Positions 1-64,000 of a DNA stretch of 64,000 nucleotides are shown here, one piece after another. The notes beneath the pieces are model-generated. The model searched no databases, was not told the DNA's origin, and saw only the letters and a list, made by a program, of their open reading frames with translations. This DNA is from Bdellovibrio svalbardensis (GTDB taxonomy: Bacteria; Bdellovibrionota; Bdellovibrionia; Bdellovibrionales; Bdellovibrionaceae). How positions within the stretch are numbered: the stretch's first letter is position 1; each line of letters starts with the position of its first letter. The translations under genes and the position numbers were made by a program. The DNA is taken from assembly GCF_029531655.1 (NCBI RefSeq), contig NZ_JANRMI010000005.1, forward strand, positions 62,001 through 126,000. The letters run 5' to 3'.

Positions 1-174
1 TAGGCACTTTTTTTTGCCCTCACGCCTGCTCTCATCATTTTTTCCATATCAGTCAATTTTTCTCCAGACAGTTGCTGCATTTTTCGGTACCCACAGCCAC
101 CAGAGCGGTTTTAAACACTGCCACACATAGTCAATAACGATTACTATTGATTCATCTTCATATCCCTTATTTAG
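1..174. other. Non-coding leader region at window edge
   Basis: No convincing coding region is visible here. The stretch begins with a T-rich run (about 8-15) next to GGCA/TGCC, which may be the tail of a terminator belonging to a gene outside the window. The rest is AT-rich and should contain the promoter of the secreted-protein gene starting at 200, but no clear -35/-10 pair stands out. Confidence 0.4.
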
Positions 175-193
175 TCCCCTTAACTAAAGGGGA
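175..193 (+). promoter_or_regulatory. Hairpin covering the ribosome-binding site of the gene at 200
   Basis: TCCCCTT (175-181) pairs perfectly with AAGGGGA (187-193) across a five-base loop. The right arm is the only Shine-Dalgarno-like sequence before the ATG at 200, so folding would hide it. Structure and position are read from the sequence; translational control is inferred. Confidence 0.5.
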
Positions 194-199
194 TCTTGA

Positions 200-2455
200 A
201 TGAAACTTACGACTTCATTACTCGTTGTACTTTTTTTACAAAGCACGACTTCCTATGCAGGCATCCTGGGCTCTTCAGAAAAATGGAGTGCGAACGACGC
301 TGAGGTCGTTTCGCGCCTGACTGAATCTTTTGGACCAGGATGCAGCCTCACCGGCGGCTCAGCTTCTGATGCCCTTTCGGTGGTACGCTCACTGGGTGAT
401 GTGATGACAGCGGCATCGAATGCGCCCGAATGTCGCTCTTTAGTAGGTGTTGTTTCAACTCTTCAAGCATCGCACTTGCAAGCTTCCAGCATTTGGCCTG
501 CGGGCAATGAAGACTCTTATAACGAGTCGATGAAAAATCTTTTGAAGTATAAAAAACAGAAGGAAGAGATTCTTCTGCTCTTGGCAACTGAGACAGATGC
601 GGCGTCACGTGCGGATTTAAAATCCCAGCTTCAATCTATTCAAGTCGAATTGGCCGGAGCCGAAGGCGAAAAGCTGGCTTCTTTGGAACGTGATCGCACT
701 TACCGCAAGAATGAAGCGATTCGCACCTTGGTCACGGCAACCAACTTGGCGCTGGAGCAAGCTCTGGCCAATCAAACTTGTTGGGGCAATAAGCCCGATC
801 TACTGCAGCAGATCGTCGGCATGGGCAGTGCTGTTGGATATAGCGCCGCCATGGTTTCGCCGGCCTCAACAGTTGCCTTAGGCATGGGTGCGGGTTTGCA
901 AATGATCGGCGGTGTTCTTGATTTCTTCAAACGCGCAGCAGACCGCAACAAAGTCAGCGCCTTCACACAAGCGATGAATCCCATCGCCTTGACGTGCGCC
1001 CTTGAAAAAATGAATCAAATTTATTGCGCAGCCAAAGACACACAAAATACTTTGGACGTGATTGCCAAAGCCGGCGCGACCTTGAAGCAGGATCAAGTTT
1101 GGGGCGGAATTCGCTTAGCTCGCCGGGAGCTGCCAACATTCATCGACTGGCTGGAGCGTTTGCGTTCTGGCGCTGGCAATGTCTCCAGCCCTGAAGATGC
1201 TGACAAAATTGAGCAGTTTGAAATAAAACGCCAGCTCTTGCAGCAAACTCCTCGCCGCCTGACGGGTTATCTGGGTAAATATCGTCCTTTGTTCTCGCAG
1301 GCTTCCTCAGTACCAGTTCGCTTCGGAATTCTTAAAGACTTCATCGCAGACCTCAGTTCCTCCTTCTGCTATGACAACCCCAATGCCCACAACTCAAATC
1401 CCTTGTGTGTGATTTATTCTCCGGACTATGTGCCCTTCTATTTATTGGGAATTGATCGCAGTCGTTATTTGCAATTAAGAAGCACTTACCAAGGCCTTAC
1501 CTTCTCCCAGATTGATCTTTCTTTATTGGAAAAAGAAGGTATCAATGTAGATATCAATATCGACAGCGTTCAGCCAAAATTCAACGCCTGGTACGATATC
1601 GCGAAACAACGTTTCGATACGGAAGCGGCCTCTGTCTTAGGTGAAGATTTGCGCCTGGTCTTCGAAGAGGCCCTTGCTAAAACTGGCGGCGACAAGCTTC
1701 GTCTTTCACCTTACACGGCTTTACAACGAATCATTGATTTCTTGCGCTTACCTTCAGTCATGAAATTCGCCCCGGATTTTAAAAATGAAATCGTGCAAGA
1801 ACTTTCCAGTGTTTTGGACAACATGAAGGCCGTCGAGCAAGGTCAACTGTCCCCGCAAGAGGCCCGTAATAATATCTTCACGAGCGCTCATTTGTCTTCA
1901 GGAACTCAGTATTTGCAAAATCGCGCGCAGTTCGCACTTCGCCAGCAGCTCGAAAATCTTTTGATGGAGCGTGGGGACTTGCCACTACAGGCCCTGGCAG
2001 CGAATGACTATGTTCAGGAACTCTATTCTTATTATGGTTCTGATTCATTGGAAATTTTGCGTCGTAAATCTTTGAGTGCTCAAGCGACAATTCAGCGCTC
2101 TATAGATCCATTCATCAACTTCTTTGCAACGCCCCTGCAGATGACTCTTCAGGATTTAGACAACGCAATCAAGAGATACGGCGAAGGCCCTGGCGGCGCA
2201 AACTACGAAATGAAGTTCACTCTGTGTTTTTATCTACTCGGCTCCAGCCGTTGGACTTCTGATTTAGATCTCACTCCGTGCACGGGAGTTTACGGTCGTC
2301 CGATCTTCCAAGAAGGCAGACCAACACCGGCCTTCTCAAAAGAACTTTTCAAGCTTCCCTACCAAGACCGAGCTTGTATCCTGCGCGACTATGTTCGCCG
2401 CAATCAGATCCTGCAGTCCAAGTTAGGCTTGCAAAGAAAACGTCAGAGTAATTAA
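200..2455 (+). CDS. Secreted protein of unknown function (751 aa)
   Basis: I do not recognise the family. A clear signal peptide occupies residues 1-20 (hydrophobic core then SYA|G), so the protein is probably exported. Residues about 110-165 are rich in K/E/L/Q and may form a coiled coil. Residues about 205-245 form a Gly/Ala/Met-rich hydrophobic stretch that could insert into or lie on a membrane. About ten cysteines are spread through the chain, which suits an oxidising compartment. The ATG at 200 follows an AAGGGGA ribosome site that can be masked by a hairpin. The gene stands alone and converges on the next gene, with palindromic repeats between them. Confidence 0.8.
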   Translation: MKLTTSLLVVLFLQSTTSYAGILGSSEKWSANDAEVVSRLTESFGPGCSLTGGSASDALSVVRSLGDVMTAASNAPECRSLVGVVSTLQASHLQASSIWPAGNEDSYNESMKNLLKYKKQKEEILLLLATETDAASRADLKSQLQSIQVELAGAEGEKLASLERDRTYRKNEAIRTLVTATNLALEQALANQTCWGNKPDLLQQIVGMGSAVGYSAAMVSPASTVALGMGAGLQMIGGVLDFFKRAADRNKVSAFTQAMNPIALTCALEKMNQIYCAAKDTQNTLDVIAKAGATLKQDQVWGGIRLARRELPTFIDWLERLRSGAGNVSSPEDADKIEQFEIKRQLLQQTPRRLTGYLGKYRPLFSQASSVPVRFGILKDFIADLSSSFCYDNPNAHNSNPLCVIYSPDYVPFYLLGIDRSRYLQLRSTYQGLTFSQIDLSLLEKEGINVDINIDSVQPKFNAWYDIAKQRFDTEAASVLGEDLRLVFEEALAKTGGDKLRLSPYTALQRIIDFLRLPSVMKFAPDFKNEIVQELSSVLDNMKAVEQGQLSPQEARNNIFTSAHLSSGTQYLQNRAQFALRQQLENLLMERGDLPLQALAANDYVQELYSYYGSDSLEILRRKSLSAQATIQRSIDPFINFFATPLQMTLQDLDNAIKRYGEGPGGANYEMKFTLCFYLLGSSRWTSDLDLTPCTGVYGRPIFQEGRPTPAFSKELFKLPYQDRACILRDYVRRNQILQSKLGLQRKRQSN

Positions 2456-2469
2456 TAACGCCTCGAGTG

Positions 2470-2498
2470 AAGCAAAAGGTGCCTGGCACCTTTTGCTT
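2470..2498. repeat. Perfect palindrome, 14-bp arms, one-base centre
   Basis: The arm AAGCAAAAGGTGCC (2470-2483) is repeated in exact inverse at 2485-2498 around T2484. It lies between convergent genes. There is no T-run after the stem, so it is not a classical terminator. The GGTGCC/GGCACC core resembles REP-type extragenic palindromes. Confidence 0.7.
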
Positions 2499-2511
2499 GA
2501 TAAAAACGGCC

Positions 2512-2547
2512 CGCGACACCGGCGCCGGAAGTGGTTTTGGTGTCGCG
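2512..2547. repeat. Inverted repeat CGCGACACC / GGTGTCGCG
   Basis: Nine-bp perfect arms (2512-2520, 2539-2547) enclose an 18-base loop that itself contains GGCGCC. The GCGACACC core is shared with the inverted pair near 19432-19595, suggesting the same REP-like family. It may also end transcription between the two convergent genes. Confidence 0.55.
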
Positions 2548-2552
2548 ACTTT

Positions 2553-4160
2553 CTATCGGATCTCTACATTTGCAGATTTCCAGAACTGAATTTTTTGTCC
2601 ATCAGAAGTCACGCGGTCCACTTGCACGACCACTTGCACTTTTGAACCGGACTTCAAATAGCTCTTAATGTCAGAAGACTTCGCACCAAAATCAGCGATC
2701 TTGATTGCAAACGCCCCATCACTGCCCGCCGTTAATGACGTGCGAGAGAAACCTTTTTCCGCAATGACTGCGTTCTTACCCAGAACCGTTTTGCGAATCA
2801 AAGTGACATAGTATCTGGTTGAAACCGTTGAATAAGGAACTGTGTTGTCAGCAATCAGAACCCGCGCGTTCTCAGCAGATCCTGAAATACCTGGAAGAAT
2901 TCTATTTTCGTCTTTCAAAGCCGACATGTCCAAAATCATTTGCAGTGGCTGACGGATTTCGAAATCTACAACTCCGTTTTCCAAGACCATCCCCTCTCGG
3001 TGAACTCTGAGAACCACTTCGTAGTTGCGTGTGTAATCCCAGTTCACAGCCAAATCGCCATTGACCTGTGATTGCAAATGAGGGCGCATTTCTGATTGGG
3101 TCACCACTTCGTGAGTGATCGCATCTTGCACTTCCAATTGGTGACGGCTGGCCACACGCGGATAGATCGCATTATCTATGAACTTATACATCAGCCCCGC
3201 TGGCGTCGGAACAGCCGTGAAGTTCTGCAAAGATTTCTCTCTCAAATCTTCATCTTTATAGCGAGCGACCTGCTCCAGAGTGATCGTCACAAGGCCACGC
3301 TCCACGGTTTTGTTTGCAACTTTATAACCGAAAACAGTCGACACCGGTGTCATACGAATATCGGGAGCGGCTTCAGAACCGATCAATTCAATTTTGAATT
3401 TTTCAACTTCTGCAGAGTTCAGCTCTGTTCCTTGTGGGAATTGCACTTGAACATCCAAGCCCCATTGGTGATCAAACACATCATGGTAGCGGGTGACGCA
3501 GCAACGTTCCTCATTGCGGTAGCGAGTCACGGTGCGAGTGCGTGCTTCAGAACGGTATTTAGTCACAGTTCTGTATTTTGTAACCGCGCGCTGATGACGA
3601 ACTTGCTCGTAACCGCAACGTTGTCTTGTGACAGGAACACTTTCACAAACCTGGCGGTCACGGCAAATTGGTGGGCGTGGATCAGGACGAATCGGACCTC
3701 CACCGCCATTGCCTGGATAAGGCGCTGGTCCCGGATCGGCTCCAGGATCACGAGGGCGACCGATCACGTCATCAACTGCTGCGCGCTCAATTCCTACATT
3801 GGGAGCATTGTCACACTCACGGACTGTGCGACATCTTTGCTCATACTCCGTGTAGTCCCGACAGATGTAGTCGTTGGAGTAATAGTCTTCATAATCTGTG
3901 TAAGCTTCTTGATCCTGATAAGGAACATCAACGTAGTAAGTCTCTGTGACGTCATAAGGAACCTGCACGGTGTAGGTGTCCTGATAAGGCTCTTGGCGAT
4001 AGGCGTTCTTCACAAGCTTAGCTTGCAGCAGCTGTCCTTGAGATGCTGTGCGAGTGATAGTTTGTTGAATGTTTTCATTTGGCTCTGCATGTGCAGAAAC
4101 CGCGACTAAGACTGACAACAAGGTCAGACCTGTTCTTTTCAATAGACTTTGGTGGTGCAT
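2553..4160 (-). CDS. Secreted Tyr/Arg/Cys-rich repeat protein (535 aa)
   Basis: Family not recognised. The start is placed at the ATG at 4160 because AGGAGG lies 7 bases upstream and the encoded N-terminus (MHHQSLLKRTGLTLLSVL, cut after AHA) is a good signal peptide; a longer frame to 4220 lacks these. After the signal come short degenerate repeats rich in VPY, YRT and RTVTRYR with paired cysteines (residues about 40-235), interrupted by a Pro/Gly-rich linker near 165-180. The C-terminal half looks like ordinary globular beta-rich sequence. The arrangement suggests an exported, disulfide-stabilised surface or envelope protein. Function unknown. Confidence 0.75.
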   Translation of the reverse strand: MHHQSLLKRTGLTLLSVLVAVSAHAEPNENIQQTITRTASQGQLLQAKLVKNAYRQEPYQDTYTVQVPYDVTETYYVDVPYQDQEAYTDYEDYYSNDYICRDYTEYEQRCRTVRECDNAPNVGIERAAVDDVIGRPRDPGADPGPAPYPGNGGGGPIRPDPRPPICRDRQVCESVPVTRQRCGYEQVRHQRAVTKYRTVTKYRSEARTRTVTRYRNEERCCVTRYHDVFDHQWGLDVQVQFPQGTELNSAEVEKFKIELIGSEAAPDIRMTPVSTVFGYKVANKTVERGLVTITLEQVARYKDEDLREKSLQNFTAVPTPAGLMYKFIDNAIYPRVASRHQLEVQDAITHEVVTQSEMRPHLQSQVNGDLAVNWDYTRNYEVVLRVHREGMVLENGVVDFEIRQPLQMILDMSALKDENRILPGISGSAENARVLIADNTVPYSTVSTRYYVTLIRKTVLGKNAVIAEKGFSRTSLTAGSDGAFAIKIADFGAKSSDIKSYLKSGSKVQVVVQVDRVTSDGQKIQFWKSANVEIR

Positions 4161-4237
4161 TTTGTTCCCTCCTGTAACCCCAGAAAAGGGCTCAGCAAGA
4201 GGTGTTCCATAATGCGCCACGAAAAATAGAAAACGAC

Positions 4238-4948
4238 TTAGTTAGGAATTCTACGAATGAGCTTTTCAACATAGGCGGCTTTCTTCAAACCGCGAGCCCC
4301 CTCTTTGTGAACACCCACTACATGACAAGTGTCCGCAAGCACCAGAGGTGAGCCCGATTGCCCGGGAGCAGTATCACAGTCATGCAAAATATTTGAAGCC
4401 GTCATCTGTTGAATCGAACACTGACGAAGCACGGGATCGGCTTCCAAATTCTTAGAAGGAAATCCCGCCGTCAGCAGTGCCACCCCTTCAGAAGGAGGTT
4501 CTGAGCCCGCATAAAGTGAGAGCACTTCCGTCTGACCTTCGCTGCAGGGACTTACTTTTAGAACTGCGACATCGTCATAAAGATTGATCATCAACACTTC
4601 CCTCATAGAAGTGGTAAAATTTTTTGTGCGCAATTGAAAATCTAAATCATGAGTTCGAACTTCTTCATTCACTTCATTGACGGCCTTCATCTCCATCTCG
4701 GGGATGCGTGACAACACCTGCGAGTACACGATCATCTTTTCGCGACCGAGCACAACATGGGCGTTGGTAACTATCAGACAGGACTGCACAAAAAAACCCG
4801 TTCCATGCCAAGTTTCGGCAGTGCTGTGCTTGTTGTAATAGATTTTTCCTACAGAGCGCAAAAGCTTCTCTTCGCAGTTAATTGACGGGCTCGCATAGCT
4901 TTGAGCTGAGAGCAAAATCGCTAAAAGGGATAGAATAGAAAATCGCAC
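4238..4948 (-). CDS. Exported trypsin-like serine protease
   Basis: A chymotrypsin-fold peptidase is indicated by the catalytic triad: His in TNAHVV (about residue 64), Asp in YDDVAVLKV and Ser in APGQSGSPLV. The N-terminus MRFSILSLLAILLSAQSYAS is a signal peptide, so it acts outside the cytoplasm. I place the start at the GTG at 4948, which has GAGAGG five bases upstream; a GTG at 4954 is also open but overlaps that site. At 236 aa it is a bare protease domain with no PDZ, unlike DegP. Several cysteines could form disulfides. The regulator gene upstream (5025-5789) is on the same strand but is separated by a strong terminator, so the protease needs its own promoter. Confidence 0.85.
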   Translation of the reverse strand: MRFSILSLLAILLSAQSYASPSINCEEKLLRSVGKIYYNKHSTAETWHGTGFFVQSCLIVTNAHVVLGREKMIVYSQVLSRIPEMEMKAVNEVNEEVRTHDLDFQLRTKNFTTSMREVLMINLYDDVAVLKVSPCSEGQTEVLSLYAGSEPPSEGVALLTAGFPSKNLEADPVLRQCSIQQMTASNILHDCDTAPGQSGSPLVLADTCHVVGVHKEGARGLKKAAYVEKLIRRIPN

Positions 4949-4975
4949 AAGCACCTCTCAAGACCTTCAAGGTGC

Positions 4976-5012
4976 AAAAAAAAGGCCCTGTCTCACTTTG
5001 AGACAGGGCCTT
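4976..5012 (-). terminator. Rho-independent terminator of the TIGR02147 gene
   Basis: Fourteen-bp perfect stem AAGGCCCTGTCTCA / TGAGACAGGGCCTT with a three-base loop, followed on the minus strand by an uninterrupted T-run. It starts 13 bases after the stop of the gene ending at 5025. Confidence 0.9.
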
Positions 5013-5024
5013 GGCAATACCTAA

Positions 5025-5789
5025 TTATTCAAGCTTGGACATCAATTGCATCACAACGCTCAGATTATAAACCTCGGTGCGCTCGCCCTTCTCGGACATC
5101 GCATGCAAACGGTCAAATACATTAGCCAAAAGTTTTCGCACCTTCGGGATGTCTTTCTTATCCAAAGAAACCACGAAAGTTCCAAACAAAGTATGCTCGC
5201 GACTTTGTTCCATGATTGTCGGTACAGTTTGCATAAGATAATCCCGATAAGCCGCACTGACGCGCTGAGGATCCTTGTGCTTGTTATGATAGCGGATTCC
5301 CGAAATCTTCTGACGGTAACCTTTTCCGCGATGAACAATGATATTGTGATCCACCAAAGCCTGGAGGCTTTTTTTCACCGTGCTGAGACTGTATCCCAGC
5401 TTCTTGGCAATCCATTGTGGATCATCATTATCTTTTCGAGTTTGCAACAAGGCCAGGATTGCATGCACTTCCACTGTATCGAGCTCTTTAGAATTGTAAT
5501 CGCTCAACTCAAGAAATTGTTCCACACTTTCTTCATCGAGCCCCTTGGAGGAACGCAAGCTGTTCGAAAAAATTTTCATTTCTTCAGCCGTCAAAGCCTT
5601 ACCAGAAAGAACCTTCGCATTGAAGCGATCGCCAGGTTGCTCTTTACCAGCCATGATCACAGAAAGGCGTCCTGCCGAAGTCCCCAGATCGCGCGCAAAG
5701 GCCCGCAATGAATAGCGTGGGTTGCGCTTCACGCGTTTTTCAAAAATATCTTTAATTGCCTGAGACGGATTTTCATTTTCTTTTGCCAT
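5025..5789 (-). CDS. TIGR02147-family putative transcription regulator
   Basis: The sequence fits TIGR02147 (DUF4423), a family I know from Bdellovibrio and Fibrobacter relatives. The N-terminal part (about residues 10-60: FEKRVKRNPRYSLRAFARDLG, then SAGRLSVIMAGK) is a helix-turn-helix. A second winged-helix-like part near 125-170 (WIAKKLGYSLSTVKKSLQALV) is followed by the typical tail that ends in a short helical segment. It is cytoplasmic and probably binds DNA; the target is unknown. ATG at 5789 lacks a strong ribosome site (GGAAGTAGAG some distance upstream). Monocistronic: a terminator precedes its promoter region and another follows the stop. Confidence 0.85.
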   Translation of the reverse strand: MAKENENPSQAIKDIFEKRVKRNPRYSLRAFARDLGTSAGRLSVIMAGKEQPGDRFNAKVLSGKALTAEEMKIFSNSLRSSKGLDEESVEQFLELSDYNSKELDTVEVHAILALLQTRKDNDDPQWIAKKLGYSLSTVKKSLQALVDHNIIVHRGKGYRQKISGIRYHNKHKDPQRVSAAYRDYLMQTVPTIMEQSREHTLFGTFVVSLDKKDIPKVRKLLANVFDRLHAMSEKGERTEVYNLSVVMQLMSKLE

Positions 5790-5818
5790 GGTGCTACTCT
5801 ACTTCCAGATTTTGAAAT

Positions 5819-5848
5819 AAAAAAAGCCCGATCTCTCGGGCTTTTTTT
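5819..5848 (-). terminator. Terminator of the mltD-like gene
   Basis: GCCCGA (5826-5831) and TCGGGC (5836-5841), four-base loop, flanked by A- and T-runs. It begins at the stop codon of the gene ending at 5848. Confidence 0.85.
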
Positions 5849-7428
5849 TAATTCTCGTTAGATTCAACCGCTGGGATCGTGATCCTTGCCCCCACAATCA
5901 GTGAGGAAGGATTTCTAATTTTGTTGCGAGCTTGAATCTTTGAAATCGCCACATTGTACTTTGAAGCGATGTCTGTAAGGCTTTCACCTTTTTTTACAAC
6001 ATGCACTTTATTCTTCGCCACTTCACGAGCCGAAGAACTGTTTGGGTTGCCGGAAACTGGCAGTTTCAATTTCATACCCAATTTCAATTTACTGCGTCTT
6101 TTGATGTTATTCAAATTCTGCAACTGAGAAACACTTGTTGAGTATTTCTGAGCAATCGTAAACAAAGACTCACCTGTTTGCACGATGTGGTAACGTCCAC
6201 CTTCATTGTCCATACCCGCCAAAGCCGAAGATTTCTTACCGGAAGAATCGTGCTTTGCTACATTGGCAGTCGATTTACGATCAGATCTGTCTTTAAGCGG
6301 AGTGCGATCTGGAACATAAATGCTCATCCCAACTTTCAAACGAGTCTTGCGAGGAAGATCGTTCAGATCACGAAGGTAAGCTACAGAAGTGCGGTAACGA
6401 CGAGCGATTGTTTTCAAATTATCGCCACGGCGGATTTTATAAGACTGAGTGTCACCTTGGTCAGCAACGAACTGAACTTGGTCTACGAAGGCTGCATTCG
6501 CCGCTACCATCGCCGCTTCATTTGTTCCTGGTGGAATACGAAGAACCAATTCTTGTCCTTTAACCGGAGCAACCTCACCTTTGAACTTTGGATTCAATGC
6601 TTTGAAGTCCTCGTAGTTCAAGCTCATCTTGTCAGCCATCTGACGAAGATTAACCGGTTTGTTCACAGTGATGTGATCGAACTCGATAGGTGGAAGATAG
6701 TCGATATCTTCGAAGCCGTATTTTGCTGGTTCTTTCGCGATCAACTTCGCCGCGATGAATTTAGGAACGTAATTGATTGTCTCCGCAGGAAGTCTTTTCT
6801 TACGAGCCAATTCCCAGAAATCGCGAGTGTAGTGATTCATCACTTCGCGCTTTACGCGGTTTTCACCAACGTTATAAGACGCCATCGCCAAATACCAAGA
6901 ACCGAATACGCTGTAGAGACCCTTGAAGTACTCAGCCGCTGCTTGAGTGGCAAATACCGGGTCACGTCTTTCATCAACAAAGGGACTGATTTCCAAACCG
7001 TAGCGTTTACCTGTGCCACGGATGAATTGCCAGTAACCCACAGCTGCTGCATGCGAAGTTGCCGCTGAGCTGAAGCCAGACTCAATCAATGCGATATAGA
7101 AAAGATCTTCAGGAAGACCGTTATCACGCAGAACTTTCTTCATCAGCTTTTCATAGCGAGAAGAACGCGCCAAATATCTTTCCATGTGTTCGCGACCGCG
7201 ACCTTGGAAATAAGTAATCCATTTTTCCACCAAAGGATTTACTTCCGTTGGAATAGATTCCAACTCTTGGTCCACGACCTTAGGGCCTTCAGGATCTGAT
7301 AAACGAAACGAACTTATGTCCTTCATTTCGACATCAGTTTCAGCCGCGTTAGTGGTTTTGCCCAAATCCTTGTGGGCGCATCCTGACAACAAAGCCAGGA
7401 TCACACTCATTGTTAAAAGTCTCCTCAT
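5848..7428 (-). CDS. mltD: Membrane-bound lytic murein transglycosylase, MltD-like, three LysM
   Basis: It cleaves peptidoglycan glycan strands to 1,6-anhydro products. The start is the ATG at 7428 (GGAGG just upstream), giving MRRLLTMSVILALLSGC, a lipoprotein signal with lipobox LLSGC; the longer GTG frame to 7446 has no good ribosome site. A lysozyme-like SLT domain covers about residues 100-230, with the catalytic Glu in ALIESGFS and the downstream AVGYWQFI and MASYNVGENRV motifs. Three LysM peptidoglycan-binding repeats follow at about 325-370, 405-450 and 475-520. Domain order and length match MltD. The Slt-like gene directly upstream on the same strand suggests a wall-remodelling pair. 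Confidence 0.93.
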   Translation of the reverse strand: MRRLLTMSVILALLSGCAHKDLGKTTNAAETDVEMKDISSFRLSDPEGPKVVDQELESIPTEVNPLVEKWITYFQGRGREHMERYLARSSRYEKLMKKVLRDNGLPEDLFYIALIESGFSSAATSHAAAVGYWQFIRGTGKRYGLEISPFVDERRDPVFATQAAAEYFKGLYSVFGSWYLAMASYNVGENRVKREVMNHYTRDFWELARKKRLPAETINYVPKFIAAKLIAKEPAKYGFEDIDYLPPIEFDHITVNKPVNLRQMADKMSLNYEDFKALNPKFKGEVAPVKGQELVLRIPPGTNEAAMVAANAAFVDQVQFVADQGDTQSYKIRRGDNLKTIARRYRTSVAYLRDLNDLPRKTRLKVGMSIYVPDRTPLKDRSDRKSTANVAKHDSSGKKSSALAGMDNEGGRYHIVQTGESLFTIAQKYSTSVSQLQNLNNIKRRSKLKLGMKLKLPVSGNPNSSSAREVAKNKVHVVKKGESLTDIASKYNVAISKIQARNKIRNPSSLIVGARITIPAVESNEN

Positions 7429-7495
7429 GAGTCCTCCGCTTGACACAGATTTCAGGCTACAAAACTAAGAGGACTTTTTCAATAAAACATCCTCT

Positions 7496-9718
7496 TTATT
7501 TTGCCTTTTTACTCAGCAAATCCTGCCAAAGGACGGGGCTCACGACAAAAGACTCTTTATCGAGCATTCTATAGATCAAGACGTTTCGAAGAATTGCCTT
7601 CACATAGAAGCTGGTCTCATTCCAAGGCAACTCATCAAACCACAGCTCATCAATCGGAGCACTGGATGGCTGGTTGACCAAGGCCTTCACCTCGTCTCGT
7701 CCGTCCAGCCAGGATTTCATGCGATGGGGTCCTGCATTATACCCCGCCAAAGCGAAGGGCACATTGCCCTGAAACTGGTCTAACATCTGGGAAACATAGA
7801 ACGAACCCATGGGAATATTTACTTCAGGACGGAACATATCGTCTGGCAAACTGACCTGCAGCCCCAGCTTCTTAGCCACTTCCTGAGCGGTGGGCGGGAT
7901 CATCTGCATCAGCCCCAAAGCGTTGGATGTCGACACGGCACGCATATTAAAACCACTCTCTTGGCGAGTCAGACTTCGCAAAAGCACAGGGTCAATTCCA
8001 TAGCGAGTCGATTCTTTCGCATACAAAGAGGCAAAAACCGACGGATAGCCAATTCTCAAATACTCTTCACGACGCAGGCTCGGATCCGCCTCAAGGGCAT
8101 CATTCAGCATGCGAATCGCGGTGAAGTATTGATGACGCTCTGAAAGTTTCTGCGCAAAACGCACTTTCAATGTGGGATCTTTGATGTAGGGGCCTTCTTG
8201 AACTTCGATATGAGCTTCACTGGTCCACCCTGCCTCAGAAAGAATATTGAAACGTGTCCAAGTTTTCTTCTGAGCACCCACCAAGAAAATTTCTGAAGCC
8301 AAAACCGGAGCTTTGCCTTTTTGTTCCGGCCAAGTGAGCTTTCCGCCATTGGCTTCCGCCTTCAAGCGCATACCATAGTAAGAGAACGGATACTTATCGA
8401 TCAGTACTTGCGCCGCTTTCTGCGCACGCTCTTTATTAGTTTGTTCTAAAGAACGCACCAGCCAATATTGGCCATTCAGATCGTAACGATCACGGGACTG
8501 CAGCAAGAGTCTTTCCAACAAAGCTGAAGCACTGGTGTAATCTTTTTTTCGATAATAGATCAAACTAGAGCGAAACAGAGCTTCTGCGGCCTCATCCGAG
8601 CCACTATTGAAAGTGATCAATTTATTATAAAAATCCAGTGCTTCATCATACTTTCCAAGAAAGTGTGCCGATCTTCCCGCGACCCACAAGCTGCTGGTTA
8701 CCGTCGGAGATTGAGGATTTTTTTCGTACGCTGTTTGGGCCAATGCCAAAGAGCCTTCATAATCCAGCCGACGATGCAACGATTGCGCCCAATCTAGAAG
8801 TCTTGAAGAATCCGCTACTCTCATTTCGTGCAAAGCTTTCGTTTCGACATTCGCATCGCTGATGGAGTTATAGATCTCCAAAGGTTTATCCTTCAAACGA
8901 CGAGCCGCACGACTTCCAGGATATTGATTCAACAATGCCACACAGTCCTTCAGTGCGGGAATCAAGTCGCCTTGTTTTAAACTTTGACGAATGCGCTCTT
9001 CGAGTTTGCCATCTTCACCAGTCGCTTCCACAGACGGCGCGGAGGATTTTGCCACCAAAGCCTGTCCCTGCGTCTTTGCCAGAAACTCCAACTTATCTGA
9101 GATATATTTAGAATCCTTCTGTGCTTGCGCCTCTTCATAAAGAAACTGTGCTTCTTTATAGTCATTACGTGCTAAAGCCAAATCCCCCAATAGCTGATAG
9201 GCCTCTGACTTTTGATCCTTGGTAAGATCGGCAACCGGATCGAGGATTTGCTCGATACCATGTTCCGCACTTTTATTTTTATTTTTCACTTCCACTTCAA
9301 GACGGTCCAATTCACGACTTACCCAGGTTTGCCAAAGCTCCTGAGCCCATGGGCCTTCATGAAACAACTCTTTGTTCTTGGCTATCGCCGCCAATGCCTT
9401 TGTCTCGGCTGCCGACGATTTGGGTTTTACCTGCGACAAGCAATGCAACCACGTCAGAGCCACCCACCCACGAACTTCTTTTTGAGAAGTGAAAACTCTG
9501 GGCGCAAGTTCTGCACACTGATTCCACTTCAATTGAATTTCGAAACTTTTAAGCTGCGCCAAGGGTGACAGCTTACCCGCTTTTTTGACCGATTCAGTTT
9601 CGTAAAGATTTACGAATCCAGAGGACTTCAAATCTTTCTGTAGATCAACTTTTTGCACGACAGAGTTTGCAGGTGCAGCGTGGGCAACGACAAGGCTCAT
9701 TAATACCGCATGGATCAT
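7496..9718 (-). CDS. slt: Soluble lytic murein transglycosylase (Slt70-like)
   Basis: A 740-aa periplasmic exo-transglycosylase. There is a short signal peptide (residues 1-15, MIHAVLMSLVVAHAAP), then a long helical, TPR-like superhelical region (about 100-520), and a C-terminal SLT domain (about 570-700). The catalytic Glu lies in LTRQESGFN near residue 590, followed by ALGLMQMIPPTA and LAGYNAGPHRM. The ATG at 9718 overlaps the TGA of the upstream membrane protein by four bases and has GAGGGAG in place, so the two are probably translationally coupled. The pairing with a GT-C-type membrane protein is unusual, since Slt enzymes are usually encoded singly. Confidence 0.92.
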   Translation of the reverse strand: MIHAVLMSLVVAHAAPANSVVQKVDLQKDLKSSGFVNLYETESVKKAGKLSPLAQLKSFEIQLKWNQCAELAPRVFTSQKEVRGWVALTWLHCLSQVKPKSSAAETKALAAIAKNKELFHEGPWAQELWQTWVSRELDRLEVEVKNKNKSAEHGIEQILDPVADLTKDQKSEAYQLLGDLALARNDYKEAQFLYEEAQAQKDSKYISDKLEFLAKTQGQALVAKSSAPSVEATGEDGKLEERIRQSLKQGDLIPALKDCVALLNQYPGSRAARRLKDKPLEIYNSISDANVETKALHEMRVADSSRLLDWAQSLHRRLDYEGSLALAQTAYEKNPQSPTVTSSLWVAGRSAHFLGKYDEALDFYNKLITFNSGSDEAAEALFRSSLIYYRKKDYTSASALLERLLLQSRDRYDLNGQYWLVRSLEQTNKERAQKAAQVLIDKYPFSYYGMRLKAEANGGKLTWPEQKGKAPVLASEIFLVGAQKKTWTRFNILSEAGWTSEAHIEVQEGPYIKDPTLKVRFAQKLSERHQYFTAIRMLNDALEADPSLRREEYLRIGYPSVFASLYAKESTRYGIDPVLLRSLTRQESGFNMRAVSTSNALGLMQMIPPTAQEVAKKLGLQVSLPDDMFRPEVNIPMGSFYVSQMLDQFQGNVPFALAGYNAGPHRMKSWLDGRDEVKALVNQPSSAPIDELWFDELPWNETSFYVKAILRNVLIYRMLDKESFVVSPVLWQDLLSKKAK

Positions 9719-11241
9719 TTGATGTCTCCCTCAGGTCCCACCAGTTCGTAGTCGCCGTGATAACTTCCGTCAAAGATATTTTTTTGTAAGTACACCAAAG
9801 AAGTCTCTTTAGACTGACGCATAGGAATGGCTATTCTCATATAGCGTTCTGACAGCTCTGCCTCAACGGTCAAACGATCTTGATTGTCGCATAAATAAAC
9901 CAAAGCATGTGGCTGCACAGTACGACCGCACAAATCATAACGAACTCCAGACAGGAAACGCAAAACCCACGGCCAAGGCCATTGTTCTTTCATTCCAATC
10001 TGAATGATTTGCGAACGCAATTCTGGCTTTTCCTCCAACTTTGCCAAGATCAACTCTTGTAAATTCTTGAGCTCATAAGTCGAATTCACATAAACATAAG
10101 GGTGCTGAAATGAAATCGGGACACGGTAAACGGCCTCATAATCACTGCGAAGCTGCAGAGGTGCCACCGCCAGGAGGATCGCCACGAAGGCCCATTTGTA
10201 TTGGGGCCTGTCGGTCCAAACTTTTTGTATAAACAGAGCGAGGACAAAATAAAAACCCCACACCAAGGAAAGAATGCACCACACTGTTTTGTAAGGAATC
10301 AGAGAATACAGCAACAAATGAGTCAGTGAAAAAGCGCTCATCAAGCGCAAAGGCGCGTCCCTCATAAAGAGCCCCACGAAAGCCATCACGATGCCGATTA
10401 TGGCTAAGGGCTCCGCCACCCACAGGGTCTTCACCCAATATAAAAATTCTTTGTTGTGACCGGTTTCTCCCATTCCCGTTTTCATCCACGGCAGGAATGC
10501 TTTAACGAAATCCAAAATCCCCGAAGGGTTGCGCATAAAGCCCGTGAAGAAGGCCACAAAGAAAATTAACAAGAATGCCACTAGGGCCGTTGTTCCAACA
10601 CTCCAAGCATCGCGAAGTTTCTGCCAGGACAGTTGTTTACGCCACTCCTTGGGTCCCAAAAATAAAATTCCCACAAGAAAGGAGGCAATGGTCAACGCAA
10701 AAGTTTCCTTAAGGGTCATCATCCCAAACAAGCCCACCAGCAGAAGATCCAAGGACTTGTTATCTTGTTCCTCACCCCAGCGCAATATTCCAAGAGCAAA
10801 GAGCATTTGAAAGAACACGAAAGGCATCTCATGAATTCCCGATCGTCCAAAAAAAAGAAATGCGGGACTGAGCAAGACCAACAACAGCGCCGTTCCCTGC
10901 ATAAGTCGTGAACGCAAAAACCCAAAACTGAACAGCATCACACTCAGAACGCCAAATGTCGCAGGCACGGCACGAAGAGTGGCGATGCTGCGCCCCCAAA
11001 GAAACTCAAAAAACTGCAAAATATAAAAATACAAAGGGCCGTGATAGTTGTTCGGATCGTATTTGTAAAAACCCACCTTGCCCATCTGCAAAACAAACCA
11101 ACCATTGATACTTTCATCAAAGTGAATAGGTTTATTCGTGAGTTCAAAAAATCGAGTGGTGATAGCTGTCAGAAGAATGACAAGCCATAAAACGTATCGC
11201 GAGTATTTCGTGACCTGAGATGATTTCGCTGCTAATTTCAT
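9715..11241 (-). CDS. TIGR03663-like GT-C family membrane protein
   Basis: About ten or eleven hydrophobic segments span the 508 aa, so it is an integral inner-membrane protein. The first loop contains HFDES (near residue 40) and a following NNYHGPLYFYIL, the pattern of GT-C/PMT-type glycosyltransferases, and the whole resembles TIGR03663. Such proteins use lipid-linked sugar donors; substrate is not known here. It overlaps slt by ATGA. The divergent glycosyltransferase gene starts only nine bases upstream, so its own promoter must lie within that neighbour. The pair suggests envelope glycan assembly. Confidence 0.75.
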   Translation of the reverse strand: MKLAAKSSQVTKYSRYVLWLVILLTAITTRFFELTNKPIHFDESINGWFVLQMGKVGFYKYDPNNYHGPLYFYILQFFEFLWGRSIATLRAVPATFGVLSVMLFSFGFLRSRLMQGTALLLVLLSPAFLFFGRSGIHEMPFVFFQMLFALGILRWGEEQDNKSLDLLLVGLFGMMTLKETFALTIASFLVGILFLGPKEWRKQLSWQKLRDAWSVGTTALVAFLLIFFVAFFTGFMRNPSGILDFVKAFLPWMKTGMGETGHNKEFLYWVKTLWVAEPLAIIGIVMAFVGLFMRDAPLRLMSAFSLTHLLLYSLIPYKTVWCILSLVWGFYFVLALFIQKVWTDRPQYKWAFVAILLAVAPLQLRSDYEAVYRVPISFQHPYVYVNSTYELKNLQELILAKLEEKPELRSQIIQIGMKEQWPWPWVLRFLSGVRYDLCGRTVQPHALVYLCDNQDRLTVEAELSERYMRIAIPMRQSKETSLVYLQKNIFDGSYHGDYELVGPEGDIK

Positions 11242-11250
11242 TAGCTACTT

Positions 11251-11988
11251 ATGGTAAAGGTGGAATCCTCTGTGTCAACTCCTCACTGCTCTATGATCAT
11301 GTATCTCAATAAGGATGCGGCCTTAATTCCGGCCTTCCTGCGTGATTTGCGCAGCTTCTTTGCCAAGTTTCCCGTCCACTATGAAGTGATTGCGGTGGTC
11401 GAAAAAAATGCCACTCAAAGTTTGCAGTTGCTGCAAACCGAACAAAGTCTTTCTCCTGAAAAAGAGCGCATCCACATTCACCAAAACAAGAAACACCTCG
11501 GTCGGGCCCAAAGTCTGATGCTGGGGTTTGAAATAGCACGCTCTGAATATTTGCTCGTGGTGAACCCAGAAATGGCCTCACCCTTGGGTGACGTTTTCAA
11601 GCTTTGGCAACATCTGGTCGGTGAAGACCAGATCGACATTTGCTGGGGGGACCGTTACCGTCGGAAGGACAGCCCTTTTACATCCTCCTCCAGCCCGCGC
11701 ATTCGCACGGAGCACTTCTTCAATGATCTATTGCGCGGTAAAAGTCCTGAAGACATTCAAGATCCGCTTTGTGAAGTGATCGCTCTCAAAAAACAATCCT
11801 GGAACAGACTTCGCCCGGAACTTAAGAAAAATAAAATCAGTGGGTGGTATTTGGCCGCGGCAATCCAAAAATGCCATGCCATTCATTCATTCAAAATCAT
11901 TGAACTTCCCGTCTATGATTCTGGCGTCACTTCAAAATCTTACTCTGTATGGAGTGAGCGTTGGCGCCTGATTCGACGCCTAAAGTAG
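11251..11988 (+). CDS. Family 2-like glycosyltransferase
   Basis: The first 120 residues look like a GT-A fold: HYEVIAVVEKN beta strand, HLGRAQSLMLGFEIARSEYLLVVNPEM with a degenerate DxD position, then DICWGDRYRR. This resembles dolichyl-phosphate/undecaprenyl-phosphate sugar transferases but has no C-terminal membrane segment. The start is uncertain: the ATG at 11251 lacks a good ribosome site, whereas a GTG at 11272 is preceded by AAGGTGGA. It is divergent from the GT-C protein and could supply its lipid-linked sugar. Its 3' end overlaps the convergent hydrolase gene by 62 bases. Confidence 0.7.
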   Translation: MVKVESSVSTPHCSMIMYLNKDAALIPAFLRDLRSFFAKFPVHYEVIAVVEKNATQSLQLLQTEQSLSPEKERIHIHQNKKHLGRAQSLMLGFEIARSEYLLVVNPEMASPLGDVFKLWQHLVGEDQIDICWGDRYRRKDSPFTSSSSPRIRTEHFFNDLLRGKSPEDIQDPLCEVIALKKQSWNRLRPELKKNKISGWYLAAAIQKCHAIHSFKIIELPVYDSGVTSKSYSVWSERWRLIRRLK

Positions 11989-12952
11989 CAGTCATCGCCT
12001 GCAAAGCTTCATTCAAGTAGTAATCCAGCCAACGATTTGTTCCAAGGGGTGTTGGCATTTTGGAGAGATATCCCAAATGACCTCCCCGGGGCTCAATATG
12101 CAATTGGATATTCTTCGGGAAGACTGACTTTTGATATTCTCGCACCGCCACAAAAGGATCATCGGCTGCAGTTAAAACATAAGTTGGAGTTTCAATCTTA
12201 GATAGATAGTTTTTCGCCGAACATCGTTCATAGTAGTCTTCACGGTCTCTAAAGTTTGCTGCATCCGCCGTATAGATTTGATCGAAGTCATGAATGGTCG
12301 CCCACCATGGAATCTCGTAGCGCTTTGCAATCAACCCGGTACGATGTTTCTCTTTAATATTTTCGCGAAGGCGATGGACAAATCGAGCGTCATAAACTCG
12401 ATTGAAGCCTGTTTTTAAAAGCTGCGAGCCTGCCGCAAGATTGATCGGAGCATTGACGGTGATCGCACCATCGGGCTTTTCTTCACCGCGAAAGCCCCCC
12501 AGCAAACAAAGAACGATATTTCCGCTCATTGAATAACCAATAGTGATTTGCTTTTGTCCCGGGAATTTCGAACGTAAAACTTTTAAAACTTCAGAGACAT
12601 CTTCCGCTCTGCCGGAATGATAAGGATGTCTGGCGTGATGTGCTCCGTGACCGGCGCCACGGTGATTAACCAAAACCACCGTGTGCCCCAGACGTCGACA
12701 AAGAATCGCCGTCCTTTGCATATAGTCCGCATAAACGTCCCCAGAGAGACCGTGATACAGACTGACCACAACCCCCGTGTGACCCTGATGATAAAAACAA
12801 AAAAGTCGATCCCCGTCAGGAAGATCGACTTCAAAATTTTGTCCGAGATTTTCGAGCTCAGGTGATTTCAGAAAGTGCGCCCACAAAGTTTGTCCGTGAC
12901 CGCTAGCGGCCCAGAATGGAGCTTCACATGAAATCAGCTTTAGTCTTTGCAA
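11927..12952 (-). CDS. YheT-like alpha/beta hydrolase
   Basis: A 341-aa cytoplasmic alpha/beta-hydrolase of the YheT/COG0429 type. Landmarks are WAASGHGQTLWAH at the N-terminus, HGLSGDVYADY (oxyanion region), GYSMSGNIVL (nucleophile Ser, GxSxG), an Asp in TAADDPFV and the His in EPRGGHLGYL. Substrate unknown; relatives act on esters. The start is a TTG at 12952, since the N-terminal YheT signature begins within a dozen residues and no ATG is available; GGAA lies seven bases upstream. It overlaps the upstream gene by 13 bases and the convergent glycosyltransferase by 62. Confidence 0.85.
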   Translation of the reverse strand: MQRLKLISCEAPFWAASGHGQTLWAHFLKSPELENLGQNFEVDLPDGDRLFCFYHQGHTGVVVSLYHGLSGDVYADYMQRTAILCRRLGHTVVLVNHRGAGHGAHHARHPYHSGRAEDVSEVLKVLRSKFPGQKQITIGYSMSGNIVLCLLGGFRGEEKPDGAITVNAPINLAAGSQLLKTGFNRVYDARFVHRLRENIKEKHRTGLIAKRYEIPWWATIHDFDQIYTADAANFRDREDYYERCSAKNYLSKIETPTYVLTAADDPFVAVREYQKSVFPKNIQLHIEPRGGHLGYLSKMPTPLGTNRWLDYYLNEALQAMTATLGVESGANAHSIQSKILK

Positions 12953-13410
12953 TAGTATGTTCCGTTAACCATCACATAACCATCTGGGCGATTGCCGCGA
13001 GGATCGTGATGAAGCCAGTGAAGCATTGCTCCTACTTCAGTCCATAAAAACATTCCGCCCATTGCTACTACGTCGCCAACTTTAATTGGAACGCGTGGGC
13101 ACATGTCAGAATTATACACGGCTTGCATAAGCTTGCCATTAGAAAGACGTACAACCCACTTTTGATGCTTTAAACCACTGTTGTCATCTGGCAAAAGTTG
13201 AATCACAACCATTCCTGAACCTTCTACGAAGTTCACTCTTTTTTTACCTTCAACCGCTCTTACAATCATTGCATCCCCTGCAGTTGGATTGAAAAACGAA
13301 ACTGTTTCTTCTTGGCTAGAATTATTGCCATGTTTATTTTTTGCTTCGGCAGTTGAGATCACCAAAGTTGCGGTCAGAGACAATAGAACAAGTTTGCTAA
13401 AAGCCTTCAT
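12940..13410 (-). CDS. Small exported protein of unknown function
   Basis: Unknown family. The start is the ATG at 13410, preceded by GGGGGG; an in-frame ATG at 13425 has no ribosome site. Residues 1-21 (MKAFSKLVLLSLTATLVIS) form a signal peptide cut after AEA. The mature part is about 135 aa and ends in a Cys (YYCKD) with one other Cys (SDMCPRVP), so one disulfide is possible. It is followed with a 13-base overlap by the YheT-like hydrolase. Confidence 0.7.
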   Translation of the reverse strand: MKAFSKLVLLSLTATLVISTAEAKNKHGNNSSQEETVSFFNPTAGDAMIVRAVEGKKRVNFVEGSGMVVIQLLPDDNSGLKHQKWVVRLSNGKLMQAVYNSDMCPRVPIKVGDVVAMGGMFLWTEVGAMLHWLHHDPRGNRPDGYVMVNGTYYCKD

Positions 13411-13548
13411 GGAATTTCCCCCCATCCATTTATGTGCTTAAATTGCTTCTATCAAATGTGCGGACAAAGACAAATATTAATACTGTTATGAATAACGAAA
13501 TTCATAGAATGAATAGAAACAACCCCTACCTGACAGAATCTGAAATTC

Positions 13549-14025
13549 TTATTTATATACGACATTCTCGATAGTTACATAGTCTTCACCAGAGGGCTTG
13601 ACGAGTTTGACCTCATCCCCCAATTTCTTGCCCAATAACGCACGCGCTACTGGTGATTTCCATGAAATTTTCCCCTGTTTGGGATCGAATTCGTCCTCAC
13701 CCACAATTTGGTAGGTTATTTCATCGCCATCTTCATTGAGCAAAGTCACAGTGGCGCTGAAAAGTACGGTGGGCCCCTTCATCACTTTTGGATCTACAAC
13801 TTCGGCATCTTCAATTCGCTTCGTTAAAAAGCGCACACGTTTATCAATCTCACGCAAGCGACGCTTGCCATATTGATAGTCCGCATTTTCAGAACGATCT
13901 CCATTGCTCGCAGCCCATGCAACAACTTCGACAAGCTTAGGACGCTCGACATGCATGAGCTCTTGATACTCGGCGCGGAGTTTTGCTAGACCTTCGGGGG
14001 TGATGTAATTTTTGCTGTGATCCAT
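13549..14025 (-). CDS. greB: Transcription elongation factor GreB
   Basis: It rescues backtracked RNA polymerase by stimulating transcript cleavage. The N-terminal coiled coil (residues about 8-75) ends in a tip with the acidic pair in GDRSENADYQYGKRRLREID, and the diagnostic GreB stretch RPKLVEVVAWAASNGDRSE is present. The C-terminal FKBP-like domain contains SPVARALLGKKLGDEV. I prefer the ATG at 14025 (GAGG very close); a TTG at 14034 is an alternative. The 158-aa length is normal. It is a single gene divergent from the fecR operon. Confidence 0.94.
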   Translation of the reverse strand: MDHSKNYITPEGLAKLRAEYQELMHVERPKLVEVVAWAASNGDRSENADYQYGKRRLREIDKRVRFLTKRIEDAEVVDPKVMKGPTVLFSATVTLLNEDGDEITYQIVGEDEFDPKQGKISWKSPVARALLGKKLGDEVKLVKPSGEDYVTIENVVYK

Positions 14026-14071
14026 AGTCCTCAACTCTAGACCAAAATACCCAGGGATGCCACCCGGAAAA

Positions 14072-14089
14072 ATCCCCTACCTGGGGGAT
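14072..14089. promoter_or_regulatory. Short inverted repeat between greB and the FecR operon
   Basis: ATCCCC (14072-14077) and GGGGAT (14084-14089) with a six-base centre lie in the 126-base divergent gap. It could be an operator or part of a leader hairpin; no partner protein can be named. Confidence 0.3.
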
Positions 14090-14151
14090 CCTAGCCCTTA
14101 GCTCCGTAAAACATTCCGACATATATTCCGAAAAAAGAGCTGGAGGAACTG

Positions 14152-16005
14152 ATGAAAAAACAGTGGAAGAGATTAGTTATTGCAGCTGTATGCTCGTCAT
14201 CAGTTTTTGCCGGCACCTATTATTGGTACAAATCCACAGATCTCTCTTCTTCCTCCCATGGCAATGAAAAACCTTTGGCCTACGTAGGCAAAGTCGTCGA
14301 CGACATTCAACGCCGTCCCGCTTCTCGATTGTTGTGGCAGCTCGTGAATCAAGGCGAACCTCTTTATAATGGTGAAGCCGTGCGTACTTCCGAGCGTGGT
14401 GAGGTGCGAATTCAATTCACCGATTCAGATCGCTATTTGGATCTGGAACCAGAATCACTCATCGTGATCAAAAAAACTGAAGGCGAAATCGCCCTTGATT
14501 TGATGGAAGGTAGTCTTTTCGTCAATGCCAAAGCTGGAGCCGCAGATGCTGCTGGCGCGCCAGGGCTGGTGCTCTCTTCTGCAAATGGAAAAGTCGATCT
14601 CTCGAATGCTTCCGCCGCTCTTTCCAAAGGGCGCGGCAGTGCTGTCGATGTCCAGGTCTTAGAGGGTAAAGCGTCTTTGAAGGGAAAAGATGGACAAAGC
14701 AAAGAACTCACGACGGGTTCTTTCGGTGCTTTGGGATCCAGCGGATTTGAGTTCGATAGAAATAACCTCAAAGTTTTAACTCCGGTCCAAAGCAAACCGA
14801 TTGCCATGGATGCGGAAGACATCAAAGAGATCCCTTTCCAATGGAGTGGCTTCCCACCAAACACCGAAGTGGCTTTGTGGGTGGGCCCAACCCGTAAATC
14901 AGTGAAGTTCTTAACCAAGGCTCCTTTGGGAAAATCAGATCTTTCAACCAAACTTCCATTTGGTAAACATTATTGGAAGCTGGTCGCTTCAACACCACAA
15001 GGTCAGGTCGTTGGAGAAAGTCCTATTTACAGAACAGAGGTTATTGCTCGCTATGCTCCCACAGTGGTCTTCCCGACTTCTGATGCTGAGATCCCAGCGA
15101 ACACGACTCCATTTGATATGAGTTTCAAATGGCAAAAAGGCGAGGACACTCGCTCTGTGACTTTGGAAATTTGGTCCGATGCTGAATTGAAACAAAAAAT
15201 CGCCTCTAAAACATTTAGTACTGAAGAAAGTTACACGCTGCCAGCGTTGAAGAGCGGCACCTACTTCTGGCGTATGAATTCTTACTATATTGATTCAGAC
15301 AAGCCCGTTCTGGGCAAGCTTCAGAAGTTTTCTGTCAAACCTGTTGCGCAGGTTCGCGTAGAAGCCGTGAAACCTCCGGTCGTTCCGGTCAACGTGGCAT
15401 TCACTATGCCGGAAAATAAACCATTTTATTATGTGGGCACACCGCAAATCAATCTGGCTTGGAACGCCGACAAAGTGGATCAAGTTTCTGGCTACCGCGT
15501 TAAACTGCATGGTGAAAACGAAGATCCTGCCACTGCGACCAGTATAGATATTAAAGAAAATAAATTAACCACCCCTGTGGCAAAGCCAGGTCGCTATATT
15601 GCCTCCATTGAGGCACTAGACAAAGAGGGCCAAGTACTGGGCACTTCGATTTCGCAGCCTTTAGAGGTTTCGCCTCTGCCAAACATCGCGGCTCCGGGCT
15701 TCATACCGGCTCAAGGTGTGCTGCAAGCTGGAACAGATGGTCGTTCACAACTTGAATGGACTTCCGTGGAAGGCGCAAAAGAATATTGGCTGACCGTCAA
15801 AAAAGATGGCAAAGAGCTCAAACGCACCAAATACACAACCAATGCCACTGCTTTAAGAAATTTATTGCCGGGCGAATATGATGTCGAGATTTCTGCAGTC
15901 GACACTTATGGCCGTTTGAGCGAAGTCAGTCCGACACGCAAACTCTTAGTACCTGATAAATCTGGCGTTCGCGCGCCGACATTGAAGAAAATCAAGGTGA
16001 ATTGA
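14152..16005 (+). CDS. FecR-domain periplasmic protein with Ig/FN3-like repeats
   Basis: The N-terminus has one membrane segment or signal (residues 5-22), then a FecR domain (about 40-200) recognisable by GEAVRTSERGEVRIQF, LDLEPESLIVI and DLMEGSLFVNAKAG. The rest is three or four beta-sandwich units of Ig/FN3 type (FQWSGFPPNTEVALWVG, FKWQKGEDTRSVTLEIW, LAWNADKVDQVSGYRVK, LEWTSVEGAKEYWLTV). It should sit in the periplasm and sense or scaffold. GCTGGAGGAACTG gives a strong ribosome site before the ATG at 14152. It is first in a three-gene operon coupled by TGATG to the next gene. Unlike FecR of iron uptake, there is no ECF sigma gene nearby. Confidence 0.82.
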   Translation: MKKQWKRLVIAAVCSSSVFAGTYYWYKSTDLSSSSHGNEKPLAYVGKVVDDIQRRPASRLLWQLVNQGEPLYNGEAVRTSERGEVRIQFTDSDRYLDLEPESLIVIKKTEGEIALDLMEGSLFVNAKAGAADAAGAPGLVLSSANGKVDLSNASAALSKGRGSAVDVQVLEGKASLKGKDGQSKELTTGSFGALGSSGFEFDRNNLKVLTPVQSKPIAMDAEDIKEIPFQWSGFPPNTEVALWVGPTRKSVKFLTKAPLGKSDLSTKLPFGKHYWKLVASTPQGQVVGESPIYRTEVIARYAPTVVFPTSDAEIPANTTPFDMSFKWQKGEDTRSVTLEIWSDAELKQKIASKTFSTEESYTLPALKSGTYFWRMNSYYIDSDKPVLGKLQKFSVKPVAQVRVEAVKPPVVPVNVAFTMPENKPFYYVGTPQINLAWNADKVDQVSGYRVKLHGENEDPATATSIDIKENKLTTPVAKPGRYIASIEALDKEGQVLGTSISQPLEVSPLPNIAAPGFIPAQGVLQAGTDGRSQLEWTSVEGAKEYWLTVKKDGKELKRTKYTTNATALRNLLPGEYDVEISAVDTYGRLSEVSPTRKLLVPDKSGVRAPTLKKIKVN

Positions 16006-17615
16006 TGATTCGACACCTGTTGATTTTCTTTTCAGTGATGTTTTTGTTTGCAGAGGTCAGCTCTGCGGCTCCTTATCGTCGTCTCGTGAACTTCGAGTGG
16101 GAAGCTATTGAAGGCGCAAAAACATATGAAATTGAACTGAAACAAGTGAAAGCAAAAGGCGAAGGAAAAACCTTTACCTTCAAAGTATCTGAAGCCGCTT
16201 GGAATGGTCGTTTGTCAGCGGGCAAATATATTATGAAGCTTCGCTCTCGTGACTATCGCGGCGTTCCTGGAGACTGGAGTGAGCCAAGCGATTTCAACGT
16301 GGGATTAGAGTCTGCTGTTCTAAAGTTCCCAGCACCTCGTTCACGCCTTGAAAGCAAAGACGAAACAACAACAGAAGTGAAATTTGACTGGGCCCCAGTT
16401 GGCGGTGCGGAAAAATATCACTTTGAACTCGTTTCTGAGGATGGAAAAACCACAATTCGCGAAGACCTTAAAGACACTAGTTTCAAGACAAAAGTTCCCG
16501 TTGCCAGCAACTATACTTGGAAGGTCTCTGCCACCAACGAAGAAGGCATTGAAAGCGATGCTGTCTCTGTTGGGCAATTCGCGGTCTTGGGCAAAGCCAT
16601 CGCGGCACCTAATCTGCAAAAACCTGAAACAGAATTTGTTCGTGAAGTGAAATGGACTCGCCCAGAAAACGTCTCGTCTTATGACGTCTTCCTTTTGAAA
16701 TACTCCGCAGAGAATAAAAAGTGGGAAAAGTTCAAAGTCATGGAAAACTATCAAGATGACAGCTTGTCCTTTGATCCCGCTTGGCCTGGCGGAAAATATC
16801 AAGTGGTGGTGCGCGCGAAATCTGCACTCCGCCCGTCTTCGACTCTGGCAAAAGAAAGTTTCACTGTTCGATCGGGGGATCGCTCCCCTGCCGCCGAATA
16901 CACGGCCCTGGTCCGCAGCTCGATTGAGCGCATGACCGGTTGGTATGCGATTGGCAGCTATCTGATCACTGAAATGAAGTTTGCGGGAGTCAATCCCGAA
17001 AGAAATTCTACCGTAGCCTACTCTGCCATCGGTGGCACGGCCCGCGTGGGACTAGGCTGGTTCAACCCAGGCACACCTTGGGGATTTTTGTCTATCATCG
17101 ATATGAGTGGTTTCACATTTAAAGGCACCACTCGCACTTTTGCTTCCGCCGAAATGAATGCCGTATATAGAAAATCAGTGGGTGATCGCGGCGAAGCCCG
17201 CTTCCAATTTGGTCCCTATTATAAGGAATTGCCTGAAACTGTTGGCGATCCTTTCAGTGGTACATCCTCTGATTTAACTATCAGCGCCGCGGGACCGCAT
17301 GTTGGCGCAGAGTACTGGTATTCTTTGACTCCTAAATTCGGCATTCAAGTGAATGCGCATCTCTATACTTCGCTCATGAAAGTGAGCACACCGAATGGCG
17401 AGCCTTTAGCTCCGACCATGTCGACTCAATTTGGATTTTTAGGAAGCTACCGCTTCACTCGTTCCCTCACGGGCTTGGCTGGCTATGCTCGTCGCGAAGA
17501 CAGACTGTCTTATAAGGCGGTCCCTAGCGCGACGAATTTCGCTGTCGATGGTGACGTGAACGAAGCCACGATTGTCGGTAACTACCTTAACATTTTCGCT
17601 GAATGGAGCTTCTGA
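16005..17615 (+). CDS. FN3-repeat protein with probable outer-membrane barrel
   Basis: The start is the ATG at 16005, overlapping the upstream stop as TGATG with AAGGTGAATTG ahead; the TTG at 16002 is less likely. A signal peptide covers residues 1-20 (cut after VSSA). Three FN3-like repeats follow, each opening with FEWEAIEGAKTYEIEL-type strands (about 25-110, 115-195, 205-290). The last 240 residues alternate polar and hydrophobic residues and end in Phe (NIFAEWSF), as in outer-membrane beta-barrels. It repeats the FN3 style of the preceding FecR protein, so the two may interact. Function unknown. Confidence 0.72.
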   Translation: MIRHLLIFFSVMFLFAEVSSAAPYRRLVNFEWEAIEGAKTYEIELKQVKAKGEGKTFTFKVSEAAWNGRLSAGKYIMKLRSRDYRGVPGDWSEPSDFNVGLESAVLKFPAPRSRLESKDETTTEVKFDWAPVGGAEKYHFELVSEDGKTTIREDLKDTSFKTKVPVASNYTWKVSATNEEGIESDAVSVGQFAVLGKAIAAPNLQKPETEFVREVKWTRPENVSSYDVFLLKYSAENKKWEKFKVMENYQDDSLSFDPAWPGGKYQVVVRAKSALRPSSTLAKESFTVRSGDRSPAAEYTALVRSSIERMTGWYAIGSYLITEMKFAGVNPERNSTVAYSAIGGTARVGLGWFNPGTPWGFLSIIDMSGFTFKGTTRTFASAEMNAVYRKSVGDRGEARFQFGPYYKELPETVGDPFSGTSSDLTISAAGPHVGAEYWYSLTPKFGIQVNAHLYTSLMKVSTPNGEPLAPTMSTQFGFLGSYRFTRSLTGLAGYARREDRLSYKAVPSATNFAVDGDVNEATIVGNYLNIFAEWSF

Positions 17616-19432
17616 TGAGAATTCCAATTTCGACCAAACTCATCACTGTTACGATCTTAATTCTCGTAGCTTCCACCGGAACCATCACTTGGATTTCGTC
17701 AAAGTACTTTGAGAAAAAAGCTTCTGAACAAGTGGATATCGCAAACTTGGAATCCGCAGCGGCAAAGGGCAAAGAGGTTGATAATATCATTTCTTCTTTG
17801 GTCGACAAAGCGCGTGTTTCCGGCTCCTTGTTGATGAAGGGCGCGAACTCTTCCGACGATTTAGAGTTCAACTTTTCTAAAGACAAAAACTTTATCGCCC
17901 TAGAAGTGCTTAAGCTGGACGGCTCCAGCGTCGAATCAGTCGCCCGCAAAGTCAAAGAGGATGTCTTCAAACCATTTAATTTGACCGGCGCTTACTTAAT
18001 CAATGTCCGTGCATGGCAAAAGTTCCCAATCCGCTCGGTCTCTCAAGGCAGTGTTGAAATTAAAAATGCGTCTTATCCGAAAGCGCCAGCGATGATCACT
18101 TTGGGGTTGCCACTTATTCGTGATGCTCAAGGAAAAATCACACACATTGTTTTGGCAGATGTGGCTTTGGCTCCGCTGGAAAAACCCTTCTCGGATCCAT
18201 CAGAAAGAACTCAGTACCTAATTGATCGTCAGGGCGAACTGTTGGCACATAAAGACGAACAAAAAGCGATCTCGCGTTTAAATATGAGCAGCAATCCCTT
18301 CGTGATGAAAGCCTTGGCTCAGAAGTCCCCACAGTTCCAGACGAAATTCTTAGATCCTGATTCTGAAGCAAACTATTTTGGTGCTTCTGTGAAGACTTCG
18401 TTTGGTGTCACCGTTGTCTCACAAACTTCGGAAGCTGCTATTCTTGAGGTATCAAACGAAGTGAAACGTCGTTCGATCTTCGTTGCCGGCTCTGCAATCT
18501 CGATGGCGATCTTCTTCATCTTTCTGTTCTCTATGACCCTCACCTCCCCGATTGAAAAACTGGCGGACATGATCCACTTGGTTTCAAAGGGTAACTTCAA
18601 TGTGAAAGCCCGTTCACAAGTCCGCTCCCACGACGAGGTGGGCGACTTGGCGGAAGCCTTTGACCAAATGACTGAGGGTTTGAAAGAACGTGATAAAGTA
18701 AAAAGCTTGTTCTCAAAATTCCATGGTTCCTCTGTCGCAGAAGACTTGATTGGCAAAGACATTGGTGTCGGTGGACAAAACAAAGACGTTGTCGTCTTCT
18801 TCTCAGATATCCGTGGTTTCACGGCCTTCTCTGAAAAAAGATCTCCGGAAGAAGTCGTTGAAATGTTGAATGAATACTTTGGCGTCATGGTTAAAGTGAT
18901 CAACTCCCATGGCGGAGTTGTGGATAAATTTATCGGTGATGCGATCATGGCGGTTTGGGGTGCACCTCGCAGTACGGATGAAGACGCTCACAAAGCATTG
19001 CGTGCGTGCCTGGAAATGCGCAAAAATTTGGCGATTCTCAATGAGTCACGCATTGCCCGAAACCAGCCGCCCATCAACATCGGAATGGGCTTGCACGCCG
19101 GCAAAGCGATCTCGGGCACCATCGGTTCTGACGAGCGCATGGAGTACACAGTCATCGGCAACACAGTCAATACGGCTTCACGTATCGAAGCCTCCACGAA
19201 GGCCTTCGGAGCGGACTTGCTGGTCACTGACTCAGTCATCGATAAAGTGGGCGAAGCCTTCAAAGTCGAACTGGCTGGAGCGGCGGAAGTTAAAGGTCGA
19301 TCTGAAGCCATCAAAATGTACAAAGTGCGCGCCTACCGCGAAGCCGACGGCACTTACACCGAAGTCAAAACAGCTTATTCAGACTACGAAGCCGAATCAG
19401 CAGACAAGGTAAAAATCAAAGACGCCGCCTAG
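17615..19432 (+). CDS. Membrane-bound class III adenylate/guanylate cyclase
   Basis: It likely makes cAMP or cGMP in response to a periplasmic signal. Start at ATG 17615 (TGATG overlap, GGAG upstream). Domains: membrane segment 1 (about 9-27), periplasmic sensor of Cache type (30-285), membrane segment 2 (287-308), HAMP (309-360), cyclase (about 385-570). The cyclase has both metal-binding Asp residues (FFSDIRGFTAF and FIGDAIMAVWGAP), plus NTASRIEAS with the transition-state Asn/Arg. It is the third gene of the FecR operon, so the envelope proteins upstream are probable inputs. The REP-like inverted pair begins at its stop codon. Confidence 0.9.
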   Translation: MRIPISTKLITVTILILVASTGTITWISSKYFEKKASEQVDIANLESAAAKGKEVDNIISSLVDKARVSGSLLMKGANSSDDLEFNFSKDKNFIALEVLKLDGSSVESVARKVKEDVFKPFNLTGAYLINVRAWQKFPIRSVSQGSVEIKNASYPKAPAMITLGLPLIRDAQGKITHIVLADVALAPLEKPFSDPSERTQYLIDRQGELLAHKDEQKAISRLNMSSNPFVMKALAQKSPQFQTKFLDPDSEANYFGASVKTSFGVTVVSQTSEAAILEVSNEVKRRSIFVAGSAISMAIFFIFLFSMTLTSPIEKLADMIHLVSKGNFNVKARSQVRSHDEVGDLAEAFDQMTEGLKERDKVKSLFSKFHGSSVAEDLIGKDIGVGGQNKDVVVFFSDIRGFTAFSEKRSPEEVVEMLNEYFGVMVKVINSHGGVVDKFIGDAIMAVWGAPRSTDEDAHKALRACLEMRKNLAILNESRIARNQPPINIGMGLHAGKAISGTIGSDERMEYTVIGNTVNTASRIEASTKAFGADLLVTDSVIDKVGEAFKVELAGAAEVKGRSEAIKMYKVRAYREADGTYTEVKTAYSDYEAESADKVKIKDAA

Positions 19433-19595
19433 GTACGGACACACCTTTGGTGTCGCTGATGCGTTAATTTGAAATAAAAAACCCACAGCTTTCATACTGT
19501 GGGTTTTTTATTTAATAACCGAAAGCCTTTATTCTTTTACTAAGATTCCATTTACTATTTTCTAACGCACTTGCGACACCAAAAGTGTGTCCGTA
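19432..19595. repeat. REP-like inverted pair enclosing a terminator
   Basis: The left arm (19432-19456) and the inverse of the right arm (19571-19595) read GGTACGGACACAC(C/T)TTTGGTGTCGC, 24 of 25 bases identical, and the similarity continues inward as TGCGTTA after a three-base gap. The 164-bp unit contains a bidirectional terminator. This is the shape of a bacterial interspersed mosaic element; no RAYT transposase gene is in the window. Confidence 0.7.
19472..19513. terminator. Bidirectional terminator, 17-bp arms
   Basis: A perfect 17-bp stem (19472-19488 / 19497-19513) with an ACCCACAG/CTGTGGGT core flanked by A and T runs. It serves the convergent cyclase and glutathione transferase genes. 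Confidence 0.9.
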
Positions 19596-19596
19596 C

Positions 19597-20268
19597 CTAT
19601 TTGAAAACAGGGCGGTGACTTTTTTCTTTGAGGGCTTCTTCCACCCAGAATTGGACGCCGTGATGTTCAACGATGTTTTTCATATATTTGCGAATCATTG
19701 AGTCCTGAATTTTAACTCCATAAGAGATGAAACGGAAAACCACGGGGGCAAAGAAGGCATCGGCGATGCAGAAGTCGCCGAACAGATACGGACCTTCACT
19801 CACCTTCAAGGCTGTGCGCCACAAATCCAAAATGCGGTTGATGTCTGCTATTGTACCATGACTTAAATGACGAAGATCACACTGCAAGCGAATGTCCATG
19901 CTCATTTGCGAGCGCAAGTTGGCAAAACCAGAATGCACTTCTGCCGCGTAACTACGCGCCAATGCGCGGGCCCCGATATCTTCAGGCCACAAGTGTGCTT
20001 CCGGTGAAAGATCATTCAAGTATTCAGCAATCGCCAATGAATCCCAAATAACGATCATTCCCTGTTTCAGGGCCGGAACTTTTCCAGAAGGCGAATGCTT
20101 TGCGATTTGTGCAGCAGTTCCCGGTTCATCCAATTTGATATTGATCTCTTTAAAGGGAAGACCTGACTGCACAGCCACCAACCAGGCGCGCATGGACCAC
20201 GACGAAAAAGATTTGTCGCCGATAACAAGGTCAAAAACAGGTTTGTCGCTGTGAACATGATAAGCCAT
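19597..20268 (-). CDS. Glutathione S-transferase family protein
   Basis: A two-domain GST fold. The thioredoxin-like N-domain (residues about 10-90) has SFSSWSMRAWLVA, where the catalytic Ser/Tyr position should be, then SGKVPALKQG (cis-Pro for glutathione binding) and WDSLAIAEYLND. The helical C-domain runs from about 100 to 215. It probably conjugates or reduces electrophiles in the cytosol; the physiological substrate is unknown. ATG at 20268 has CGGAGG seven bases upstream. It is monocistronic, with a terminator on each side. Confidence 0.9.
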   Translation of the reverse strand: MAYHVHSDKPVFDLVIGDKSFSSWSMRAWLVAVQSGLPFKEINIKLDEPGTAAQIAKHSPSGKVPALKQGMIVIWDSLAIAEYLNDLSPEAHLWPEDIGARALARSYAAEVHSGFANLRSQMSMDIRLQCDLRHLSHGTIADINRILDLWRTALKVSEGPYLFGDFCIADAFFAPVVFRFISYGVKIQDSMIRKYMKNIVEHHGVQFWVEEALKEKSHRPVFK

Positions 20269-20304
20269 GAGAGATCCTCCGATGGGACCAGTCTACACTT
20301 TGCA

Positions 20305-20337
20305 ATAAAAAAACCCACAGCTTTTAACTGTGGGTTT
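20305..20337 (-). terminator. Terminator of pstS
   Basis: AAACCCACAG (20311-20320) and CTGTGGGTTT (20328-20337), seven-base loop, T-run on the minus strand. The stem repeats the ACCCACAG core seen at 19481. Confidence 0.88.
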
Positions 20338-20385
20338 CAATTAATGCAGTACTCCGACATGCCATGCGAACTCATTAAGTTCGAC

Positions 20386-21375
20386 TTAGAAAGTTGCTTC
20401 TTTTTTCAAGATTTGGTCAATGGTCAAACCAACTTGAGCTTCCCCACCGAACACTGTGCCCAACTTCTGCTTTTTAAGATGCTCTTTAGCAGTTGTATAA
20501 GCCTTCGCTGGAAGTGGAATGTACTGAACTTGTTTGGCCATTTCCCCCGCTTTTTCGATATAGAACTCTACATACTGTTTCACTTCTGGCTTCTTCATAG
20601 AAGCTTGATTTACGTAGATGAAAATCGGACGAGAAAGTGGGAAGTAATTGCCAGAGATCACAGTTTGCTCATTTGGCAATACGGCTTTTTTAGAAGGAGC
20701 TTTCGCACCTCCAACGACGCCCAACAGTTTCAACTTATCTTTATTAGAGATGTAATAAGCATAAGGAATATAACCTAAAGCACCTTTGGCTGAGTTCACA
20801 CCCATCACTCGCGTGTTGTGATCAACACTTGCGGTGTAGTCACCACGTGAAGATTTGGCTTTTTCAACAATGGCTTCAGTGAAGTAGTCGAAAGTTCCGT
20901 TGTCCGTGCTGGCTCCGAAAAGAGTCAATTTTTCATCAGGCCATTTTGCATTCACTTGTTTCCAAGTCATGATTTTGCCCTGAGCTGCTGGCTCCCACAT
21001 TTTTTTAAGCTCTTCAGTCGTGATTTCAGTCACCCAATTGTTTTTCGGATTCACAACGATCGCGATCGCATCAAATGCAATTGGCAATTCGAAGTATGTG
21101 ATTTTAGAAGTGCGGCACGCTGCCATTTCTTCTTTAGTGATCGGACGAGAAGCATCTTGAACGTCTGTCTCGCCTCTGCAGAATTTCTTGAAACCGCCAC
21201 CGGTTCCAGAAACACCGACAGTCACTTTTGTCGCACCTTTAGAGAATGTTTGGAATTCTTCAGATACCGCTTCTGTGATTGGAAACACAGTGCTGGATCC
21301 GTCAATTTTAATAAGATTTTCCGCTTTTGCAGACAAAGATGCCAATACCAATAATGAACTAAGAACAATCTTCAT
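20386..21375 (-). CDS. pstS: Phosphate-binding protein PstS
   Basis: The periplasmic phosphate receptor of the Pst ABC transporter. Signal peptide residues 1-18 ([18 protein letters not shown]). Phosphate-site motifs are [37 protein letters not shown] and [15 protein letters not shown]. The length (329 aa) is typical. ATG at 21375 has CGGAGGAACTCT upstream. No pstC, pstA or pstB is adjacent, so the transporter core must be elsewhere. A 7-4-7 direct repeat about 60 bases upstream fits PhoB control. Confidence 0.93.
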
Positions 21376-21435
21376 AGAGTTCCTCCGATAAGGTGAACCC
21401 TAACAAAAGTATTTTTAAGAGAGAATCTTCGAATC

Positions 21436-21453
21436 GTCAGGAAAGAGTCAGGA
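21436..21453 (-). promoter_or_regulatory. Pho-box-like direct repeat upstream of pstS
   Basis: On the minus strand TCCTGAC-TCTT-TCCTGAC: two identical 7-mers with a 4-base spacer, the geometry of a PhoB site. The distance to the pstS start is about 60 bases. Geometry is seen; regulation is inferred. Confidence 0.55.
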
Positions 21454-21491
21454 TTGTGTTAAGACACTAAGAAATTTCCAGAACTGCTTTC

Positions 21492-22757
21492 CTACAGACG
21501 AACGCTCAGGCCATCTTTCAAAGCCAATTTTTGTGCACGAAGCGCCGGGATCAGACCAATCAAAGTTCCACCTACAAAAGTGACGAGGATATAGAAGAAC
21601 TCTGTTTTTGTAAGAGCCGCCCCTGCCAGATAGAGTCCGAACTCAGACTCGATCCATGGTTGTAAAACCGCAATCAAACCCACAGACAAGCAAGTCCCCA
21701 AGGCAATTCCCAGGATCGTCAACAACGCAGATTCAAATACCAACAAGCCCATGATCTGATTGGAACGTGCACCCAATGCGCGCAGAATGGCCATTTCGCG
21801 ACGACGTTCATTCAGAGTTGTGGTCAATGCAATCAACATCGCCATGAAACCAACCAGAACCACCATCCATGAAACAATACGCAAAACATTTTCCGCGTAC
21901 GACAACCCACCCCAAAGCTCGCTCAAGGCAACGCCGGGGATGATCGCCATCAAGGGTTCTTCCTTATAGTCATTGATTTGTCTTTGCAGCTTCAAAGTAT
22001 CCAAACGTGATTTCGCTCCGACAAAGAATGCCGTGATCGCGTGTACTTTTAAGTCTTCTTTTTTGATTTGCGCGGCCGGAATCACTTTATCCTGAGATGG
22101 CATGCCGCCATTTTGCCAATCAATATGCAAAGCTTCCATGCCTTCAAGGCTGATATAAACCGCGCGGTCCAAAGGAGTCCCCGTCGCTTTCATCACCCCG
22201 GCCACTTCAAAAGGTTTATCATCATGCTGAACAACGCCTTCACCTTTAGTCACGCCATGAGAGATAACGATCTTATCACCCAAATTATAACGTAGCTTTC
22301 GTGCGACTTCCGCGCCGATGACGACATCCCAAAGACCTTGCAGCTCATGCCCGGCCTCCAACTCCACGCTGCGATCACCACGATAGTGATAATGACGGAA
22401 AAAATCTTCTGTCGTACCAACCACACGGAACCCGCGATGGGCATCCCCTAATGAATAAGGAATGGTCCAATCAATGACAGGATTTTTTTTAAGATCCTGA
22501 TAGCTTTCCCAGGATACGTTGTTGGTCGCGGTTCCCATGTTGAAAACAGAATATAACAACAATTGCAAAGAACCACTGCGCGCGCCCACAATCAAGTCAG
22601 TCTTGCTGATAGTTTGCGTGAAACCCTCTTCGGCTGCGCGTTTTGCACGTTCTACAGAAATTAATAATGCCACGCTCAACGCGATCGAAAGGACCGTCAG
22701 ACTGGTGGCAAAGGCTCTATTTTTAAGTGACTTGATCGCAAGCTTAAATAAAACCAT
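21492..22757 (-). CDS. ABC transporter permease (FtsX/LolC-MacB type)
   Basis: Four membrane segments in the FtsX layout: one at residues about 17-35, then three at about 290-315, 335-365 and 385-410, with a large periplasmic domain (about 45-280) between. GARSGSLQLLLYSVFNM and ALGARSNQIMGLLVFESALLTI are typical of the MacB/LolCE branch. It follows the ATPase gene directly (ATPase stop 22758, permease start 22757), so the two form a transporter that probably moves or extracts an envelope substrate rather than importing it. In the ZrgA context it may assist metal handling. Confidence 0.88.
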   Translation of the reverse strand: MVLFKLAIKSLKNRAFATSLTVLSIALSVALLISVERAKRAAEEGFTQTISKTDLIVGARSGSLQLLLYSVFNMGTATNNVSWESYQDLKKNPVIDWTIPYSLGDAHRGFRVVGTTEDFFRHYHYRGDRSVELEAGHELQGLWDVVIGAEVARKLRYNLGDKIVISHGVTKGEGVVQHDDKPFEVAGVMKATGTPLDRAVYISLEGMEALHIDWQNGGMPSQDKVIPAAQIKKEDLKVHAITAFFVGAKSRLDTLKLQRQINDYKEEPLMAIIPGVALSELWGGLSYAENVLRIVSWMVVLVGFMAMLIALTTTLNERRREMAILRALGARSNQIMGLLVFESALLTILGIALGTCLSVGLIAVLQPWIESEFGLYLAGAALTKTEFFYILVTFVGGTLIGLIPALRAQKLALKDGLSVRL

Positions 22758-23450
22758 CTACGGGATCCTGTTGATTGTTTGCAAAGAAAGAGTTCTAGAG
22801 AAGAGATTTTCAATGGTGCGATCATGGGAGACAAACACAACAGTGGTGCCATAGAGTTCAGACAGCTCAAATAAAAGCTTTAAGAATTTTTCACGGTGAT
22901 CCGTGTCTAATGCCGAAGTGGGTTCATCGGCCAATAACAAATCCGGCTTACCCAGGAGGGCTCTGGCCACAGCCACACGTTGCTGTTGACCAACACTTAG
23001 TTCTGTCACCTTTTTATCAAGCAAATCACCGATGCCCAAATTTCCACAAAGTGCACGAATCACCATTTCCGTATCGACACTGCCCAAACGAGCTTTGCGG
23101 GCTGCGCTCAGATGAAGTGGGAGCTCAATATTTTCACGAACTGACAGATAAGGTATTAAATTGAAACTTTGGAAGACATAGCCCAGATGCTGAGCACGGA
23201 AAGCGTCGCGAGCGGAATCACTCATGAGACTTAAATCCTGCCCGAGAATTTTCAAACTCCCCTGCGTCGGCTTAAGAACTCCCGCCAAGCATTCAAGCAA
23301 AGTGGTTTTCCCCGTACCGCTCGGTCCGTACAAAAACAGCTCTTCACCCTTTTTGACAGAAAACTCCGGAATAACCAAAGTCGGCTTTTGTTGTCCGGCA
23401 TAGGTAAACTGAAGATCTTGGATTTCAATCAGGGCGCTATTTGAGTTCAA
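22758..23450 (-). CDS. ABC transporter ATP-binding protein (LolD-like)
   Basis: A complete nucleotide-binding domain. Walker A GPSGTGKTT (about residues 39-47), Q-loop in GYVFQSFNL, signature LSVGQQQRVAVARAL, Walker B LLLADEPTSALD and H-loop VFVSHD. The class is the LolD/MacB type, matching the FtsX-type permease that follows. The start is a TTG at 23450 with GGAG six bases upstream; no ATG is available before the first beta strand. It overlaps the ZrgA-like gene by 14 bases, which ties the transporter to that operon. Confidence 0.92.
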   Translation of the reverse strand: MNSNSALIEIQDLQFTYAGQQKPTLVIPEFSVKKGEELFLYGPSGTGKTTLLECLAGVLKPTQGSLKILGQDLSLMSDSARDAFRAQHLGYVFQSFNLIPYLSVRENIELPLHLSAARKARLGSVDTEMVIRALCGNLGIGDLLDKKVTELSVGQQQRVAVARALLGKPDLLLADEPTSALDTDHREKFLKLLFELSELYGTTVVFVSHDRTIENLFSRTLSLQTINRIP

Positions 23451-23928
23451 TACTTTCTCCGCTGTTCTTAACCTCTAACGATTTTTGAACTCCATCCCCC
23501 ACGACGTCAACTTTTACAGCTTTGATGCGGGGGAAAATTTTGGAAATATTGACGGTAATATTTGTCCCCATAGGTGATTTTTCGCAAATCACTCTAAATT
23601 CGAACTCCACGTCAGCGTGGTTTTCCTTCTGATCGACTTCATACATGTCTTTTTTAATTTCACACTTAGCAGAAGGGTCAAAAACCACCATCTCGGCGAT
23701 TTTGTCTTCGACCTTTTTCAGGCCCTGCTCTTTGGATTTTTTGTCCTTGGCAGATTTTGCGACGTATTCAAACCCATAGATGGCAGATGCGGGAGCATCG
23801 AAGTCGATTTTCCCATTTTTGCCCTCCAGGGCAATCGCCAATCGAGCACCCCCATGAGTGTGGGCTTTTTCTTCGCGAGCAGACGCCACAGACGCAAACA
23901 GAGCCGAAACAAGAAGTACTTTAAGCAT
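23437..23928 (-). CDS. ZrgA-like DUF2796 exported protein
   Basis: An exported protein with signal peptide (residues 1-17, cut after ASA) and an HTHGGARLAIALEG opening typical of DUF2796/ZrgA. ZrgA of Vibrio is a periplasmic zinc-uptake component, so a metal-binding role is likely by family. The charged stretch KSAKDKKSKEQGLKK and an acidic/His-poor C-terminus mean the usual His-rich loop is largely replaced by Lys here. Ribosome site GGAGG precedes ATG 23928. It lies between the DUF3299 gene and the ABC ATPase gene. Confidence 0.8.
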   Translation of the reverse strand: MLKVLLVSALFASVASAREEKAHTHGGARLAIALEGKNGKIDFDAPASAIYGFEYVAKSAKDKKSKEQGLKKVEDKIAEMVVFDPSAKCEIKKDMYEVDQKENHADVEFEFRVICEKSPMGTNITVNISKIFPRIKAVKVDVVGDGVQKSLEVKNSGESIELK

Positions 23929-23951
23929 AAAGATCCTCCGCTTTTAATAAG

Positions 23952-24401
23952 CTATTTGTACAGCTCTACACCCTCGCCGATGATTTCAAATGAAGCATCG
24001 CCATACATAGATTTTTTAGTGTTAATACGGAAAGTGCCATAAACCCAGATGGGTTCAAATACAGCCTCTGTGCCTTTTTTCATCTTCACATAGACCATCT
24101 GATTTGGTGGCGGAGGCGGCACATGAATACAGGCCTGAGCATTCGGAACCAGCAAGAACTCAGTGACAGCGCGCTGCTCATCCTCCAAGGGAACCATGAA
24201 ACCGGGAATTTTGACCATTTTGCCATTCAAAGCTTCCAACTCTTTGGAAGACTTGCCGGTGATATAGTCCATCTCACTCAGCATGCGCCAGTCCAAATCC
24301 GTCCCTGACAAGGCTGCTCTAGAGCCGCCCATGTTCTGGTAGGTCACTGCGCCAAGCACGACAGCCAAGATAAAAATACCGCCCAAAATCCAATTCTTCA
24401 T
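23952..24401 (-). CDS. DUF3299 membrane-anchored protein
   Basis: A 149-aa protein with one N-terminal membrane segment (residues 5-22) and a DUF3299 domain: IPGFMVPLEDEQRAVTEFLLVP and the signature ACIHVPPPPPNQMVYV. The family commonly accompanies ZrgA-type genes and ABC transporters; its biochemical role is not known. It is first in this four-gene operon. The ribosome site before ATG 24401 is weak. The divergent hisS promoter lies in the 99-base gap. Confidence 0.85.
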   Translation of the reverse strand: MKNWILGGIFILAVVLGAVTYQNMGGSRAALSGTDLDWRMLSEMDYITGKSSKELEALNGKMVKIPGFMVPLEDEQRAVTEFLLVPNAQACIHVPPPPPNQMVYVKMKKGTEAVFEPIWVYGTFRINTKKSMYGDASFEIIGEGVELYK

Positions 24402-24441
24402 ATATTCATTAAAGCCCCGCCCCCTTCCAAATGCAATAGCT

Positions 24442-24470
24442 TTGCGCCCTTTACGCAGGTCTGATATAAC
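24442..24470 (+). promoter_or_regulatory. Sigma-70-type promoter of hisS
   Basis: TTGCGC (24442-24447), 17-base spacer, TATAAC (24465-24470), about 30 bases before the hisS ATG. Confidence 0.55.
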
Positions 24471-24500
24471 TAGCTACCCAAACGATAACGAGGCCAATAT

Positions 24501-25751
24501 ATGAGTGGGAAAATCCAAAGAGTTAGAGGTACCAGAGACCTACTTCCTGAAGACAGTCTTCTTTTCCGTTTTGTCGAAGAATCAGCCTATGAGAAATCTT
24601 TGCTTTACGGTTTCGGGGAAATTGAAACCCCGATTTTTGAATTTTCTGACGTTTTTCATCGCACTTTGGGCGAAACCTCTGATGTTGTGAATAAAGAGAC
24701 TTATGATTTTACAGATCGTGGAGGCGAGAGCCTCACATTAAGACCTGAGGGAACTGCCGGCGTAGCTCGTGCCTTTATCTCTGAAGGCATGAGTCAAAAC
24801 CTTCCATTAAAATTTTATTATTCAGGCCCGATGTTTCGATATGAGCGACCACAAAAAGGTCGATATCGCCAATTTTACCAATTGGGCGCGGAATGTCTAG
24901 GTTATGACTCCCCTCTGGCAGATGTCGAATGCATCAGCTTGGCTTGGGATCTTTTGCAAAAGATCGGGATTTCAAACGACTGCACCCTTGAGATCAATAC
25001 TTTGGGGGACTCAGAAAGTCGCGCGGCCTACAGGGACGCGTTGGTGCAGTACTTCACCGCTCATCAGGATCAACTTTCAGCTGACAGCAAAATGCGTCTG
25101 GAGAAAAATCCTTTGCGCATTCTAGACTCCAAAGATGAAGGCGATAAAAAACTCAACATCAACGCTCCAAAACTTGAACAATACTTGAATGAGACATCAC
25201 AAACCTTCTTCAAAAAAGTTTTGGCTGGCATCGAACGCTTGGGCATTCCGTACAAAGTAAATTCTCACCTTGTGCGTGGCTTGGATTATTATTGCCACAC
25301 CGTATTTGAATTCACGACCGCAAAACTTGGAGCCCAAGGCACAGTGCTGGCCGGTGGACGTTATGATGGTTTGATTGAAACGATGGGTGGACCGCGCACT
25401 CCAGGCGTTGGCTGGGCTGCGGGTATTGACCGCCTTGCAGATCTGACTCCGCGCGAACTTGCGGTAAAGTCAGAAGTTTTAATTGCGGTGATCGGCGCCG
25501 ATGATCTGGGCGAAGATGAAAGCGTGAAAGTCGCCCACGAAGTTCGCAGTCGCGGCTTGAAGGTTGAAAATATTCTATCCGGAAAAATGGGCAAGAAGAT
25601 GCAAAAAGCAAATAAGCTTGGCGCGCACTATGCTTTGATTTTGGGAAGTTCAGAAGTTCAAGGCCAACAAGTGACTGTGAAAAACTTTGGATCTGGAGAA
25701 CAGACCACCATTTCGCGCAGCGAATTAGCCACTTTCAAATTTAGCATTTAG
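24501..25751 (+). CDS. hisS: Histidyl-tRNA synthetase
   Basis: It charges tRNA-His. This class II synthetase shows motif 2 ([23 protein letters not shown]), the His-specific motif [15 protein letters not shown] and motif 3 ([11 protein letters not shown]). The C-terminal anticodon-binding domain begins near residue 325 ([16 protein letters not shown]). Length 416 aa is normal. ATG at 24501 follows GAGGCC. It is a single gene ending in a strong bidirectional terminator. Confidence 0.97.
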
Positions 25752-25757
25752 ATTGCA

Positions 25758-25795
25758 GAAATAAAAAAGGACCCGAAAGGGTCCTTTTTTATTTC
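25758..25795. terminator. Bidirectional terminator after hisS
   Basis: A perfect 17-bp stem (25758-25774 / 25779-25795) with GGACCC/GGGTCC core and GAAA tetraloop, flanked by A and T runs; six bases after hisS. Confidence 0.92.
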
Positions 25796-25801
25796 ATAAT
25801 T

Positions 25802-25877
25802 CTACTCCGACGAAGTCGGAGTGCAGAACACTACTCCGACGAAGTCGGAGTGTAGAACAGCCAGCCAGACAGCCAGC
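25802..25877. repeat. Two tandem CTCCGAC hairpins plus CCAGCC tail
   Basis: CTACTCCGACGAAGTCGGAG begins at 25802 and again at 25831, a 29-base period with no unrelated spacer. Each has an 8-bp stem and GAA loop, followed by TG(C/T)AGAACA; the second is followed by GCCAGCCAGACAGCCAGC up to the lgt stop. A member of the family also at 31622, 44570, 53422 and 58892. Confidence 0.85.
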
Positions 25878-26936
25878 TTATTTACGATTCAACTTGATCG
25901 ATTGACCGCGTCCCCAACCTGGGATTTTCAAAGAACTTGCGCGAGTCCAAACAAACATCAAAATCAAACCCGTCACAAACATCGCAATGCTGAGCCACTG
26001 CCCACGCGTAAGACCCAAAGCCTGGAAGCCGATCTGTACATCAGGCATACGGAAGTGTTCATCTACAATACGCACAATCGCATACAATATAACAAACATC
26101 GCAGCAATGAAACCAGGCTTACGAGGTTTTCTCCACAAGAAGAACAAAACCACAAATAGGAACAAACCTTCACCCACAGCTGCGAAAAGCTGAGATGGGT
26201 AACGAGCCGTCAACAACGGAGCAATCGCTTCTTTGGCCGCTGTATTTCCATTCTGAATCTGCTCAATGATTTTATTCATGATCGCATAAACCTGATCACG
26301 AGCTCCCATGTCCATATGGAATTTACCAACCAAATCCAACCACTGATCACGGCTGACACCGATTTTCTCAGTCACACTTCCAAGCTCTGGAAGACGATTA
26401 AACTCTTGCGCCGGCCACAGGTAAATATCCTGAGGGAACTTCACTGCCAATGGGAATGAAGGATCACACGGACGCCCTACCAACTCACCATTGATGAAAT
26501 TGGCAATACGACCAAAGAATACTCCGATCGGACCAGAGACTGCGACCAAGTCAAAAAGATAAAGGGCATTCACAGAGTATTTACGTGCAAACAATAAAGC
26601 AGCGACCACGATACCGATCATGCCACCATGGCTGGCCATGCCGCCTTCGTTCACTGCCAACACTCCCCAGAAAGGGAATACTGATTTGAATTTCAAAAAC
26701 AAATCCGGGCCGTAAAAAACAACATAACCAAGACGACCACCCACCAAAGTTCCGATCGCAGCATAAGTGACAAAGTCACCGACCATTTGAGCTGTCAAAC
26801 CAGAACGTTGCTTTTGCGCCAACCATTTAATCATCAGGTAAGCACAGATGAAACCCATCATGTAAGAAAGGCCATACCAACGAACACCAAAGTCGCCGGA
26901 AATTCTTAAAGCAAAAGGATCTAAATCATGAACCAC
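25878..26936 (-). CDS. lgt: Prolipoprotein diacylglyceryl transferase
   Basis: It transfers diacylglycerol from phosphatidylglycerol to the lipobox cysteine of prolipoproteins in the inner membrane. Recognised by RWYGLSYMMGF, the catalytic-region ASHGGMIGI and the Lgt signature GRIANFINGELVGRP. About seven membrane segments. Start is a GTG at 26936 with AAGGATGG upstream. At 352 aa it exceeds the usual 270-290: an extra soluble stretch at about residues 185-230 separates the signature from the C-terminal membrane segments. It converges on hisS across the hairpin repeats. Confidence 0.95.
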   Translation of the reverse strand: MVHDLDPFALRISGDFGVRWYGLSYMMGFICAYLMIKWLAQKQRSGLTAQMVGDFVTYAAIGTLVGGRLGYVVFYGPDLFLKFKSVFPFWGVLAVNEGGMASHGGMIGIVVAALLFARKYSVNALYLFDLVAVSGPIGVFFGRIANFINGELVGRPCDPSFPLAVKFPQDIYLWPAQEFNRLPELGSVTEKIGVSRDQWLDLVGKFHMDMGARDQVYAIMNKIIEQIQNGNTAAKEAIAPLLTARYPSQLFAAVGEGLFLFVVLFFLWRKPRKPGFIAAMFVILYAIVRIVDEHFRMPDVQIGFQALGLTRGQWLSIAMFVTGLILMFVWTRASSLKIPGWGRGQSIKLNRK

Positions 26937-27018
26937 AGTCCATCCTTATTTGAGACGTTTTTCCCGTATTAAAATGGGAACTTTAGACGATGCCCCATAA
27001 AAGACGGAAAATGCTTCT

Positions 27019-27795
27019 ATGTCCAGATTTTCATCTTTGCTTCTGTCATGCATTATTGTCTTTTTGGGAGCTATCCACAGCCCTGCGCAGGCCCAATCGC
27101 GCAACAACTGGCTTTCCAGCTATGACTTCACCCAACGGTACGCCAACCGCGAAAAAGGCCGCTGGTCCCTTAGCGACTGGCTCGCCCTGAAAGACCGCAA
27201 CCGCCAGATGGACATGTGGCTTTCCATGAACGCCCCCTCCCCTTTTGAATTCATGATTGGCGGCTCCTACGCCTCCTACCAAACCGACCTGCACGACAAC
27301 ACAGAGCAAAAATCGTACACTTCATACTCAGGTGAACTGGCCGCCTACGCCCAACTCGTAGGCCTCAGCGCAGAATACGAACACAACACCGCCGAAAACC
27401 TCACCGATCTCGCAGGCCAATTCAACCTGAGAGTCTTCGGCAACTCCATCCAAAACTCATCCCTGGTTCTGTCCTACGGCCTAAGAACCCGAGACCAGTC
27501 CACACCCACAGCTACCAAAATCAGCCAACAATACGGCCAAGCCGAGCTGCAACTATATATCTTCAAATACTTCGGCCTCACCGGAAAATACCGCTACTTC
27601 CTACCCACAACCAACGCTGACCTCGGCGACCTCAATTCTGACCTCACCGAATATGGAGCCTTCATCGACTTCAAAGCCCTCCGCATCTTCGGCGCCTATT
27701 ACAAAGAGTCCCAAAAATCCAAACTCGCGCCAGCCATCACAGACACACTAGTCGAAAGAAGCGGCATCAAATCAGGAATCAAAATATTCTTCTAA
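27019..27795 (+). CDS. Exported, probably outer-membrane protein
   Basis: Unknown family. A signal peptide covers residues 1-26 (cut after AQA). The mature part alternates polar and aromatic residues (FEFMIGGSYASY, YSGELAAYAQLVGLSAEY, LVLSYGLRTRD, YFGLTGKYRYFL) and ends in Phe (GIKIFF), as in small beta-barrels. Codon use is notably biased to C-ending codons compared with the neighbours, a possible sign of transfer or a different expression history. The ribosome site is weak (ACGGAAAATG). Downstream lies the large stem-loop element. Confidence 0.68.
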   Translation: MSRFSSLLLSCIIVFLGAIHSPAQAQSRNNWLSSYDFTQRYANREKGRWSLSDWLALKDRNRQMDMWLSMNAPSPFEFMIGGSYASYQTDLHDNTEQKSYTSYSGELAAYAQLVGLSAEYEHNTAENLTDLAGQFNLRVFGNSIQNSSLVLSYGLRTRDQSTPTATKISQQYGQAELQLYIFKYFGLTGKYRYFLPTTNADLGDLNSDLTEYGAFIDFKALRIFGAYYKESQKSKLAPAITDTLVERSGIKSGIKIFF

Positions 27796-27891
27796 CTTCA
27801 CCTGACTTGAACCCAAGCCACACCCCACCAAATTGCGAGCGAAGACCTAACGACATAGATAATTATTTTTTAGTGGATGGCTCGAAGCCGA

Positions 27892-28036
27892 GAATTTCAA
27901 AGGCAGGAAATATGAGTTAGTGCGAAGTAAGGCCTTCGCCGGCGCAGGATGCGCGAACCGGGCGAAGCCCGGCGGCGATGAGGCAGGATGCCGTGCCGCG
28001 CGCAGCACTAATTCATATTTCCTGCCTTTGGAATTC
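27892..28036 (+). repeat. 145-bp structured element with 32-bp arms
   Basis: Left arm 27892-27923 and right arm 28005-28036 are inverse copies differing at two sites; both become G-U pairs if the plus strand is transcribed. The interior holds further hairpins: GCGC-AGGAT-GCGC (27942-27954), CCGGGC-GAA-GCCCGG (27958-27972) and GGC-AGGAT-GCC (27982-27992). The AGGAT loop occurs twice. It could be a MITE or a structured RNA. It lies in the 271-base gap between convergent genes, otherwise empty. Confidence 0.75.
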
Positions 28037-28066
28037 CCCCGCCGCTACGAACCAGCCAGTAAACAA

Positions 28067-28801
28067 CTACTTCATCTTAACGAGTTTATTATCACCGGTG
28101 ACAAAGAAACTTTCTGTTGTTTCTTCGTGGAACATTGGTGAGTCAACTCTCCATTGCATGTTCATTTGCATGCCAGCGAGAGGATCTTGTTTGGTGCCTT
28201 GGTTGAAGACGGCAGCGATTTGTGCTGTGGCGTCGAATCTGAAACCCCAGCCCACGCGAATGTTTGCGGGGATGAAGGTGGCGTTGGTGATGTATTTGCC
28301 GACTCCGTCGACGTTGCCGTTGGCGGTGAACATGATTCGGTAGGTGAAGTCGACGACGTCAGAGCCGTAGGCGTTTTCGTATTGGATGCGGAAGGCTTTT
28401 GATTTGGGTGCGGACCAGCCAGCCATGTCTGTCCAACATTGGATGCCGCGTGGAAGTGCTGAGGCCGTGTCCATTTTGGTGCTGACAACAGGTTTGCCGC
28501 TTTCAACGATGGCCCAGATTTTTTTGCCGATATTGATAATTTGATCGACCCATACTTGAAGTTGATCGAGGGGATTCAGGCCTACTAATTTAGGATCGCC
28601 GGTGCGAGAAATTACAATGGGTCTCGCGAGAGTGCTGCAGTCTTCACCGATAGCTGGTTGATCGGCCATGCTGTGCAAAGGGTATTGATCGCTCACTTCG
28701 GTAACAGTTATTTTTTTGATTTCGAAGTACTTCTTATCAACTGCGAATGCGAAAGAAGACATTCCCATAACTAAAACCAAAAACATCAATGAACGAATCA
28801 A
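28067..28801 (-). CDS. Exported protein of unknown function
   Basis: Family not recognised. I choose the TTG at 28801 (AGGGGGT four to five bases upstream), which gives MIRSLMFLVLVMGMSSFAFA as signal peptide; an upstream TTG at 28822 would add residues before it. The mature protein (about 225 aa) has two cysteines (GEDCSTL, IQCWTD) and beta-rich character (DFTYRIMFTANGNVDG, TNATFIPANIRVGWGF). The Gly/aromatic pattern suggests an envelope protein. Confidence 0.68.
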   Translation of the reverse strand: MIRSLMFLVLVMGMSSFAFAVDKKYFEIKKITVTEVSDQYPLHSMADQPAIGEDCSTLARPIVISRTGDPKLVGLNPLDQLQVWVDQIINIGKKIWAIVESGKPVVSTKMDTASALPRGIQCWTDMAGWSAPKSKAFRIQYENAYGSDVVDFTYRIMFTANGNVDGVGKYITNATFIPANIRVGWGFRFDATAQIAAVFNQGTKQDPLAGMQMNMQWRVDSPMFHEETTESFFVTGDNKLVKMK

Positions 28802-28881
28802 GCAGACCCCCTGTTGCCCCAAGGTTCTATCAAGTTCGCTTTAATTGTTTCAATTCAAATGCAACGTGTTAGCTCGGCAGA

Positions 28882-29439
28882 CTACCAAGCTTTTGTCAGG
28901 CTGATCATAGGGAATATCCAAGTCTTCGAATTTGAGACACTGGACTCTGTGTTGTTCACAGTTTTCTTCGTATAGTTTGCACCGAAGTAGTTAATCGAAA
29001 CGCCGATATGCAAGTCAGTGCTAACCTCAGGCAAGTAGCCCAAAGAAACCAGGTAACTCATCCCTTCCCACTTCTCCTGGGCTGCGGATCCCGAGGAATA
29101 CACACCACGCGAAACGAGATTGAAAGTTCCACTCAAGCTCCAGTTCTGACTTTTGCCGAACTGCCACTTGAGAGTGGGCCCCGTATCCATGGAGGCATAG
29201 GAGGTCGTCGTGCCCGGGATGGTGTCGGAGTGAGAAACGCCCAAATAACTCCAACCGCCCCAAACTGTTTTTGATAAGTTAAAAAGGACTCCGACATTGT
29301 AGAGATACTTTGTCGAAGAGGTGTTTGTAGATGCAGTCATCGTTTCAGAAATATAGGTGCCACCGATATCAAGCAAGATACCAGCACGTGCCTCCCAAGA
29401 AATTCCTAACAATGTGATCAGCATCACAAAATACTTCAT
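28882..29439 (-). CDS. Small outer-membrane beta-barrel-like protein
   Basis: A 185-aa protein with signal peptide residues 1-19 (MKYFVMLITLLGISWEARA). The rest reads as eight or so amphipathic strands (GILLDIGGTYIS, TKYLYNVGVLFNL, GWSYLGVSHS, PTLKWQFGKSQNWSLSGTFNL, YLVSLGYLPEVS, LHIGVSINYFGA, IFPMISLTKAW) ending in an aromatic residue, as expected for an OmpW/OmpX-sized barrel. No named family. No Shine-Dalgarno sequence is visible before ATG 29439. Confidence 0.68.
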   Translation of the reverse strand: MKYFVMLITLLGISWEARAGILLDIGGTYISETMTASTNTSSTKYLYNVGVLFNLSKTVWGGWSYLGVSHSDTIPGTTTSYASMDTGPTLKWQFGKSQNWSLSGTFNLVSRGVYSSGSAAQEKWEGMSYLVSLGYLPEVSTDLHIGVSINYFGANYTKKTVNNTESSVSNSKTWIFPMISLTKAW

Positions 29440-29624
29440 AACAAACTTGTCGGGGGAAGTGTCTCATTTCAAGAGGCTAGAAATCTTGATGGCTTCTTGA
29501 TAACCACTTCGTAATATTTCGGACTGAATTTCAAAGACGAAGACCAGACCTAGGCCCTGAAATACAAAACCCCACAGTTTTGAAGCTGCGAGGTTTTCAT
29601 TTTCTCATTCAATTTCAAGTCGCC

Positions 29625-30821
29625 TTAAGAATTGCGCTTTAGAACAGCTCCATAGAAACCGTCATAGCCTTCACGGTCAGGGCGTGTGTGAATCTGTTTA
29701 AGCAAAGTCCACTCGTTGCCATGTTCAGCCATGAATCTTTCAACCTGTTTTTCATTTTCAGAAGGAAGGATCGAGCAAGTGGCATAAACCATCAAGCCGC
29801 CCTTCTTCGTCATATTGCAGTAGCCAGTGAGGATTTCATATTGCAAAGCACGCAAACGCACGATCTCTTCTTCGTCCAGCTTCCACTTTGCGTCGGGATT
29901 ACGGCGTAAAACACCCATTCCCGAGCAAGGGACATCCAAAAGCAAACGATCTGCCTGTTGATCCATACGCTTGATCACTTTGCTGGAATCAATCAGACGA
30001 GTTTCAATAATATCCACACCATCACGACGTGCACGAACTTTAAGCTCTTGCAGTTTCCACTCGGAAACGTCCATCGAAATGATACGGCCTTTATTCTTCA
30101 TCAACGAAGCCATATGCAGTGATTTGCCACCGGCACCGGCACAAGCATCCACCACGCGCATACCGGGTTCCACACCCAACAACGGTACAACCATTTGCGA
30201 AGCCGCGTCTTGAATTTCAAAAAGACCGTTACGGAAAGGCTCGGTGATAAAAATGTTCCGGCGTTCATTCAATTTGATGGCGTGCGGAAGATCCGGGCTG
30301 ACCTTTGCAGATTTGATTTCAAGCGCCTCAAGCGCCGCGATCACTTCCTCGGGAGTGGCCTTCAAGCCATTTGCGCGAAGAAATACATCCGCAGGTTTGT
30401 TCAAAGCGGGAACAACTTTTTCCCAGTCGACATCGCCCAATTCACGACGACCCACCTCATCCATCCAGTCAGGAATAGAGTGAAGGATCGTAAAGTGCTC
30501 TGCGGCTTCTTTTTCTTTGCTTTTCAAATAGTCGTAATCAAGTCCCGCGAACTCTTCCCAATCAGGAAGGTCGTGGCCCATACGCAACCATTGAACACCG
30601 ACAATGCGCCAAGCATCGTCAGCACCGGCGATGAATTCCAACAGGCGGTGCCAGCGAACGACTTCATAAATTGTTTCAGCAAAGAATTTGCGATCTCTGG
30701 AGCCCCACTTCGGGTGGGACTTTAGATTTTTTTGAATGACTTTATCAGCGTATTTTTGGTCGAAGAAAACTTCTTCAAGAGCGTTGATAACTGTTTCTAC
30801 GAGATGTCTATGAATTTTCAA
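29625..30821 (-). CDS. RsmB/NOP2-Sun family RNA m5C methyltransferase
   Basis: It transfers a methyl group from SAM to cytosine-5 in RNA. The N-terminal helical NusB-like part spans residues about 1-130. The methyltransferase domain shows motif I DACAGAGGKSLHMASLM, motif IV DVPCSGMGVLRRNPDAKW (first Cys) and motif VI YATCSILPSENE (catalytic Cys). This fits RsmB-type enzymes acting on 16S rRNA, though the target cannot be fixed from sequence. Start is a TTG at 30821 overlapping the upstream stop by four bases, so translation is probably coupled. Confidence 0.9.
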   Translation of the reverse strand: MKIHRHLVETVINALEEVFFDQKYADKVIQKNLKSHPKWGSRDRKFFAETIYEVVRWHRLLEFIAGADDAWRIVGVQWLRMGHDLPDWEEFAGLDYDYLKSKEKEAAEHFTILHSIPDWMDEVGRRELGDVDWEKVVPALNKPADVFLRANGLKATPEEVIAALEALEIKSAKVSPDLPHAIKLNERRNIFITEPFRNGLFEIQDAASQMVVPLLGVEPGMRVVDACAGAGGKSLHMASLMKNKGRIISMDVSEWKLQELKVRARRDGVDIIETRLIDSSKVIKRMDQQADRLLLDVPCSGMGVLRRNPDAKWKLDEEEIVRLRALQYEILTGYCNMTKKGGLMVYATCSILPSENEKQVERFMAEHGNEWTLLKQIHTRPDREGYDGFYGAVLKRNS

Positions 30822-31462
30822 AATGTAAATACCAGGCCACCGGCCAAAAAGGTTCCGTTCAATTGACCGGAACTTGTTATAAGGAGGTGGTTCTTTAACC
30901 CAGCCTCAATGAAGAATCCAGTGTTTTCAAAGATATCGAAAAATCTCGCACCTATCACCAACTGGTAGTCCAATGAAAGCGGCGACTTTCCATTTGCTTG
31001 CTTCATAAAAACCCCCAACCCGGCGCCAGCCCCAAAATAAAGAGGGAAACGCGAGCTTGCGTCAGGGAAGGTGATCATCGGCATGAAAGAAAGTTTTGAA
31101 GCGTCCTCGCCACCGACGTCATATTGGTTGTAGCCAATGCGTAAATTCAAATCCATGGACTTGTACCACTCACCGACTCTGTAAGTGAGATCGATGCCAT
31201 TGCCACCAACTCCATCTTGTTGACCTTGCTTGCCCCAATCGTAGGATTGAGAGGAAACATAGCGACCGAAGGAGATTGCCAAATAGTGGTCACTCGCTCC
31301 TTGGACTTGAGATCCAACCTGTTCGCCATCACCGCGTTTTTGAAAATATTTTGCAGCGGCATCACGTCCCACGCGAGGCTGGCTGTCTTGTGCCATCGCG
31401 ATAGATGCTCCAAAAATCATAAAAATAAGGGGGGCCAAAACAGCTGAAACGATCGACTTCAT
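30818..31462 (-). CDS. Exported outer-membrane-like protein
   Basis: Start ATG 31462 with GAGG five bases ahead; an in-frame GTG at 31468 is less good. Signal peptide residues 1-24 (MKSIVSAVLAPLIFMIFGAS, cut after AMA). The mature chain reads as barrel strands (HYLAISFGRYVSS, IDLTYRVGEWYKSMDLNLRIGY, FPLYFGAGAGLGVFM, LDYQLVIGARFF, GFFIEAGLKNHLL) and ends GGLVFTF, a terminal Phe typical of outer-membrane insertion. Function unknown. It overlaps the rRNA methyltransferase gene. Confidence 0.7.
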   Translation of the reverse strand: MKSIVSAVLAPLIFMIFGASIAMAQDSQPRVGRDAAAKYFQKRGDGEQVGSQVQGASDHYLAISFGRYVSSQSYDWGKQGQQDGVGGNGIDLTYRVGEWYKSMDLNLRIGYNQYDVGGEDASKLSFMPMITFPDASSRFPLYFGAGAGLGVFMKQANGKSPLSLDYQLVIGARFFDIFENTGFFIEAGLKNHLLITSSGQLNGTFLAGGLVFTF

Positions 31463-31540
31463 ACGCACCTCAATTGTCCTTAATCATAACTGTTTTTTAC
31501 TCTCAGAAGTAAGTCCGTGACGCACATAGTTATCACGGCT

Positions 31541-31621
31541 GGACTGACGGCTCCACCGTTGACTAACCAGTCCCCAATCCTTACTCTCCGGCTAGCTTGG
31601 CAGACCCTACCAAGGGCCACA
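31541..31621 (+). promoter_or_regulatory. Structured leader upstream of nrdR
   Basis: Two hairpins follow one another: GGACTG...CAGTCC (31541-31573) enclosing ACGG-CTCCA-CCGT, and CTTGG...CCAAG (31596-31614). They precede a third, the dispersed-repeat hairpin. This may be a 5' leader of nrdR; no riboswitch family is recognised. Confidence 0.35.
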
Positions 31622-31653
31622 TTACTCCGACGAAGTTGGAGTGCAAGCAGCCA
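31622..31653. repeat. CTCCGAC-family hairpin upstream of nrdR
   Basis: ACTCCGAC (31624-31631), GAA, GTTGGAGT (31635-31642), then GCAAGCAGCCA. One G-U pair replaces a G-C pair of the consensus, so the stem holds as RNA. Confidence 0.75.
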
Positions 31654-31671
31654 AGACTAAGGAAATCAATC

Positions 31672-32256
31672 ATGAAATGCCCTTTTTGTGGTCACGCAGA
31701 CGACAGAGTTTTAGATACGAGAGTGCAGAAAGATGGCAGCATCCGCCGCCGTCGCGAATGCCTTGAGTGCAAGGCTCGTTTCTCTACTGTGGAAACAATC
31801 ATGCTGGCATATCCGTTCATTATCAAAAAGGACGGACGCCGCGAGCCTTTCTCGAAAGAAAAAATCTCCAAGGGTCTTCAAGCAGCCGTGCAAAAACGTC
31901 CGGTCAGCTTGGCGCAACTCGATGGCGTGGTCGAAAGAATTTCGGCTTGGGTCATCAACCGTGGCGAGAGTGAAATCTCATCACGCCTCATCGGCAAAAA
32001 AGTTATGGCCGAACTCAAGCAACTCGATGACGTTGCCTACATTCGATTCGCCAGCGTTTACCGTACCTTCAAAGACGTTCAAGAATTTGTTGAGACTCTG
32101 GAAGACACCGAACTGCTTGATTTTGTCGATGCAAATAATCCACAATTAAGCCTCACAGCGATGAATTTTGTTGAAAGCGAGAAAAAGCAATCCCATGAAA
32201 ACGACAGCAAGACGACAAGCCCGAGAACTCGCGCTCCAAATCCTCTTTCAAACTGA
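31672..32256 (+). CDS. nrdR: Transcriptional repressor NrdR
   Basis: It represses ribonucleotide reductase genes when dATP is high. The start is the ATG at 31672 (AAGGAAAT upstream), where the zinc ribbon begins: MKCPFCGHADDRVLDTR and ECLECKARF supply four cysteines. The ATP-cone follows (YPFIIKKDGRREPFSKEKI to about residue 140), ending in IRFASVYRTFKDVQEF. Length is 194 aa, about 40 more than usual; the polar tail from about residue 155 overlaps nusB by 62 bases. It is the first gene of the nrdR-nusB operon. Confidence 0.94.
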   Translation: MKCPFCGHADDRVLDTRVQKDGSIRRRRECLECKARFSTVETIMLAYPFIIKKDGRREPFSKEKISKGLQAAVQKRPVSLAQLDGVVERISAWVINRGESEISSRLIGKKVMAELKQLDDVAYIRFASVYRTFKDVQEFVETLEDTELLDFVDANNPQLSLTAMNFVESEKKQSHENDSKTTSPRTRAPNPLSN

Positions 32257-32602
32257 GTTCGCCCCGCAAATTAGCATTCAGACATTTTTGTCTGTCTTCG
32301 AGCACAGCCTTGATCCTGAAGTGATCCATTACGCGGATCTTCTCGTTACTGGCGTGACCCAAAACAAAGCGGCAATTGACTCAAAAATTCAAGCGGCCAG
32401 CGCCCACTGGAAAGTGGAACGTATGGCAACGATTGATCGTAACATTTTGCGTGTTGCGGTTTTCGAGATGAGACTTTCTTCTGAACTCATCAAAGAAAAC
32501 ATTGCGATCAATGAAGCCGTGGAAATTGCCAAAAAATACGGAACTTCTGATTCAGCCAGCTTCGTAAACGGCCTTCTTGACCAAGTCGGCAAGGGTCACT
32601 AA
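32195..32602 (+). CDS. nusB: Transcription antitermination factor NusB
   Basis: An all-helical RNA-binding protein of the boxA antitermination complex. TARRQARELALQILFQTEF is the NusB N-terminal signature, and DRNILRVAVFEM and NEAVEIAKKYGTSDSASFVNGLLD are its C-terminal ones. The ATG at 32195 gives 135 aa, normal for NusB; the longer frame from 32168 is not needed. It overlaps the nrdR tail, so translation is probably coupled. The stop abuts the next ATG (TAAATG). Confidence 0.95.
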   Translation: MKTTARRQARELALQILFQTEFAPQISIQTFLSVFEHSLDPEVIHYADLLVTGVTQNKAAIDSKIQAASAHWKVERMATIDRNILRVAVFEMRLSSELIKENIAINEAVEIAKKYGTSDSASFVNGLLDQVGKGH

Positions 32603-33055
32603 ATGTCCATGAGTGTGCTTTCCCAAGCGAGCGCCTTCAACCCCGGATCAGATCTGTGGATTGTGCCTCAATTGGAAAAGTCACAGTGGACCGCCCGCCT
32701 GGACTGGTATCTTAATTTTCAAATCTGCAAATCTTCGCGCCACAAAATGGCGCACACTCCACTCTTTGTGAACGAAGTGATCAAAGAAGCGGAACTTGAC
32801 ACGTTCTATCGACCGGTCAATGCGCAAGCCCCACTAATGATCGCCTCTGAACAACTTCTTCCCAACAAATGGGTCGTGGTTGTTCCATGGGCGAATGACA
32901 TGACGGCTTGGAGCAAAGAAGTTTTCCAGGTTTGGTCAGGCCTTCAAGAGCCGACATTACGCATTTTCCTGCCACCTGGACAAAGTGCTGGGCTATTTCA
33001 ACAGGCATGGGTGCGCCATCACAGTTCCGAAGAATTCACCGTCGTGCTTGATTAA
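32603..33055 (+). CDS. Conserved-looking protein of unknown function
   Basis: 150 aa with no signal peptide and no recognised domain; probably cytoplasmic. The chain has many Trp residues (DLWIVPQLEKSQWTARLDWYL, NKWVVVVPWANDMTAWSKEVF). The ATG at 32603 directly follows the nusB stop, with AAGGG seven bases ahead. Its place between nusB and ppsR implies co-transcription but gives no function. Confidence 0.7.
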   Translation: MSMSVLSQASAFNPGSDLWIVPQLEKSQWTARLDWYLNFQICKSSRHKMAHTPLFVNEVIKEAELDTFYRPVNAQAPLMIASEQLLPNKWVVVVPWANDMTAWSKEVFQVWSGLQEPTLRIFLPPGQSAGLFQQAWVRHHSSEEFTVVLD

Positions 33056-33115
33056 CGTCGACTTCTGGCTTCACAATAAGAAGTAAGCCAGCGGGACGTT
33101 TAAGCGAGGATATGT

Positions 33116-33673
33116 ATGGAGAAGCTCTCTCAAGCATTAGCATCTAAGATTTCACATTTTCAAAAAAGACTTCAATCATTCCTGGAAAATGATTTTGATC
33201 CAAATTCTGAAGAACACGAGCGCATGCGCAAGGAGTTCGAATCTTCCCGTGATAGCGCCCTGGTGCGTGGAATTTCCCAGGGTCTTCCTGAAGATCATAT
33301 TGATCGCGCGATCGTGGTCTTCTCACGCTTGGCCATGGTATTTGAAGCCGGCGTATTATTGGAAAATAATGACGGCGAATGGAAAGCTCAAGCGGCCTTC
33401 AGCAAAGGCATCACGGAACTTCTAAAGAATCCTTCAAAGGCCACTATCAAAATTCCATCAGTCAATTTGATGACTGTATTGAAGACGGATGCCTACTCCA
33501 TGTTGCAAAAACTGAACTTGAACCATCTGGATCCGGAAAACAAAACAGCCTGCTTGCTGATCAAGGTCTCTCCGGATTTTGCTTTATTGCTTTTTTCGGA
33601 TCTGCCAGATCTTTGGTTGAAAGAGCACACTGAAAATGTTCGTCGTGCTTTGATCAACGGATTTGCAGACTAA
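33116..33673 (+). CDS. Conserved-looking protein of unknown function
   Basis: 185 aa, cytoplasmic, with a charged helical N-terminus (about 1-60) then a mixed alpha/beta part (VVFSRLAMVFEAGVLLENNDG, FALLLFSDLPDLW) that faintly resembles a GAF-like fold; this is only an impression. GAGGATAT precedes ATG 33116. Its TAA overlaps the ppsR ATG (TAATG), so it is coupled to ppsR. Confidence 0.7.
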   Translation: MEKLSQALASKISHFQKRLQSFLENDFDPNSEEHERMRKEFESSRDSALVRGISQGLPEDHIDRAIVVFSRLAMVFEAGVLLENNDGEWKAQAAFSKGITELLKNPSKATIKIPSVNLMTVLKTDAYSMLQKLNLNHLDPENKTACLLIKVSPDFALLLFSDLPDLWLKEHTENVRRALINGFAD

Positions 33674-34521
33674 TGGACGGCAGCGACAACAAAACCTACA
33701 CGGTTTACATTTTGTCAGACAGTACTGGTGAAACGGCAGCAACGATGATTCGTGCTGCTCTGGTGCAATACTCCACAAAAGATATCAATATCATCCGTTG
33801 TAAAAATGTTCGCACGGAAGCACAGGCCGAGGCTGTTGTTGAAGAATGCTTCGAACGACGCGGAATGCTGGCCTACACTGTCGCGAGTGAAGGTCTTAGA
33901 AATAAAATCCGCGAGCTCGCTTCGGGCAAAGGTATTCCCTATTACGATCTTTTAGGCCCCCTATTAGGCACTCTCGATACTTTCTTCGGCGAACACTCCG
34001 AATCCACAGTCGGAGCTTTGCGTGCAGTGGATGAACGATACTTCAAGCGTATTGAAGCTATCGAGTACACAGTAAAGCACGATGACGGAAAAACTTTTGC
34101 AGAACTGGATAAGGCCGACATTGTTCTGGTCGGAATCTCGCGGACAAGTAAAACACCTCTATCAATCTTTCTTAGCCACAAAGGCTGGAAGGTCGCCAAC
34201 GTACCGCTCGTTTTGAACACTCCTCTGCCTGAGGAGCTTTTCAAAGTTGATCAACGTCGCGTAGTCGGTCTGATCATCGATATGGAATCGCTTCAGCGCA
34301 TTCGCAAAAGTCGTTTGGAAAAATTCGGCCAAGATCCCGGAGGTTCTTACGCCTCCATGGCCAATATCGCCAAAGAAATCGAATACGCGGAAGGAATTTT
34401 CAAACAGAACCGTCGCTGGCCGGTATTCAATGTCACGGAACGTGCTTTGGAGGAAACTGCGAGTGAAATCGTCCGTATCATCGCAGCTCGGTTAGGGCTT
34501 CCCGACAGTGTGATCTTCTAG
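33673..34521 (+). CDS. ppsR: PEP synthase/PPDK regulatory kinase-phosphorylase
   Basis: A DUF299 bifunctional enzyme that inactivates PEP synthetase or pyruvate, phosphate dikinase by ADP-dependent phosphorylation and reactivates it by Pi-dependent phosphorolysis. The family N-terminus (TVYILSDSTGETAATMIRAAL) and the P-loop GISRTSKTPLSIFLSHKGWKVAN (about residue 155) are present. 282 aa is normal. It is the last gene of the operon starting at nrdR, linking it to gluconeogenic flux. The target synthase is not in the window. Confidence 0.95.
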   Translation: MDGSDNKTYTVYILSDSTGETAATMIRAALVQYSTKDINIIRCKNVRTEAQAEAVVEECFERRGMLAYTVASEGLRNKIRELASGKGIPYYDLLGPLLGTLDTFFGEHSESTVGALRAVDERYFKRIEAIEYTVKHDDGKTFAELDKADIVLVGISRTSKTPLSIFLSHKGWKVANVPLVLNTPLPEELFKVDQRRVVGLIIDMESLQRIRKSRLEKFGQDPGGSYASMANIAKEIEYAEGIFKQNRRWPVFNVTERALEETASEIVRIIAARLGLPDSVIF

Positions 34522-34532
34522 AATTGCTCTGA

Positions 34533-34574
34533 GAAATAAAAAAAGGGCTTCATTACGAAGCCCTTCTTTATTTC
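34533..34574. terminator. Bidirectional terminator
   Basis: AAGGGCTTC (34543-34551), loop ATTAC, GAAGCCCTT (34557-34565), with A-run before and T-rich stretch after; stronger for the minus-strand chemoreceptor gene. Confidence 0.88.
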
Positions 34575-34602
34575 TAAAAGTCGTATTTTCAAATTATCAG
34601 AT

Positions 34603-36453
34603 TTAAGCTGCAGACTTCAATTGAGAATCCTGAACTTCTCCGTAAACGAACAAGCTCATCTCATCGGTTGCACCCTTCATCACTTGCGCCTGGCTGCTGA
34701 TCTCGCTGGCTGTACCCGCGATTTCCTCAGAGGAAGCCGCATTCGTTTGCACCGACTGATCCAATTGATTCATCGCTTTTGAAATCTGCTGAATTCCGGC
34801 AGATTGTTCTTCACTGGCCGTTGAGATCTCCAGATTCAAATCAGAGACTTTCTTAACAGATTGTACGATGGACTTCAAAACAGCGCCGGATCTGTCAGCA
34901 TTCACAGTGCCGCGCTCGATCTTATCGACAGACTCTTTGATCAAATCGGTAATATCTTTCGCCGCAACAGCGGATCTTTGTGCCAAGGTGCGAACTGCAT
35001 CAGCCACCACGGCAAATCCTTTTCCTTGCTCACCCGCTCTTGCCGCCTCAACAGACGCGTTCAATGCAAGGAGATTGGTCTGGAAAGCAATGTCATCAAT
35101 CACATTGATAATCTCTTCAATTTTCTTCGAAGAATCAGAAATCTCTTTCATTGAGTGCAAGAGCGCCGTCATTTCCATTTCGCCCTTCACAGCCGCTTCG
35201 GAAGTTGACGCTGATAAAGATGCCGCTTGCTTGGCATTCTCTGAATTCATTCGAACCATTGAACTCATCTCTTCCAATGAAGCGACAGTCTCCTCAAGGG
35301 ACGCGGCCGAAGAACTCGCCGACTCTGACAGGTTCTGACCCGCCAATGAAAGCTGATGAATCGCTCCATTGACCTGCTCACCGGATTCATGCAATCGATT
35401 TGACAGAACACCAATTGATTTTGAAATGTATTTCGCCATCAACAAGACCGCAGCCAACAGGATCAAAGTTCCTGCCAATGCAATGATCACCTGGGTCCAA
35501 ATCATATTGTAAACACCGGCCATTACTGTCTTTAGCGGCGTGCGGATAACTAGAGTCCATGGCTCATCAGTACCAGCCAGTTTCATAGGTGTCGCGACAT
35601 AAAGATATTCTTCTTTAAATTGCGGGTCTTCTCCTGACAACACCAACTCTTCACCATTTGAGATGGCTTTACGGAATTTCTCTTGCTCAAACGGGAAATT
35701 CGCTTCTTTGGTGATCAGCTTTTCATCTGGATGAGACGCATAATTATTTTTGGACGTAATCAAGAAAGCTTCAGATGTCGCAAACGGTTTTACCATTGAG
35801 GCTTGCTTTTGCACTTCCTTCAATGGCAAATCCACTCCCGCAACACCCAAGAATTTTCCATCAACCGTTACAGGAACCACAGCCGATGTCATCAAAACCA
35901 TTTTGCCGTCAATTTGATAAAGATACGGCTCAACCAATGTCTCTTTCATGCGCGCTTTCGGCACAAGATAGTAATCACCATCACCGGGTTTATCATAAGC
36001 TAACAATGGCGTTAAAGAAGCCTTGCCGCCTTCCCAATTCAAGTACGGCACAAAGCGTCCGGTTTGATCCGTACCTTTTGTTCCCGCGAACTGAGCATCT
36101 TTGCCATCCCATGCATTCGGCTCCCAGCCAGTCCACGCGCCAATAAGAAATTTATTTCTTTCCAAGACTTCAAAAAGTGTCGCATGCACTGGATCGCGAG
36201 AGGTATAACCATGAGCTTTAAAGGCTTGAAGCTGGTGAGCCATCGTTCTGGAGATATCGAAGCCTTTCTCCAGCTCGAGTCTCATTTCATTGGCATAAGC
36301 GTGAGCTGTGGCAACAGTCTTGTCGATGGCTTCTGCCTTCGCCGTTCTTAAACTATTTTGTGCCACCAAGAAATTCATGGCTGTGAAAACAATCAAAGCA
36401 ATCAAGATGATTGGTACAGCTAGTTTAACTTGAATGGAATGACTCTTGCTCAT
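34603..36453 (-). CDS. Methyl-accepting chemotaxis protein, Cache sensor
   Basis: An inner-membrane chemoreceptor. Membrane segment 1 at about 10-30, periplasmic dCache-type domain (35-300; [33 protein letters not shown]), membrane segment 2 (about 308-330), then the long signalling hairpin. The conserved tip is [40 protein letters not shown] near 435-480. No clear HAMP and no C-terminal CheR pentapeptide are visible. ATG 36453 follows AGGGGCG. It presumably feeds CheA and the flagellum; fliL lies 5 kb away. Confidence 0.93.
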
Positions 36454-36589
36454 TGAACGCCCCTTTTTCGCGATATTGAATCACGTGAAGGTTCGGTAAA
36501 AATGAACAATTTCTCGAGTCGAATTTTTCAAAATGCTACGAATGTAGTTACTTAGTTCACATTCAAATAAGACAAAAGCCCAGCGGAAG

Positions 36590-37492
36590 CTAAGCCTTTT
36601 CCTGTTGGAACAACGTTTGATAGAAAACCTCGGCCAAGGCCTTGGTGTCTGAATTCTTTTTATAATAAAACATCAAGTCCAACTCATAGTGCAAGTCCTT
36701 CACATAGACTCGATTCACACGCCCTGATCGCACCTGCTTTTTAATCGCATGCGCAGGCAGGAAACCCCAACCCAAACCGGATTCAATGACACGCTTCAAT
36801 GTTCCCACATTCGAAGATTCAAAGATCACCTGGGAGTTCGTTGCATTTTGCAGCTTCTCTGAAAGAAGCTGATTAAAGTGAGGAAATTCTTCAGTGAAAT
36901 TCACCAATGGGAAAGCACCCAAATCCTTTGATTGAATCTGGTTTGGCATCTTCTCGTCTTTATTAGAGCCCACCAGCCACATCTCTTCTTTTAAGAGAAA
37001 CTTCTGCTCGCAGTTTTCAAGGTCCGCATTAAACTCTGTTTTCACTTCCGGCAGGATGATGATGTCGTAGACGGACTTCTTGAAAGCCTTGATCAGTTCT
37101 TCACCGCGATCATACTCAATCTTCAGCATCAAATCCGGGTTGTGTCTCATCAAGCGCCCAACGATAGGGCTCATCAACTGCAATCCGATTGAGTTCAAAG
37201 TTCCAATGCGAAGTTGTCCCTTCATCTGATTGCCGATGGATTTAATCGCAATCTCAGCTTGTTGGGTCAGATGAATGATCTTTTTGGCGTATTCATACAA
37301 AACTTCCCCTTGCGGAGTGGCCTTGATTGAACGAACCCCACGAACCAGCAATTCAACTCCTAGATCTTCCTCTAGATTGCGGATCTGCTGGCTGACCGCC
37401 GGCTGAGTGAGATAAAGCTTATCGGCAGCTGCGGTCATACTTCCTTCAGCAATAACGGTCACAAAGGTTGTCAGTTGATAAAGATTCTTCAT
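36590..37492 (-). CDS. LysR-family transcriptional regulator
   Basis: The N-terminal winged helix-turn-helix (FVTVIAEGSMTAAADKLYLTQPAVSQQIRNLEEDLG, residues about 10-45) is textbook LysR, followed by a periplasmic-binding-protein-like effector domain (about 90-295). It is divergent from the gene at 37618, the usual LysR target position. GGAG lies 12 bases from ATG 37492, with a perfect 12-bp palindrome (GAGAAATTTCTC) between them. Effector unknown. Confidence 0.93.
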   Translation of the reverse strand: MKNLYQLTTFVTVIAEGSMTAAADKLYLTQPAVSQQIRNLEEDLGVELLVRGVRSIKATPQGEVLYEYAKKIIHLTQQAEIAIKSIGNQMKGQLRIGTLNSIGLQLMSPIVGRLMRHNPDLMLKIEYDRGEELIKAFKKSVYDIIILPEVKTEFNADLENCEQKFLLKEEMWLVGSNKDEKMPNQIQSKDLGAFPLVNFTEEFPHFNQLLSEKLQNATNSQVIFESSNVGTLKRVIESGLGWGFLPAHAIKKQVRSGRVNRVYVKDLHYELDLMFYYKKNSDTKALAEVFYQTLFQQEKA

Positions 37493-37494
37493 GT

Positions 37495-37506
37495 GAGAAA
37501 TTTCTC
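37495..37506. promoter_or_regulatory. Perfect 12-bp palindrome before the lysR start
   Basis: GAGAAATTTCTC overlaps the ribosome-site region of the LysR gene and lies about 10 bases from the divergent promoter's -35. A candidate autoregulatory operator. Confidence 0.35.
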
Positions 37507-37515
37507 CTTTGGTCT

Positions 37516-37544
37516 TTGATCCGAGGAAGAATTGTTATTATACT
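37516..37544 (+). promoter_or_regulatory. Sigma-70-type promoter of the gene at 37618
   Basis: TTGATC (37516-37521), 17-base spacer, TATACT (37539-37544), inside the divergent LysR gap. Confidence 0.5.
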
Positions 37545-37617
37545 TAGAAAGTTATTAAAATTACTTTGGCATCGCCAGAGTAAGGCACGCAACGTTGAAT
37601 ATCCACACGGGGTCCGC

Positions 37618-38334
37618 ATGAAGTATAAATTGTTCGCATCACTCGCGCTTATTCTACTCAGTTTTTCTGCACAAGCAAAAGTCTTTCGTAATGCCTACAT
37701 CGCCTTCGAGATGCCAGAGACTTGGAAATGCGCCCTTGAACAAACGGAATGGGTTTGCCGAAGCGAGCAATCCAAAGAGTCGAAAGAAGCCATCATCATC
37801 CTGACGGCTAAAGAAGTCGGTCCGACGGACACCTTCCCTCTTTATGAATCTCACCTGAACACCCCGATCACGATCAACAGCAAGGGTGTCACTCAAGAGT
37901 CTAAAATCGTCTACAAAGCGAAAACTGTGCAAATCAACGACCAAAACTGGATCGATTCCCTGCACATGGGCTCTGAAGTTCCCAACTATTTCACTCGCTA
38001 TGTAGCAACGATCAAAGACAAAATCGCGATCCTGGTTACCTTCAGCGCGCACAAACAGTTCTACACAAAGTACAGCCAAGACTTCTTCAAAGCCGTCATG
38101 AGCTTGCGAGTGATCGCAACAAAAGATCTTCGCAGTCGCCCAGACCTTGGTCCTATTCGCCCTGGATCAGAAACACTGGGGGCTCCGATTGGATCTGCAA
38201 TGCCAGCGGATATGTACCAAGCTGAAAACACCGAAAAAGGCAGCAACAAAAACCTACTGCTGGCTGGAGCCCTTCTTCTTGCGGCTTTGGGTGGATTCAT
38301 CTTCCTTAGAGCAAAACGCAAGAAACGCAAATAA
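37618..38334 (+). CDS. Exported protein with C-terminal membrane anchor
   Basis: Unknown family. The true start is the ATG at 37618 (GGGG five bases ahead); it opens a signal peptide cut after AQA (about residue 19). The domain that follows resembles small exported DUF1795-like folds only loosely. Two cysteines (WKCALEQTEWVCRS) may pair. A C-terminal hydrophobic helix (LLLAGALLLAALGGFIFL) followed by KRKKRK anchors it with a basic cytoplasmic tail, a sorting-signal-like end (LPXTG-like motif absent). Likely target of the divergent LysR regulator. Confidence 0.72.
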   Translation: MKYKLFASLALILLSFSAQAKVFRNAYIAFEMPETWKCALEQTEWVCRSEQSKESKEAIIILTAKEVGPTDTFPLYESHLNTPITINSKGVTQESKIVYKAKTVQINDQNWIDSLHMGSEVPNYFTRYVATIKDKIAILVTFSAHKQFYTKYSQDFFKAVMSLRVIATKDLRSRPDLGPIRPGSETLGAPIGSAMPADMYQAENTEKGSNKNLLLAGALLLAALGGFIFLRAKRKKRK

Positions 38335-38358
38335 ACGGCAGCTTCAAATGCTAAAAAT

Positions 38359-38396
38359 GAAAAAAGCCAGGATACAAAATCCTGGCTTTTTTTTCA
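38359..38396 (+). terminator. Terminator after the anchored-protein gene
   Basis: AGCCAGGAT (38365-38373), five-base loop, ATCCTGGCT (38379-38387), followed by an eight-T run. Confidence 0.92.
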
Positions 38397-38489
38397 TTTC
38401 ACTTCGGCACCGGTGTCACTACGCTTCCTTCATAGGTCCTTCATTTTATTTCTTCTAGAAAATCAACGAACCTTTAGCTTGTGCCAATC

Positions 38490-39917
38490 CTAAGGAACCT
38501 TAATCACCTCAGGATTATACTTCTGAAACTGTGGAATGATCGATTCATTACCGTAAATCACCGCTTTGAATTTCTGAGCATCCACATGTCTCTTGAAGGC
38601 GTCATTGACCTTCTTAACCGTGAGTTCACTCACGTTCTTGTTATAGGTAGTTAGATAATCAAATGGAATTCCATAAAAATCTAACACCAAAAGGTTGTAA
38701 GCCAAGCGGTCTGCCGTCTCAATCGCACGTGGGAATTGACCCACCAATTGATTTCGTCCCGCGCTGACTTCCTTCTCATCCGCTCCATTTGCAAGATAAT
38801 CACTCACCACCTTCAATGATTCATCAAAGGCCTTCCCCGCAGACTCGTTCTTCGAGAATGTACTGATATCAAAGCTGCCTCTGTCCTTACGGATATCAAA
38901 ATTAGAGTAGATCGAGTATGTCAGGCCCAAATCGTCTCTTACTTTTTGATTCAAACGACTGGCAAACCCACCGCCCAAAATTTCATTCCCAAGGCGCAAG
39001 GCCAAGAAGTCAGGGTCAACACGTTGAATGCCCAACGCACTCATGCGAATCTGCGTCTGCTGCAGACCCTTCTTGACGTACAAGCGTACTTGTAACTTCT
39101 CAATCGATGGCGCTGCTGGCACATTCACAACAGGAATAGATCTTTTTGTCCATTTGCCGAAAACATCTGATACTTTCTTTTCGAAGTCGTCACCGAACTG
39201 CCCCACCACCGCCAAAGTAGAATTGTTAGGGCGGTAGAATGTCAGATATTGTTTGATGATATCCTGCTTCGTAATGCTCTTAACACCTTCAACAGTCCCA
39301 TTCACATCTCGGCCGTACGGATGGTCACCAAAAAGAAACTCATCCATTTTTTCATCAGTGAATGACGACGGATTGTCGATCTTCTTTTTAAGGCCGGCAA
39401 GAACCTGCGAACGCATGCGTACCAGCTCTCCATCTTTAAAGGCTGGATTTATAGCCACATCAGAAATCAGACTCAACAAATCGTCTGCAGTGGACGTCAA
39501 AGAGTCAGAATAGATTGTTGTGACATCGGCTCCCGGACTGATATCCAAGTTCGAGCCCATTTGCCCAAATTCATCAGCAATAGTATTAGCATCTCTACTT
39601 TGTGTTCCCTGCTCCAAAAGATAAGCCGTCAAAGCATTCAAACCAGCCTGCGAAGCCGGTTCTTGCACAGAGCCCGTCTTAACCAACAAAGTCATGCTTA
39701 CACGCGGTAACGTCACATCGCGAATGAAAATGATCTTAAGACCATTCTCAAGATTCACCTCTTTGAAGGGCTGCAGCGTGAATGAGCCATTGGTTTTGCT
39801 AACATAGCCATCCGCTGCTTTTTCACTTTTTGGTTTTGATGTCGAACATCCCGTGAAAGCAGAGATTGCGAAAGGAACGACAAGAAGTGTACTCAGTGTT
39901 GTGTTGAATTTTCTCAT
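38490..39917 (-). CDS. M16-family lipoprotein, non-catalytic subunit
   Basis: A signal with lipobox (FTGC, about residue 23) makes it a lipoprotein. The rest is a two-domain M16 fold (FKEVNLENGLKIIFIRD; LLVKTGSVQEPASQAGLNALTAYLLEQG). The position of the zinc motif HxxEH is occupied by LNALTAYL, so it cannot bind the catalytic zinc as usual. The second domain keeps the RLNQKVRDDLGLTYSIYS R/Y motif. It follows the catalytic partner with three bases between, like known heterodimeric M16 pairs. Confidence 0.9.
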   Translation of the reverse strand: MRKFNTTLSTLLVVPFAISAFTGCSTSKPKSEKAADGYVSKTNGSFTLQPFKEVNLENGLKIIFIRDVTLPRVSMTLLVKTGSVQEPASQAGLNALTAYLLEQGTQSRDANTIADEFGQMGSNLDISPGADVTTIYSDSLTSTADDLLSLISDVAINPAFKDGELVRMRSQVLAGLKKKIDNPSSFTDEKMDEFLFGDHPYGRDVNGTVEGVKSITKQDIIKQYLTFYRPNNSTLAVVGQFGDDFEKKVSDVFGKWTKRSIPVVNVPAAPSIEKLQVRLYVKKGLQQTQIRMSALGIQRVDPDFLALRLGNEILGGGFASRLNQKVRDDLGLTYSIYSNFDIRKDRGSFDISTFSKNESAGKAFDESLKVVSDYLANGADEKEVSAGRNQLVGQFPRAIETADRLAYNLLVLDFYGIPFDYLTTYNKNVSELTVKKVNDAFKRHVDAQKFKAVIYGNESIIPQFQKYNPEVIKVP

Positions 39918-39920
39918 TCT

Positions 39921-41360
39921 CTACTCTTCCTTCTTAACAGGAGTTTCTGGCTTCACAGCAGCTTCTTGTTTCGGAGCGTTTTTAGGTTCTAATACGATAA
40001 TGGAACGCTGAGTTTGATTGGTGTACTTTTCAGAAACCTTTTTAATATCATCAGCAGTAACAGCCTCATACTTTTCAAGATCTGTAAAAAGACTTTCATA
40101 AGTTCCAGTGACAATTTCATTTACGGCCAAGGCACGGGCTTTTCCGTCCATTGTTTTTAAGCTATCAACAAGTTCTTTGATAATTTGAGTTTTCGCTTTG
40201 GCGAGCTCTTTATCGGTGACCTTTTGATTGCGCAGCTTCCAAAGCTCATTATATGAAATATCCAAAGCTTCCTGGATGCCCGTTCCCGGTTTCATATTCA
40301 CGCCGACGGCAAAGACACCGGACTCTCTCATGGCGTAGTTAAATGAATAGGCGGAGGTGGCGATTTGTTTTTGATAAACCAAACGCTTATAAAGACGGCT
40401 GGAAGTTCCGTTTCCTAAAATATTCGCTGCCAAATCCAGCGGATACATATCGGTCTCCCCTTGACGAGGACTTTGGAAAGCGACGACAAATGAACTGTTC
40501 TGAACATCCTTTTTCAAAGTGGCATTTTGTTGAACCTCTTGCAAAGGCTCTCTTGGGTAATTTCTTCTTGGTAAAGGACGATAAGCCAATTTGCCGTAAT
40601 AGCTTTCAATCAAACTTTTAACTTTGGCCGTCTTAAAGTCACCCACCAACACCAGAACTGCATTGTTTGGCACGTAGTAAGTGTTATAGAAAAAACGCAA
40701 TTTTTCGACATCATAGTTTGCGATGTCTTTCATATAACCGATCACTGGCCAGTGATAAGGGTTGTATTTAAAGACAGTCGACATCATCAGTTCACGCACC
40801 AACCCCATCGGATTGTTGTCTACGCGCCAGCGACGTTCTTCCTTCACAACTTCTTTTTCACTCTTGAGATCTTCTGGATTCAAGAGCAAAGAACTCATGC
40901 GATCCACTTCCATATCCATCACAAGCTCCAACTTAGAGCTTGGCAGATTTTCAAAGAATCCTGTGTAATCGTTGGTGGTGAAAGCATTGTTAGTGATGCC
41001 ATTCTCATGGAAGATGCGATCGAAAGACTTACCGTCATATTTCTTCGCACCTTTGAACATCATGTGCTCCAGCATATGAGCGGCCCCTGTCACCCCCGGG
41101 GACTCATCGCGAGAACCCACACGATACCAAGTGTGATAGCTCACCATCGGCACCGAGTGATCTTCCAAAAGAATAACCGTCAAACCATTTTCCAAAGTAA
41201 ATTTTGTCACCGGCAAAGAGATTTTAAGATCCCCCGCCTTTGACCAACCTTGTATGGCGCCAATCACATCTGGCTTTTCTGTTTTAGTGGGATTTGGTTC
41301 TACTGCGAATGCAGAGAACGATACACAAAGTCCTACAAGAAGGGTTGAAATACGTCTCAT
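39921..41360 (-). CDS. Exported M16-family zinc protease, catalytic subunit
   Basis: A periplasmic peptidase. The ATG at 41360 gives signal MRRISTLLVGLCVSFSAFA; a longer frame to 41426 would bury the signal. The zinc motif is AAHMLEHMMFKG (HxxEH, residues about 76-80) with the downstream Glu in the expected range. The domain repeats as expected (KRLVYQKQIATSAYSFNY). The C-terminus ends in a low-complexity Lys/Glu/Pro tail. It is operonic with the non-catalytic partner. Confidence 0.93.
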   Translation of the reverse strand: MRRISTLLVGLCVSFSAFAVEPNPTKTEKPDVIGAIQGWSKAGDLKISLPVTKFTLENGLTVILLEDHSVPMVSYHTWYRVGSRDESPGVTGAAHMLEHMMFKGAKKYDGKSFDRIFHENGITNNAFTTNDYTGFFENLPSSKLELVMDMEVDRMSSLLLNPEDLKSEKEVVKEERRWRVDNNPMGLVRELMMSTVFKYNPYHWPVIGYMKDIANYDVEKLRFFYNTYYVPNNAVLVLVGDFKTAKVKSLIESYYGKLAYRPLPRRNYPREPLQEVQQNATLKKDVQNSSFVVAFQSPRQGETDMYPLDLAANILGNGTSSRLYKRLVYQKQIATSAYSFNYAMRESGVFAVGVNMKPGTGIQEALDISYNELWKLRNQKVTDKELAKAKTQIIKELVDSLKTMDGKARALAVNEIVTGTYESLFTDLEKYEAVTADDIKKVSEKYTNQTQRSIIVLEPKNAPKQEAAVKPETPVKKEE

Positions 41361-41539
41361 GGTTGCTACTTTCGTTATGGAAAATCCAATAGCCTTTAGT
41401 TTGAAACCGAGACCTAACGAAGACAACTAATTGAAGTTTTTTAAGACTTACGACATGTGACGAGAAGATGACTGGACTTAGCGCCAGAGAAGAAACCAGA
41501 GCAGCAAGATTGTCACTGCTCAATCCATGATGATCAGAA

Positions 41540-42046
41540 CTATTGAACGACAAAGTCAGAGAAATAAACGTCTTTCACAACACCCTTATGAAGGATGCCA
41601 TTTACTTCCATCGCGATCTTGTCTTTAAGGAATAACTTGCCTTGAATACTTTCGAGACTGCCGAAGGCTTCTTCATTAAGGATACGAACGATTTTGTCGC
41701 GGGCCTTCGCACGGTTTTCAGGTTCCATCACCTCTTCAAAACCGTCTTTGCCCAACATTTGCAGATTGACCTCAAGACGGATCGTTCTTTTAGGCTCGCC
41801 GCCCAAATTGACGGTGAATTTATCCATGGTGTAAACAAGAGGGCCCACATCCGCTGCCGACTCCACCGACGCCAGCTCACGCTCCATTTGCTGCTCTGTA
41901 ATTTTTGGGTTTTCCCAACCCATAGTTGAAGCATAAACCATATAAACTCCAACACCCATAACAGCTAAATTTAAGACCGCAAAAGCGACCTGTAAAATCA
42001 TGCCTGTGTTCTTTGTCTGTGCCGGAGCTGGAGCCTGTTCTGCCAT
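41540..42046 (-). CDS. fliL: Flagellar basal body-associated protein FliL
   Basis: A bitopic inner-membrane protein around the flagellar stator. The N-terminal cytoplasmic tail (AEQAPAPAQ), one membrane helix (about residues 17-39) and a periplasmic stomatin-like domain (VYTMDKFTVNLGGEPKRTIRLEVNL; DKIVRILNEEAF; GILHKGVVKDVYFSDFVVQ) match FliL in order and size (168 aa). GAGGTACAG precedes ATG 42046. No other flagellar gene is next to it, unlike the usual fliLMN operon. Confidence 0.93.
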   Translation of the reverse strand: MAEQAPAPAQTKNTGMILQVAFAVLNLAVMGVGVYMVYASTMGWENPKITEQQMERELASVESAADVGPLVYTMDKFTVNLGGEPKRTIRLEVNLQMLGKDGFEEVMEPENRAKARDKIVRILNEEAFGSLESIQGKLFLKDKIAMEVNGILHKGVVKDVYFSDFVVQ

Positions 42047-42167
42047 CTGTACCTCGTGATATTAAGGTATCGGAGCTTCAGCCCTAGGTCTTAACATCTA
42101 AGTCTGCTTTTTTTGCTAGGGAATTTGCTCGAAAGTGTCTAAGCTATAGACATATAGGGGCTGAGAC

Positions 42168-42198
42168 TTGACAAAATTCACGAGTCTTCCGACATAAT
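42168..42198 (+). promoter_or_regulatory. Promoter placing the transcript start at the LD-carboxypeptidase ATG
   Basis: TTGACA (42168-42173), 19-base spacer, CATAAT (42193-42198). A start seven bases downstream would be the A of the ATG at 42205, predicting a leaderless mRNA. Confidence 0.45.
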
Positions 42199-42204
42199 AT
42201 ACAT

Positions 42205-43212
42205 ATGAGAATATTCCTCTCGGGATGCGCACTATTACTGTCTGGTTTACCAGTTTTTGCAGGGTCTACGGCAACGCCGTCTGCCCCAGCTGAGCCTGCG
42301 GATTTACTTCCGGCACCGCTCCTGCAAATCTCTGAGACTGATGCCTTTTCTAAATTCGTCTTCTTAGTGGATAAAGAGCAAAGAAAGCTCACCGTCTTTG
42401 AAAGAAATGGCGAGAAGATTCAAAAGATCCAGGAATTTCCAGCTGACATTGGAAAAAATGGCGGCAACAAAACCAAGCGTGACGATGCCCGAACACCAGA
42501 AGGTATCTATTTCCTGGAGAAACGTCTTTCCCAACCGGAAATTCCTTTCAATCTTTATGGCGCATTGGCCTTTACCACCAACTACCCGAACCTTTTTGAC
42601 CGCCGTCAAAATAAAACCGGCTCAGGCATCTGGCTTCATGCGATCCCTGATTCCGTCGCATTGACTCGCGGCTCTCGCGGCTGTGTGGTGGTGCGCAATG
42701 AAGTCATCAAGAAACTGGCTGATTATATTAAGCTACGCGAAACACCGATCTTGATTTTCGATCACGTGAATTATCTTTCTAAAGATGAGCATGAAAAACG
42801 TCGTGTCGAATTGAATTCATTTATTGAAGGCTGGCGCCAAGCCTGGGAAGCCCAAGACATCGATAAATATATCAGCTTCTATGATAAGGACTTTAAGGCT
42901 CCGGGCTTCAATTTGAAAACCTGGAAGAACCATAAAGCCAGCTTGAAATCAAAATACGAGTTCATCAAAGTGCATCTTTCACAACCCTATATCGTTCAAC
43001 ACAACGATCAGTTGTTAGTAAAGACCTTGCAACGTTATGAATCAGACCAGCATGTCGACTATGGCGTTAAAACCATTTACGCCGTCAAGTCGGGCGATAC
43101 CTACAAAATCATTCGCGAAGAGTGGAGCCCCTTCAATCAGAAGGAAGTGGCTGCAGCTATCGCACGAGGCGAGAACCTGATGAGCAGTCAGGCGTCTCAG
43201 CAAACTCAATAG
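42205..43212 (+). CDS. YkuD-type LD-carboxypeptidase with NTF2 domain (Bd1075-like)
   Basis: It probably trims the terminal D-Ala from tetrapeptides of peptidoglycan. A signal peptide covers residues 1-20. The YkuD catalytic domain (about 48-190) has the active-site His in SGIWLHAIPDS and nucleophile Cys in SRGCVVVRNEV (about residue 160). The C-terminal part (about 205-320; FIEGWRQAWEAQDIDKYISFYDKDF) is NTF2-like. This architecture matches Helicobacter Csd6, Campylobacter Pgp2 and Bdellovibrio Bd1075, which shape cell curvature. 335 aa agrees with Bd1075. No Shine-Dalgarno is present before the ATG. Confidence 0.9.
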   Translation: MRIFLSGCALLLSGLPVFAGSTATPSAPAEPADLLPAPLLQISETDAFSKFVFLVDKEQRKLTVFERNGEKIQKIQEFPADIGKNGGNKTKRDDARTPEGIYFLEKRLSQPEIPFNLYGALAFTTNYPNLFDRRQNKTGSGIWLHAIPDSVALTRGSRGCVVVRNEVIKKLADYIKLRETPILIFDHVNYLSKDEHEKRRVELNSFIEGWRQAWEAQDIDKYISFYDKDFKAPGFNLKTWKNHKASLKSKYEFIKVHLSQPYIVQHNDQLLVKTLQRYESDQHVDYGVKTIYAVKSGDTYKIIREEWSPFNQKEVAAAIARGENLMSSQASQQTQ

Positions 43213-43215
43213 CTT

Positions 43216-43776
43216 CTATTTTTTATAGCAAAAGCAAGTCGTCAGGTGGTCATTGACCATTCCGGTGGCTTGCATATGAGCATAAAGAGTTGTCGACCCC
43301 AGAAACTTAAATCCCCGCTTCTTCATATCTTTTGCCAAAGCATCGGACACCGGTGAGGTCGCTGGAATTTGTTTCGTTGTTTTTCTCTTACCATTTACGG
43401 GCTTGTAGTCGACGAAAGCCCAAATGTAATTTGAGAAGCTACCGAACTCTTTTTGGACTTCTAAAAATCTTTGGGCATTGTTAATTGCTGCACGAATTTT
43501 CAATTCATTGCGAACGATGCCTTCATTTTTGAGAAGGCTTTGGACCTTTTTCTCGGTAAATTTCGCGACCTTTGCAGGATCGAAGCTGGCAAAAGCCTTG
43601 CGATAGTTTTCTCTTTTTCTCAAGATTGTAATCCAACTAAGACCGGCTTGCGCGGACTCAAGTACTAAGAACTCAAAAATAGTTTGATCGTCCCGAACCG
43701 GGCGTCCCCACTCTTTGTCGTGATAATCCAAATAAAGCGGATCTGAGCCGGGCCAAGTGCATCTTGTTTTATTCAT
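43216..43776 (-). CDS. tag: DNA-3-methyladenine glycosylase I
   Basis: It excises 3-methyladenine from alkylated DNA. The family opening RCTWPGSDPLYLDYHDKEWGRPV and FEFLVLESAQAGLSWITIL (with the base-recognising Glu) are present. The zinc-snap ligands Cys6, the His of LDYHDKEWG, and the C-terminal His and Cys (NDHLTTCFCY) are all kept. 186 aa is normal. It converges on the LD-carboxypeptidase gene with only three bases between stops, so no terminator fits there. Confidence 0.95.
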   Translation of the reverse strand: MNKTRCTWPGSDPLYLDYHDKEWGRPVRDDQTIFEFLVLESAQAGLSWITILRKRENYRKAFASFDPAKVAKFTEKKVQSLLKNEGIVRNELKIRAAINNAQRFLEVQKEFGSFSNYIWAFVDYKPVNGKRKTTKQIPATSPVSDALAKDMKKRGFKFLGSTTLYAHMQATGMVNDHLTTCFCYKK

Positions 43777-43888
43777 CTGCCCAAACTAGCAGATCTTAGA
43801 GCCCTGTTCCAGCTTTGAACAATGTTGAATGTGCAACTTGACAGCAAATAGAATCGGCATAAGTTTAAATTAAGGAGGTTGAAGTCTT

Positions 43889-44140
43889 ATGAGCTTTAAG
43901 GATCTTTACAACCACATCCTACTTGGAGCTGGAGTCACGGCCCTGGTCACTGTGATCTCAGGGGCGGCAGCACATATCGTTCCCCTATCTAAAAGTTCGA
44001 TCGCCGAAGTTCTTCGCCCACCCAATGCCCTCACTCAGAACCTAAAAATTGCTCCGCAGTGTAAAGTCATTACTAAGCTTTATGAAATTCCTCGCTGTCA
44101 GGACATGAGCCAAGCTGAATCCAAAAATCGTTTGCACTAA
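43889..44140 (+). CDS. Small protein with one membrane segment
   Basis: 83 aa of unknown family. A hydrophobic helix at residues about 11-30 (LLGAGVTALVTVISGAAAHI) is followed by a short tail with two cysteines (PQCKVI, PRCQDM). AAGGAGG sits ten bases before ATG 43889 and a terminator follows, so it is very likely real. Confidence 0.7.
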   Translation: MSFKDLYNHILLGAGVTALVTVISGAAAHIVPLSKSSIAEVLRPPNALTQNLKIAPQCKVITKLYEIPRCQDMSQAESKNRLH

Positions 44141-44178
44141 TCTTTGCGTTTTCCAGAAGCCTTAAAAAAGGCATAAAA

Positions 44179-44208
44179 AAAGCCCACAACTTTTCAGCTG
44201 TGGGCTTT
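44179..44208. terminator. Bidirectional terminator
   Basis: AAAGCCCACA (44179-44188) and TGTGGGCTTT (44199-44208) with a ten-base loop between convergent small genes. Confidence 0.8.
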
Positions 44209-44233
44209 ATAATTTAAAAATCTAAATCAGCAA

Positions 44234-44419
44234 CTAGTGTGAATCGTCAGCTGAAGTGTTTTTTCCATCCATAGTGAACGTCTCAACGTTGCTAGCTAGG
44301 TCAGGAAGTTGCTCCAAGTGTTTTTTCAACTCGTCAGTCTTCAAATCACCTACGTTGAGGTTTCTTTCAGTCAATCTAATATCCCATTTGAGATTTTTGT
44401 TTGCATCAGCCAAAGACAT
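44234..44419 (-). CDS. Small cytoplasmic protein of unknown function
   Basis: 61 aa, start ATG 44419 with AAAGGAA six bases ahead. The chain (MSLADANKNLKWDIRLTERN) is polar, without signal or membrane segment, and no family is recognised. An in-frame GTG or ATG further out to 44473 lacks a ribosome site. Confidence 0.6.
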   Translation of the reverse strand: MSLADANKNLKWDIRLTERNLNVGDLKTDELKKHLEQLPDLASNVETFTMDGKNTSADDSH

Positions 44420-44480
44420 CGCAGGTTCCTTTCGGTTTGAACGGCTTTCTTTATAGCCCATCTTGGAAGCCAAGTCCAGA

Positions 44481-44563
44481 AGGTACCCGCTTCCTTTTTA
44501 CTCAAAAAAAGCTTTTTTTAATTAACTGAAGTACCAAATAGCCCCTAAGGGAAGCTGGTACCT
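44481..44563. repeat. REP-like inverted pair AGGTACC(C/A)GCTTCC
   Basis: AGGTACCCGCTTCC (44481-44494) and the inverse of 44550-44563 match at 13 of 14 bases. The 55-base interior contains a perfect A7GCT7 palindrome (44504-44519). It lies between rhomboid and the small gene. Confidence 0.6.
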
Positions 44564-44569
44564 TTGATG

Positions 44570-44602
44570 CTACTCCAGCGGAGCTGGAGTATAAGCCAGC
44601 CT
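44570..44602. repeat. CTCCAGC variant of the hairpin family
   Basis: ACTCCAGC (44572-44579), GGA, GCTGGAGT (44583-44590), then ATAAGCCAGCC overlapping the rhomboid stop. Two stem positions differ from the consensus and both partners changed too. Confidence 0.8.
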
Positions 44603-45350
44603 AGTTCCAGTATTTTGGGGGTTTATCGCTCTTCTTTTCGTTATCGACCACTAAACGCAGGTTACGACCCTTGTTTTTGGCCTTTTTCTTGAAATCCTGG
44701 CGGGTAAACCAAGCCTTAAACTGAAGACAAATGAAGCCAGATACGATACCGCCCAAATGGGCCAAGTACGCCACTTCTCCACCGCTCACCCCAGAGGTCA
44801 TCATAGAAGCCAACTGGACTAAGCCCATAAGACCCACAAAGTATTTAGTCTTCATAGGGAAGAGCATAAAGAAGTAAACAATGCGCTCTCCGAAGATGAT
44901 CCCTTGAGCCAACAGCAATCCAAAGACTGCGCCCGAAGCCCCGATCACCGGAACGATCAACCCTGTTTGCGACCCTGTCGCCAAGGCATAGCCCCAAACG
45001 CACAAGCAATACAAGATCGCCGCGCCCACTCCGCAAGAGAAATAGTAAATCAGGAAGAAACGTGTTCCCCATCTTTGCTCAAGCTCTGCCCCGAAGAACC
45101 ATAACATCAGCATATTAAATAAAATATGGGTCACCGACATGGAGTGCAGGAACATGTATGAGACAAGCTGCCAAATCTGGAAATCGAAAAGAACTTTTCC
45201 CGGATAAAGAGCAAAGATGGAAGTGAACGGCACATGCATGAAACCTTCCATCAAAACTTGCAGAAGGAACCACACGGCCACATTGATGATGATCAACCAC
45301 TTCACAGCTTTTGTGAGAGGGGCTGTTTGAAAACTGACGCTTCTATTCAT
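44601..45350 (-). CDS. Rhomboid-family intramembrane serine protease
   Basis: Six membrane segments over 249 aa. The catalytic Ser lies in IGASGAVFGLL (about residue 140) and the His in AYLAHLGGIVSGF (about 200), with the HILFNMLMLWFFG loop before. Such proteases cleave membrane-protein substrates; the substrate is unknown. The C-terminus is a basic cytoplasmic tail. It overlaps the HIT gene by four bases and is last in the run sppA-unknown-HIT-rhomboid. Confidence 0.92.
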   Translation of the reverse strand: MNRSVSFQTAPLTKAVKWLIIINVAVWFLLQVLMEGFMHVPFTSIFALYPGKVLFDFQIWQLVSYMFLHSMSVTHILFNMLMLWFFGAELEQRWGTRFFLIYYFSCGVGAAILYCLCVWGYALATGSQTGLIVPVIGASGAVFGLLLAQGIIFGERIVYFFMLFPMKTKYFVGLMGLVQLASMMTSGVSGGEVAYLAHLGGIVSGFICLQFKAWFTRQDFKKKAKNKGRNLRLVVDNEKKSDKPPKYWN

Positions 45351-45955
45351 ATCTTCCTAAAATAACCCAAAAGTTTATCGTAGGTCTGCTCAAGACTTTC
45401 AACCAAGACCTTGGTCTCAGCAATAAGCGGGAAGAAATTCAGATCTCCAGCCCATCTTGGAATCACATGGTAGTGCAAATGATCTGGAATACCCGCACCT
45501 GCCACTGCCCCGTGATTTAGACCCACGTTGATGCCACCAGGTTCATAGATTTCCATCAAGGCCTTCATCACTAAACGCACAGTATTTTGTATATCCGCAT
45601 ACTCTTCATCATGAAGCTGCAAAACGTCCCCACAATGGCGCACCGGCAATACCAATACATGGCCACTGTTGTATGGAAATTTATTAAGAACAACCATGGA
45701 GTATTTCGTTTTATAAACACACAAAGTTTCAAAAGCGATTCCACCTTTAGAGGCATTGCAGAAAACGCAACCCTCAGGCTTGATCAGCTTTCTGACGTAC
45801 TTCATACGATCAGGACGAATGAGAACATCCCGCTCCAAGGGCCAAATCTCGCTATCCACTCGGAACTCGGCACGTTTTGGCGCAACAGTCTTTTTAGTTA
45901 CGGTTTTGCTCTTCTTTACTGATTTCGTTTTCTTCGTCTGCTTCTTCAAAGCCAT
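45347..45955 (-). CDS. HIT-family nucleotide hydrolase/transferase
   Basis: A histidine-triad protein. The triad HLHYHVIPRW lies near residue 160, with GLNHGAVAGAG before it and NKFPYNSGHVLVLPVRH in the middle, as in Ap4A-type HIT enzymes. The first 30 residues are a very Lys-rich extension (KKQTKKTKSVKKSKTVTKK), absent from typical HIT proteins, that could bind nucleic acid. Two Cys near residue 62 (CVFCNAS) may bind zinc. It sits between two envelope-protein genes and is coupled to rhomboid by ATGA. Confidence 0.93.
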   Translation of the reverse strand: MALKKQTKKTKSVKKSKTVTKKTVAPKRAEFRVDSEIWPLERDVLIRPDRMKYVRKLIKPEGCVFCNASKGGIAFETLCVYKTKYSMVVLNKFPYNSGHVLVLPVRHCGDVLQLHDEEYADIQNTVRLVMKALMEIYEPGGINVGLNHGAVAGAGIPDHLHYHVIPRWAGDLNFFPLIAETKVLVESLEQTYDKLLGYFRKI

Positions 45956-45957
45956 TC

Positions 45958-46368
45958 TTACTCCGTGCTGTCAGTGAAAAAACTAGGACGACCGACAAGT
46001 CTGTTTTCGACATAGAATACTACGTGGCAGTTTTTGCGAAACTCAACACCCACATCTTCGCCCTTGCCACCAGTTGGGTTGATTAAGAAAAGATCCACGG
46101 TCGCCTTCGGATCGGGGCAGTTGTCGACTGTCAATTCAAAGAAGGTCACCGGAACATAACCGCCCCCCCCCATCACTTCGACGAACGAGAACTTCGTTCC
46201 TTGTGGCAACTGAATATGCTCATTCATTGGCAAATCAATAGTCAGATAATAGAAACCCTTATAAACCACGTCTGTCCAGGGAACCGGATTTCTTGGATCC
46301 ACCTCATGCACTGTTTGCGCATGAGATGGTGTCGCCATCATTGAAAGCAGAACAAACAGAAAGTTCAT
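45958..46368 (-). CDS. Exported protein of unknown function
   Basis: 136 aa. A signal peptide covers residues 1-18 (MNFLFVLLSMMATPSHA). The mature part is beta-rich and has two cysteines (VDNCPDPKA and RKNCHVVF) likely to pair. No family recognised. GGGAG precedes ATG 46368, and the stop of sppA lies two bases upstream, so it is co-translated with sppA. Confidence 0.72.
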   Translation of the reverse strand: MNFLFVLLSMMATPSHAQTVHEVDPRNPVPWTDVVYKGFYYLTIDLPMNEHIQLPQGTKFSFVEVMGGGGYVPVTFFELTVDNCPDPKATVDLFLINPTGGKGEDVGVEFRKNCHVVFYVENRLVGRPSFFTDSTE

Positions 46369-46370
46369 TC

Positions 46371-47342
46371 TTACTCCCAGTAGCCTGGCATCATGTACAA
46401 AGGTTGATTCAAGTACTGCGCGCGCAAAAGATATTTCATCGCAGATTCAACATTCAAACCGGCCGAAGCTTTCCCCTTCAGAAGATCCGCATACTCCGCC
46501 ATAGAATTCACATCGTCTTCCACGTCTTTGCCACCGAAATCAAAGATGCTCATTTTCTTTTTAGGAATCTCGAACAATTCATAGTTGTCGCCAAGCTTCG
46601 CAAGATCCGCCGCCACCTTCACAGCATCATCAAAGAAACCTTCTTGATCCGCAAAACCCAGCTTCACCGCCGAAGCTCCTGTGAAGACGCGACCGTCTGC
46701 ATACTCTGTCACGATTTCTTCTTTAAGTTTGCGCTCTTTCATCACAGTTCCTTTGAACTGTGCATAGACTTCGTTGATCATGTTTTGGAACAAAGCTCTT
46801 TCATCTTCACGCATGCCTCTGTATTCCGCTCCAGAATCTTTGAACTTTCCAGACGTGATAGAGTAGCGAGTCACTTTCGCCCAATCATAAAGTTTTTCAA
46901 GATTCGCAAACTCCATGATCACACCGATAGATCCCACCAACGCTCCTGGAGCCACGACGATCTTGTCGCAAGCCACAGCAGAGTAGTAAGCACCGCTGGC
47001 CATCACACCCGTCGTCACACAGACCACCGGTTTTTTGAGTTCAGTGCGAACGCGCTTGATCTCGTGATAAATTTCTTGAGAAGGCCCAACAGATCCGCCT
47101 GGAGAATTGATATTGATAACGATCGCCTTAATGCGGTTGTCGTCTTTGTATTTTTTTAGATTCTTGATGAACTTCTTCCCGTTCAAGATCACACCATTCA
47201 TCTCAAGATGAAGGATGGTATTTTTCGCAGAAACTTTCTTTTCGGATTCACCGAAGAAGTCTCCACCCATTTTTAGTAGTGCGGCGATACCGACGAATAC
47301 TAGAAATATAATAAGAATTTTTTTAAAGAAATTGCCCTTCAT
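46371..47342 (-). CDS. sppA: Signal peptide peptidase SppA
   Basis: A membrane-anchored S49 protease that clears remnant signal peptides. Membrane segment at about 8-27. The nucleophile Ser lies in TTGVMASGAYYSAVACD, and INSPGGSVGPSQEIYHEI and VGSIGVIMEFANLEKL are other S49 marks; the catalytic Lys is expected near SGKFKDSGAEYRGM. At 323 aa it is the short SppA form. ATG 47342 has AGGGAG upstream. Confidence 0.94.
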   Translation of the reverse strand: MKGNFFKKILIIFLVFVGIAALLKMGGDFFGESEKKVSAKNTILHLEMNGVILNGKKFIKNLKKYKDDNRIKAIVININSPGGSVGPSQEIYHEIKRVRTELKKPVVCVTTGVMASGAYYSAVACDKIVVAPGALVGSIGVIMEFANLEKLYDWAKVTRYSITSGKFKDSGAEYRGMREDERALFQNMINEVYAQFKGTVMKERKLKEEIVTEYADGRVFTGASAVKLGFADQEGFFDDAVKVAADLAKLGDNYELFEIPKKKMSIFDFGGKDVEDDVNSMAEYADLLKGKASAGLNVESAMKYLLRAQYLNQPLYMMPGYWE

Positions 47343-47441
47343 GCTGCGCTCCCTGTGGGTCGCCCAGAGTTTGGCGTAGGCTGGACATACCCATGTTCTA
47401 AAGTAGGCCCTTTTTGAATGACTCCTTCATGGAGCACAAAT

Positions 47442-47475
47442 AAAAAAAGGGACCCGATTAGGGTCCCCTTTTAAG
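47442..47475 (-). terminator. Terminator of rpsA
   Basis: GGGACCC (47449-47455) and GGGTCCC (47461-47467) with a five-base loop; T-run on the minus strand, about 36 bases after the rpsA stop. Confidence 0.9.
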
Positions 47476-47510
47476 ACTTCACAGTCAATTACGCTGGGCG
47501 CAATTGGCTA

Positions 47511-49310
47511 TTACTGTTTGTCTGTCTTCATGTTTTTCAACTGGTCAGCGAACAAGTCACCGAAAGTTGATTTTGAAGTTGCAGTCGCTTTTTTAACGTA
47601 GTCGTCAACATCCGCTTTTGATTCACGAAGTTTAACAAGTTTCGCTGACAAACCGATCTTACGAGCGTCTTTGTCGATAGAGATAACTTCTGCTTTAACA
47701 GATTGACCTGGCTTAATGAAGTCTTCAACTGTGTTGATTTTATCAGTTGTAAGTTCAGAAATGTGGATCAAACCTTCGATATCAGATTCAAGTTCAACGA
47801 AAGCACCAAAATCAGCTGTTTTAGTTACTTTAACGTCGTGTTGAGTTCCGATAGCGTATTTGTTTTCGATGTTAGCCCATGGATCAGACTCAAGTTGTTT
47901 GATACCAAGAGAGAATCTTTCGTTCTCAATGTCTACACCTAGAACAACCGCACGAACTTTTTGTCCTTTAGTGAACATTTCGTTCGGGTGATTTACACGT
48001 TTAGTCCAAGAGAAGTCAGAGATATGAACTAGACCGTCAATACCTTCTTCGATACCGATGAAGATACCGAAATCAGTTACTGATTTCACTTCGCCTTCGA
48101 TGATTGTACCAGGAGCATAAGACTCCTTCATTTCAATCCAAGGATTTTGTTGAAGCTGTTTCATACCCAAGCTGATGCGACGGTTTTCAGTGTCTACTTC
48201 AAGTACAACAACTTCAACTTCGTCACCAACGTTAACTACTTGTGAAGGGTGTTTCACACGTTTAGTCCAAGACATTTCAGAAACGTGGATCAAACCTTCG
48301 ATACCTTCGCCAAGTTCAACGAATGCACCGTATTCTGCCAATGAAACAACTTTGCCTTTAAGCTTAGTGCCTGCAGGGTAAGAAGCCTTAACAGATTCCC
48401 AAGGATCAGAGTGCAACTGTTTCATGCCCAAAGATACGCGTTCTTTTTCTTTGTCATACTTAAGAACTTTAACTTGGATTTCGTCGCCAACATTCAACAT
48501 TTCTGAAGGATGTTTTACGCGGCCCCAAGACATATCAGTGATGTGCAACAATCCGTCCATGCCACCAAGATCGATGAACGCACCGTAGTCAGTGATATTT
48601 TTAACGATACCAGTAACAACTGAACCTTCAGCCATAGTGTCAAGAGTTTGTGAACGCAAACTGTCGCGTTCTTCTTCAAGAAGTGCGCGGCGAGAAAGAA
48701 CGATGTTGCCACGTTTCTTGTTGAATTTGATAACTTTGAATTTGAATTTTTTGCCGAGGTAAACGTCCATGTTGCGAACTGGGCGTAGATCGATTTGTGA
48801 TCCAGGCAAGAATGCTTTAACGCCGATATCAACGCTCAAGCCGCCTTTAACTTTAGCAACAACAGTACCTTCGATAACTTCTTCGTTCTCAGCTGCTTTA
48901 GAGATATCAGTCCATGCGCGAAGCATGTCAGCTTTATCTTTAGAAAGAACGATCATTCCGTTTTCGTTTTCGATACGGTCGATAAGAACTTCTACTTTAT
49001 CTCCAGCTTTTACATCACGAACACCGTCAATAACGCGGAATTCATTGATTGCGATCAAACCTTCAGATTTGTAGTTGATGTCTACAAGTACGTAGTCAGA
49101 TTGAACTTCAACTACTGAACCAGTAACAACGTCGCCGACTTTGAAATCTTGCTCTTTCATGGACGCTTCGAATAGAGAATCGAATTCGCCTTTTTCAGAT
49201 TTTGCAGCACCATAGATGCCAGGATTAGCAGCGACTTTAGAATCTTCTGCATCCAAGAAAGCTAGCACTTTCTGTTTTTCAAGCTCAGCCTTGTTCATTT
49301 GTTTTGTCAT
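47511..49310 (-). CDS. rpsA: 30S ribosomal protein S1
   Basis: Six S1 RNA-binding repeats (about 55-120, 140-200, 225-295, 310-382, 397-469, 484-552); the four C-terminal ones carry the GAFV/GIF-LxxGxxGLxHxSxxSW pattern. The protein unwinds and delivers mRNA to the 30S subunit. 599 aa is within range. The ATG at 49310 has GGAGG 17 bases upstream, too far for ordinary use, and an A/T-rich leader in between, as in rpsA genes that are autoregulated. Confidence 0.97.
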   Translation of the reverse strand: MTKQMNKAELEKQKVLAFLDAEDSKVAANPGIYGAAKSEKGEFDSLFEASMKEQDFKVGDVVTGSVVEVQSDYVLVDINYKSEGLIAINEFRVIDGVRDVKAGDKVEVLIDRIENENGMIVLSKDKADMLRAWTDISKAAENEEVIEGTVVAKVKGGLSVDIGVKAFLPGSQIDLRPVRNMDVYLGKKFKFKVIKFNKKRGNIVLSRRALLEEERDSLRSQTLDTMAEGSVVTGIVKNITDYGAFIDLGGMDGLLHITDMSWGRVKHPSEMLNVGDEIQVKVLKYDKEKERVSLGMKQLHSDPWESVKASYPAGTKLKGKVVSLAEYGAFVELGEGIEGLIHVSEMSWTKRVKHPSQVVNVGDEVEVVVLEVDTENRRISLGMKQLQQNPWIEMKESYAPGTIIEGEVKSVTDFGIFIGIEEGIDGLVHISDFSWTKRVNHPNEMFTKGQKVRAVVLGVDIENERFSLGIKQLESDPWANIENKYAIGTQHDVKVTKTADFGAFVELESDIEGLIHISELTTDKINTVEDFIKPGQSVKAEVISIDKDARKIGLSAKLVKLRESKADVDDYVKKATATSKSTFGDLFADQLKNMKTDKQ

Positions 49311-49392
49311 ATCGTTTTTTAAAAACCTCCACGTAGTAAAACCTCAATTGGGTTCTACCCGTACCTTTCTTCGCGCTATAGGCGAATCAATG

Positions 49393-49421
49393 GTTTAGCG
49401 AGCTAAGGGGGCAGAAGTCAA
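49393..49421 (-). promoter_or_regulatory. Possible rpsA promoter
   Basis: On the minus strand TTGACT (49421-49416), 17-base spacer, CTAAAC (49398-49393), about 80 bases before the rpsA ATG. Confidence 0.4.
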
Positions 49422-49560
49422 AGGTTTTACGCAGTCTGTTAGGGGTTTCCCAGAGGGACTTTTATGTATGCCTACAAGTCCTTAATCTTCCCCCTGACAG
49501 CAGGGCCTCAGCTCTAACATATTTGATCTGGCGTCGATTTTTCTACAAACTGGAGGACTT

Positions 49561-50868
49561 ATGAGAATCCTGTTAATCGGGCTCTGGCTAAGCTTTTGGG
49601 GCACGAACTCTATTGCAGGACCCCAATTTCGCACAGAAATCAGCTCCGCCCTGCAGTTTATCCAATATTATCAGACCACCGGGCACGAGGGATACGACCC
49701 CGGGCAATGGGTGGCACGGGTCACCTCCTATGTTCCGGGCCCCATCGGCGTTGGCAAATTCAATGTGCCTTATGATGAGCCCACCGCTTTTGTCGCAGGA
49801 TCGATCGCCAATGTTTTGGCAGAGATCTATTTTCTTGATTCACGCTACAAAGAAATTCCGCCGATGATCGCCAAAACTGTGGCGGGCTTTCAGAACTATT
49901 ATTGGGGAAACCTTTTTAATTTCTATCCTTCCGAAATGTTTCGCGGAGTTAAAATCAGACAGCCGCGCTATATGTATCTCGCTCCACAATGGCAGGGCTT
50001 TGCGAATATTCCGCCCGACGCTGACACCACTTCCGTTGCACGCACCACTCTTCATTATTTAAATAGCATGGGCCAAGGCACCCGGCCTGATCAGTTCAAC
50101 ACAGAATTGCCCGAGCAAGTTATGAAGGCGCTTTCGGCAACACGAGACTTGGATCGCCACGCGCATATCTATAATAAATTGCAGGGCCAAGTGAATACCG
50201 GCGCATTTATGACGTGGCTTTGGGACGAAACCAATCCCGATATGCCTCGAAATTATTTTGCCCGCCCGGATCGTGGCACGCGCATTCCATTTAATAAGAA
50301 CGATGTCGACTGCGTGGTGAATGCCAATGTGTTGAAGCTTTTGAAGTACGCTGGAAAAACCGAAGGCCCGGGCTACAAAGCCAGTTGTGAACATCTCAAT
50401 CGTGTCGTGGCAAAAAAGCAGTTTTACTTCTGCGGGATGTATTACCCCAGCTCTTACGCCCTCCCCTATTCTATCGCGAACAATTTAAGTGAAGGAGTGA
50501 AATGCCTCGAACCTTCACGACAAAAACTTTTGAACTATGTCATCGCCAAACAAGATCCCGACGGAGCTTGGCGAAACAGTGTCTTCGCCAGACCGGATTA
50601 TATTCACTCGACGGCCTGGGCCTTGAACGCCCTGCTGATGCTGGGTGATCCGCACAATGAGTTTCATCGCCTGAAAGTGAAGCGCGGTGTGAAGTTTCTG
50701 TTATCACAAATGGAGAAGGATTCGCATGGCTATGCCTATTGGCCGGGGCAGGTTTTTTATGCGGCAACTTTTATCGCACGCTATCCCGTGGTGTGGCGGT
50801 CGACGTCTTATACGACCGCTCTCAGTGCAAAGGCATTGTTGTTGGCAGAGAGATTTCTGGCGCAATAG
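49561..50868 (+). CDS. Exported alpha/alpha-toroid-like protein
   Basis: 435 aa with a signal peptide (1-19, cut after IAG). The C-terminal half shows the terpenoid-cyclase/prenyltransferase style of paired helices (QDPDGAWRNSVF, YIHSTAWALNALLMLGDP, VKFLLSQMEKDSHGYAYWPGQVFYAATFIA, TSYTTALSAKALLLAERFL), i.e. an alpha/alpha toroid. Cysteines cluster in the middle (DVDCVVN, ASCEHLN, FYFCGMYY, VKCLEP). No catalytic DxDD or zinc set can be named, so the function stays open. CTGGAGGACTT gives a strong start at ATG 49561. Confidence 0.72.
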   Translation: MRILLIGLWLSFWGTNSIAGPQFRTEISSALQFIQYYQTTGHEGYDPGQWVARVTSYVPGPIGVGKFNVPYDEPTAFVAGSIANVLAEIYFLDSRYKEIPPMIAKTVAGFQNYYWGNLFNFYPSEMFRGVKIRQPRYMYLAPQWQGFANIPPDADTTSVARTTLHYLNSMGQGTRPDQFNTELPEQVMKALSATRDLDRHAHIYNKLQGQVNTGAFMTWLWDETNPDMPRNYFARPDRGTRIPFNKNDVDCVVNANVLKLLKYAGKTEGPGYKASCEHLNRVVAKKQFYFCGMYYPSSYALPYSIANNLSEGVKCLEPSRQKLLNYVIAKQDPDGAWRNSVFARPDYIHSTAWALNALLMLGDPHNEFHRLKVKRGVKFLLSQMEKDSHGYAYWPGQVFYAATFIARYPVVWRSTSYTTALSAKALLLAERFLAQ

Positions 50869-50890
50869 AAAGACCTGCGCTGAAGCGAAC

Positions 50891-51994
50891 TTATTTTTTG
50901 CTGTTTACAAGATCCTGAAGGTAGGAAGTCGCTTGCGCCCCGACGAAGTTGCGTGTTTGGCGGGTTTCAGGATCCACCTCAACAACGCCCCCCATCCCTT
51001 GTGTCTTTCCTTGCGCGACAACATCCAGAATGCTTCCATAAAATTCCGGCTGGTCGCCAGGAATCAAATGACCTGATTTCTTTACTATGAACACCAGGCT
51101 CTTTGCGTCCTGGCTGTAGATTTTCAAGAAGGTCGCCACTTGATGTTCAAGAAGACTTTTACTTTCATCACCCGCAAATAAAAAGACTCTGCGAGTGTTG
51201 ATGGGAAGAAGTTTGACATCCCATTCATAACCTTCCGTTGCGCGGCTCAAGGTTGTGTAACCTTCAATCATCTGACTGCGGCGGTCTGCTGAAAAATCAA
51301 ATTGCTTCGAGATCGAATCCACTTGGTCCGCCCACTTCTGGCGGTATGCCTGATCCAACAAGGAGCGTGTGATGCCGGGGCCAAAGAAAGGATTCCACAA
51401 CTCACCCAGTTTTAAACTTTGGCGGTATTGCTCGAGCTGAGGATTTTGTGCGGGTCCGGAAGTCAGTGGAACAGTATCGATCACCAACGGGAAATTCTTA
51501 AGATATGGCGATACCGCTCCGCTATAAGATAACGAAACTGGAATCACCTCGCCGGTTTGAAATTGCTCACGCAGATCTTTAGCTAGCGCTTCAACCTCGA
51601 CAGCCAGGTCCTTCAACGACGGACTTTGATTCATGAAAAATGGAACTTCATTTCCCGCCAATGCATTGACAGAGAACGGCTGCACACTGAAGTTCATCGT
51701 GACAACGCCATAGCCTCTTTTCACTAAGGCTTGAGGTCCGGCTTCACTCAGCAGCAGGCTGCGATTCACTCCAGGCAACAGCAGAAAAGTCGCTGCACCT
51801 TTTTGCGAAGCCTTAAGATATTCGAAATAGACAATGCGCCCGTTACCCAAACGCAAGTTCATAGTTTGCACAGCATCGACCGCGGCCATTGCGACCGGCA
51901 TTGCGTGAAGCGAAAAACTGGCTGTCAGTGCCAGAGCAGCAACCATCAAACTTCTTAAGAAAAAATACGAGATTGTTTTCATGGGCGTTTTCAT
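50891..51994 (-). CDS. Exported alpha/beta-hydrolase-like protein
   Basis: 367 aa with a signal peptide (to about residue 30, SLHAMP). The fold signs are FLLLPGVNRSLLLSEAGPQALVKRG, a nucleophile-like Ser in VSLSYSGAVSPY, and the late His in IVKKSGHLIPGDQPEFY. The acid residue may be in LFAGDESKSL. It may be a periplasmic esterase or a non-catalytic member. Two ATGs (51994, 51982) are possible, both with weak ribosome sites. It converges on the toroid gene. Confidence 0.7.
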   Translation of the reverse strand: MKTPMKTISYFFLRSLMVAALALTASFSLHAMPVAMAAVDAVQTMNLRLGNGRIVYFEYLKASQKGAATFLLLPGVNRSLLLSEAGPQALVKRGYGVVTMNFSVQPFSVNALAGNEVPFFMNQSPSLKDLAVEVEALAKDLREQFQTGEVIPVSLSYSGAVSPYLKNFPLVIDTVPLTSGPAQNPQLEQYRQSLKLGELWNPFFGPGITRSLLDQAYRQKWADQVDSISKQFDFSADRRSQMIEGYTTLSRATEGYEWDVKLLPINTRRVFLFAGDESKSLLEHQVATFLKIYSQDAKSLVFIVKKSGHLIPGDQPEFYGSILDVVAQGKTQGMGGVVEVDPETRQTRNFVGAQATSYLQDLVNSKK

Positions 51995-52097
51995 ATCTTG
52001 GGAGTTTTACAAACCCAAGCGAAATCTATAAGTCATTTAAACTTTTGAAAAAATAAGCCCTAATTAGAGTAGATACTTTATTTTAACTTCGTAGTAT

Positions 52098-52146
52098 AGC
52101 AGTCAGGTCTGCTCTACTTATTAGAAGAGCAGTCAGACTGCTCTTC
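52098..52146. repeat. Paired AGCAGTC hairpins
   Basis: AGCAG...CTGCT (52098-52113) is followed by a perfect inverted repeat with 11-bp arms (GAAGAGCAGTC / GACTGCTCTTC, 52124-52146). The two-hairpin arrangement resembles the CTCCGAC family, but the sequence is different. Confidence 0.6.
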
Positions 52147-52175
52147 CGTTTTCCGCGAAGAGAATGAAACTGAAT

Positions 52176-52577
52176 CTAGCGAGTGCAAGAATCCAAATAG
52201 ATCATTTTTGGTTTCAAAGCGCTCTCCAAAGCCTGATAGTCAGTCACTTGGCCTTTGCCAGTGCGATAATCAACTTCGATCATTTTTTTAGAGTAAGTCA
52301 TACCCAAACGTTTCTTTGCCGCCACGATGATCAAGCCATCATTGTCGTTCTTAATAACATTTTCGGTACCCGCCAAAATCACCAAACCACGAGAGTTTTT
52401 ATACTGACCATCAACAATGATATCGCCCGCCTCGTTCAACGAGATCGTATAATTCTCACTCACCGACATGCTCGACAGAATAGAGCCGCGGCATGAGATC
52501 ACAACCTGATCAGAAGCCTGAGCAACACCAGCGACCGATAATACCAAAGCTGAAACAGCCAAAATCTTCTTCATCAT
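52176..52577 (-). CDS. Small exported protein of unknown function
   Basis: 133 aa; GGAGG lies five bases before ATG 52577 (52574 also possible). Residues 2-20 (MKKILAVSALVLSVAGVAQA) form a signal peptide. Two cysteines (VISCRGS and the C-terminal LDSCTR) probably form one disulfide. The mature part is predicted beta-rich (SVSENYTISLNEAGDIIVDG). Family unknown. It is monocistronic. Confidence 0.7.
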   Translation of the reverse strand: MMKKILAVSALVLSVAGVAQASDQVVISCRGSILSSMSVSENYTISLNEAGDIIVDGQYKNSRGLVILAGTENVIKNDNDGLIIVAAKKRLGMTYSKKMIEVDYRTGKGQVTDYQALESALKPKMIYLDSCTR

Positions 52578-52748
52578 AAAATCCTCCAGGATCATAGAAA
52601 CCATCAACGCAGCCTTCTTTACAAAGTCTGTGCCCGTTACAGGTCTAAATGTGGAGGATCTGAGAGGAAGTGGGCTGCTTAGAATGTAGACAGACCATGA
52701 AGAAAAGACCTCTTACCGAGGGATCCCGGTAAGAGCTTATATAAAGAA

Positions 52749-53405
52749 CTAATGCACTTTTGTGCGAACGAACGCTTCGATTTTATCGACAACTTCAGAA
52801 AGATTCAGCTCTGTGGAATCCAGTACAAAAGCATTCTCAGGAACAGCCATGGGCGCCACTTTACGAGTAGAATCCTGGTGATCGCGTTGTTTTTGCGCCT
52901 TCACCATATCATCTTGATCAAGGCCCAATTCAGTCGCTCTGCGAGCCGCACGATGTTCACTCGAAGCGGTCAAAAAGACTTTCGCATCTGCTTGAGGGAA
53001 CACAACAGTACCGCAGTCACGGCCTTCAGCCACAAGTCCATCCGGGCCTGCGCTGCAGTTTCTTTGCGCTTCAAGAAGGGCTTTTCTTACTTCTGGATAG
53101 TGAGAAATTTTGCTGGCGAAGTTGCCAACATCTTCGTGAGCGATCAAGTCAGTCACGTCTTCTTCTTTGAAGTAAACTTTAGTGCGTTCTGATTCTAAAC
53201 GAATGCTCCAAACCGGATTGTGAGTCAGTTGTGCAAGTGTTTGCACATCATCAAGATCCACATCCAATTGAAGAGCGGCATAAGCCAAACCACGATAGAA
53301 AGCACCAGTGGAAACCCACTTCCAACCCAAACGACGGGCAAGTTCGCGACTTACTGAAGACTTTCCTGAAGCCGCTGGGCCATCAATCGTAATTACCATT
53401 CCCAT
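52749..53405 (-). CDS. cmk: Cytidylate kinase
   Basis: It phosphorylates CMP/dCMP to the diphosphate. Walker A GPAASGKSSVSREL (residues about 9-22), the CMP-binding region WVSTGAFYRGLAYAA and AEGRDCGTVVFPQADAKVFLTAS are all family marks. The ATG at 53405 fits AGGAA seven bases ahead; a GTG at 53408 and an ATG at 53399 are neighbours. 218 aa is normal. A hairpin-repeat pair lies between it and hisC, on the same strand. Confidence 0.95.
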   Translation of the reverse strand: MGMVITIDGPAASGKSSVSRELARRLGWKWVSTGAFYRGLAYAALQLDVDLDDVQTLAQLTHNPVWSIRLESERTKVYFKEEDVTDLIAHEDVGNFASKISHYPEVRKALLEAQRNCSAGPDGLVAEGRDCGTVVFPQADAKVFLTASSEHRAARRATELGLDQDDMVKAQKQRDHQDSTRKVAPMAVPENAFVLDSTELNLSEVVDKIEAFVRTKVH

Positions 53406-53421
53406 CACTCATTTCCTGTTT

Positions 53422-53476
53422 CTACTTCGACAGCGTCGAAGTGCAACCAACCTTCGACAGAGTCGAAGTGTAATCA
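53422..53476. repeat. Paired CTTCGAC hairpins between hisC and cmk
   Basis: ACTTCGAC-AGC-GTCGAAGT (53424-53442) then CTTCGAC-AGA-GTCGAAG (53452-53468), each followed by a degenerate tail (GCAACCAACC, GTAATCAATCC). A C-G pair of the consensus is T-A in both, another compensatory change. Confidence 0.8.
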
Positions 53477-53479
53477 ATC

Positions 53480-54607
53480 CTACTGTTTTTCAAACAGAGG
53501 AATTTCTTTGAGCACGTCAGCAAGCGCATTCATCGCCGCTTCGTTCTCATTGTCCAAACCAACACTCACCCGCATATGCGTTTTAAACCCGTAGTTCAAA
53601 ATAGGTCGCATAATGATCCCGCGACGTAGCAAGGCTTCGTTCACCTTGGCCGCGTCACGAAGGGTGTCAAACATGACAAAATTTCCCTGAGATGGAATGT
53701 ATGGCAGGCCTAATTCTTCTAATTTCTTGTAGAAGTAATCAAGTCCTTTCCAGCAAATCTGCTGCGATCGCTCAATAAATTCTTTATCTTGCAGAGCCGC
53801 ATTTGCAGCAACCTGCGCTAAATCGTTGACATTGAATGGTTTGCGCACGCGGTTAAAGACTTCAACGACCTCTGTCGGCGCAATCATCGCACCAATACGG
53901 AAACCCGCAAGTCCATAGATCTTAGAGAAAGTGCGCAAAACGATCAGATTTTTGTATTTACCAAGGTAATTTTGCGCAGAAACATAGTCTGTCGCACGTA
54001 CAAATTCATTATACGCTTCATCGAAAACAACCATCACATCATCGCGGTTTCCAACGCGCTCCAAGAAATCTTCCACTTCCTGTTTGGTCGCATAGGTCCC
54101 GGTTGGATTATTCGGATTTGAGATAAAAATAAGACGGATGTTTTGTTCTGGATGTGCGAAGAAATAGTCAGCAATCCCCTTCATATCGAAACGATATCCG
54201 GGCTCAAGCGGAACTTTGCGAATAGTTGCTCGGTTTGCAGCAGCGCTTACTTCATAGGCATTAAATGCCGCCACAGAAGTCAAAACGCCTTCTTTCGGCT
54301 CACAGAAAATGCGTGTTAACAAATCAATCAGCTCATCGCTCCCGTTGCCAACAGCCAATTGTTGAGTAGGAAAGCCCCATAATTTTGAGATGGTTTGCAG
54401 CAATTCATAGTGAGATGGATCTGGGTAAAGATTTTGATGATCCAGAGCGTTTCTCACAGCCTCCAGGGCTTTTGGGCTAGTACCCAAAGGATTTTCATTA
54501 CTTGCGAGCTTATAAACCGTCTTCAATCCGTACTCGCGTTGAGTTTCAGAGATAGGTTTTCCTGGTTTGTAGGGAACAAGATTAAGAATTTCAGGAGAAA
54601 TCTTCAC
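53480..54607 (-). CDS. hisC: Histidinol-phosphate aminotransferase
   Basis: A PLP-dependent class I/II aminotransferase. YKLASNENPLGTSPKA near the N-terminus, the substrate/PLP region FISNPNNPTGTY, VVFDEAYNEFV, and the Lys in RTFSKIYGLAGFRIG are diagnostic. The start is a GTG at 54607 with AAAGGA seven bases ahead; a longer frame to 54670 has no site and no homologous N-terminus. 375 aa is normal. It is not with other his genes, and could also serve aromatic amino-acid metabolism. Confidence 0.93.
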   Translation of the reverse strand: MKISPEILNLVPYKPGKPISETQREYGLKTVYKLASNENPLGTSPKALEAVRNALDHQNLYPDPSHYELLQTISKLWGFPTQQLAVGNGSDELIDLLTRIFCEPKEGVLTSVAAFNAYEVSAAANRATIRKVPLEPGYRFDMKGIADYFFAHPEQNIRLIFISNPNNPTGTYATKQEVEDFLERVGNRDDVMVVFDEAYNEFVRATDYVSAQNYLGKYKNLIVLRTFSKIYGLAGFRIGAMIAPTEVVEVFNRVRKPFNVNDLAQVAANAALQDKEFIERSQQICWKGLDYFYKKLEELGLPYIPSQGNFVMFDTLRDAAKVNEALLRRGIIMRPILNYGFKTHMRVSVGLDNENEAAMNALADVLKEIPLFEKQ

Positions 54608-54739
54608 GTAACTGTCCTTTACTAAACTGAACCTAAAGATGGCCGCGATAAGGCCTTTTCTTAGATGCATCTTTTTGCTATATCTTTTCGTCTAGCTTTA
54701 GCAATATTCCAGAGCGAATTCAATAGAGAGCGTTTAAAA

Positions 54740-56101
54740 ATGCAAAACCGTTTCCTGTTAGGCGTAAGTGTTGGCGAATCCTTCGCAGAGTACTGTCTTT
54801 TAGAAGGCACGAAGGTTGTAGCTACCAAAAGAGCCTACCTTTCAAGAGAGAACCTAAAAAACTCTCTTCAGCAGTTTATTTCGGGCCATAGTGACAAAAA
54901 AATCTCCAAAGCGGCTATAAGCCTGCGCGTCTCCGCAAAGCTTTTGGACTACAAGCTGAACGGGGCCATTGCCCACATCACCACCGAAGGATTTGAACAC
55001 TGGCTGGATCTGCACAAGTGCACCAAGACCAGTCTGACGATCTCTGATCTGCAATTCTCACTGCGCGAGCGCATCCAGGCTGACGGTAAAATTTCCACTG
55101 CTCTGGCGATGGATGAGCTTGAGGCCATTGCAGCGAAGCTGCTTCTTTTGGAAACAAAAAAAGTCTGCGTGCATTTGCTGCATGCTTCGATCAATCCCAC
55201 TCATGAGATCGCGGTGAAAAACTTCCTGACCGAAAAAGGCTTCGAAGTTTTTGTTCCTGAAAAAACAGACAACGCTGACGAAGTTTCGCGCTGGAGAAAA
55301 AATGCTCTGAATGCGACGGTGGCGAGTCTTTTTTCTGATCTGAAAAAAGAAATTCAAGAAGCTTTGCAAAGTTCGGTGGATGCAGAAAATATCCACTATC
55401 TTGCGGCTCACGGGGAATTCGTTCAGGACGTTGAAAAGAACTCTGTCTCTAGCCTTGCCGGCTCTTACTCAGCCCTGGCTCTGGTTCAAAAAAACGCAAC
55501 TCGCGATATTCTTTACTTGGGGCTTGAGAGCTTCGTTTTGATTTCTGCAAAAAACTGGAAGACCCAATGGATGAGTCCTTGGGGAAATATCGAGAATAAA
55601 CATATCAGCTTCCGTGAACTTGCGATTCAACCCACGTTACAGATTGGCTTGAATGCCTTCCAGCATTTTGATTTCAATAAAGAGTCGGAAGGATGGGAGC
55701 CGGGACCGATGTTCTTGGGACGCGGGCAAAAGGCGACCTTGTTGGATCTTTGGGCCGAAAATCCCAAACTTGCAAAAGTTGACGGTCTTCAAGATCGCGT
55801 GACGGCTGCGGGCGTGCAAAGATTTAAAAACTCAATGTTTGCTCTTTCCAAAGCCAGTCGTGGCCAAGAGAAAGAGGTTCCAGGCGTCACCAAGGAATTG
55901 CAAAGTCTCGCGATTCAAAAGTTGGCGATGGAATCATTAATGTTCCGCCAAGGTAAAGAAATCCTGGTGACAGGTCCGCTGGCCGATATGTTCTCAAATG
56001 GTTTTAAAAAAGATCCAAAGGCGACAATCGCTGCTGATGAATTTGCCCAATCTCACGCGGTGGCTCTGCTTGGCCAGTCCTTGTTGAAAGGTGAAGGTTA
56101 A
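54740..56101 (+). CDS. Compact HyuA-like protein
   Basis: The first half resembles the N-terminal domain of hydantoinase A/oxoprolinase subunits: AHITTEGFEHWLDL, VCVHLLHASINPTHEIAVKNFL, SRWRKNALNATVASLFSDL. The middle, where the ATP-binding DMGGTSTD motif normally lies, instead has YLGLESFVLISAKN, so catalysis by the usual mechanism is doubtful. 453 aa against about 680 in typical HyuA. The start is the ATG at 54740 (GAGAG upstream). The next gene begins three bases after its stop and is the HyuB-like partner. Confidence 0.78.
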   Translation: MQNRFLLGVSVGESFAEYCLLEGTKVVATKRAYLSRENLKNSLQQFISGHSDKKISKAAISLRVSAKLLDYKLNGAIAHITTEGFEHWLDLHKCTKTSLTISDLQFSLRERIQADGKISTALAMDELEAIAAKLLLLETKKVCVHLLHASINPTHEIAVKNFLTEKGFEVFVPEKTDNADEVSRWRKNALNATVASLFSDLKKEIQEALQSSVDAENIHYLAAHGEFVQDVEKNSVSSLAGSYSALALVQKNATRDILYLGLESFVLISAKNWKTQWMSPWGNIENKHISFRELAIQPTLQIGLNAFQHFDFNKESEGWEPGPMFLGRGQKATLLDLWAENPKLAKVDGLQDRVTAAGVQRFKNSMFALSKASRGQEKEVPGVTKELQSLAIQKLAMESLMFRQGKEILVTGPLADMFSNGFKKDPKATIAADEFAQSHAVALLGQSLLKGEG

Positions 56102-56103
56102 AC

Positions 56104-57519
56104 ATGTCTTACAAAGTTGAACTCTTCCACTCTTTACTGAATGACTTTCTTCAGGGTGAATCCGCACTGATCACTATTGAAGGCGAAGTGCTGGCTGTGC
56201 GCGGAAAACACCCTGCGACCTATGGTACTCTTTCCACTGCGGCTAACATCGTTGGAAAATATTTAAAACTTCAAGAAGGCGATATCGCGGTCTTGAATGA
56301 TCCTTACAGCGGCGGCAGCACTTTGGATGAAATGACTTTCATCATGGCTGTTTCTGAAGATCTTCTGTGGATCACTCGTCGCCCGATGACGAAGTCGATC
56401 AAAACCGGCAAATCGATCGAAGATGAAGGCTTGCGCATTCCTCCGACTCCCCTTTTACAAAATGGCAAAGTTAACGAAGTCATTCTTTCTGCGATGCAGG
56501 CTCATCCGGCGTGTCCTACAGATTTGGGTGGGGCAACCTTTGCAGATTGGATCAAAGCGCATTTTGCAGAGATGATTTTGCACGCGCAAAAACTGCATGA
56601 CACGATTGAAGCCACTGGATTTGAAATCACGGGCGAGTTGATTGAAGAGTACGTTGAACTTTCCAAAAACCTGGCGCATCAACGAATTTCTGAAAATGCT
56701 TCCGGCGAAACTCGCGTTGATATCGTTCTGGATAGCGGTGAGTTACTACGACTCAACCTTGAGATTCATGAAGGTAAGATCAAAATGGACTTCGGTGGCA
56801 CCTCCGCTGCTAAGACCATTCATCTGACTGAAAGCGCGGCTTTCGGGACTTGCTTCCATACCATCAGTCGCTATTACGGTTTCACTGAGTATGCAAACTC
56901 TGGCACCTTCTCGGCCTTGCAAGTGACTAAGCCTGCAGGCTGTTGGTTGATGGCGAAATATCCAGCCTCCACCTTGAAAGGTATGACTTCCGGGGTTGCG
57001 GCCTTACAGGCGGCGATTGAGTTGGCATTGACCCATATTCACACTAAAAGAGAAAAAGCGATGTCTTGCTACAGTCCTTTGACCGTGCAATTACAAAATG
57101 GCGCTTCTCATATTGTCGTGAATCTTCAGGGGGGCAAAGGTGCTCTTGCCAGCAAAGATGGCGATTCGGCTCAAGTTGAAAATCTCTCTATTGAAATGAT
57201 CGAAAGAGAACTTCCTCTGCGCGTGATCCGCGCGGACCGCCGTCAATCTTCTGGCGGCAAAGGTAAATACTCTGGTGGCCGTGGTTTGATTTTCAAAGTG
57301 GAAGCCCTGGAAGACATCGAAGCCACTTGGCTTTCTGATCTGACATTGCACAGACCTCGCATCACCAAGAATTGCTCGCATGGCGATCCTTGTGAGATTT
57401 CTTTGGACTCTCAAGGAACCAACAAGGTCCTTCCAGTCCTGGGAACACAAAAGATTCTTAAAGGCGATATCCTGACACTTTGCTCTGGCAGCGGCGGCGG
57501 ATTCGGCAAAGCCGAGTAG
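56104..57519 (+). CDS. HyuB-like (hydantoinase B/oxoprolinase family) protein
   Basis: It fits hydantoinase_B: GDIAVLNDPYSGGSTLDEMTFI, SGETRVDIVLDSGE, KMDFGGTSAAKTIHL, RADRRQSSGGKGKYSGGRGLIFKV and the C-terminal SGSGGGFGK. Normal HyuB subunits are 520-580 aa; this one is 471, missing part of the middle. Relatives hydrolyse 5-oxoproline, hydantoins or carboxylate acetone. The partner lacks its ATP motif, so the substrate and activity cannot be assigned. It is cotranscribed with the HyuA-like gene. Confidence 0.85.
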   Translation: MSYKVELFHSLLNDFLQGESALITIEGEVLAVRGKHPATYGTLSTAANIVGKYLKLQEGDIAVLNDPYSGGSTLDEMTFIMAVSEDLLWITRRPMTKSIKTGKSIEDEGLRIPPTPLLQNGKVNEVILSAMQAHPACPTDLGGATFADWIKAHFAEMILHAQKLHDTIEATGFEITGELIEEYVELSKNLAHQRISENASGETRVDIVLDSGELLRLNLEIHEGKIKMDFGGTSAAKTIHLTESAAFGTCFHTISRYYGFTEYANSGTFSALQVTKPAGCWLMAKYPASTLKGMTSGVAALQAAIELALTHIHTKREKAMSCYSPLTVQLQNGASHIVVNLQGGKGALASKDGDSAQVENLSIEMIERELPLRVIRADRRQSSGGKGKYSGGRGLIFKVEALEDIEATWLSDLTLHRPRITKNCSHGDPCEISLDSQGTNKVLPVLGTQKILKGDILTLCSGSGGGFGKAE

Positions 57520-57597
57520 AGGTGTATTTCCTCAATTTCGCTGCCTTCCTCTTGGCCTCGTCATTAGCTCAAGTCATGTTTTAGATGTATTGCGATG

Positions 57598-57622
57598 GCT
57601 CCCCACTTTTTTTGAGGGAGCC
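57598..57622 (+). terminator. Hairpin after the HyuB-like gene
   Basis: GGCTCCC (57598-57604) and GGGAGCC (57616-57622), with the T-run in the loop rather than after the stem. It may be a terminator or part of the next gene's leader. Confidence 0.35.
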
Positions 57623-57659
57623 TTAATAAACATCTAACTGCGCAGAGCTAGGATGAACT

Positions 57660-58226
57660 ATGAAAGCCTCCCATTGGTCTACTGGATTCCTATTTGTAAC
57701 TCTGTTAATTGCAAGCCTTTCAGCTTCGGCAGCTGATAAAGAACAGCAACGGCAAGCGATAAGAAAAATCAGCCAACAAATTCTGTCACAACTCTACAAA
57801 GCTCAACCAGCTGCCAAAAAGCATATTCAATCCTCTGCGGGCTACGCGGTCTTTAGTAACTTCGGAATGAAAATATTATTCGCGGGTGGCGGCTCTGGCC
57901 AAGGCATGGCCGTGAACCAAGCCACCAAAAAAGAAACCTTTATGAAAATGGTCGAAGTTCAGGCGGGCTTGGGATTTGGTGTAAAAAAATTCCGGCTCGT
58001 GTTTGTTTTTGAAAATCAGTCCACCCTCAAGTCCTTCATCTCATCGGGATGGGAGGCCGGAGCACAAACCACGGCCGCTGCGAAGAGTGGCTCCACAGGG
58101 GCCGCTTATCAAGGAGCCCTATCGGTGTCCCCTGGTGTCTGGCTTTACCAAATGACAGAACAGGGGTTGGCTGCCGAAGCAACAATTAAGGGGACCAAAT
58201 ACTATAAGAATGATGACTTGAACTGA
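57660..58226 (+). CDS. Exported SYLF (YSC84-like) lipid-binding protein
   Basis: A signal peptide (1-24, cut after ASA) and a SYLF domain: SAGYAVFSNFGMKILFAGGGSGQGMAVN, KMVEVQAGLGFGVKKFRLVFVF, SGWEAGAQTTAAAKSG, VSPGVWLYQMTEQGLAAEATIKGTKYY. SYLF proteins bind lipids; the bacterial exported form has no fixed role. Start ATG 57660. The stop is about 45 bases before msrA, on the same strand. Confidence 0.9.
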   Translation: MKASHWSTGFLFVTLLIASLSASAADKEQQRQAIRKISQQILSQLYKAQPAAKKHIQSSAGYAVFSNFGMKILFAGGGSGQGMAVNQATKKETFMKMVEVQAGLGFGVKKFRLVFVFENQSTLKSFISSGWEAGAQTTAAAKSGSTGAAYQGALSVSPGVWLYQMTEQGLAAEATIKGTKYYKNDDLN

Positions 58227-58270
58227 GGCAGAGCCTTGCTCCTCTTAAACAGAGGGAGTAGATTGAACCC

Positions 58271-58891
58271 ATGAGACACTTCAAAGTTCTGATGACTTTA
58301 TTTTCTGTGATCCTATTTTCCGGGTTCAGTGTTTTTGCAAAAACATCCAGCCCGCAAAGTGAAAGCAAGAGTGAAGGCAAGAAAGGTGGCCGCGTGAGTA
58401 TTGAAACTTCTTATTTAGCTGGTGGTTGTTTTTGGGGTATGGAGGATCTTCTTCGCAAAATCCCTGGAGTGACTGATGTGACCGTTGGCTACATGGGTGG
58501 CAACGTCAAGAATGCCACATACAACATCGTTAAACTGGGCGCCTCCGGCCATGCTGAGACCGTCAAGATCGACTTCGATCCAGCGAAATTGAAATACGAA
58601 GACCTGCTGCTTAACTTCTTTAAGATGCATGATCCAACGACAGAAAATCGCCAAGGCAATGACGTCGGCACTCAGTACCGTAGTGAGATCTTCTATACTT
58701 CGGAAGAACAAAAGGCTACGGCTGAAAAAGTCAGAGCTCGCGTCGATAAGTCCGGAGCTTGGGGCAAACCTGTGGTCACTAAAATAGAAAAGGCCGGGGA
58801 ATTCTGGAAAGCCGAAGATTACCACCAGGATTACTTAGTTAAAAATCCTGGCGGCTACACTTGTCATTACATTCGTCCGTTGACGTTCTAG
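58271..58891 (+). CDS. msrA: Exported peptide methionine sulfoxide reductase MsrA
   Basis: It reduces methionine-S-sulfoxide in proteins. The catalytic motif GGCFWGMEDLLRKIPGV (Cys near residue 56) and GTQYRSEIFY plus EDYHQDYL are all present. Residues 1-22 are a signal peptide (VFA|K), so it acts in the periplasm and needs a periplasmic reductant. No MsrB is fused or adjacent. Downstream lies the CTCCGAC hairpin pair. Confidence 0.95.
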   Translation: MRHFKVLMTLFSVILFSGFSVFAKTSSPQSESKSEGKKGGRVSIETSYLAGGCFWGMEDLLRKIPGVTDVTVGYMGGNVKNATYNIVKLGASGHAETVKIDFDPAKLKYEDLLLNFFKMHDPTTENRQGNDVGTQYRSEIFYTSEEQKATAEKVRARVDKSGAWGKPVVTKIEKAGEFWKAEDYHQDYLVKNPGGYTCHYIRPLTF

Positions 58892-58956
58892 TTACTCCGA
58901 CGAAGTCGGAGTGTAGACCAGCCAGCCTACTCCGACTCTGTCGGAGTGTAAGACAG
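58892..58956. repeat. Paired CTCCGAC hairpins between msrA and a lipoprotein gene
   Basis: ACTCCGAC-GAA-GTCGGAGT (58894-58912), tail GTAGACCAGCCAGCC, then ACTCCGAC-TCT-GTCGGAGT (58929-58947), tail GTAAGACAG. The stems are identical while the loop differs. Confidence 0.85.
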
Positions 58957-60054
58957 TTAGTTGGCTTTTAATTCTGCAATCAGACCCAAAAGCTTTGTTT
59001 GAGAAGCCGCGATATTCGCGGCTTTTTTTGCATCTGATTTAACACTCATCTTCGTCAACAAGCGCTGAACCGTGCTGTCCATCTCTGGCTTCTTGCCCAG
59101 TTTGATCAAAAGCTTTTTCGCCTTCACCGCATGCTCCAGAACTTCAGTTTGCAAATACTCAAGTTGAGTTGCATTCAAGCAGTCCATATCGAACTCCCAA
59201 CCGAATAAAGCCATCTTAGCTTGAGCCGCGATGTTCTTCTCACCCAACTTGGTCACCGAATCGATAAAGATCAAAGGAAAGACATTCATACGTGTTTGCA
59301 AAAGCTGAATGGCCTTGTCTTCATGAGCCATGATCTCACGAGCTGCTCCCTTTTGAGCTTGGCCACGGGGTGCCAGCAAAGCCTCCTCGATCAAAGAAAG
59401 CAGAGTCATCGTCTTAAGACCTTTATTCATTTGCTCTGCTCTGACTTCTTTACGATTCACCTGATGAAGAGCGATAGCCATCGCATTGAAAGAAGCAGTG
59501 CGATTGTCCTGGCCCAAAAGGTCTTTCGGATCTGGCTGTACGGTCGCATTGATACTGTTATCACGAGGAGCCAGCTCTTCAATTTCCAAGAAGAACTCCA
59601 TCGCCGCCTGCTGGGCTAGCAAATCGCGCTTTTCCGGTTCCATGTCCTGGCCCATGTTATTCCAAATTTGAAATTCAAAAGCCATCATGTACTTATTAGC
59701 TTCAGAAATCTTTTTGAAAAGTGTTGGCGCTTTTAAAATCGCATCATAAGAGTCGCGACGCAGCTGCATGGCATTCCCTTGTCTCAAGGTATCATACAAC
59801 TCGTCAGTCACTTGTTTTAGTTCCTGAGTCTTCTGTTCCAAAGACGTCATCTTGTTTCTCATCTGAGAAGTGGTGTCATTCATTTCAGAAGTGGTCTTAT
59901 TCATCTGCCCTGTGGTCTCACCCATCTTCACAGTTGAATCATGCATCTCATCCACCTTTTTGAGCTCACCACAACCCACCAGTAAGGCCATTGCAAGCCC
60001 CGTCACTGCAGCACTAGAAACTAACAAACCTGAGCTCAAAGCCGACTTCTTCAT
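58957..60054 (-). CDS. Coiled-coil lipoprotein
   Basis: 365 aa. A lipoprotein signal ends in LLVGC (about residue 28). A heptad-rich coiled coil follows (about residues 34-90; MGETTGQMNKTTSEMNDTT, MTSLEQKTQELKQVTDELYDTL) with repeated xxTTxxM motifs, reminiscent of Lpp-like or phage-fibre helices. The rest is helical and acidic. GGAAGGG precedes ATG 60054. It could tether outer membrane and cell wall; no family is recognised. Confidence 0.78.
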   Translation of the reverse strand: MKKSALSSGLLVSSAAVTGLAMALLVGCGELKKVDEMHDSTVKMGETTGQMNKTTSEMNDTTSQMRNKMTSLEQKTQELKQVTDELYDTLRQGNAMQLRRDSYDAILKAPTLFKKISEANKYMMAFEFQIWNNMGQDMEPEKRDLLAQQAAMEFFLEIEELAPRDNSINATVQPDPKDLLGQDNRTASFNAMAIALHQVNRKEVRAEQMNKGLKTMTLLSLIEEALLAPRGQAQKGAAREIMAHEDKAIQLLQTRMNVFPLIFIDSVTKLGEKNIAAQAKMALFGWEFDMDCLNATQLEYLQTEVLEHAVKAKKLLIKLGKKPEMDSTVQRLLTKMSVKSDAKKAANIAASQTKLLGLIAELKAN

Positions 60055-60239
60055 AGATCCACCCTTCCAAGGTGTTTAGAACTTTGACAGAGGCCCCCGT
60101 TGGTCACGAGAAACCCTCTTAAAAGCTTCTTAATTGGAGTTAATACATCGAAGAGCAATTACTCCAATAGCTGTGCCATAAGAAACGCCTTAAGAAGAAA
60201 CCCGAATGCGAAAGCCACATTGACATTGCATATTAGAAA

Positions 60240-60272
60240 CAAAAAACCCGCTGACATTAAATCAGCGGGTTT
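60240..60272 (-). terminator. Terminator of the HExxH protein gene
   Basis: ACCCGCTGA (60246-60254) and TCAGCGGGT (60262-60270), T-run on the minus strand. Almost the same stem as the terminator at 62719. Confidence 0.85.
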
Positions 60273-60327
60273 CAATGAGAGCTTTTGATAGATTTCAAGT
60301 GGCATCAATACAAACCACCGATTACGC

Positions 60328-61269
60328 CTACATACCCATAAATGTCGACCAATTTCTATTCACACTATCTTCCACTTCTCGGTTACTCCAAGACACCATG
60401 GCATCTAGCGAGTAAATTTGAGACATGCATCTTACCAGCTCATAACCGGCAGCATACCCAGCACGAAGAGGAATATCAGATCTTTCTGACGACAATAGAA
60501 ACCAATCTCGCCATAACTTTGATCCTTCACTCTCACTTAACTTCTTTCTAAAATCCGGCGCAATAATTTGCAAAAAATTGAGTCTTGCTTGTTGTGAAAG
60601 CTTTCCTAAAATCAGATCCCCAAACAAGTCATCCAAATCAGCATCAGGATTAATCATGCCTGAAACGTATGTTGCAAGCCCTTCATCCCAAACGTGGTGC
60701 AAAAGATTTCTTTCAAGGCCTTGATCCCTACTTCTCTTATTATCGTGGTATACGTGAAATATTTCGTGAGCGTAAAAAACCGAAGCATTCGATTTAAAAA
60801 GCATTTTTGGAACTATCGTGGGTTCGACTTTGGTTATTGCAATCATATCGATTCCAAACGCCAAGATTTTTTTTTCGATGTATTCGGCACAAAAACCATT
60901 AAATCGATTCAATGAAGGAACTGCATAGATGTTTAGGTGAACTTCATCAAAATCAGGAAATAGCTTAGAGAAAGTACTGACACTAGAAAACACCGTCTCC
61001 TCAAAGGCCGCAAATTCAGATTGAATCAGCGACTGATATTTAATAATCATGGGAAGCGCATCACTGAACAGACTTTTGTATTTCTGCTGGATATCTTCAT
61101 CATTCGAGGTTCTCACAACGAGGGTCTCATAGAAGCCCGGTAGCTTTTTTCCAACAAGATCAAGCCACATTTGCCATGAAGATGAACCTGAGCCAGCATC
61201 CACCTTTTGCAGAAACTCATTAAACTCAGAGGAAAGATTTGTGATGGTAATATTAGGCTTAGTCGTCAA
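60328..61269 (-). CDS. HExxH-containing putative metalloprotease
   Basis: 313 aa, no signal peptide. The zinc motif HEIFHVYH (about residues 162-166) lies in VFYAHEIFHVYHDNKR, with a downstream GLATYVSGM Glu-containing stretch (WDEGLATYVSG) matching the gluzincin-like layout HExxH...E. This resembles DUF2268-type predicted Zn proteases. Base composition is clearly AT-richer than neighbours. The start is a TTG at 61269 with AAGGTG in place. It is divergent from the HNH endonuclease gene in an accessory block. Confidence 0.72.
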   Translation of the reverse strand: MTTKPNITITNLSSEFNEFLQKVDAGSGSSSWQMWLDLVGKKLPGFYETLVVRTSNDEDIQQKYKSLFSDALPMIIKYQSLIQSEFAAFEETVFSSVSTFSKLFPDFDEVHLNIYAVPSLNRFNGFCAEYIEKKILAFGIDMIAITKVEPTIVPKMLFKSNASVFYAHEIFHVYHDNKRSRDQGLERNLLHHVWDEGLATYVSGMINPDADLDDLFGDLILGKLSQQARLNFLQIIAPDFRKKLSESEGSKLWRDWFLLSSERSDIPLRAGYAAGYELVRCMSQIYSLDAMVSWSNREVEDSVNRNWSTFMGM

Positions 61270-61635
61270 ATCGCACCTTAAATTTACAGTTTTCAGTCAA
61301 ACAATAAACATACTTTAACTGCCCAAAAAGGAACTGTCTATCAATGGAATGCTTTCAAATTGAATGTTTTCAAAGAATTCGCTGACATGCTGAACTTGTT
61401 AATTTATCCAAGAAGGGACATATCAAAACTTCGTAATCTTTTTTTTACTTGACGTGGTTTTACGTTCTCTAAAATGCCCCATCCAGTGCGAAAACTTTTA
61501 CCCTGCTCCCGCTGACCTTTGATTAAAAATCTCTCAGCGCTGCTAACATATAAAGCTTTCATCCGCGATGAGCCCGCGCTTTGTTTTCCTATCACCAATA
61601 TCATTTTCACTAAAAATTTGCTTTTAAAAGTCGTG
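61270..61635. other. AT-rich divergent intergenic region
   Basis: No coding region is supported. It separates the HExxH and HNH genes and holds a 13-base direct repeat GAATG(C/T)TTTCAAA (61347-61359 and 61362-61374, period 15), a possible operator. No clear promoter pair could be fixed. Confidence 0.4.
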
Positions 61636-61678
61636 ATATACCTCTGCAAAAGGAAGCACACCCGCTTCGGAGGTATAT
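61636..61678 (+). promoter_or_regulatory. Hairpin hiding the HNH gene ribosome site
   Basis: ATATACCTCTG (61636-61646) pairs with CGGAGGTATAT (61668-61678), 11 bp with one G-U, enclosing a smaller AAGC/GCTT hairpin. The only ribosome site, GGAGGT (61669-61674), is fully inside the right arm, ending a few bases before the ATG at 61681. Confidence 0.6.
61658..61675 (+). repeat. Direct repeat, upstream copy (ACACCCGCTTCGGAGGTA)
   Basis: An 18-base direct repeat flanks the HNH gene; the second copy is at 62586-62603, with one mismatch. Confidence 0.7.
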
Positions 61679-61680
61679 AA

Positions 61681-62604
61681 ATGGACGTCAAAATTCTTTC
61701 AAATTCAGAGCTGATGGTACGATTTGGGAAGCTGGTGCAAACGGAGCGCAAGATCACTCATTTGGTTTTGGAATGCATTGCGGAAATTGACTGTCGGAAA
61801 ATCTATCTGGAAAGAGCATATCCAAGTCTTTATGAATTCCTGGTGAAGGAGTTTGGATACAGCCCCTCTTCGGCGGTTCGCAGAATTGAATCGGCTCGTC
61901 TTCTTCGGGAGCTTCCAGAGATGTCAGAAAAAATTGAGGCTGGAGCTTTAAACTTATCACAGCTTTCAAAAGTTCAGCAGGCGATCCGCACTGTTCAAAA
62001 AATTGAAGATCGAACTATGGATGCTGAAGAAAAGCGGGAGCTTCTTGGCAAGATTGAATATACCACGCAAAATCAAACAGAGCTGATCTTGGCGCAAGAA
62101 CTTTCTTTGCCATTTGTGACTGAACAGCGGGAGCAAATTCACAGAGATGAGTCGGTCACTCTGTCGATCACCTTCAGCAAAGAACAATTCGCATTACTCC
62201 AACAAGTTCAAGATTTGATCTCCCACAATGTTCCTACCAAGAAATGGGCCGAAGTCATGACCTATCTGGCACAACAAGAAACGAAACGTAGAACTTTGGT
62301 TAAAAGGTCCACCCGTGCTTCGCAAAAGTCTTCATCCACTTCAAAGACAGAAATCTCTGGCTCAGAACGAAAAGCGATTCGAACCAACTTGCGAAAGTCC
62401 ATTTTTGCCAACGGGAATTGTTGTGAATATCAAGATCCTGTCACTAAGAAGATTTGCGGCGGCACTCGCTTTTTGCAAATAGACCACATCCAACCGGTAT
62501 GGGCCGGTGGCGACAATAGTTCTGAAAATTTAAGGGTACTGTGTGCTCGTCATAACAGTTTGAAATACGCCAAGGAGTCTGGACAACACCCGCTACGGAG
62601 GTAA
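61681..62604 (+). CDS. HNH endonuclease family protein
   Basis: 307 aa. An N-terminal helical region (about 1-190; SPSSAVRRIESARLLRELPEM, IEAGALNLSQLSKVQ) is the DUF222-like part common in HNH proteins of this group. The C-terminal HNH-Zn domain (about 240-300) shows CCEYQDP, CGG, RFLQIDHIQPVWAGGDNSSENLRVLCARHNSLKY, i.e. DH...N...H with zinc cysteines. It may nick or cut DNA; specificity unknown. A hairpin masks its ribosome site, and an 18-base direct repeat encloses it, the downstream copy overlapping the stop. The start is ATG 61681. Confidence 0.88.
   Translation: MDVKILSNSELMVRFGKLVQTERKITHLVLECIAEIDCRKIYLERAYPSLYEFLVKEFGYSPSSAVRRIESARLLRELPEMSEKIEAGALNLSQLSKVQQAIRTVQKIEDRTMDAEEKRELLGKIEYTTQNQTELILAQELSLPFVTEQREQIHRDESVTLSITFSKEQFALLQQVQDLISHNVPTKKWAEVMTYLAQQETKRRTLVKRSTRASQKSSSTSKTEISGSERKAIRTNLRKSIFANGNCCEYQDPVTKKICGGTRFLQIDHIQPVWAGGDNSSENLRVLCARHNSLKYAKESGQHPLRR
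62586..62603 (+). repeat. Direct repeat, downstream copy (ACACCCGCTACGGAGGTA)
   Basis: Differs at one base from 61658-61675; it overlaps the last codons and stop of the HNH gene. Confidence 0.7.
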
Positions 62605-62711
62605 TAAGATCCACCAACTACTCGGGAGGACACTGCCCTTCTGAGTAGCTTGGTCTGAAATGGCGACAGTGCCTTGCTAATTTGTAGTTTGACACTCCAG
62701 CAGATCAAAAA

Positions 62712-62745
62712 AACAAAACCCGCTGATTTCAAGTCAGCGGGCTCT
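62712..62745 (-). terminator. Terminator of the threonine ammonia-lyase gene
   Basis: CCCGCTGA (62719-62726) and TCAGCGGG (62734-62741) with a seven-base loop; T-rich on the minus strand. Confidence 0.85.
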
Positions 62746-62780
62746 TTAACGCCTGGCATCGCAAAAAGGTACGGCGTACC

Positions 62781-63986
62781 CTAAATGATTTTTGCGCCGG
62801 TTGCCTCGAGGGCGCGTTTGATTCTTTCGACGTGTTCGATGCTGGTCGTCTCAAGGGTGAAGTCAATGCGTGTTTCACGCAGAGACAAACCTTGTGAGAC
62901 ACGGTCATGGCGCACTTCCAAGACGTTGGCTTTTTCAGTAGCGATAGCTGAAGTCAAACGACTGAGATTTCCTGGAAGGTCATCGACGATCACAGACAGT
63001 TCGCACAGGCGACCACGCAGGATCTGACCGCGATCGATAATTTTGCTGACGATGTTCAAATCAATGTTGCCACCGCTGATGATCACGCAGCATTTTTTTC
63101 CCAGATTCAAACCACGGTGCATGGCTGCTGCCATTGCGGCAGCTCCAGAACCTTCGGCGACCGTTTTGGTTCTTTCCATCAAAAACACAATGGCCTCTGC
63201 GATCTCGTCATCACTGACCGTCACCACTTCATCGACATATTTTGAAATGAAATTTTCATACATCAACGCGGATGGATTTTTAATTGCGATACCATCGGCA
63301 ATCGTTGCGGCACGTTTCTTTGCTTGATCGACTGTTTGCTTGTTGTAAAGACAAGCCATACCTGGCGAGCGATCACTTTGCACACCGATCACGCGGCACT
63401 TTGGATTGATCGACTTCACCGCCAAGGCCACGCCGCTGATCAAACCCCCACCACCGATTGGCACAATCACGCAATCCAGATCAGGAATTTTCTCCAGAAT
63501 CTCGATGCCGATGGTCCCCTGTCCCGCGATCACAAAAGGATCTTGGTAAGGGTGAACGAAGGTGTAACCAAATTGCTTCTCAAGGCTTTGTGCATGCTCA
63601 TAGGCCTCATCATAGATTTCACCTTTAAGCACCACCTCAGCCCCATAAGAGCGTGTCGCGCTGGCTTTACTGATCGAACAGTTTACCGGCATCACGATGG
63701 TCGCCTTTACTCCGGCAAGAGTCGCAGACAAGGCCACGCCCTGTGCGTGATTGCCAGCAGAGCTTGCCACCACACCGCGCGATTTTTCTTCCGCCGTTAG
63801 ATTTGAAATTTTATTGAAGGCGCCCCGGAATTTAAAGCTTCCAGTGCGCTGAGTGTTTTCGTACTTAAAGTAGACTTCGCTTCCCAGAAGTTTGCTCGCG
63901 CTGATTGAGTGGCTCAACTCAGTGGTGTTGATAATGTCTTTAATCGTCTCGCGAGCTTTTTTGATATCTTCTAAGGAAACTTTCAT
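62781..63986 (-). CDS. Threonine ammonia-lyase with ACT domain
   Basis: It converts threonine to 2-oxobutanoate. The PLP-lysine motif is TGSFKFRGAFNKI (about residue 50), followed by SAGNHAQGVALSA, PIGGGGLISGVA and GSGAAAMAAA. The C-terminal ACT-like domain (about 325-401; LCELSVIVDDLPGNLSRLT) makes this the short, TdcB/biosynthetic-hybrid form (401 aa). No ilv genes are adjacent, so catabolic and isoleucine roles are both possible. The gene is complete; its upstream region lies at the window edge. Confidence 0.93.
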   Translation of the reverse strand: MKVSLEDIKKARETIKDIINTTELSHSISASKLLGSEVYFKYENTQRTGSFKFRGAFNKISNLTAEEKSRGVVASSAGNHAQGVALSATLAGVKATIVMPVNCSISKASATRSYGAEVVLKGEIYDEAYEHAQSLEKQFGYTFVHPYQDPFVIAGQGTIGIEILEKIPDLDCVIVPIGGGGLISGVALAVKSINPKCRVIGVQSDRSPGMACLYNKQTVDQAKKRAATIADGIAIKNPSALMYENFISKYVDEVVTVSDDEIAEAIVFLMERTKTVAEGSGAAAMAAAMHRGLNLGKKCCVIISGGNIDLNIVSKIIDRGQILRGRLCELSVIVDDLPGNLSRLTSAIATEKANVLEVRHDRVSQGLSLRETRIDFTLETTSIEHVERIKRALEATGAKII

Positions 63987-64000
63987 CGAAGTCAGGACTC

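Follow-up and report, generated by a model that had tools for sequence, protein, structure and literature searches.

Organization of the three-gene operon

The window is a 64,000-nucleotide stretch of Bdellovibrio svalbardensis DNA. Between positions 14152 and 19432, the list of open reading frames and direct reading of the sequence revealed three plus-strand open reading frames, each adjoining the next through a TGATG. The features are as follows.

14142..14146, + strand, Shine-Dalgarno-like GGAGG 5' of gene 1 (direct reading)
14152..16005, + strand, gene 1, FecR-FN3 protein, 617 aa (open reading frame)
16003..16007, + strand, TGATG stop/start overlap from gene 1 to gene 2 (direct reading)
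16005..17615, + strand, gene 2, FN3-barrel outer-membrane protein, 536 aa (open reading frame)
17613..17617, + strand, TGATG stop/start overlap from gene 2 to gene 3 (direct reading)
17615..19432, + strand, gene 3, predicted membrane adenylate cyclase, 605 aa (open reading frame)
19480..19510, + strand, intrinsic-terminator-like hairpin and T run 3' of gene 3, AACCCACAG...CTGTGGGTTTTTT (direct reading)

The TTG at position 16002 was a mechanical call for the start of gene 2, and the ATG at position 16005 was taken instead. Among 30 loci of the genus and family, the junction between the FecR and barrel genes was exactly TGATG in 28, while the junction between the barrel and cyclase genes was a -1 base overlap in 8 and mostly ranged from -4 to +19 bases in the remainder. 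The second TGATG is thus not general, although tight spacing is. Both overlaps of the original prediction were found, and the recurrence of the close junctions is above chance; overlaps and tight spacing together support the coupled operon that it had proposed. Judged from the sequence, the three genes are translationally coupled or tightly spaced.

The FecR-FN3 protein encoded by gene 1

The AlphaFold2 (AF2) model of the gene 1 protein (pLDDT 84) and the domain scans gave the following parts.

aa ~2-36, N-terminal membrane anchor (AF2 model and domain scan)
14278..14766, + strand, aa ~43-205, FecR-like domain (Pfam on the family, AF2 and PupR fold match)
aa ~206-300, 301-402, 410-510 and 511-601, four FN3/Ig-like domains (Pfam and AF2)

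The Pfam scan of the window protein by itself produced no FecR match. However, PF04773 (FecR) matched 15 of the 18 members of the gene 1 family, with a best value of 1.5e-9, and the FecR region of the AF2 model matched the PupR signalling domain (6ovk_R) with a Z score of 16.5 and an rmsd of 2.1 Å over 134 residues. The family scan and the PupR fold settle the FecR status of gene 1 despite the single-sequence result, as had been predicted. The other structure-comparison matches were generic FN3 tandems and were not informative. The FecR/PupR signalling fold is a known signal-receiving domain, and the PupR domain takes signals from an outer-membrane partner.

The AF2 model and the domain scan further placed the start of the membrane helix at about residue 8. 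Since merely some 7 residues precede the helix, gene 1 would have no cytoplasmic anti-sigma domain, and none was detected at the N terminus by Pfam (window protein and family members) or in the AF2 model. In the model, the gene 1 product is held in the inner membrane by a single N-terminal helix with few cytoplasmic residues.

The FN3-barrel protein encoded by gene 2

The gene 2 protein begins with a signal peptide, which is followed by these parts.

aa ~23-101, 102-196 and 197-290, three periplasmic FN3 domains (Pfam and AF2)
between the FN3 domains and the barrel, a linker helix (AF2)
16935..17612, + strand, aa ~311-536, 10-strand outer-membrane beta-barrel (AF2 and fold comparison)

The fn3 match of gene 2 in Pfam scored 26.6 bits against a cut-off of 25, and its FN3 tandems gave fold matches with Z scores up to 13.1. 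The AF2 model (pLDDT 87.1) has ten long strands, and fold comparison matched the barrel to OpcA (1k24; Z 22.3, rmsd 2.9 Å, 208 residues) and to OmpT (Z 16.8), which supports an outer-membrane barrel. While the barrel fold is common to gene 2 and the 10-strand outer-membrane barrels of OpcA and OmpT, the identity is about 10%, gene 2 has three periplasmic FN3 domains ahead of its barrel, and no function is transferred from these proteins. The FN3 domains are on the N-terminal side of the modelled barrel and are placed in the periplasm by topology. Pfam and AF2 therefore agree with the earlier view that the first two genes encode envelope proteins with FN3-type domains.

Comparison with the classical FecR circuit

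The FecR domain and fold of gene 1 could point to classical anti-sigma cell-surface signalling with a sigma factor missed elsewhere, and the genome has four Sigma70_r4_2 matches above the cut-off. On the other hand, the few residues before the gene 1 helix leave no cytoplasmic anti-sigma domain, and neither an ECF sigma factor nor a TonB receptor was found among the 9 scanned neighbours of the trio. The single Plug-domain protein genome-wide is on another contig, and the 10-stranded barrel of gene 2 gave no Plug, STN or TonB-receptor match in Pfam or fold comparison. Classical sigma signalling is extremely improbable on this evidence and was rejected, in line with the original prediction that this is not a FecI/FecR/FecA circuit. 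The trio resembles FecI/FecR/FecA and PupI/PupR/PupB in pairing an inner-membrane-anchored periplasmic signalling fold with an outer-membrane barrel, but differs from them in having FN3 arrays and a cyclase output and in lacking the anti-sigma domain, sigma factor, TonB receptor and STN.

The predicted membrane adenylate cyclase encoded by gene 3

Gene 3 encodes, in order, TM1, a dCache-type sensor, TM2, a HAMP domain (aa 305-357), a transducer linker, the cyclase and a conserved C-terminal tail. Two of these parts are located as follows.

17705..18475, + strand, aa ~31-287, periplasmic dCache-like sensor (Pfam on the window protein and family)
18773..19339, + strand, aa ~389-570, class III cyclase catalytic domain (Pfam, structural relatives and residues)

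The Pfam matches of the gene 3 protein were PF00211 (2e-29), PF00672 (2.2e-9) and PF02743 (dCache_1; 2.2e-5), the last at 24.6 bits and below the curated cut-off of 45. In the family, PF00211 and PF00672 matched 20 of 20 members each and dCache_1 matched 19 of 20, with a best value of 2.8e-12, which bears out the predicted membrane cyclase with a periplasmic Cache sensor. No CHASE2 match was found by Pfam in the 20 family members.

The closest solved relatives of the catalytic domain, 2w01 and 6fht (E values of 1.4e-35 and 8.7e-37), were deposited as adenylate cyclase. While gene 3 has its catalytic domain in common with class III adenylate cyclases of this type, it differs from them in its dCache-HAMP input and coupled envelope partners. 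Residues D398, D442, K438, T512, N519 and R523 are invariant in 20 sequences, and we take them to be the two metal Asp, the purine-binding Lys and Thr/Asp, and the transition-state Asn and Arg. By sequence and predicted structure, gene 3 carries a complete adenylate-type catalytic set and spans the inner membrane. Because the set is adenylate-type, the predicted product is cAMP and not cGMP, which is more specific than the cyclic-nucleotide output proposed earlier. The mean pairwise identity was 0.39 for the sensor compared with 0.76 for the catalytic domain.

Conservation of the trio in Bdellovibrionota

Conservation of the trio in other Bdellovibrionota had been set beforehand as a test, and the result was strongly positive. 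This gene order recurs in 23 of the 24 genomes of the genus, in 7 further genera and in all 20 of the named loci that were fetched. Elsewhere in the phylum, in other orders and classes, the three genes are still neighbours, whether co-directional, convergent or divergent, so rearrangement has not separated them. The gene-order comparison indicates that the trio is kept together by selection. All 36 relatives that have a full barrel also have the cyclase sensor, compared with about 4 of the 24 that lack one, counts that are not corrected for relatedness. In the other classes, the barrel family differs and mainly the FN3 part aligns.

Two genomes suggested that the sensor might consist of the FecR-FN3 protein and the cyclase alone, the barrel being an outer-membrane anchor or an unrelated co-expressed passenger. 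In genome G026 no full barrel was found, and the FecR and cyclase genes are still adjacent and coupled; in genome G004 the barrel is on another contig while FecR and cyclase remain adjacent. However, the FecR and barrel genes are contiguous in nearly all other genomes, even where the cyclase is on the opposite strand, and theirs is the most conserved overlap. We therefore regard a sensor without the barrel as quite unlikely. The FecR protein and the cyclase may instead be a core pair, with the barrel an input that was lost or replaced in some lineages.

The original prediction had suggested prey or wall state as the signal. 'Bdellovibrio qaytius', which is classed as epibiotic (PMC11656739), has the trio, as do deep relatives, and P. 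exovorus JSS, an epibiotic predator, lacks it. Since the trio does not follow prey invasion in any simple way, its distribution supports neither that suggestion nor a role specific to prey invasion.

A FecR-FN3 paralogue paired with a phosphatase

A FecR-FN3 paralogue of gene 1 (homology E 2e-28; PF04773 at 30.4 bits against a cut-off of 24) lies in the same genome, head to head with a dCache-HAMP-SpoIIE phosphatase. The pairing is present in all 24 genomes of the genus and in 4 additional genera, and a FecR-FN3/HAMP-SpoIIE pair also occurs in another class of the phylum (locus L121). BLASTP comparison of the cyclase and phosphatase sensors gave no significant similarity (E 1.2), so that the two are related solely at the level of the dCache profile. 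The pairings show that FecR-FN3 proteins accompany HAMP-type membrane enzymes of either output. We tentatively suggest that in Bdellovibrionota the FecR fold may have been turned to sigma-free, modular trans-envelope signalling, in which FecR-FN3 proteins, whether or not accompanied by an FN3-barrel in the outer membrane, would control dCache HAMP-type enzymes with an exchangeable output, either adenylate cyclase or SpoIIE-type phosphatase.

Proposed trans-envelope cAMP signalling

Membrane adenylate cyclases beside FecR-domain proteins have a precedent. In Campylobacterota, a CHASE2-adenylate cyclase clusters with a FecR-domain protein, a TPR protein and a cAMP phosphodiesterase (PMC9239204). 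The cyclase there, as here, is beside a FecR-domain envelope protein and not a sigma factor, and the trio is thus a variant of a known clustering. The sensor is dCache-HAMP here and CHASE2 there, an outer-membrane barrel carrying FN3 domains takes the place of the TPR protein, and the operon here has no phosphodiesterase gene.

We consider it somewhat probable that the trio is a three-part trans-envelope cAMP signalling module in which the barrel and the FecR-FN3 protein act on the cyclase, and we infer that the parts are physically coupled. The module is favoured because the trio is conserved, the presence of its parts is linked, FecR and cyclase persist without an adjacent barrel, the FecR paralogue pairs with HAMP-SpoIIE, gene 1 has the PupR fold, and the Campylobacterota clusters provide a precedent. 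The gene neighbourhood likewise suggests, as first predicted, that the cyclase takes its input from the envelope proteins. The FN3 domains of the barrel protein would contact the FecR-FN3 protein across the periplasm, and the latter would act on the periplasmic sensor of the cyclase. From there, the signal would travel through the HAMP domain and transducer linker to the cyclase dimer and either increase or decrease cAMP, which could act via some of the 18 cNMP-binding domains in the genome. Against the module, genes can be adjacent and co-expressed without their products touching, the cyclase's own Cache-type sensor could answer a small ligand alone, and the barrel family is not constant among classes.

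Alternatively, the FecR-FN3 and FN3-barrel proteins may form an envelope structure, either a membrane tether or a surface adhesin, under cAMP control, with the cyclase sensing its own small ligand and the operon merely co-expressing them. FN3 proteins frequently have structural or adhesive roles, small molecules are the usual ligands of Cache domains, and the best solved match of the barrel, OpcA, is an adhesin/invasin. The S. meliloti FecR-domain protein SMc02177 is a transcriptional target of cAMP-Clr (PMC5498481), so a FecR protein can be controlled by cAMP instead of acting as its input. However, loss or relocation of the barrel leaves FecR beside the cyclase, the FecR fold is known for receiving signals, and a FecR-FN3 paralogue is paired with another dCache-HAMP enzyme, as would be expected of a signalling partner more than of a common structural part. 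An envelope structure under cAMP control therefore appears rather unlikely.

Relation to Bdellovibrio cAMP signalling

In strain HD100, Bd1971 is a cAMP-stimulated c-di-GMP phosphodiesterase and one proven cAMP receptor (PMC6717892). The operon adds a cyclase that is conserved deep into the phylum, along with identified candidate partners in the envelope, in a genus that lives by what comes into contact with its outer membrane. If the partners control the cyclase, FecR signalling would reach past sigma factors to second messengers and phosphatases.

The literature searched contained nothing linking FecR to Bdellovibrio signalling, nor FecR together with FN3, cyclase and outer membrane. In the Bdellovibrio AlphaFold-Multimer paper, adenylate cyclase occurs solely as a two-hybrid assay. 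The HD100 orthologue of gene 3 is very probably bd1116, since the candidate and the transglycosylase gene taken to be Bd1124 are 8 genes apart and the three class III cyclases of HD100 fit the tags bd1116, bd2640 and bd3072 in order. The two partner genes next to it in HD100 are probably bd1117 and bd1118. Since bd1116 is already listed as an adenylate cyclase (PMC6717892), what is new relative to the literature searched is the pair of envelope proteins encoded with it and how deeply they are conserved; that source names only the cyclase gene, and the FecR and barrel partners were mentioned in none of the passages found.

The immediate neighbours of the trio encode GreA, GST, a phosphate-binding-type protein and others, and a TPR-bearing SLT gene is about 4 kb off on the other strand.

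Organization and conservation of the operon

Three genes are arranged head to tail in the window:

14152-16005, + strand: gene 1, an ORF of 617 aa (FecR-FN3 protein)
16005-17615, + strand: gene 2, an ORF of 536 aa (FN3-barrel protein)
17615-19432, + strand: gene 3, an ORF of 605 aa (dCache-HAMP-class III cyclase)

In the sequence, GGAGG was read upstream of gene 1; downstream of gene 3 there is a hairpin and a T run. Two arms of roughly 26 bases (GGTACGGACACACCTTTGGTGTCGC), at 19431-19456 and 19573-19599, form an imperfect inverted repeat on either side of the terminator-like hairpin; they run into the end of the cyclase gene on one side and of the convergent GST gene on the other.

The original prediction held that the trio is coupled by TGATG at both junctions, where the stop codon and the next start codon share one base. 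Both overlaps are present in the window, and the gene 1/gene 2 junction was exactly TGATG in 28 of the 30 genus and family loci. However, a one-base overlap at the gene 2/gene 3 junction was found in only 8 of 30 loci, with spacing elsewhere mostly of -4 to +19 bases. Thus, the first overlap is a conserved feature, while the second is one form of a generally tight spacing.

Conserved order, which the original prediction had named as support, was found: FecR, barrel and cyclase genes stood in this order in each of the 30 loci of the first survey, of which 23 belong to the genus (24 genomes), and in all 20 named loci taken from a separate collection, most of which also share recognisable neighbours, including greA or hisS. 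In the remaining genus genome (G004), the FecR and cyclase genes are still together and the barrel gene lies elsewhere. The trio genes are also neighbours in other families and other classes of the phylum, in co-directional, convergent or divergent orientation. Searches of 60 relatives detected the barrel protein in 45 and the cyclase sensor likewise in 45. By our count, uncorrected for relatedness, the sensor was present in 36/36 relatives with a full-length barrel versus about 4/24 without; among these four or so, two had a divergent barrel nearby and one was at a contig end. In genome G026, where the full barrel is absent, the FecR and cyclase genes overlap by 4 bases. Two trios of another class encode a DUF5122 beta-propeller protein between the barrel and the cyclase (L110:6397-8196 and L111:1280-4156), which is possibly a fourth component.

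Domain content of the three proteins

While the gene 1 protein searched alone gave no FecR match, PF04773 matched 15 of 18 members of its family (best E value, 1.5e-9). In the AlphaFold2 model (mean pLDDT, 84), a single helix at the N terminus precedes a beta-rich domain (approximately residues 43-205) and four FN3/Ig-like domains. The best solved match was 6ovk_R, the cell-surface signalling domain of PupR (Z score 16.5, rmsd 2.1 A, 134 residues), which scored well above the FN3 structures ranked under it. Since the N terminus consists of about 7 residues followed by a hydrophobic stretch with aromatic residues at its end, and comparison across relatives found no conserved cleavage motif, we read the helix as a putative inner-membrane anchor. 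There is no space for an anti-sigma domain.

The gene 2 protein begins with a signal peptide, continues with three FN3 domains and ends in a barrel. Its model (mean pLDDT, 87.1) shows ten long strands between residues 312 and 535, joined by short loops. Solved matches of the barrel include OpcA (Z score 22.3 over 208 residues) and OmpT (Z score 16.8), at about 10% identity, and the domain search gave no Plug, STN or TonB-receptor match. The tested loops are among the least conserved parts, with mean pairwise identity of 0.20-0.26 in four of five loops versus 0.48 for the whole barrel.

In one genus member, the barrel gene appears to be interrupted by a frameshift at about codon 459 (G013:C1:792610-794224). 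Genomes G003, G014, G017, G035, G051 and G225 encode proteins some 300 aa long that match only the FN3 part of the barrel protein and have no barrel. In the window's genome, a 672-aa FN3-barrel paralogue (L058, G000:C2:444000-455000, at 4685-7282) adjoins a small TM/FN3 protein (190 aa) that is similar to gene 1 only at the latter's C-terminal end; no cyclase adjoins this pair.

The gene 3 protein matched cyclase (2e-29), HAMP (2.2e-9) and, below the curated cut-off, dCache_1 (2.2e-5); these domains were found in 20/20, 20/20 and 19/20 family members, respectively. Residues D398, D442, K438, T512, N519 and R523 are invariant in 20 family sequences. D398 and D442 are the metal aspartates, K438 and T512 the adenylate-type lysine and threonine, and N519 and R523 the active-site asparagine and arginine. 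The nearest solved relatives were deposited as adenylate cyclases. The sensor is much more variable than the catalytic domain (identity, 0.39 versus 0.76). A C-terminal tail (window 19340-19429) with a motif like TPYSDYEAExADKVKI is kept in most of the family and absent from the qaytius group.

A sister module with a phosphatase output

The window's genome encodes a second FecR-FN3 protein (G000:C2, L130:7734-9890), which exceeds the FecR cut-off and is homologous to gene 1 along most of its length (E value, 2e-28). Head to head with it lies the gene for a protein of 611 aa that combines dCache, HAMP and SpoIIE-type phosphatase domains (pair at L130:7734-11906). This adjacency holds in 24/24 genus genomes and also in four other genera. 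BLASTP found no significant similarity between the cyclase and phosphatase sensors of the window's genome. In a genome of another class (L121), a FecR-FN3 protein adjoins a HAMP-SpoIIE protein whose sensor region aligned weakly with the cyclase sensor. Together with the trio, these pairs therefore define a recurring unit: a periplasmic FecR-FN3 protein and an adjoining inner-membrane enzyme of the HAMP type, which comes with either of two outputs.

Relation to known systems and proposed mechanism

The trio shares the FecR fold with the FecI/FecR/FecA class but none of its three other defining features, and thus lies outside that class. In Campylobacterota, a FecR-domain protein, a TPR protein and a cAMP phosphodiesterase are clustered with CHASE2 adenylate cyclases (PMC9239204). 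The FecR-cyclase link is common to both systems; the trio lacks the CHASE2 sensor, the TPR protein and the phosphodiesterase, and what differs here is its dCache-HAMP sensor, FN3 arrays and FN3-barrel. A literature search, with most subscription journals outside its scope, found no text linking FecR to Bdellovibrio signalling.

The trio is probably best read as an envelope-spanning control of the cyclase. The analysis established which domains the proteins contain, how they are predicted to fold, where their sequences place them relative to the membranes, and that the genes are coupled and conserved and the catalytic residues present. The periplasmic FN3 domains of the barrel and the FecR-FN3 protein would together bridge the envelope, the FecR-FN3 protein would set the state of the cyclase sensor, and the changed sensor state would alter cAMP; in this scheme each contact within the trio is proposed, as are the direction in which control runs, the signal and the targets. 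In the main alternative, the envelope proteins would be cAMP-controlled outputs or structures, as cAMP-Clr of S. meliloti targets a FecR protein (PMC5498481), but we regard this as rather unlikely. The window's genome has 18 cNMP-binding domains versus only two class III cyclase domains, that is, many possible cAMP receptors and few cAMP sources. One cAMP receptor, Bd1971, is known from B. bacteriovorus HD100 (PMC6717892).

The HD100 counterpart and predation

The original prediction also suggested a signal possibly about prey or wall state. The trio was absent from P. exovorus JSS and present in 'Bdellovibrio qaytius' of the same GTDB genus, so a tie to prey invasion is unsupported. In HD100, the trio lies at 1,049,541-1,054,805, eight genes away from a transglycosylase gene taken as Bd1124 (PMC11656739). 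PMC6717892 lists Bd1116 as one of four genes annotated as adenylate cyclases, and the order of the three HD100 class III cyclases fits bd1116, bd2640 and bd3072. By gene count from Bd1124, we infer that the HD100 trio cyclase is Bd1116.
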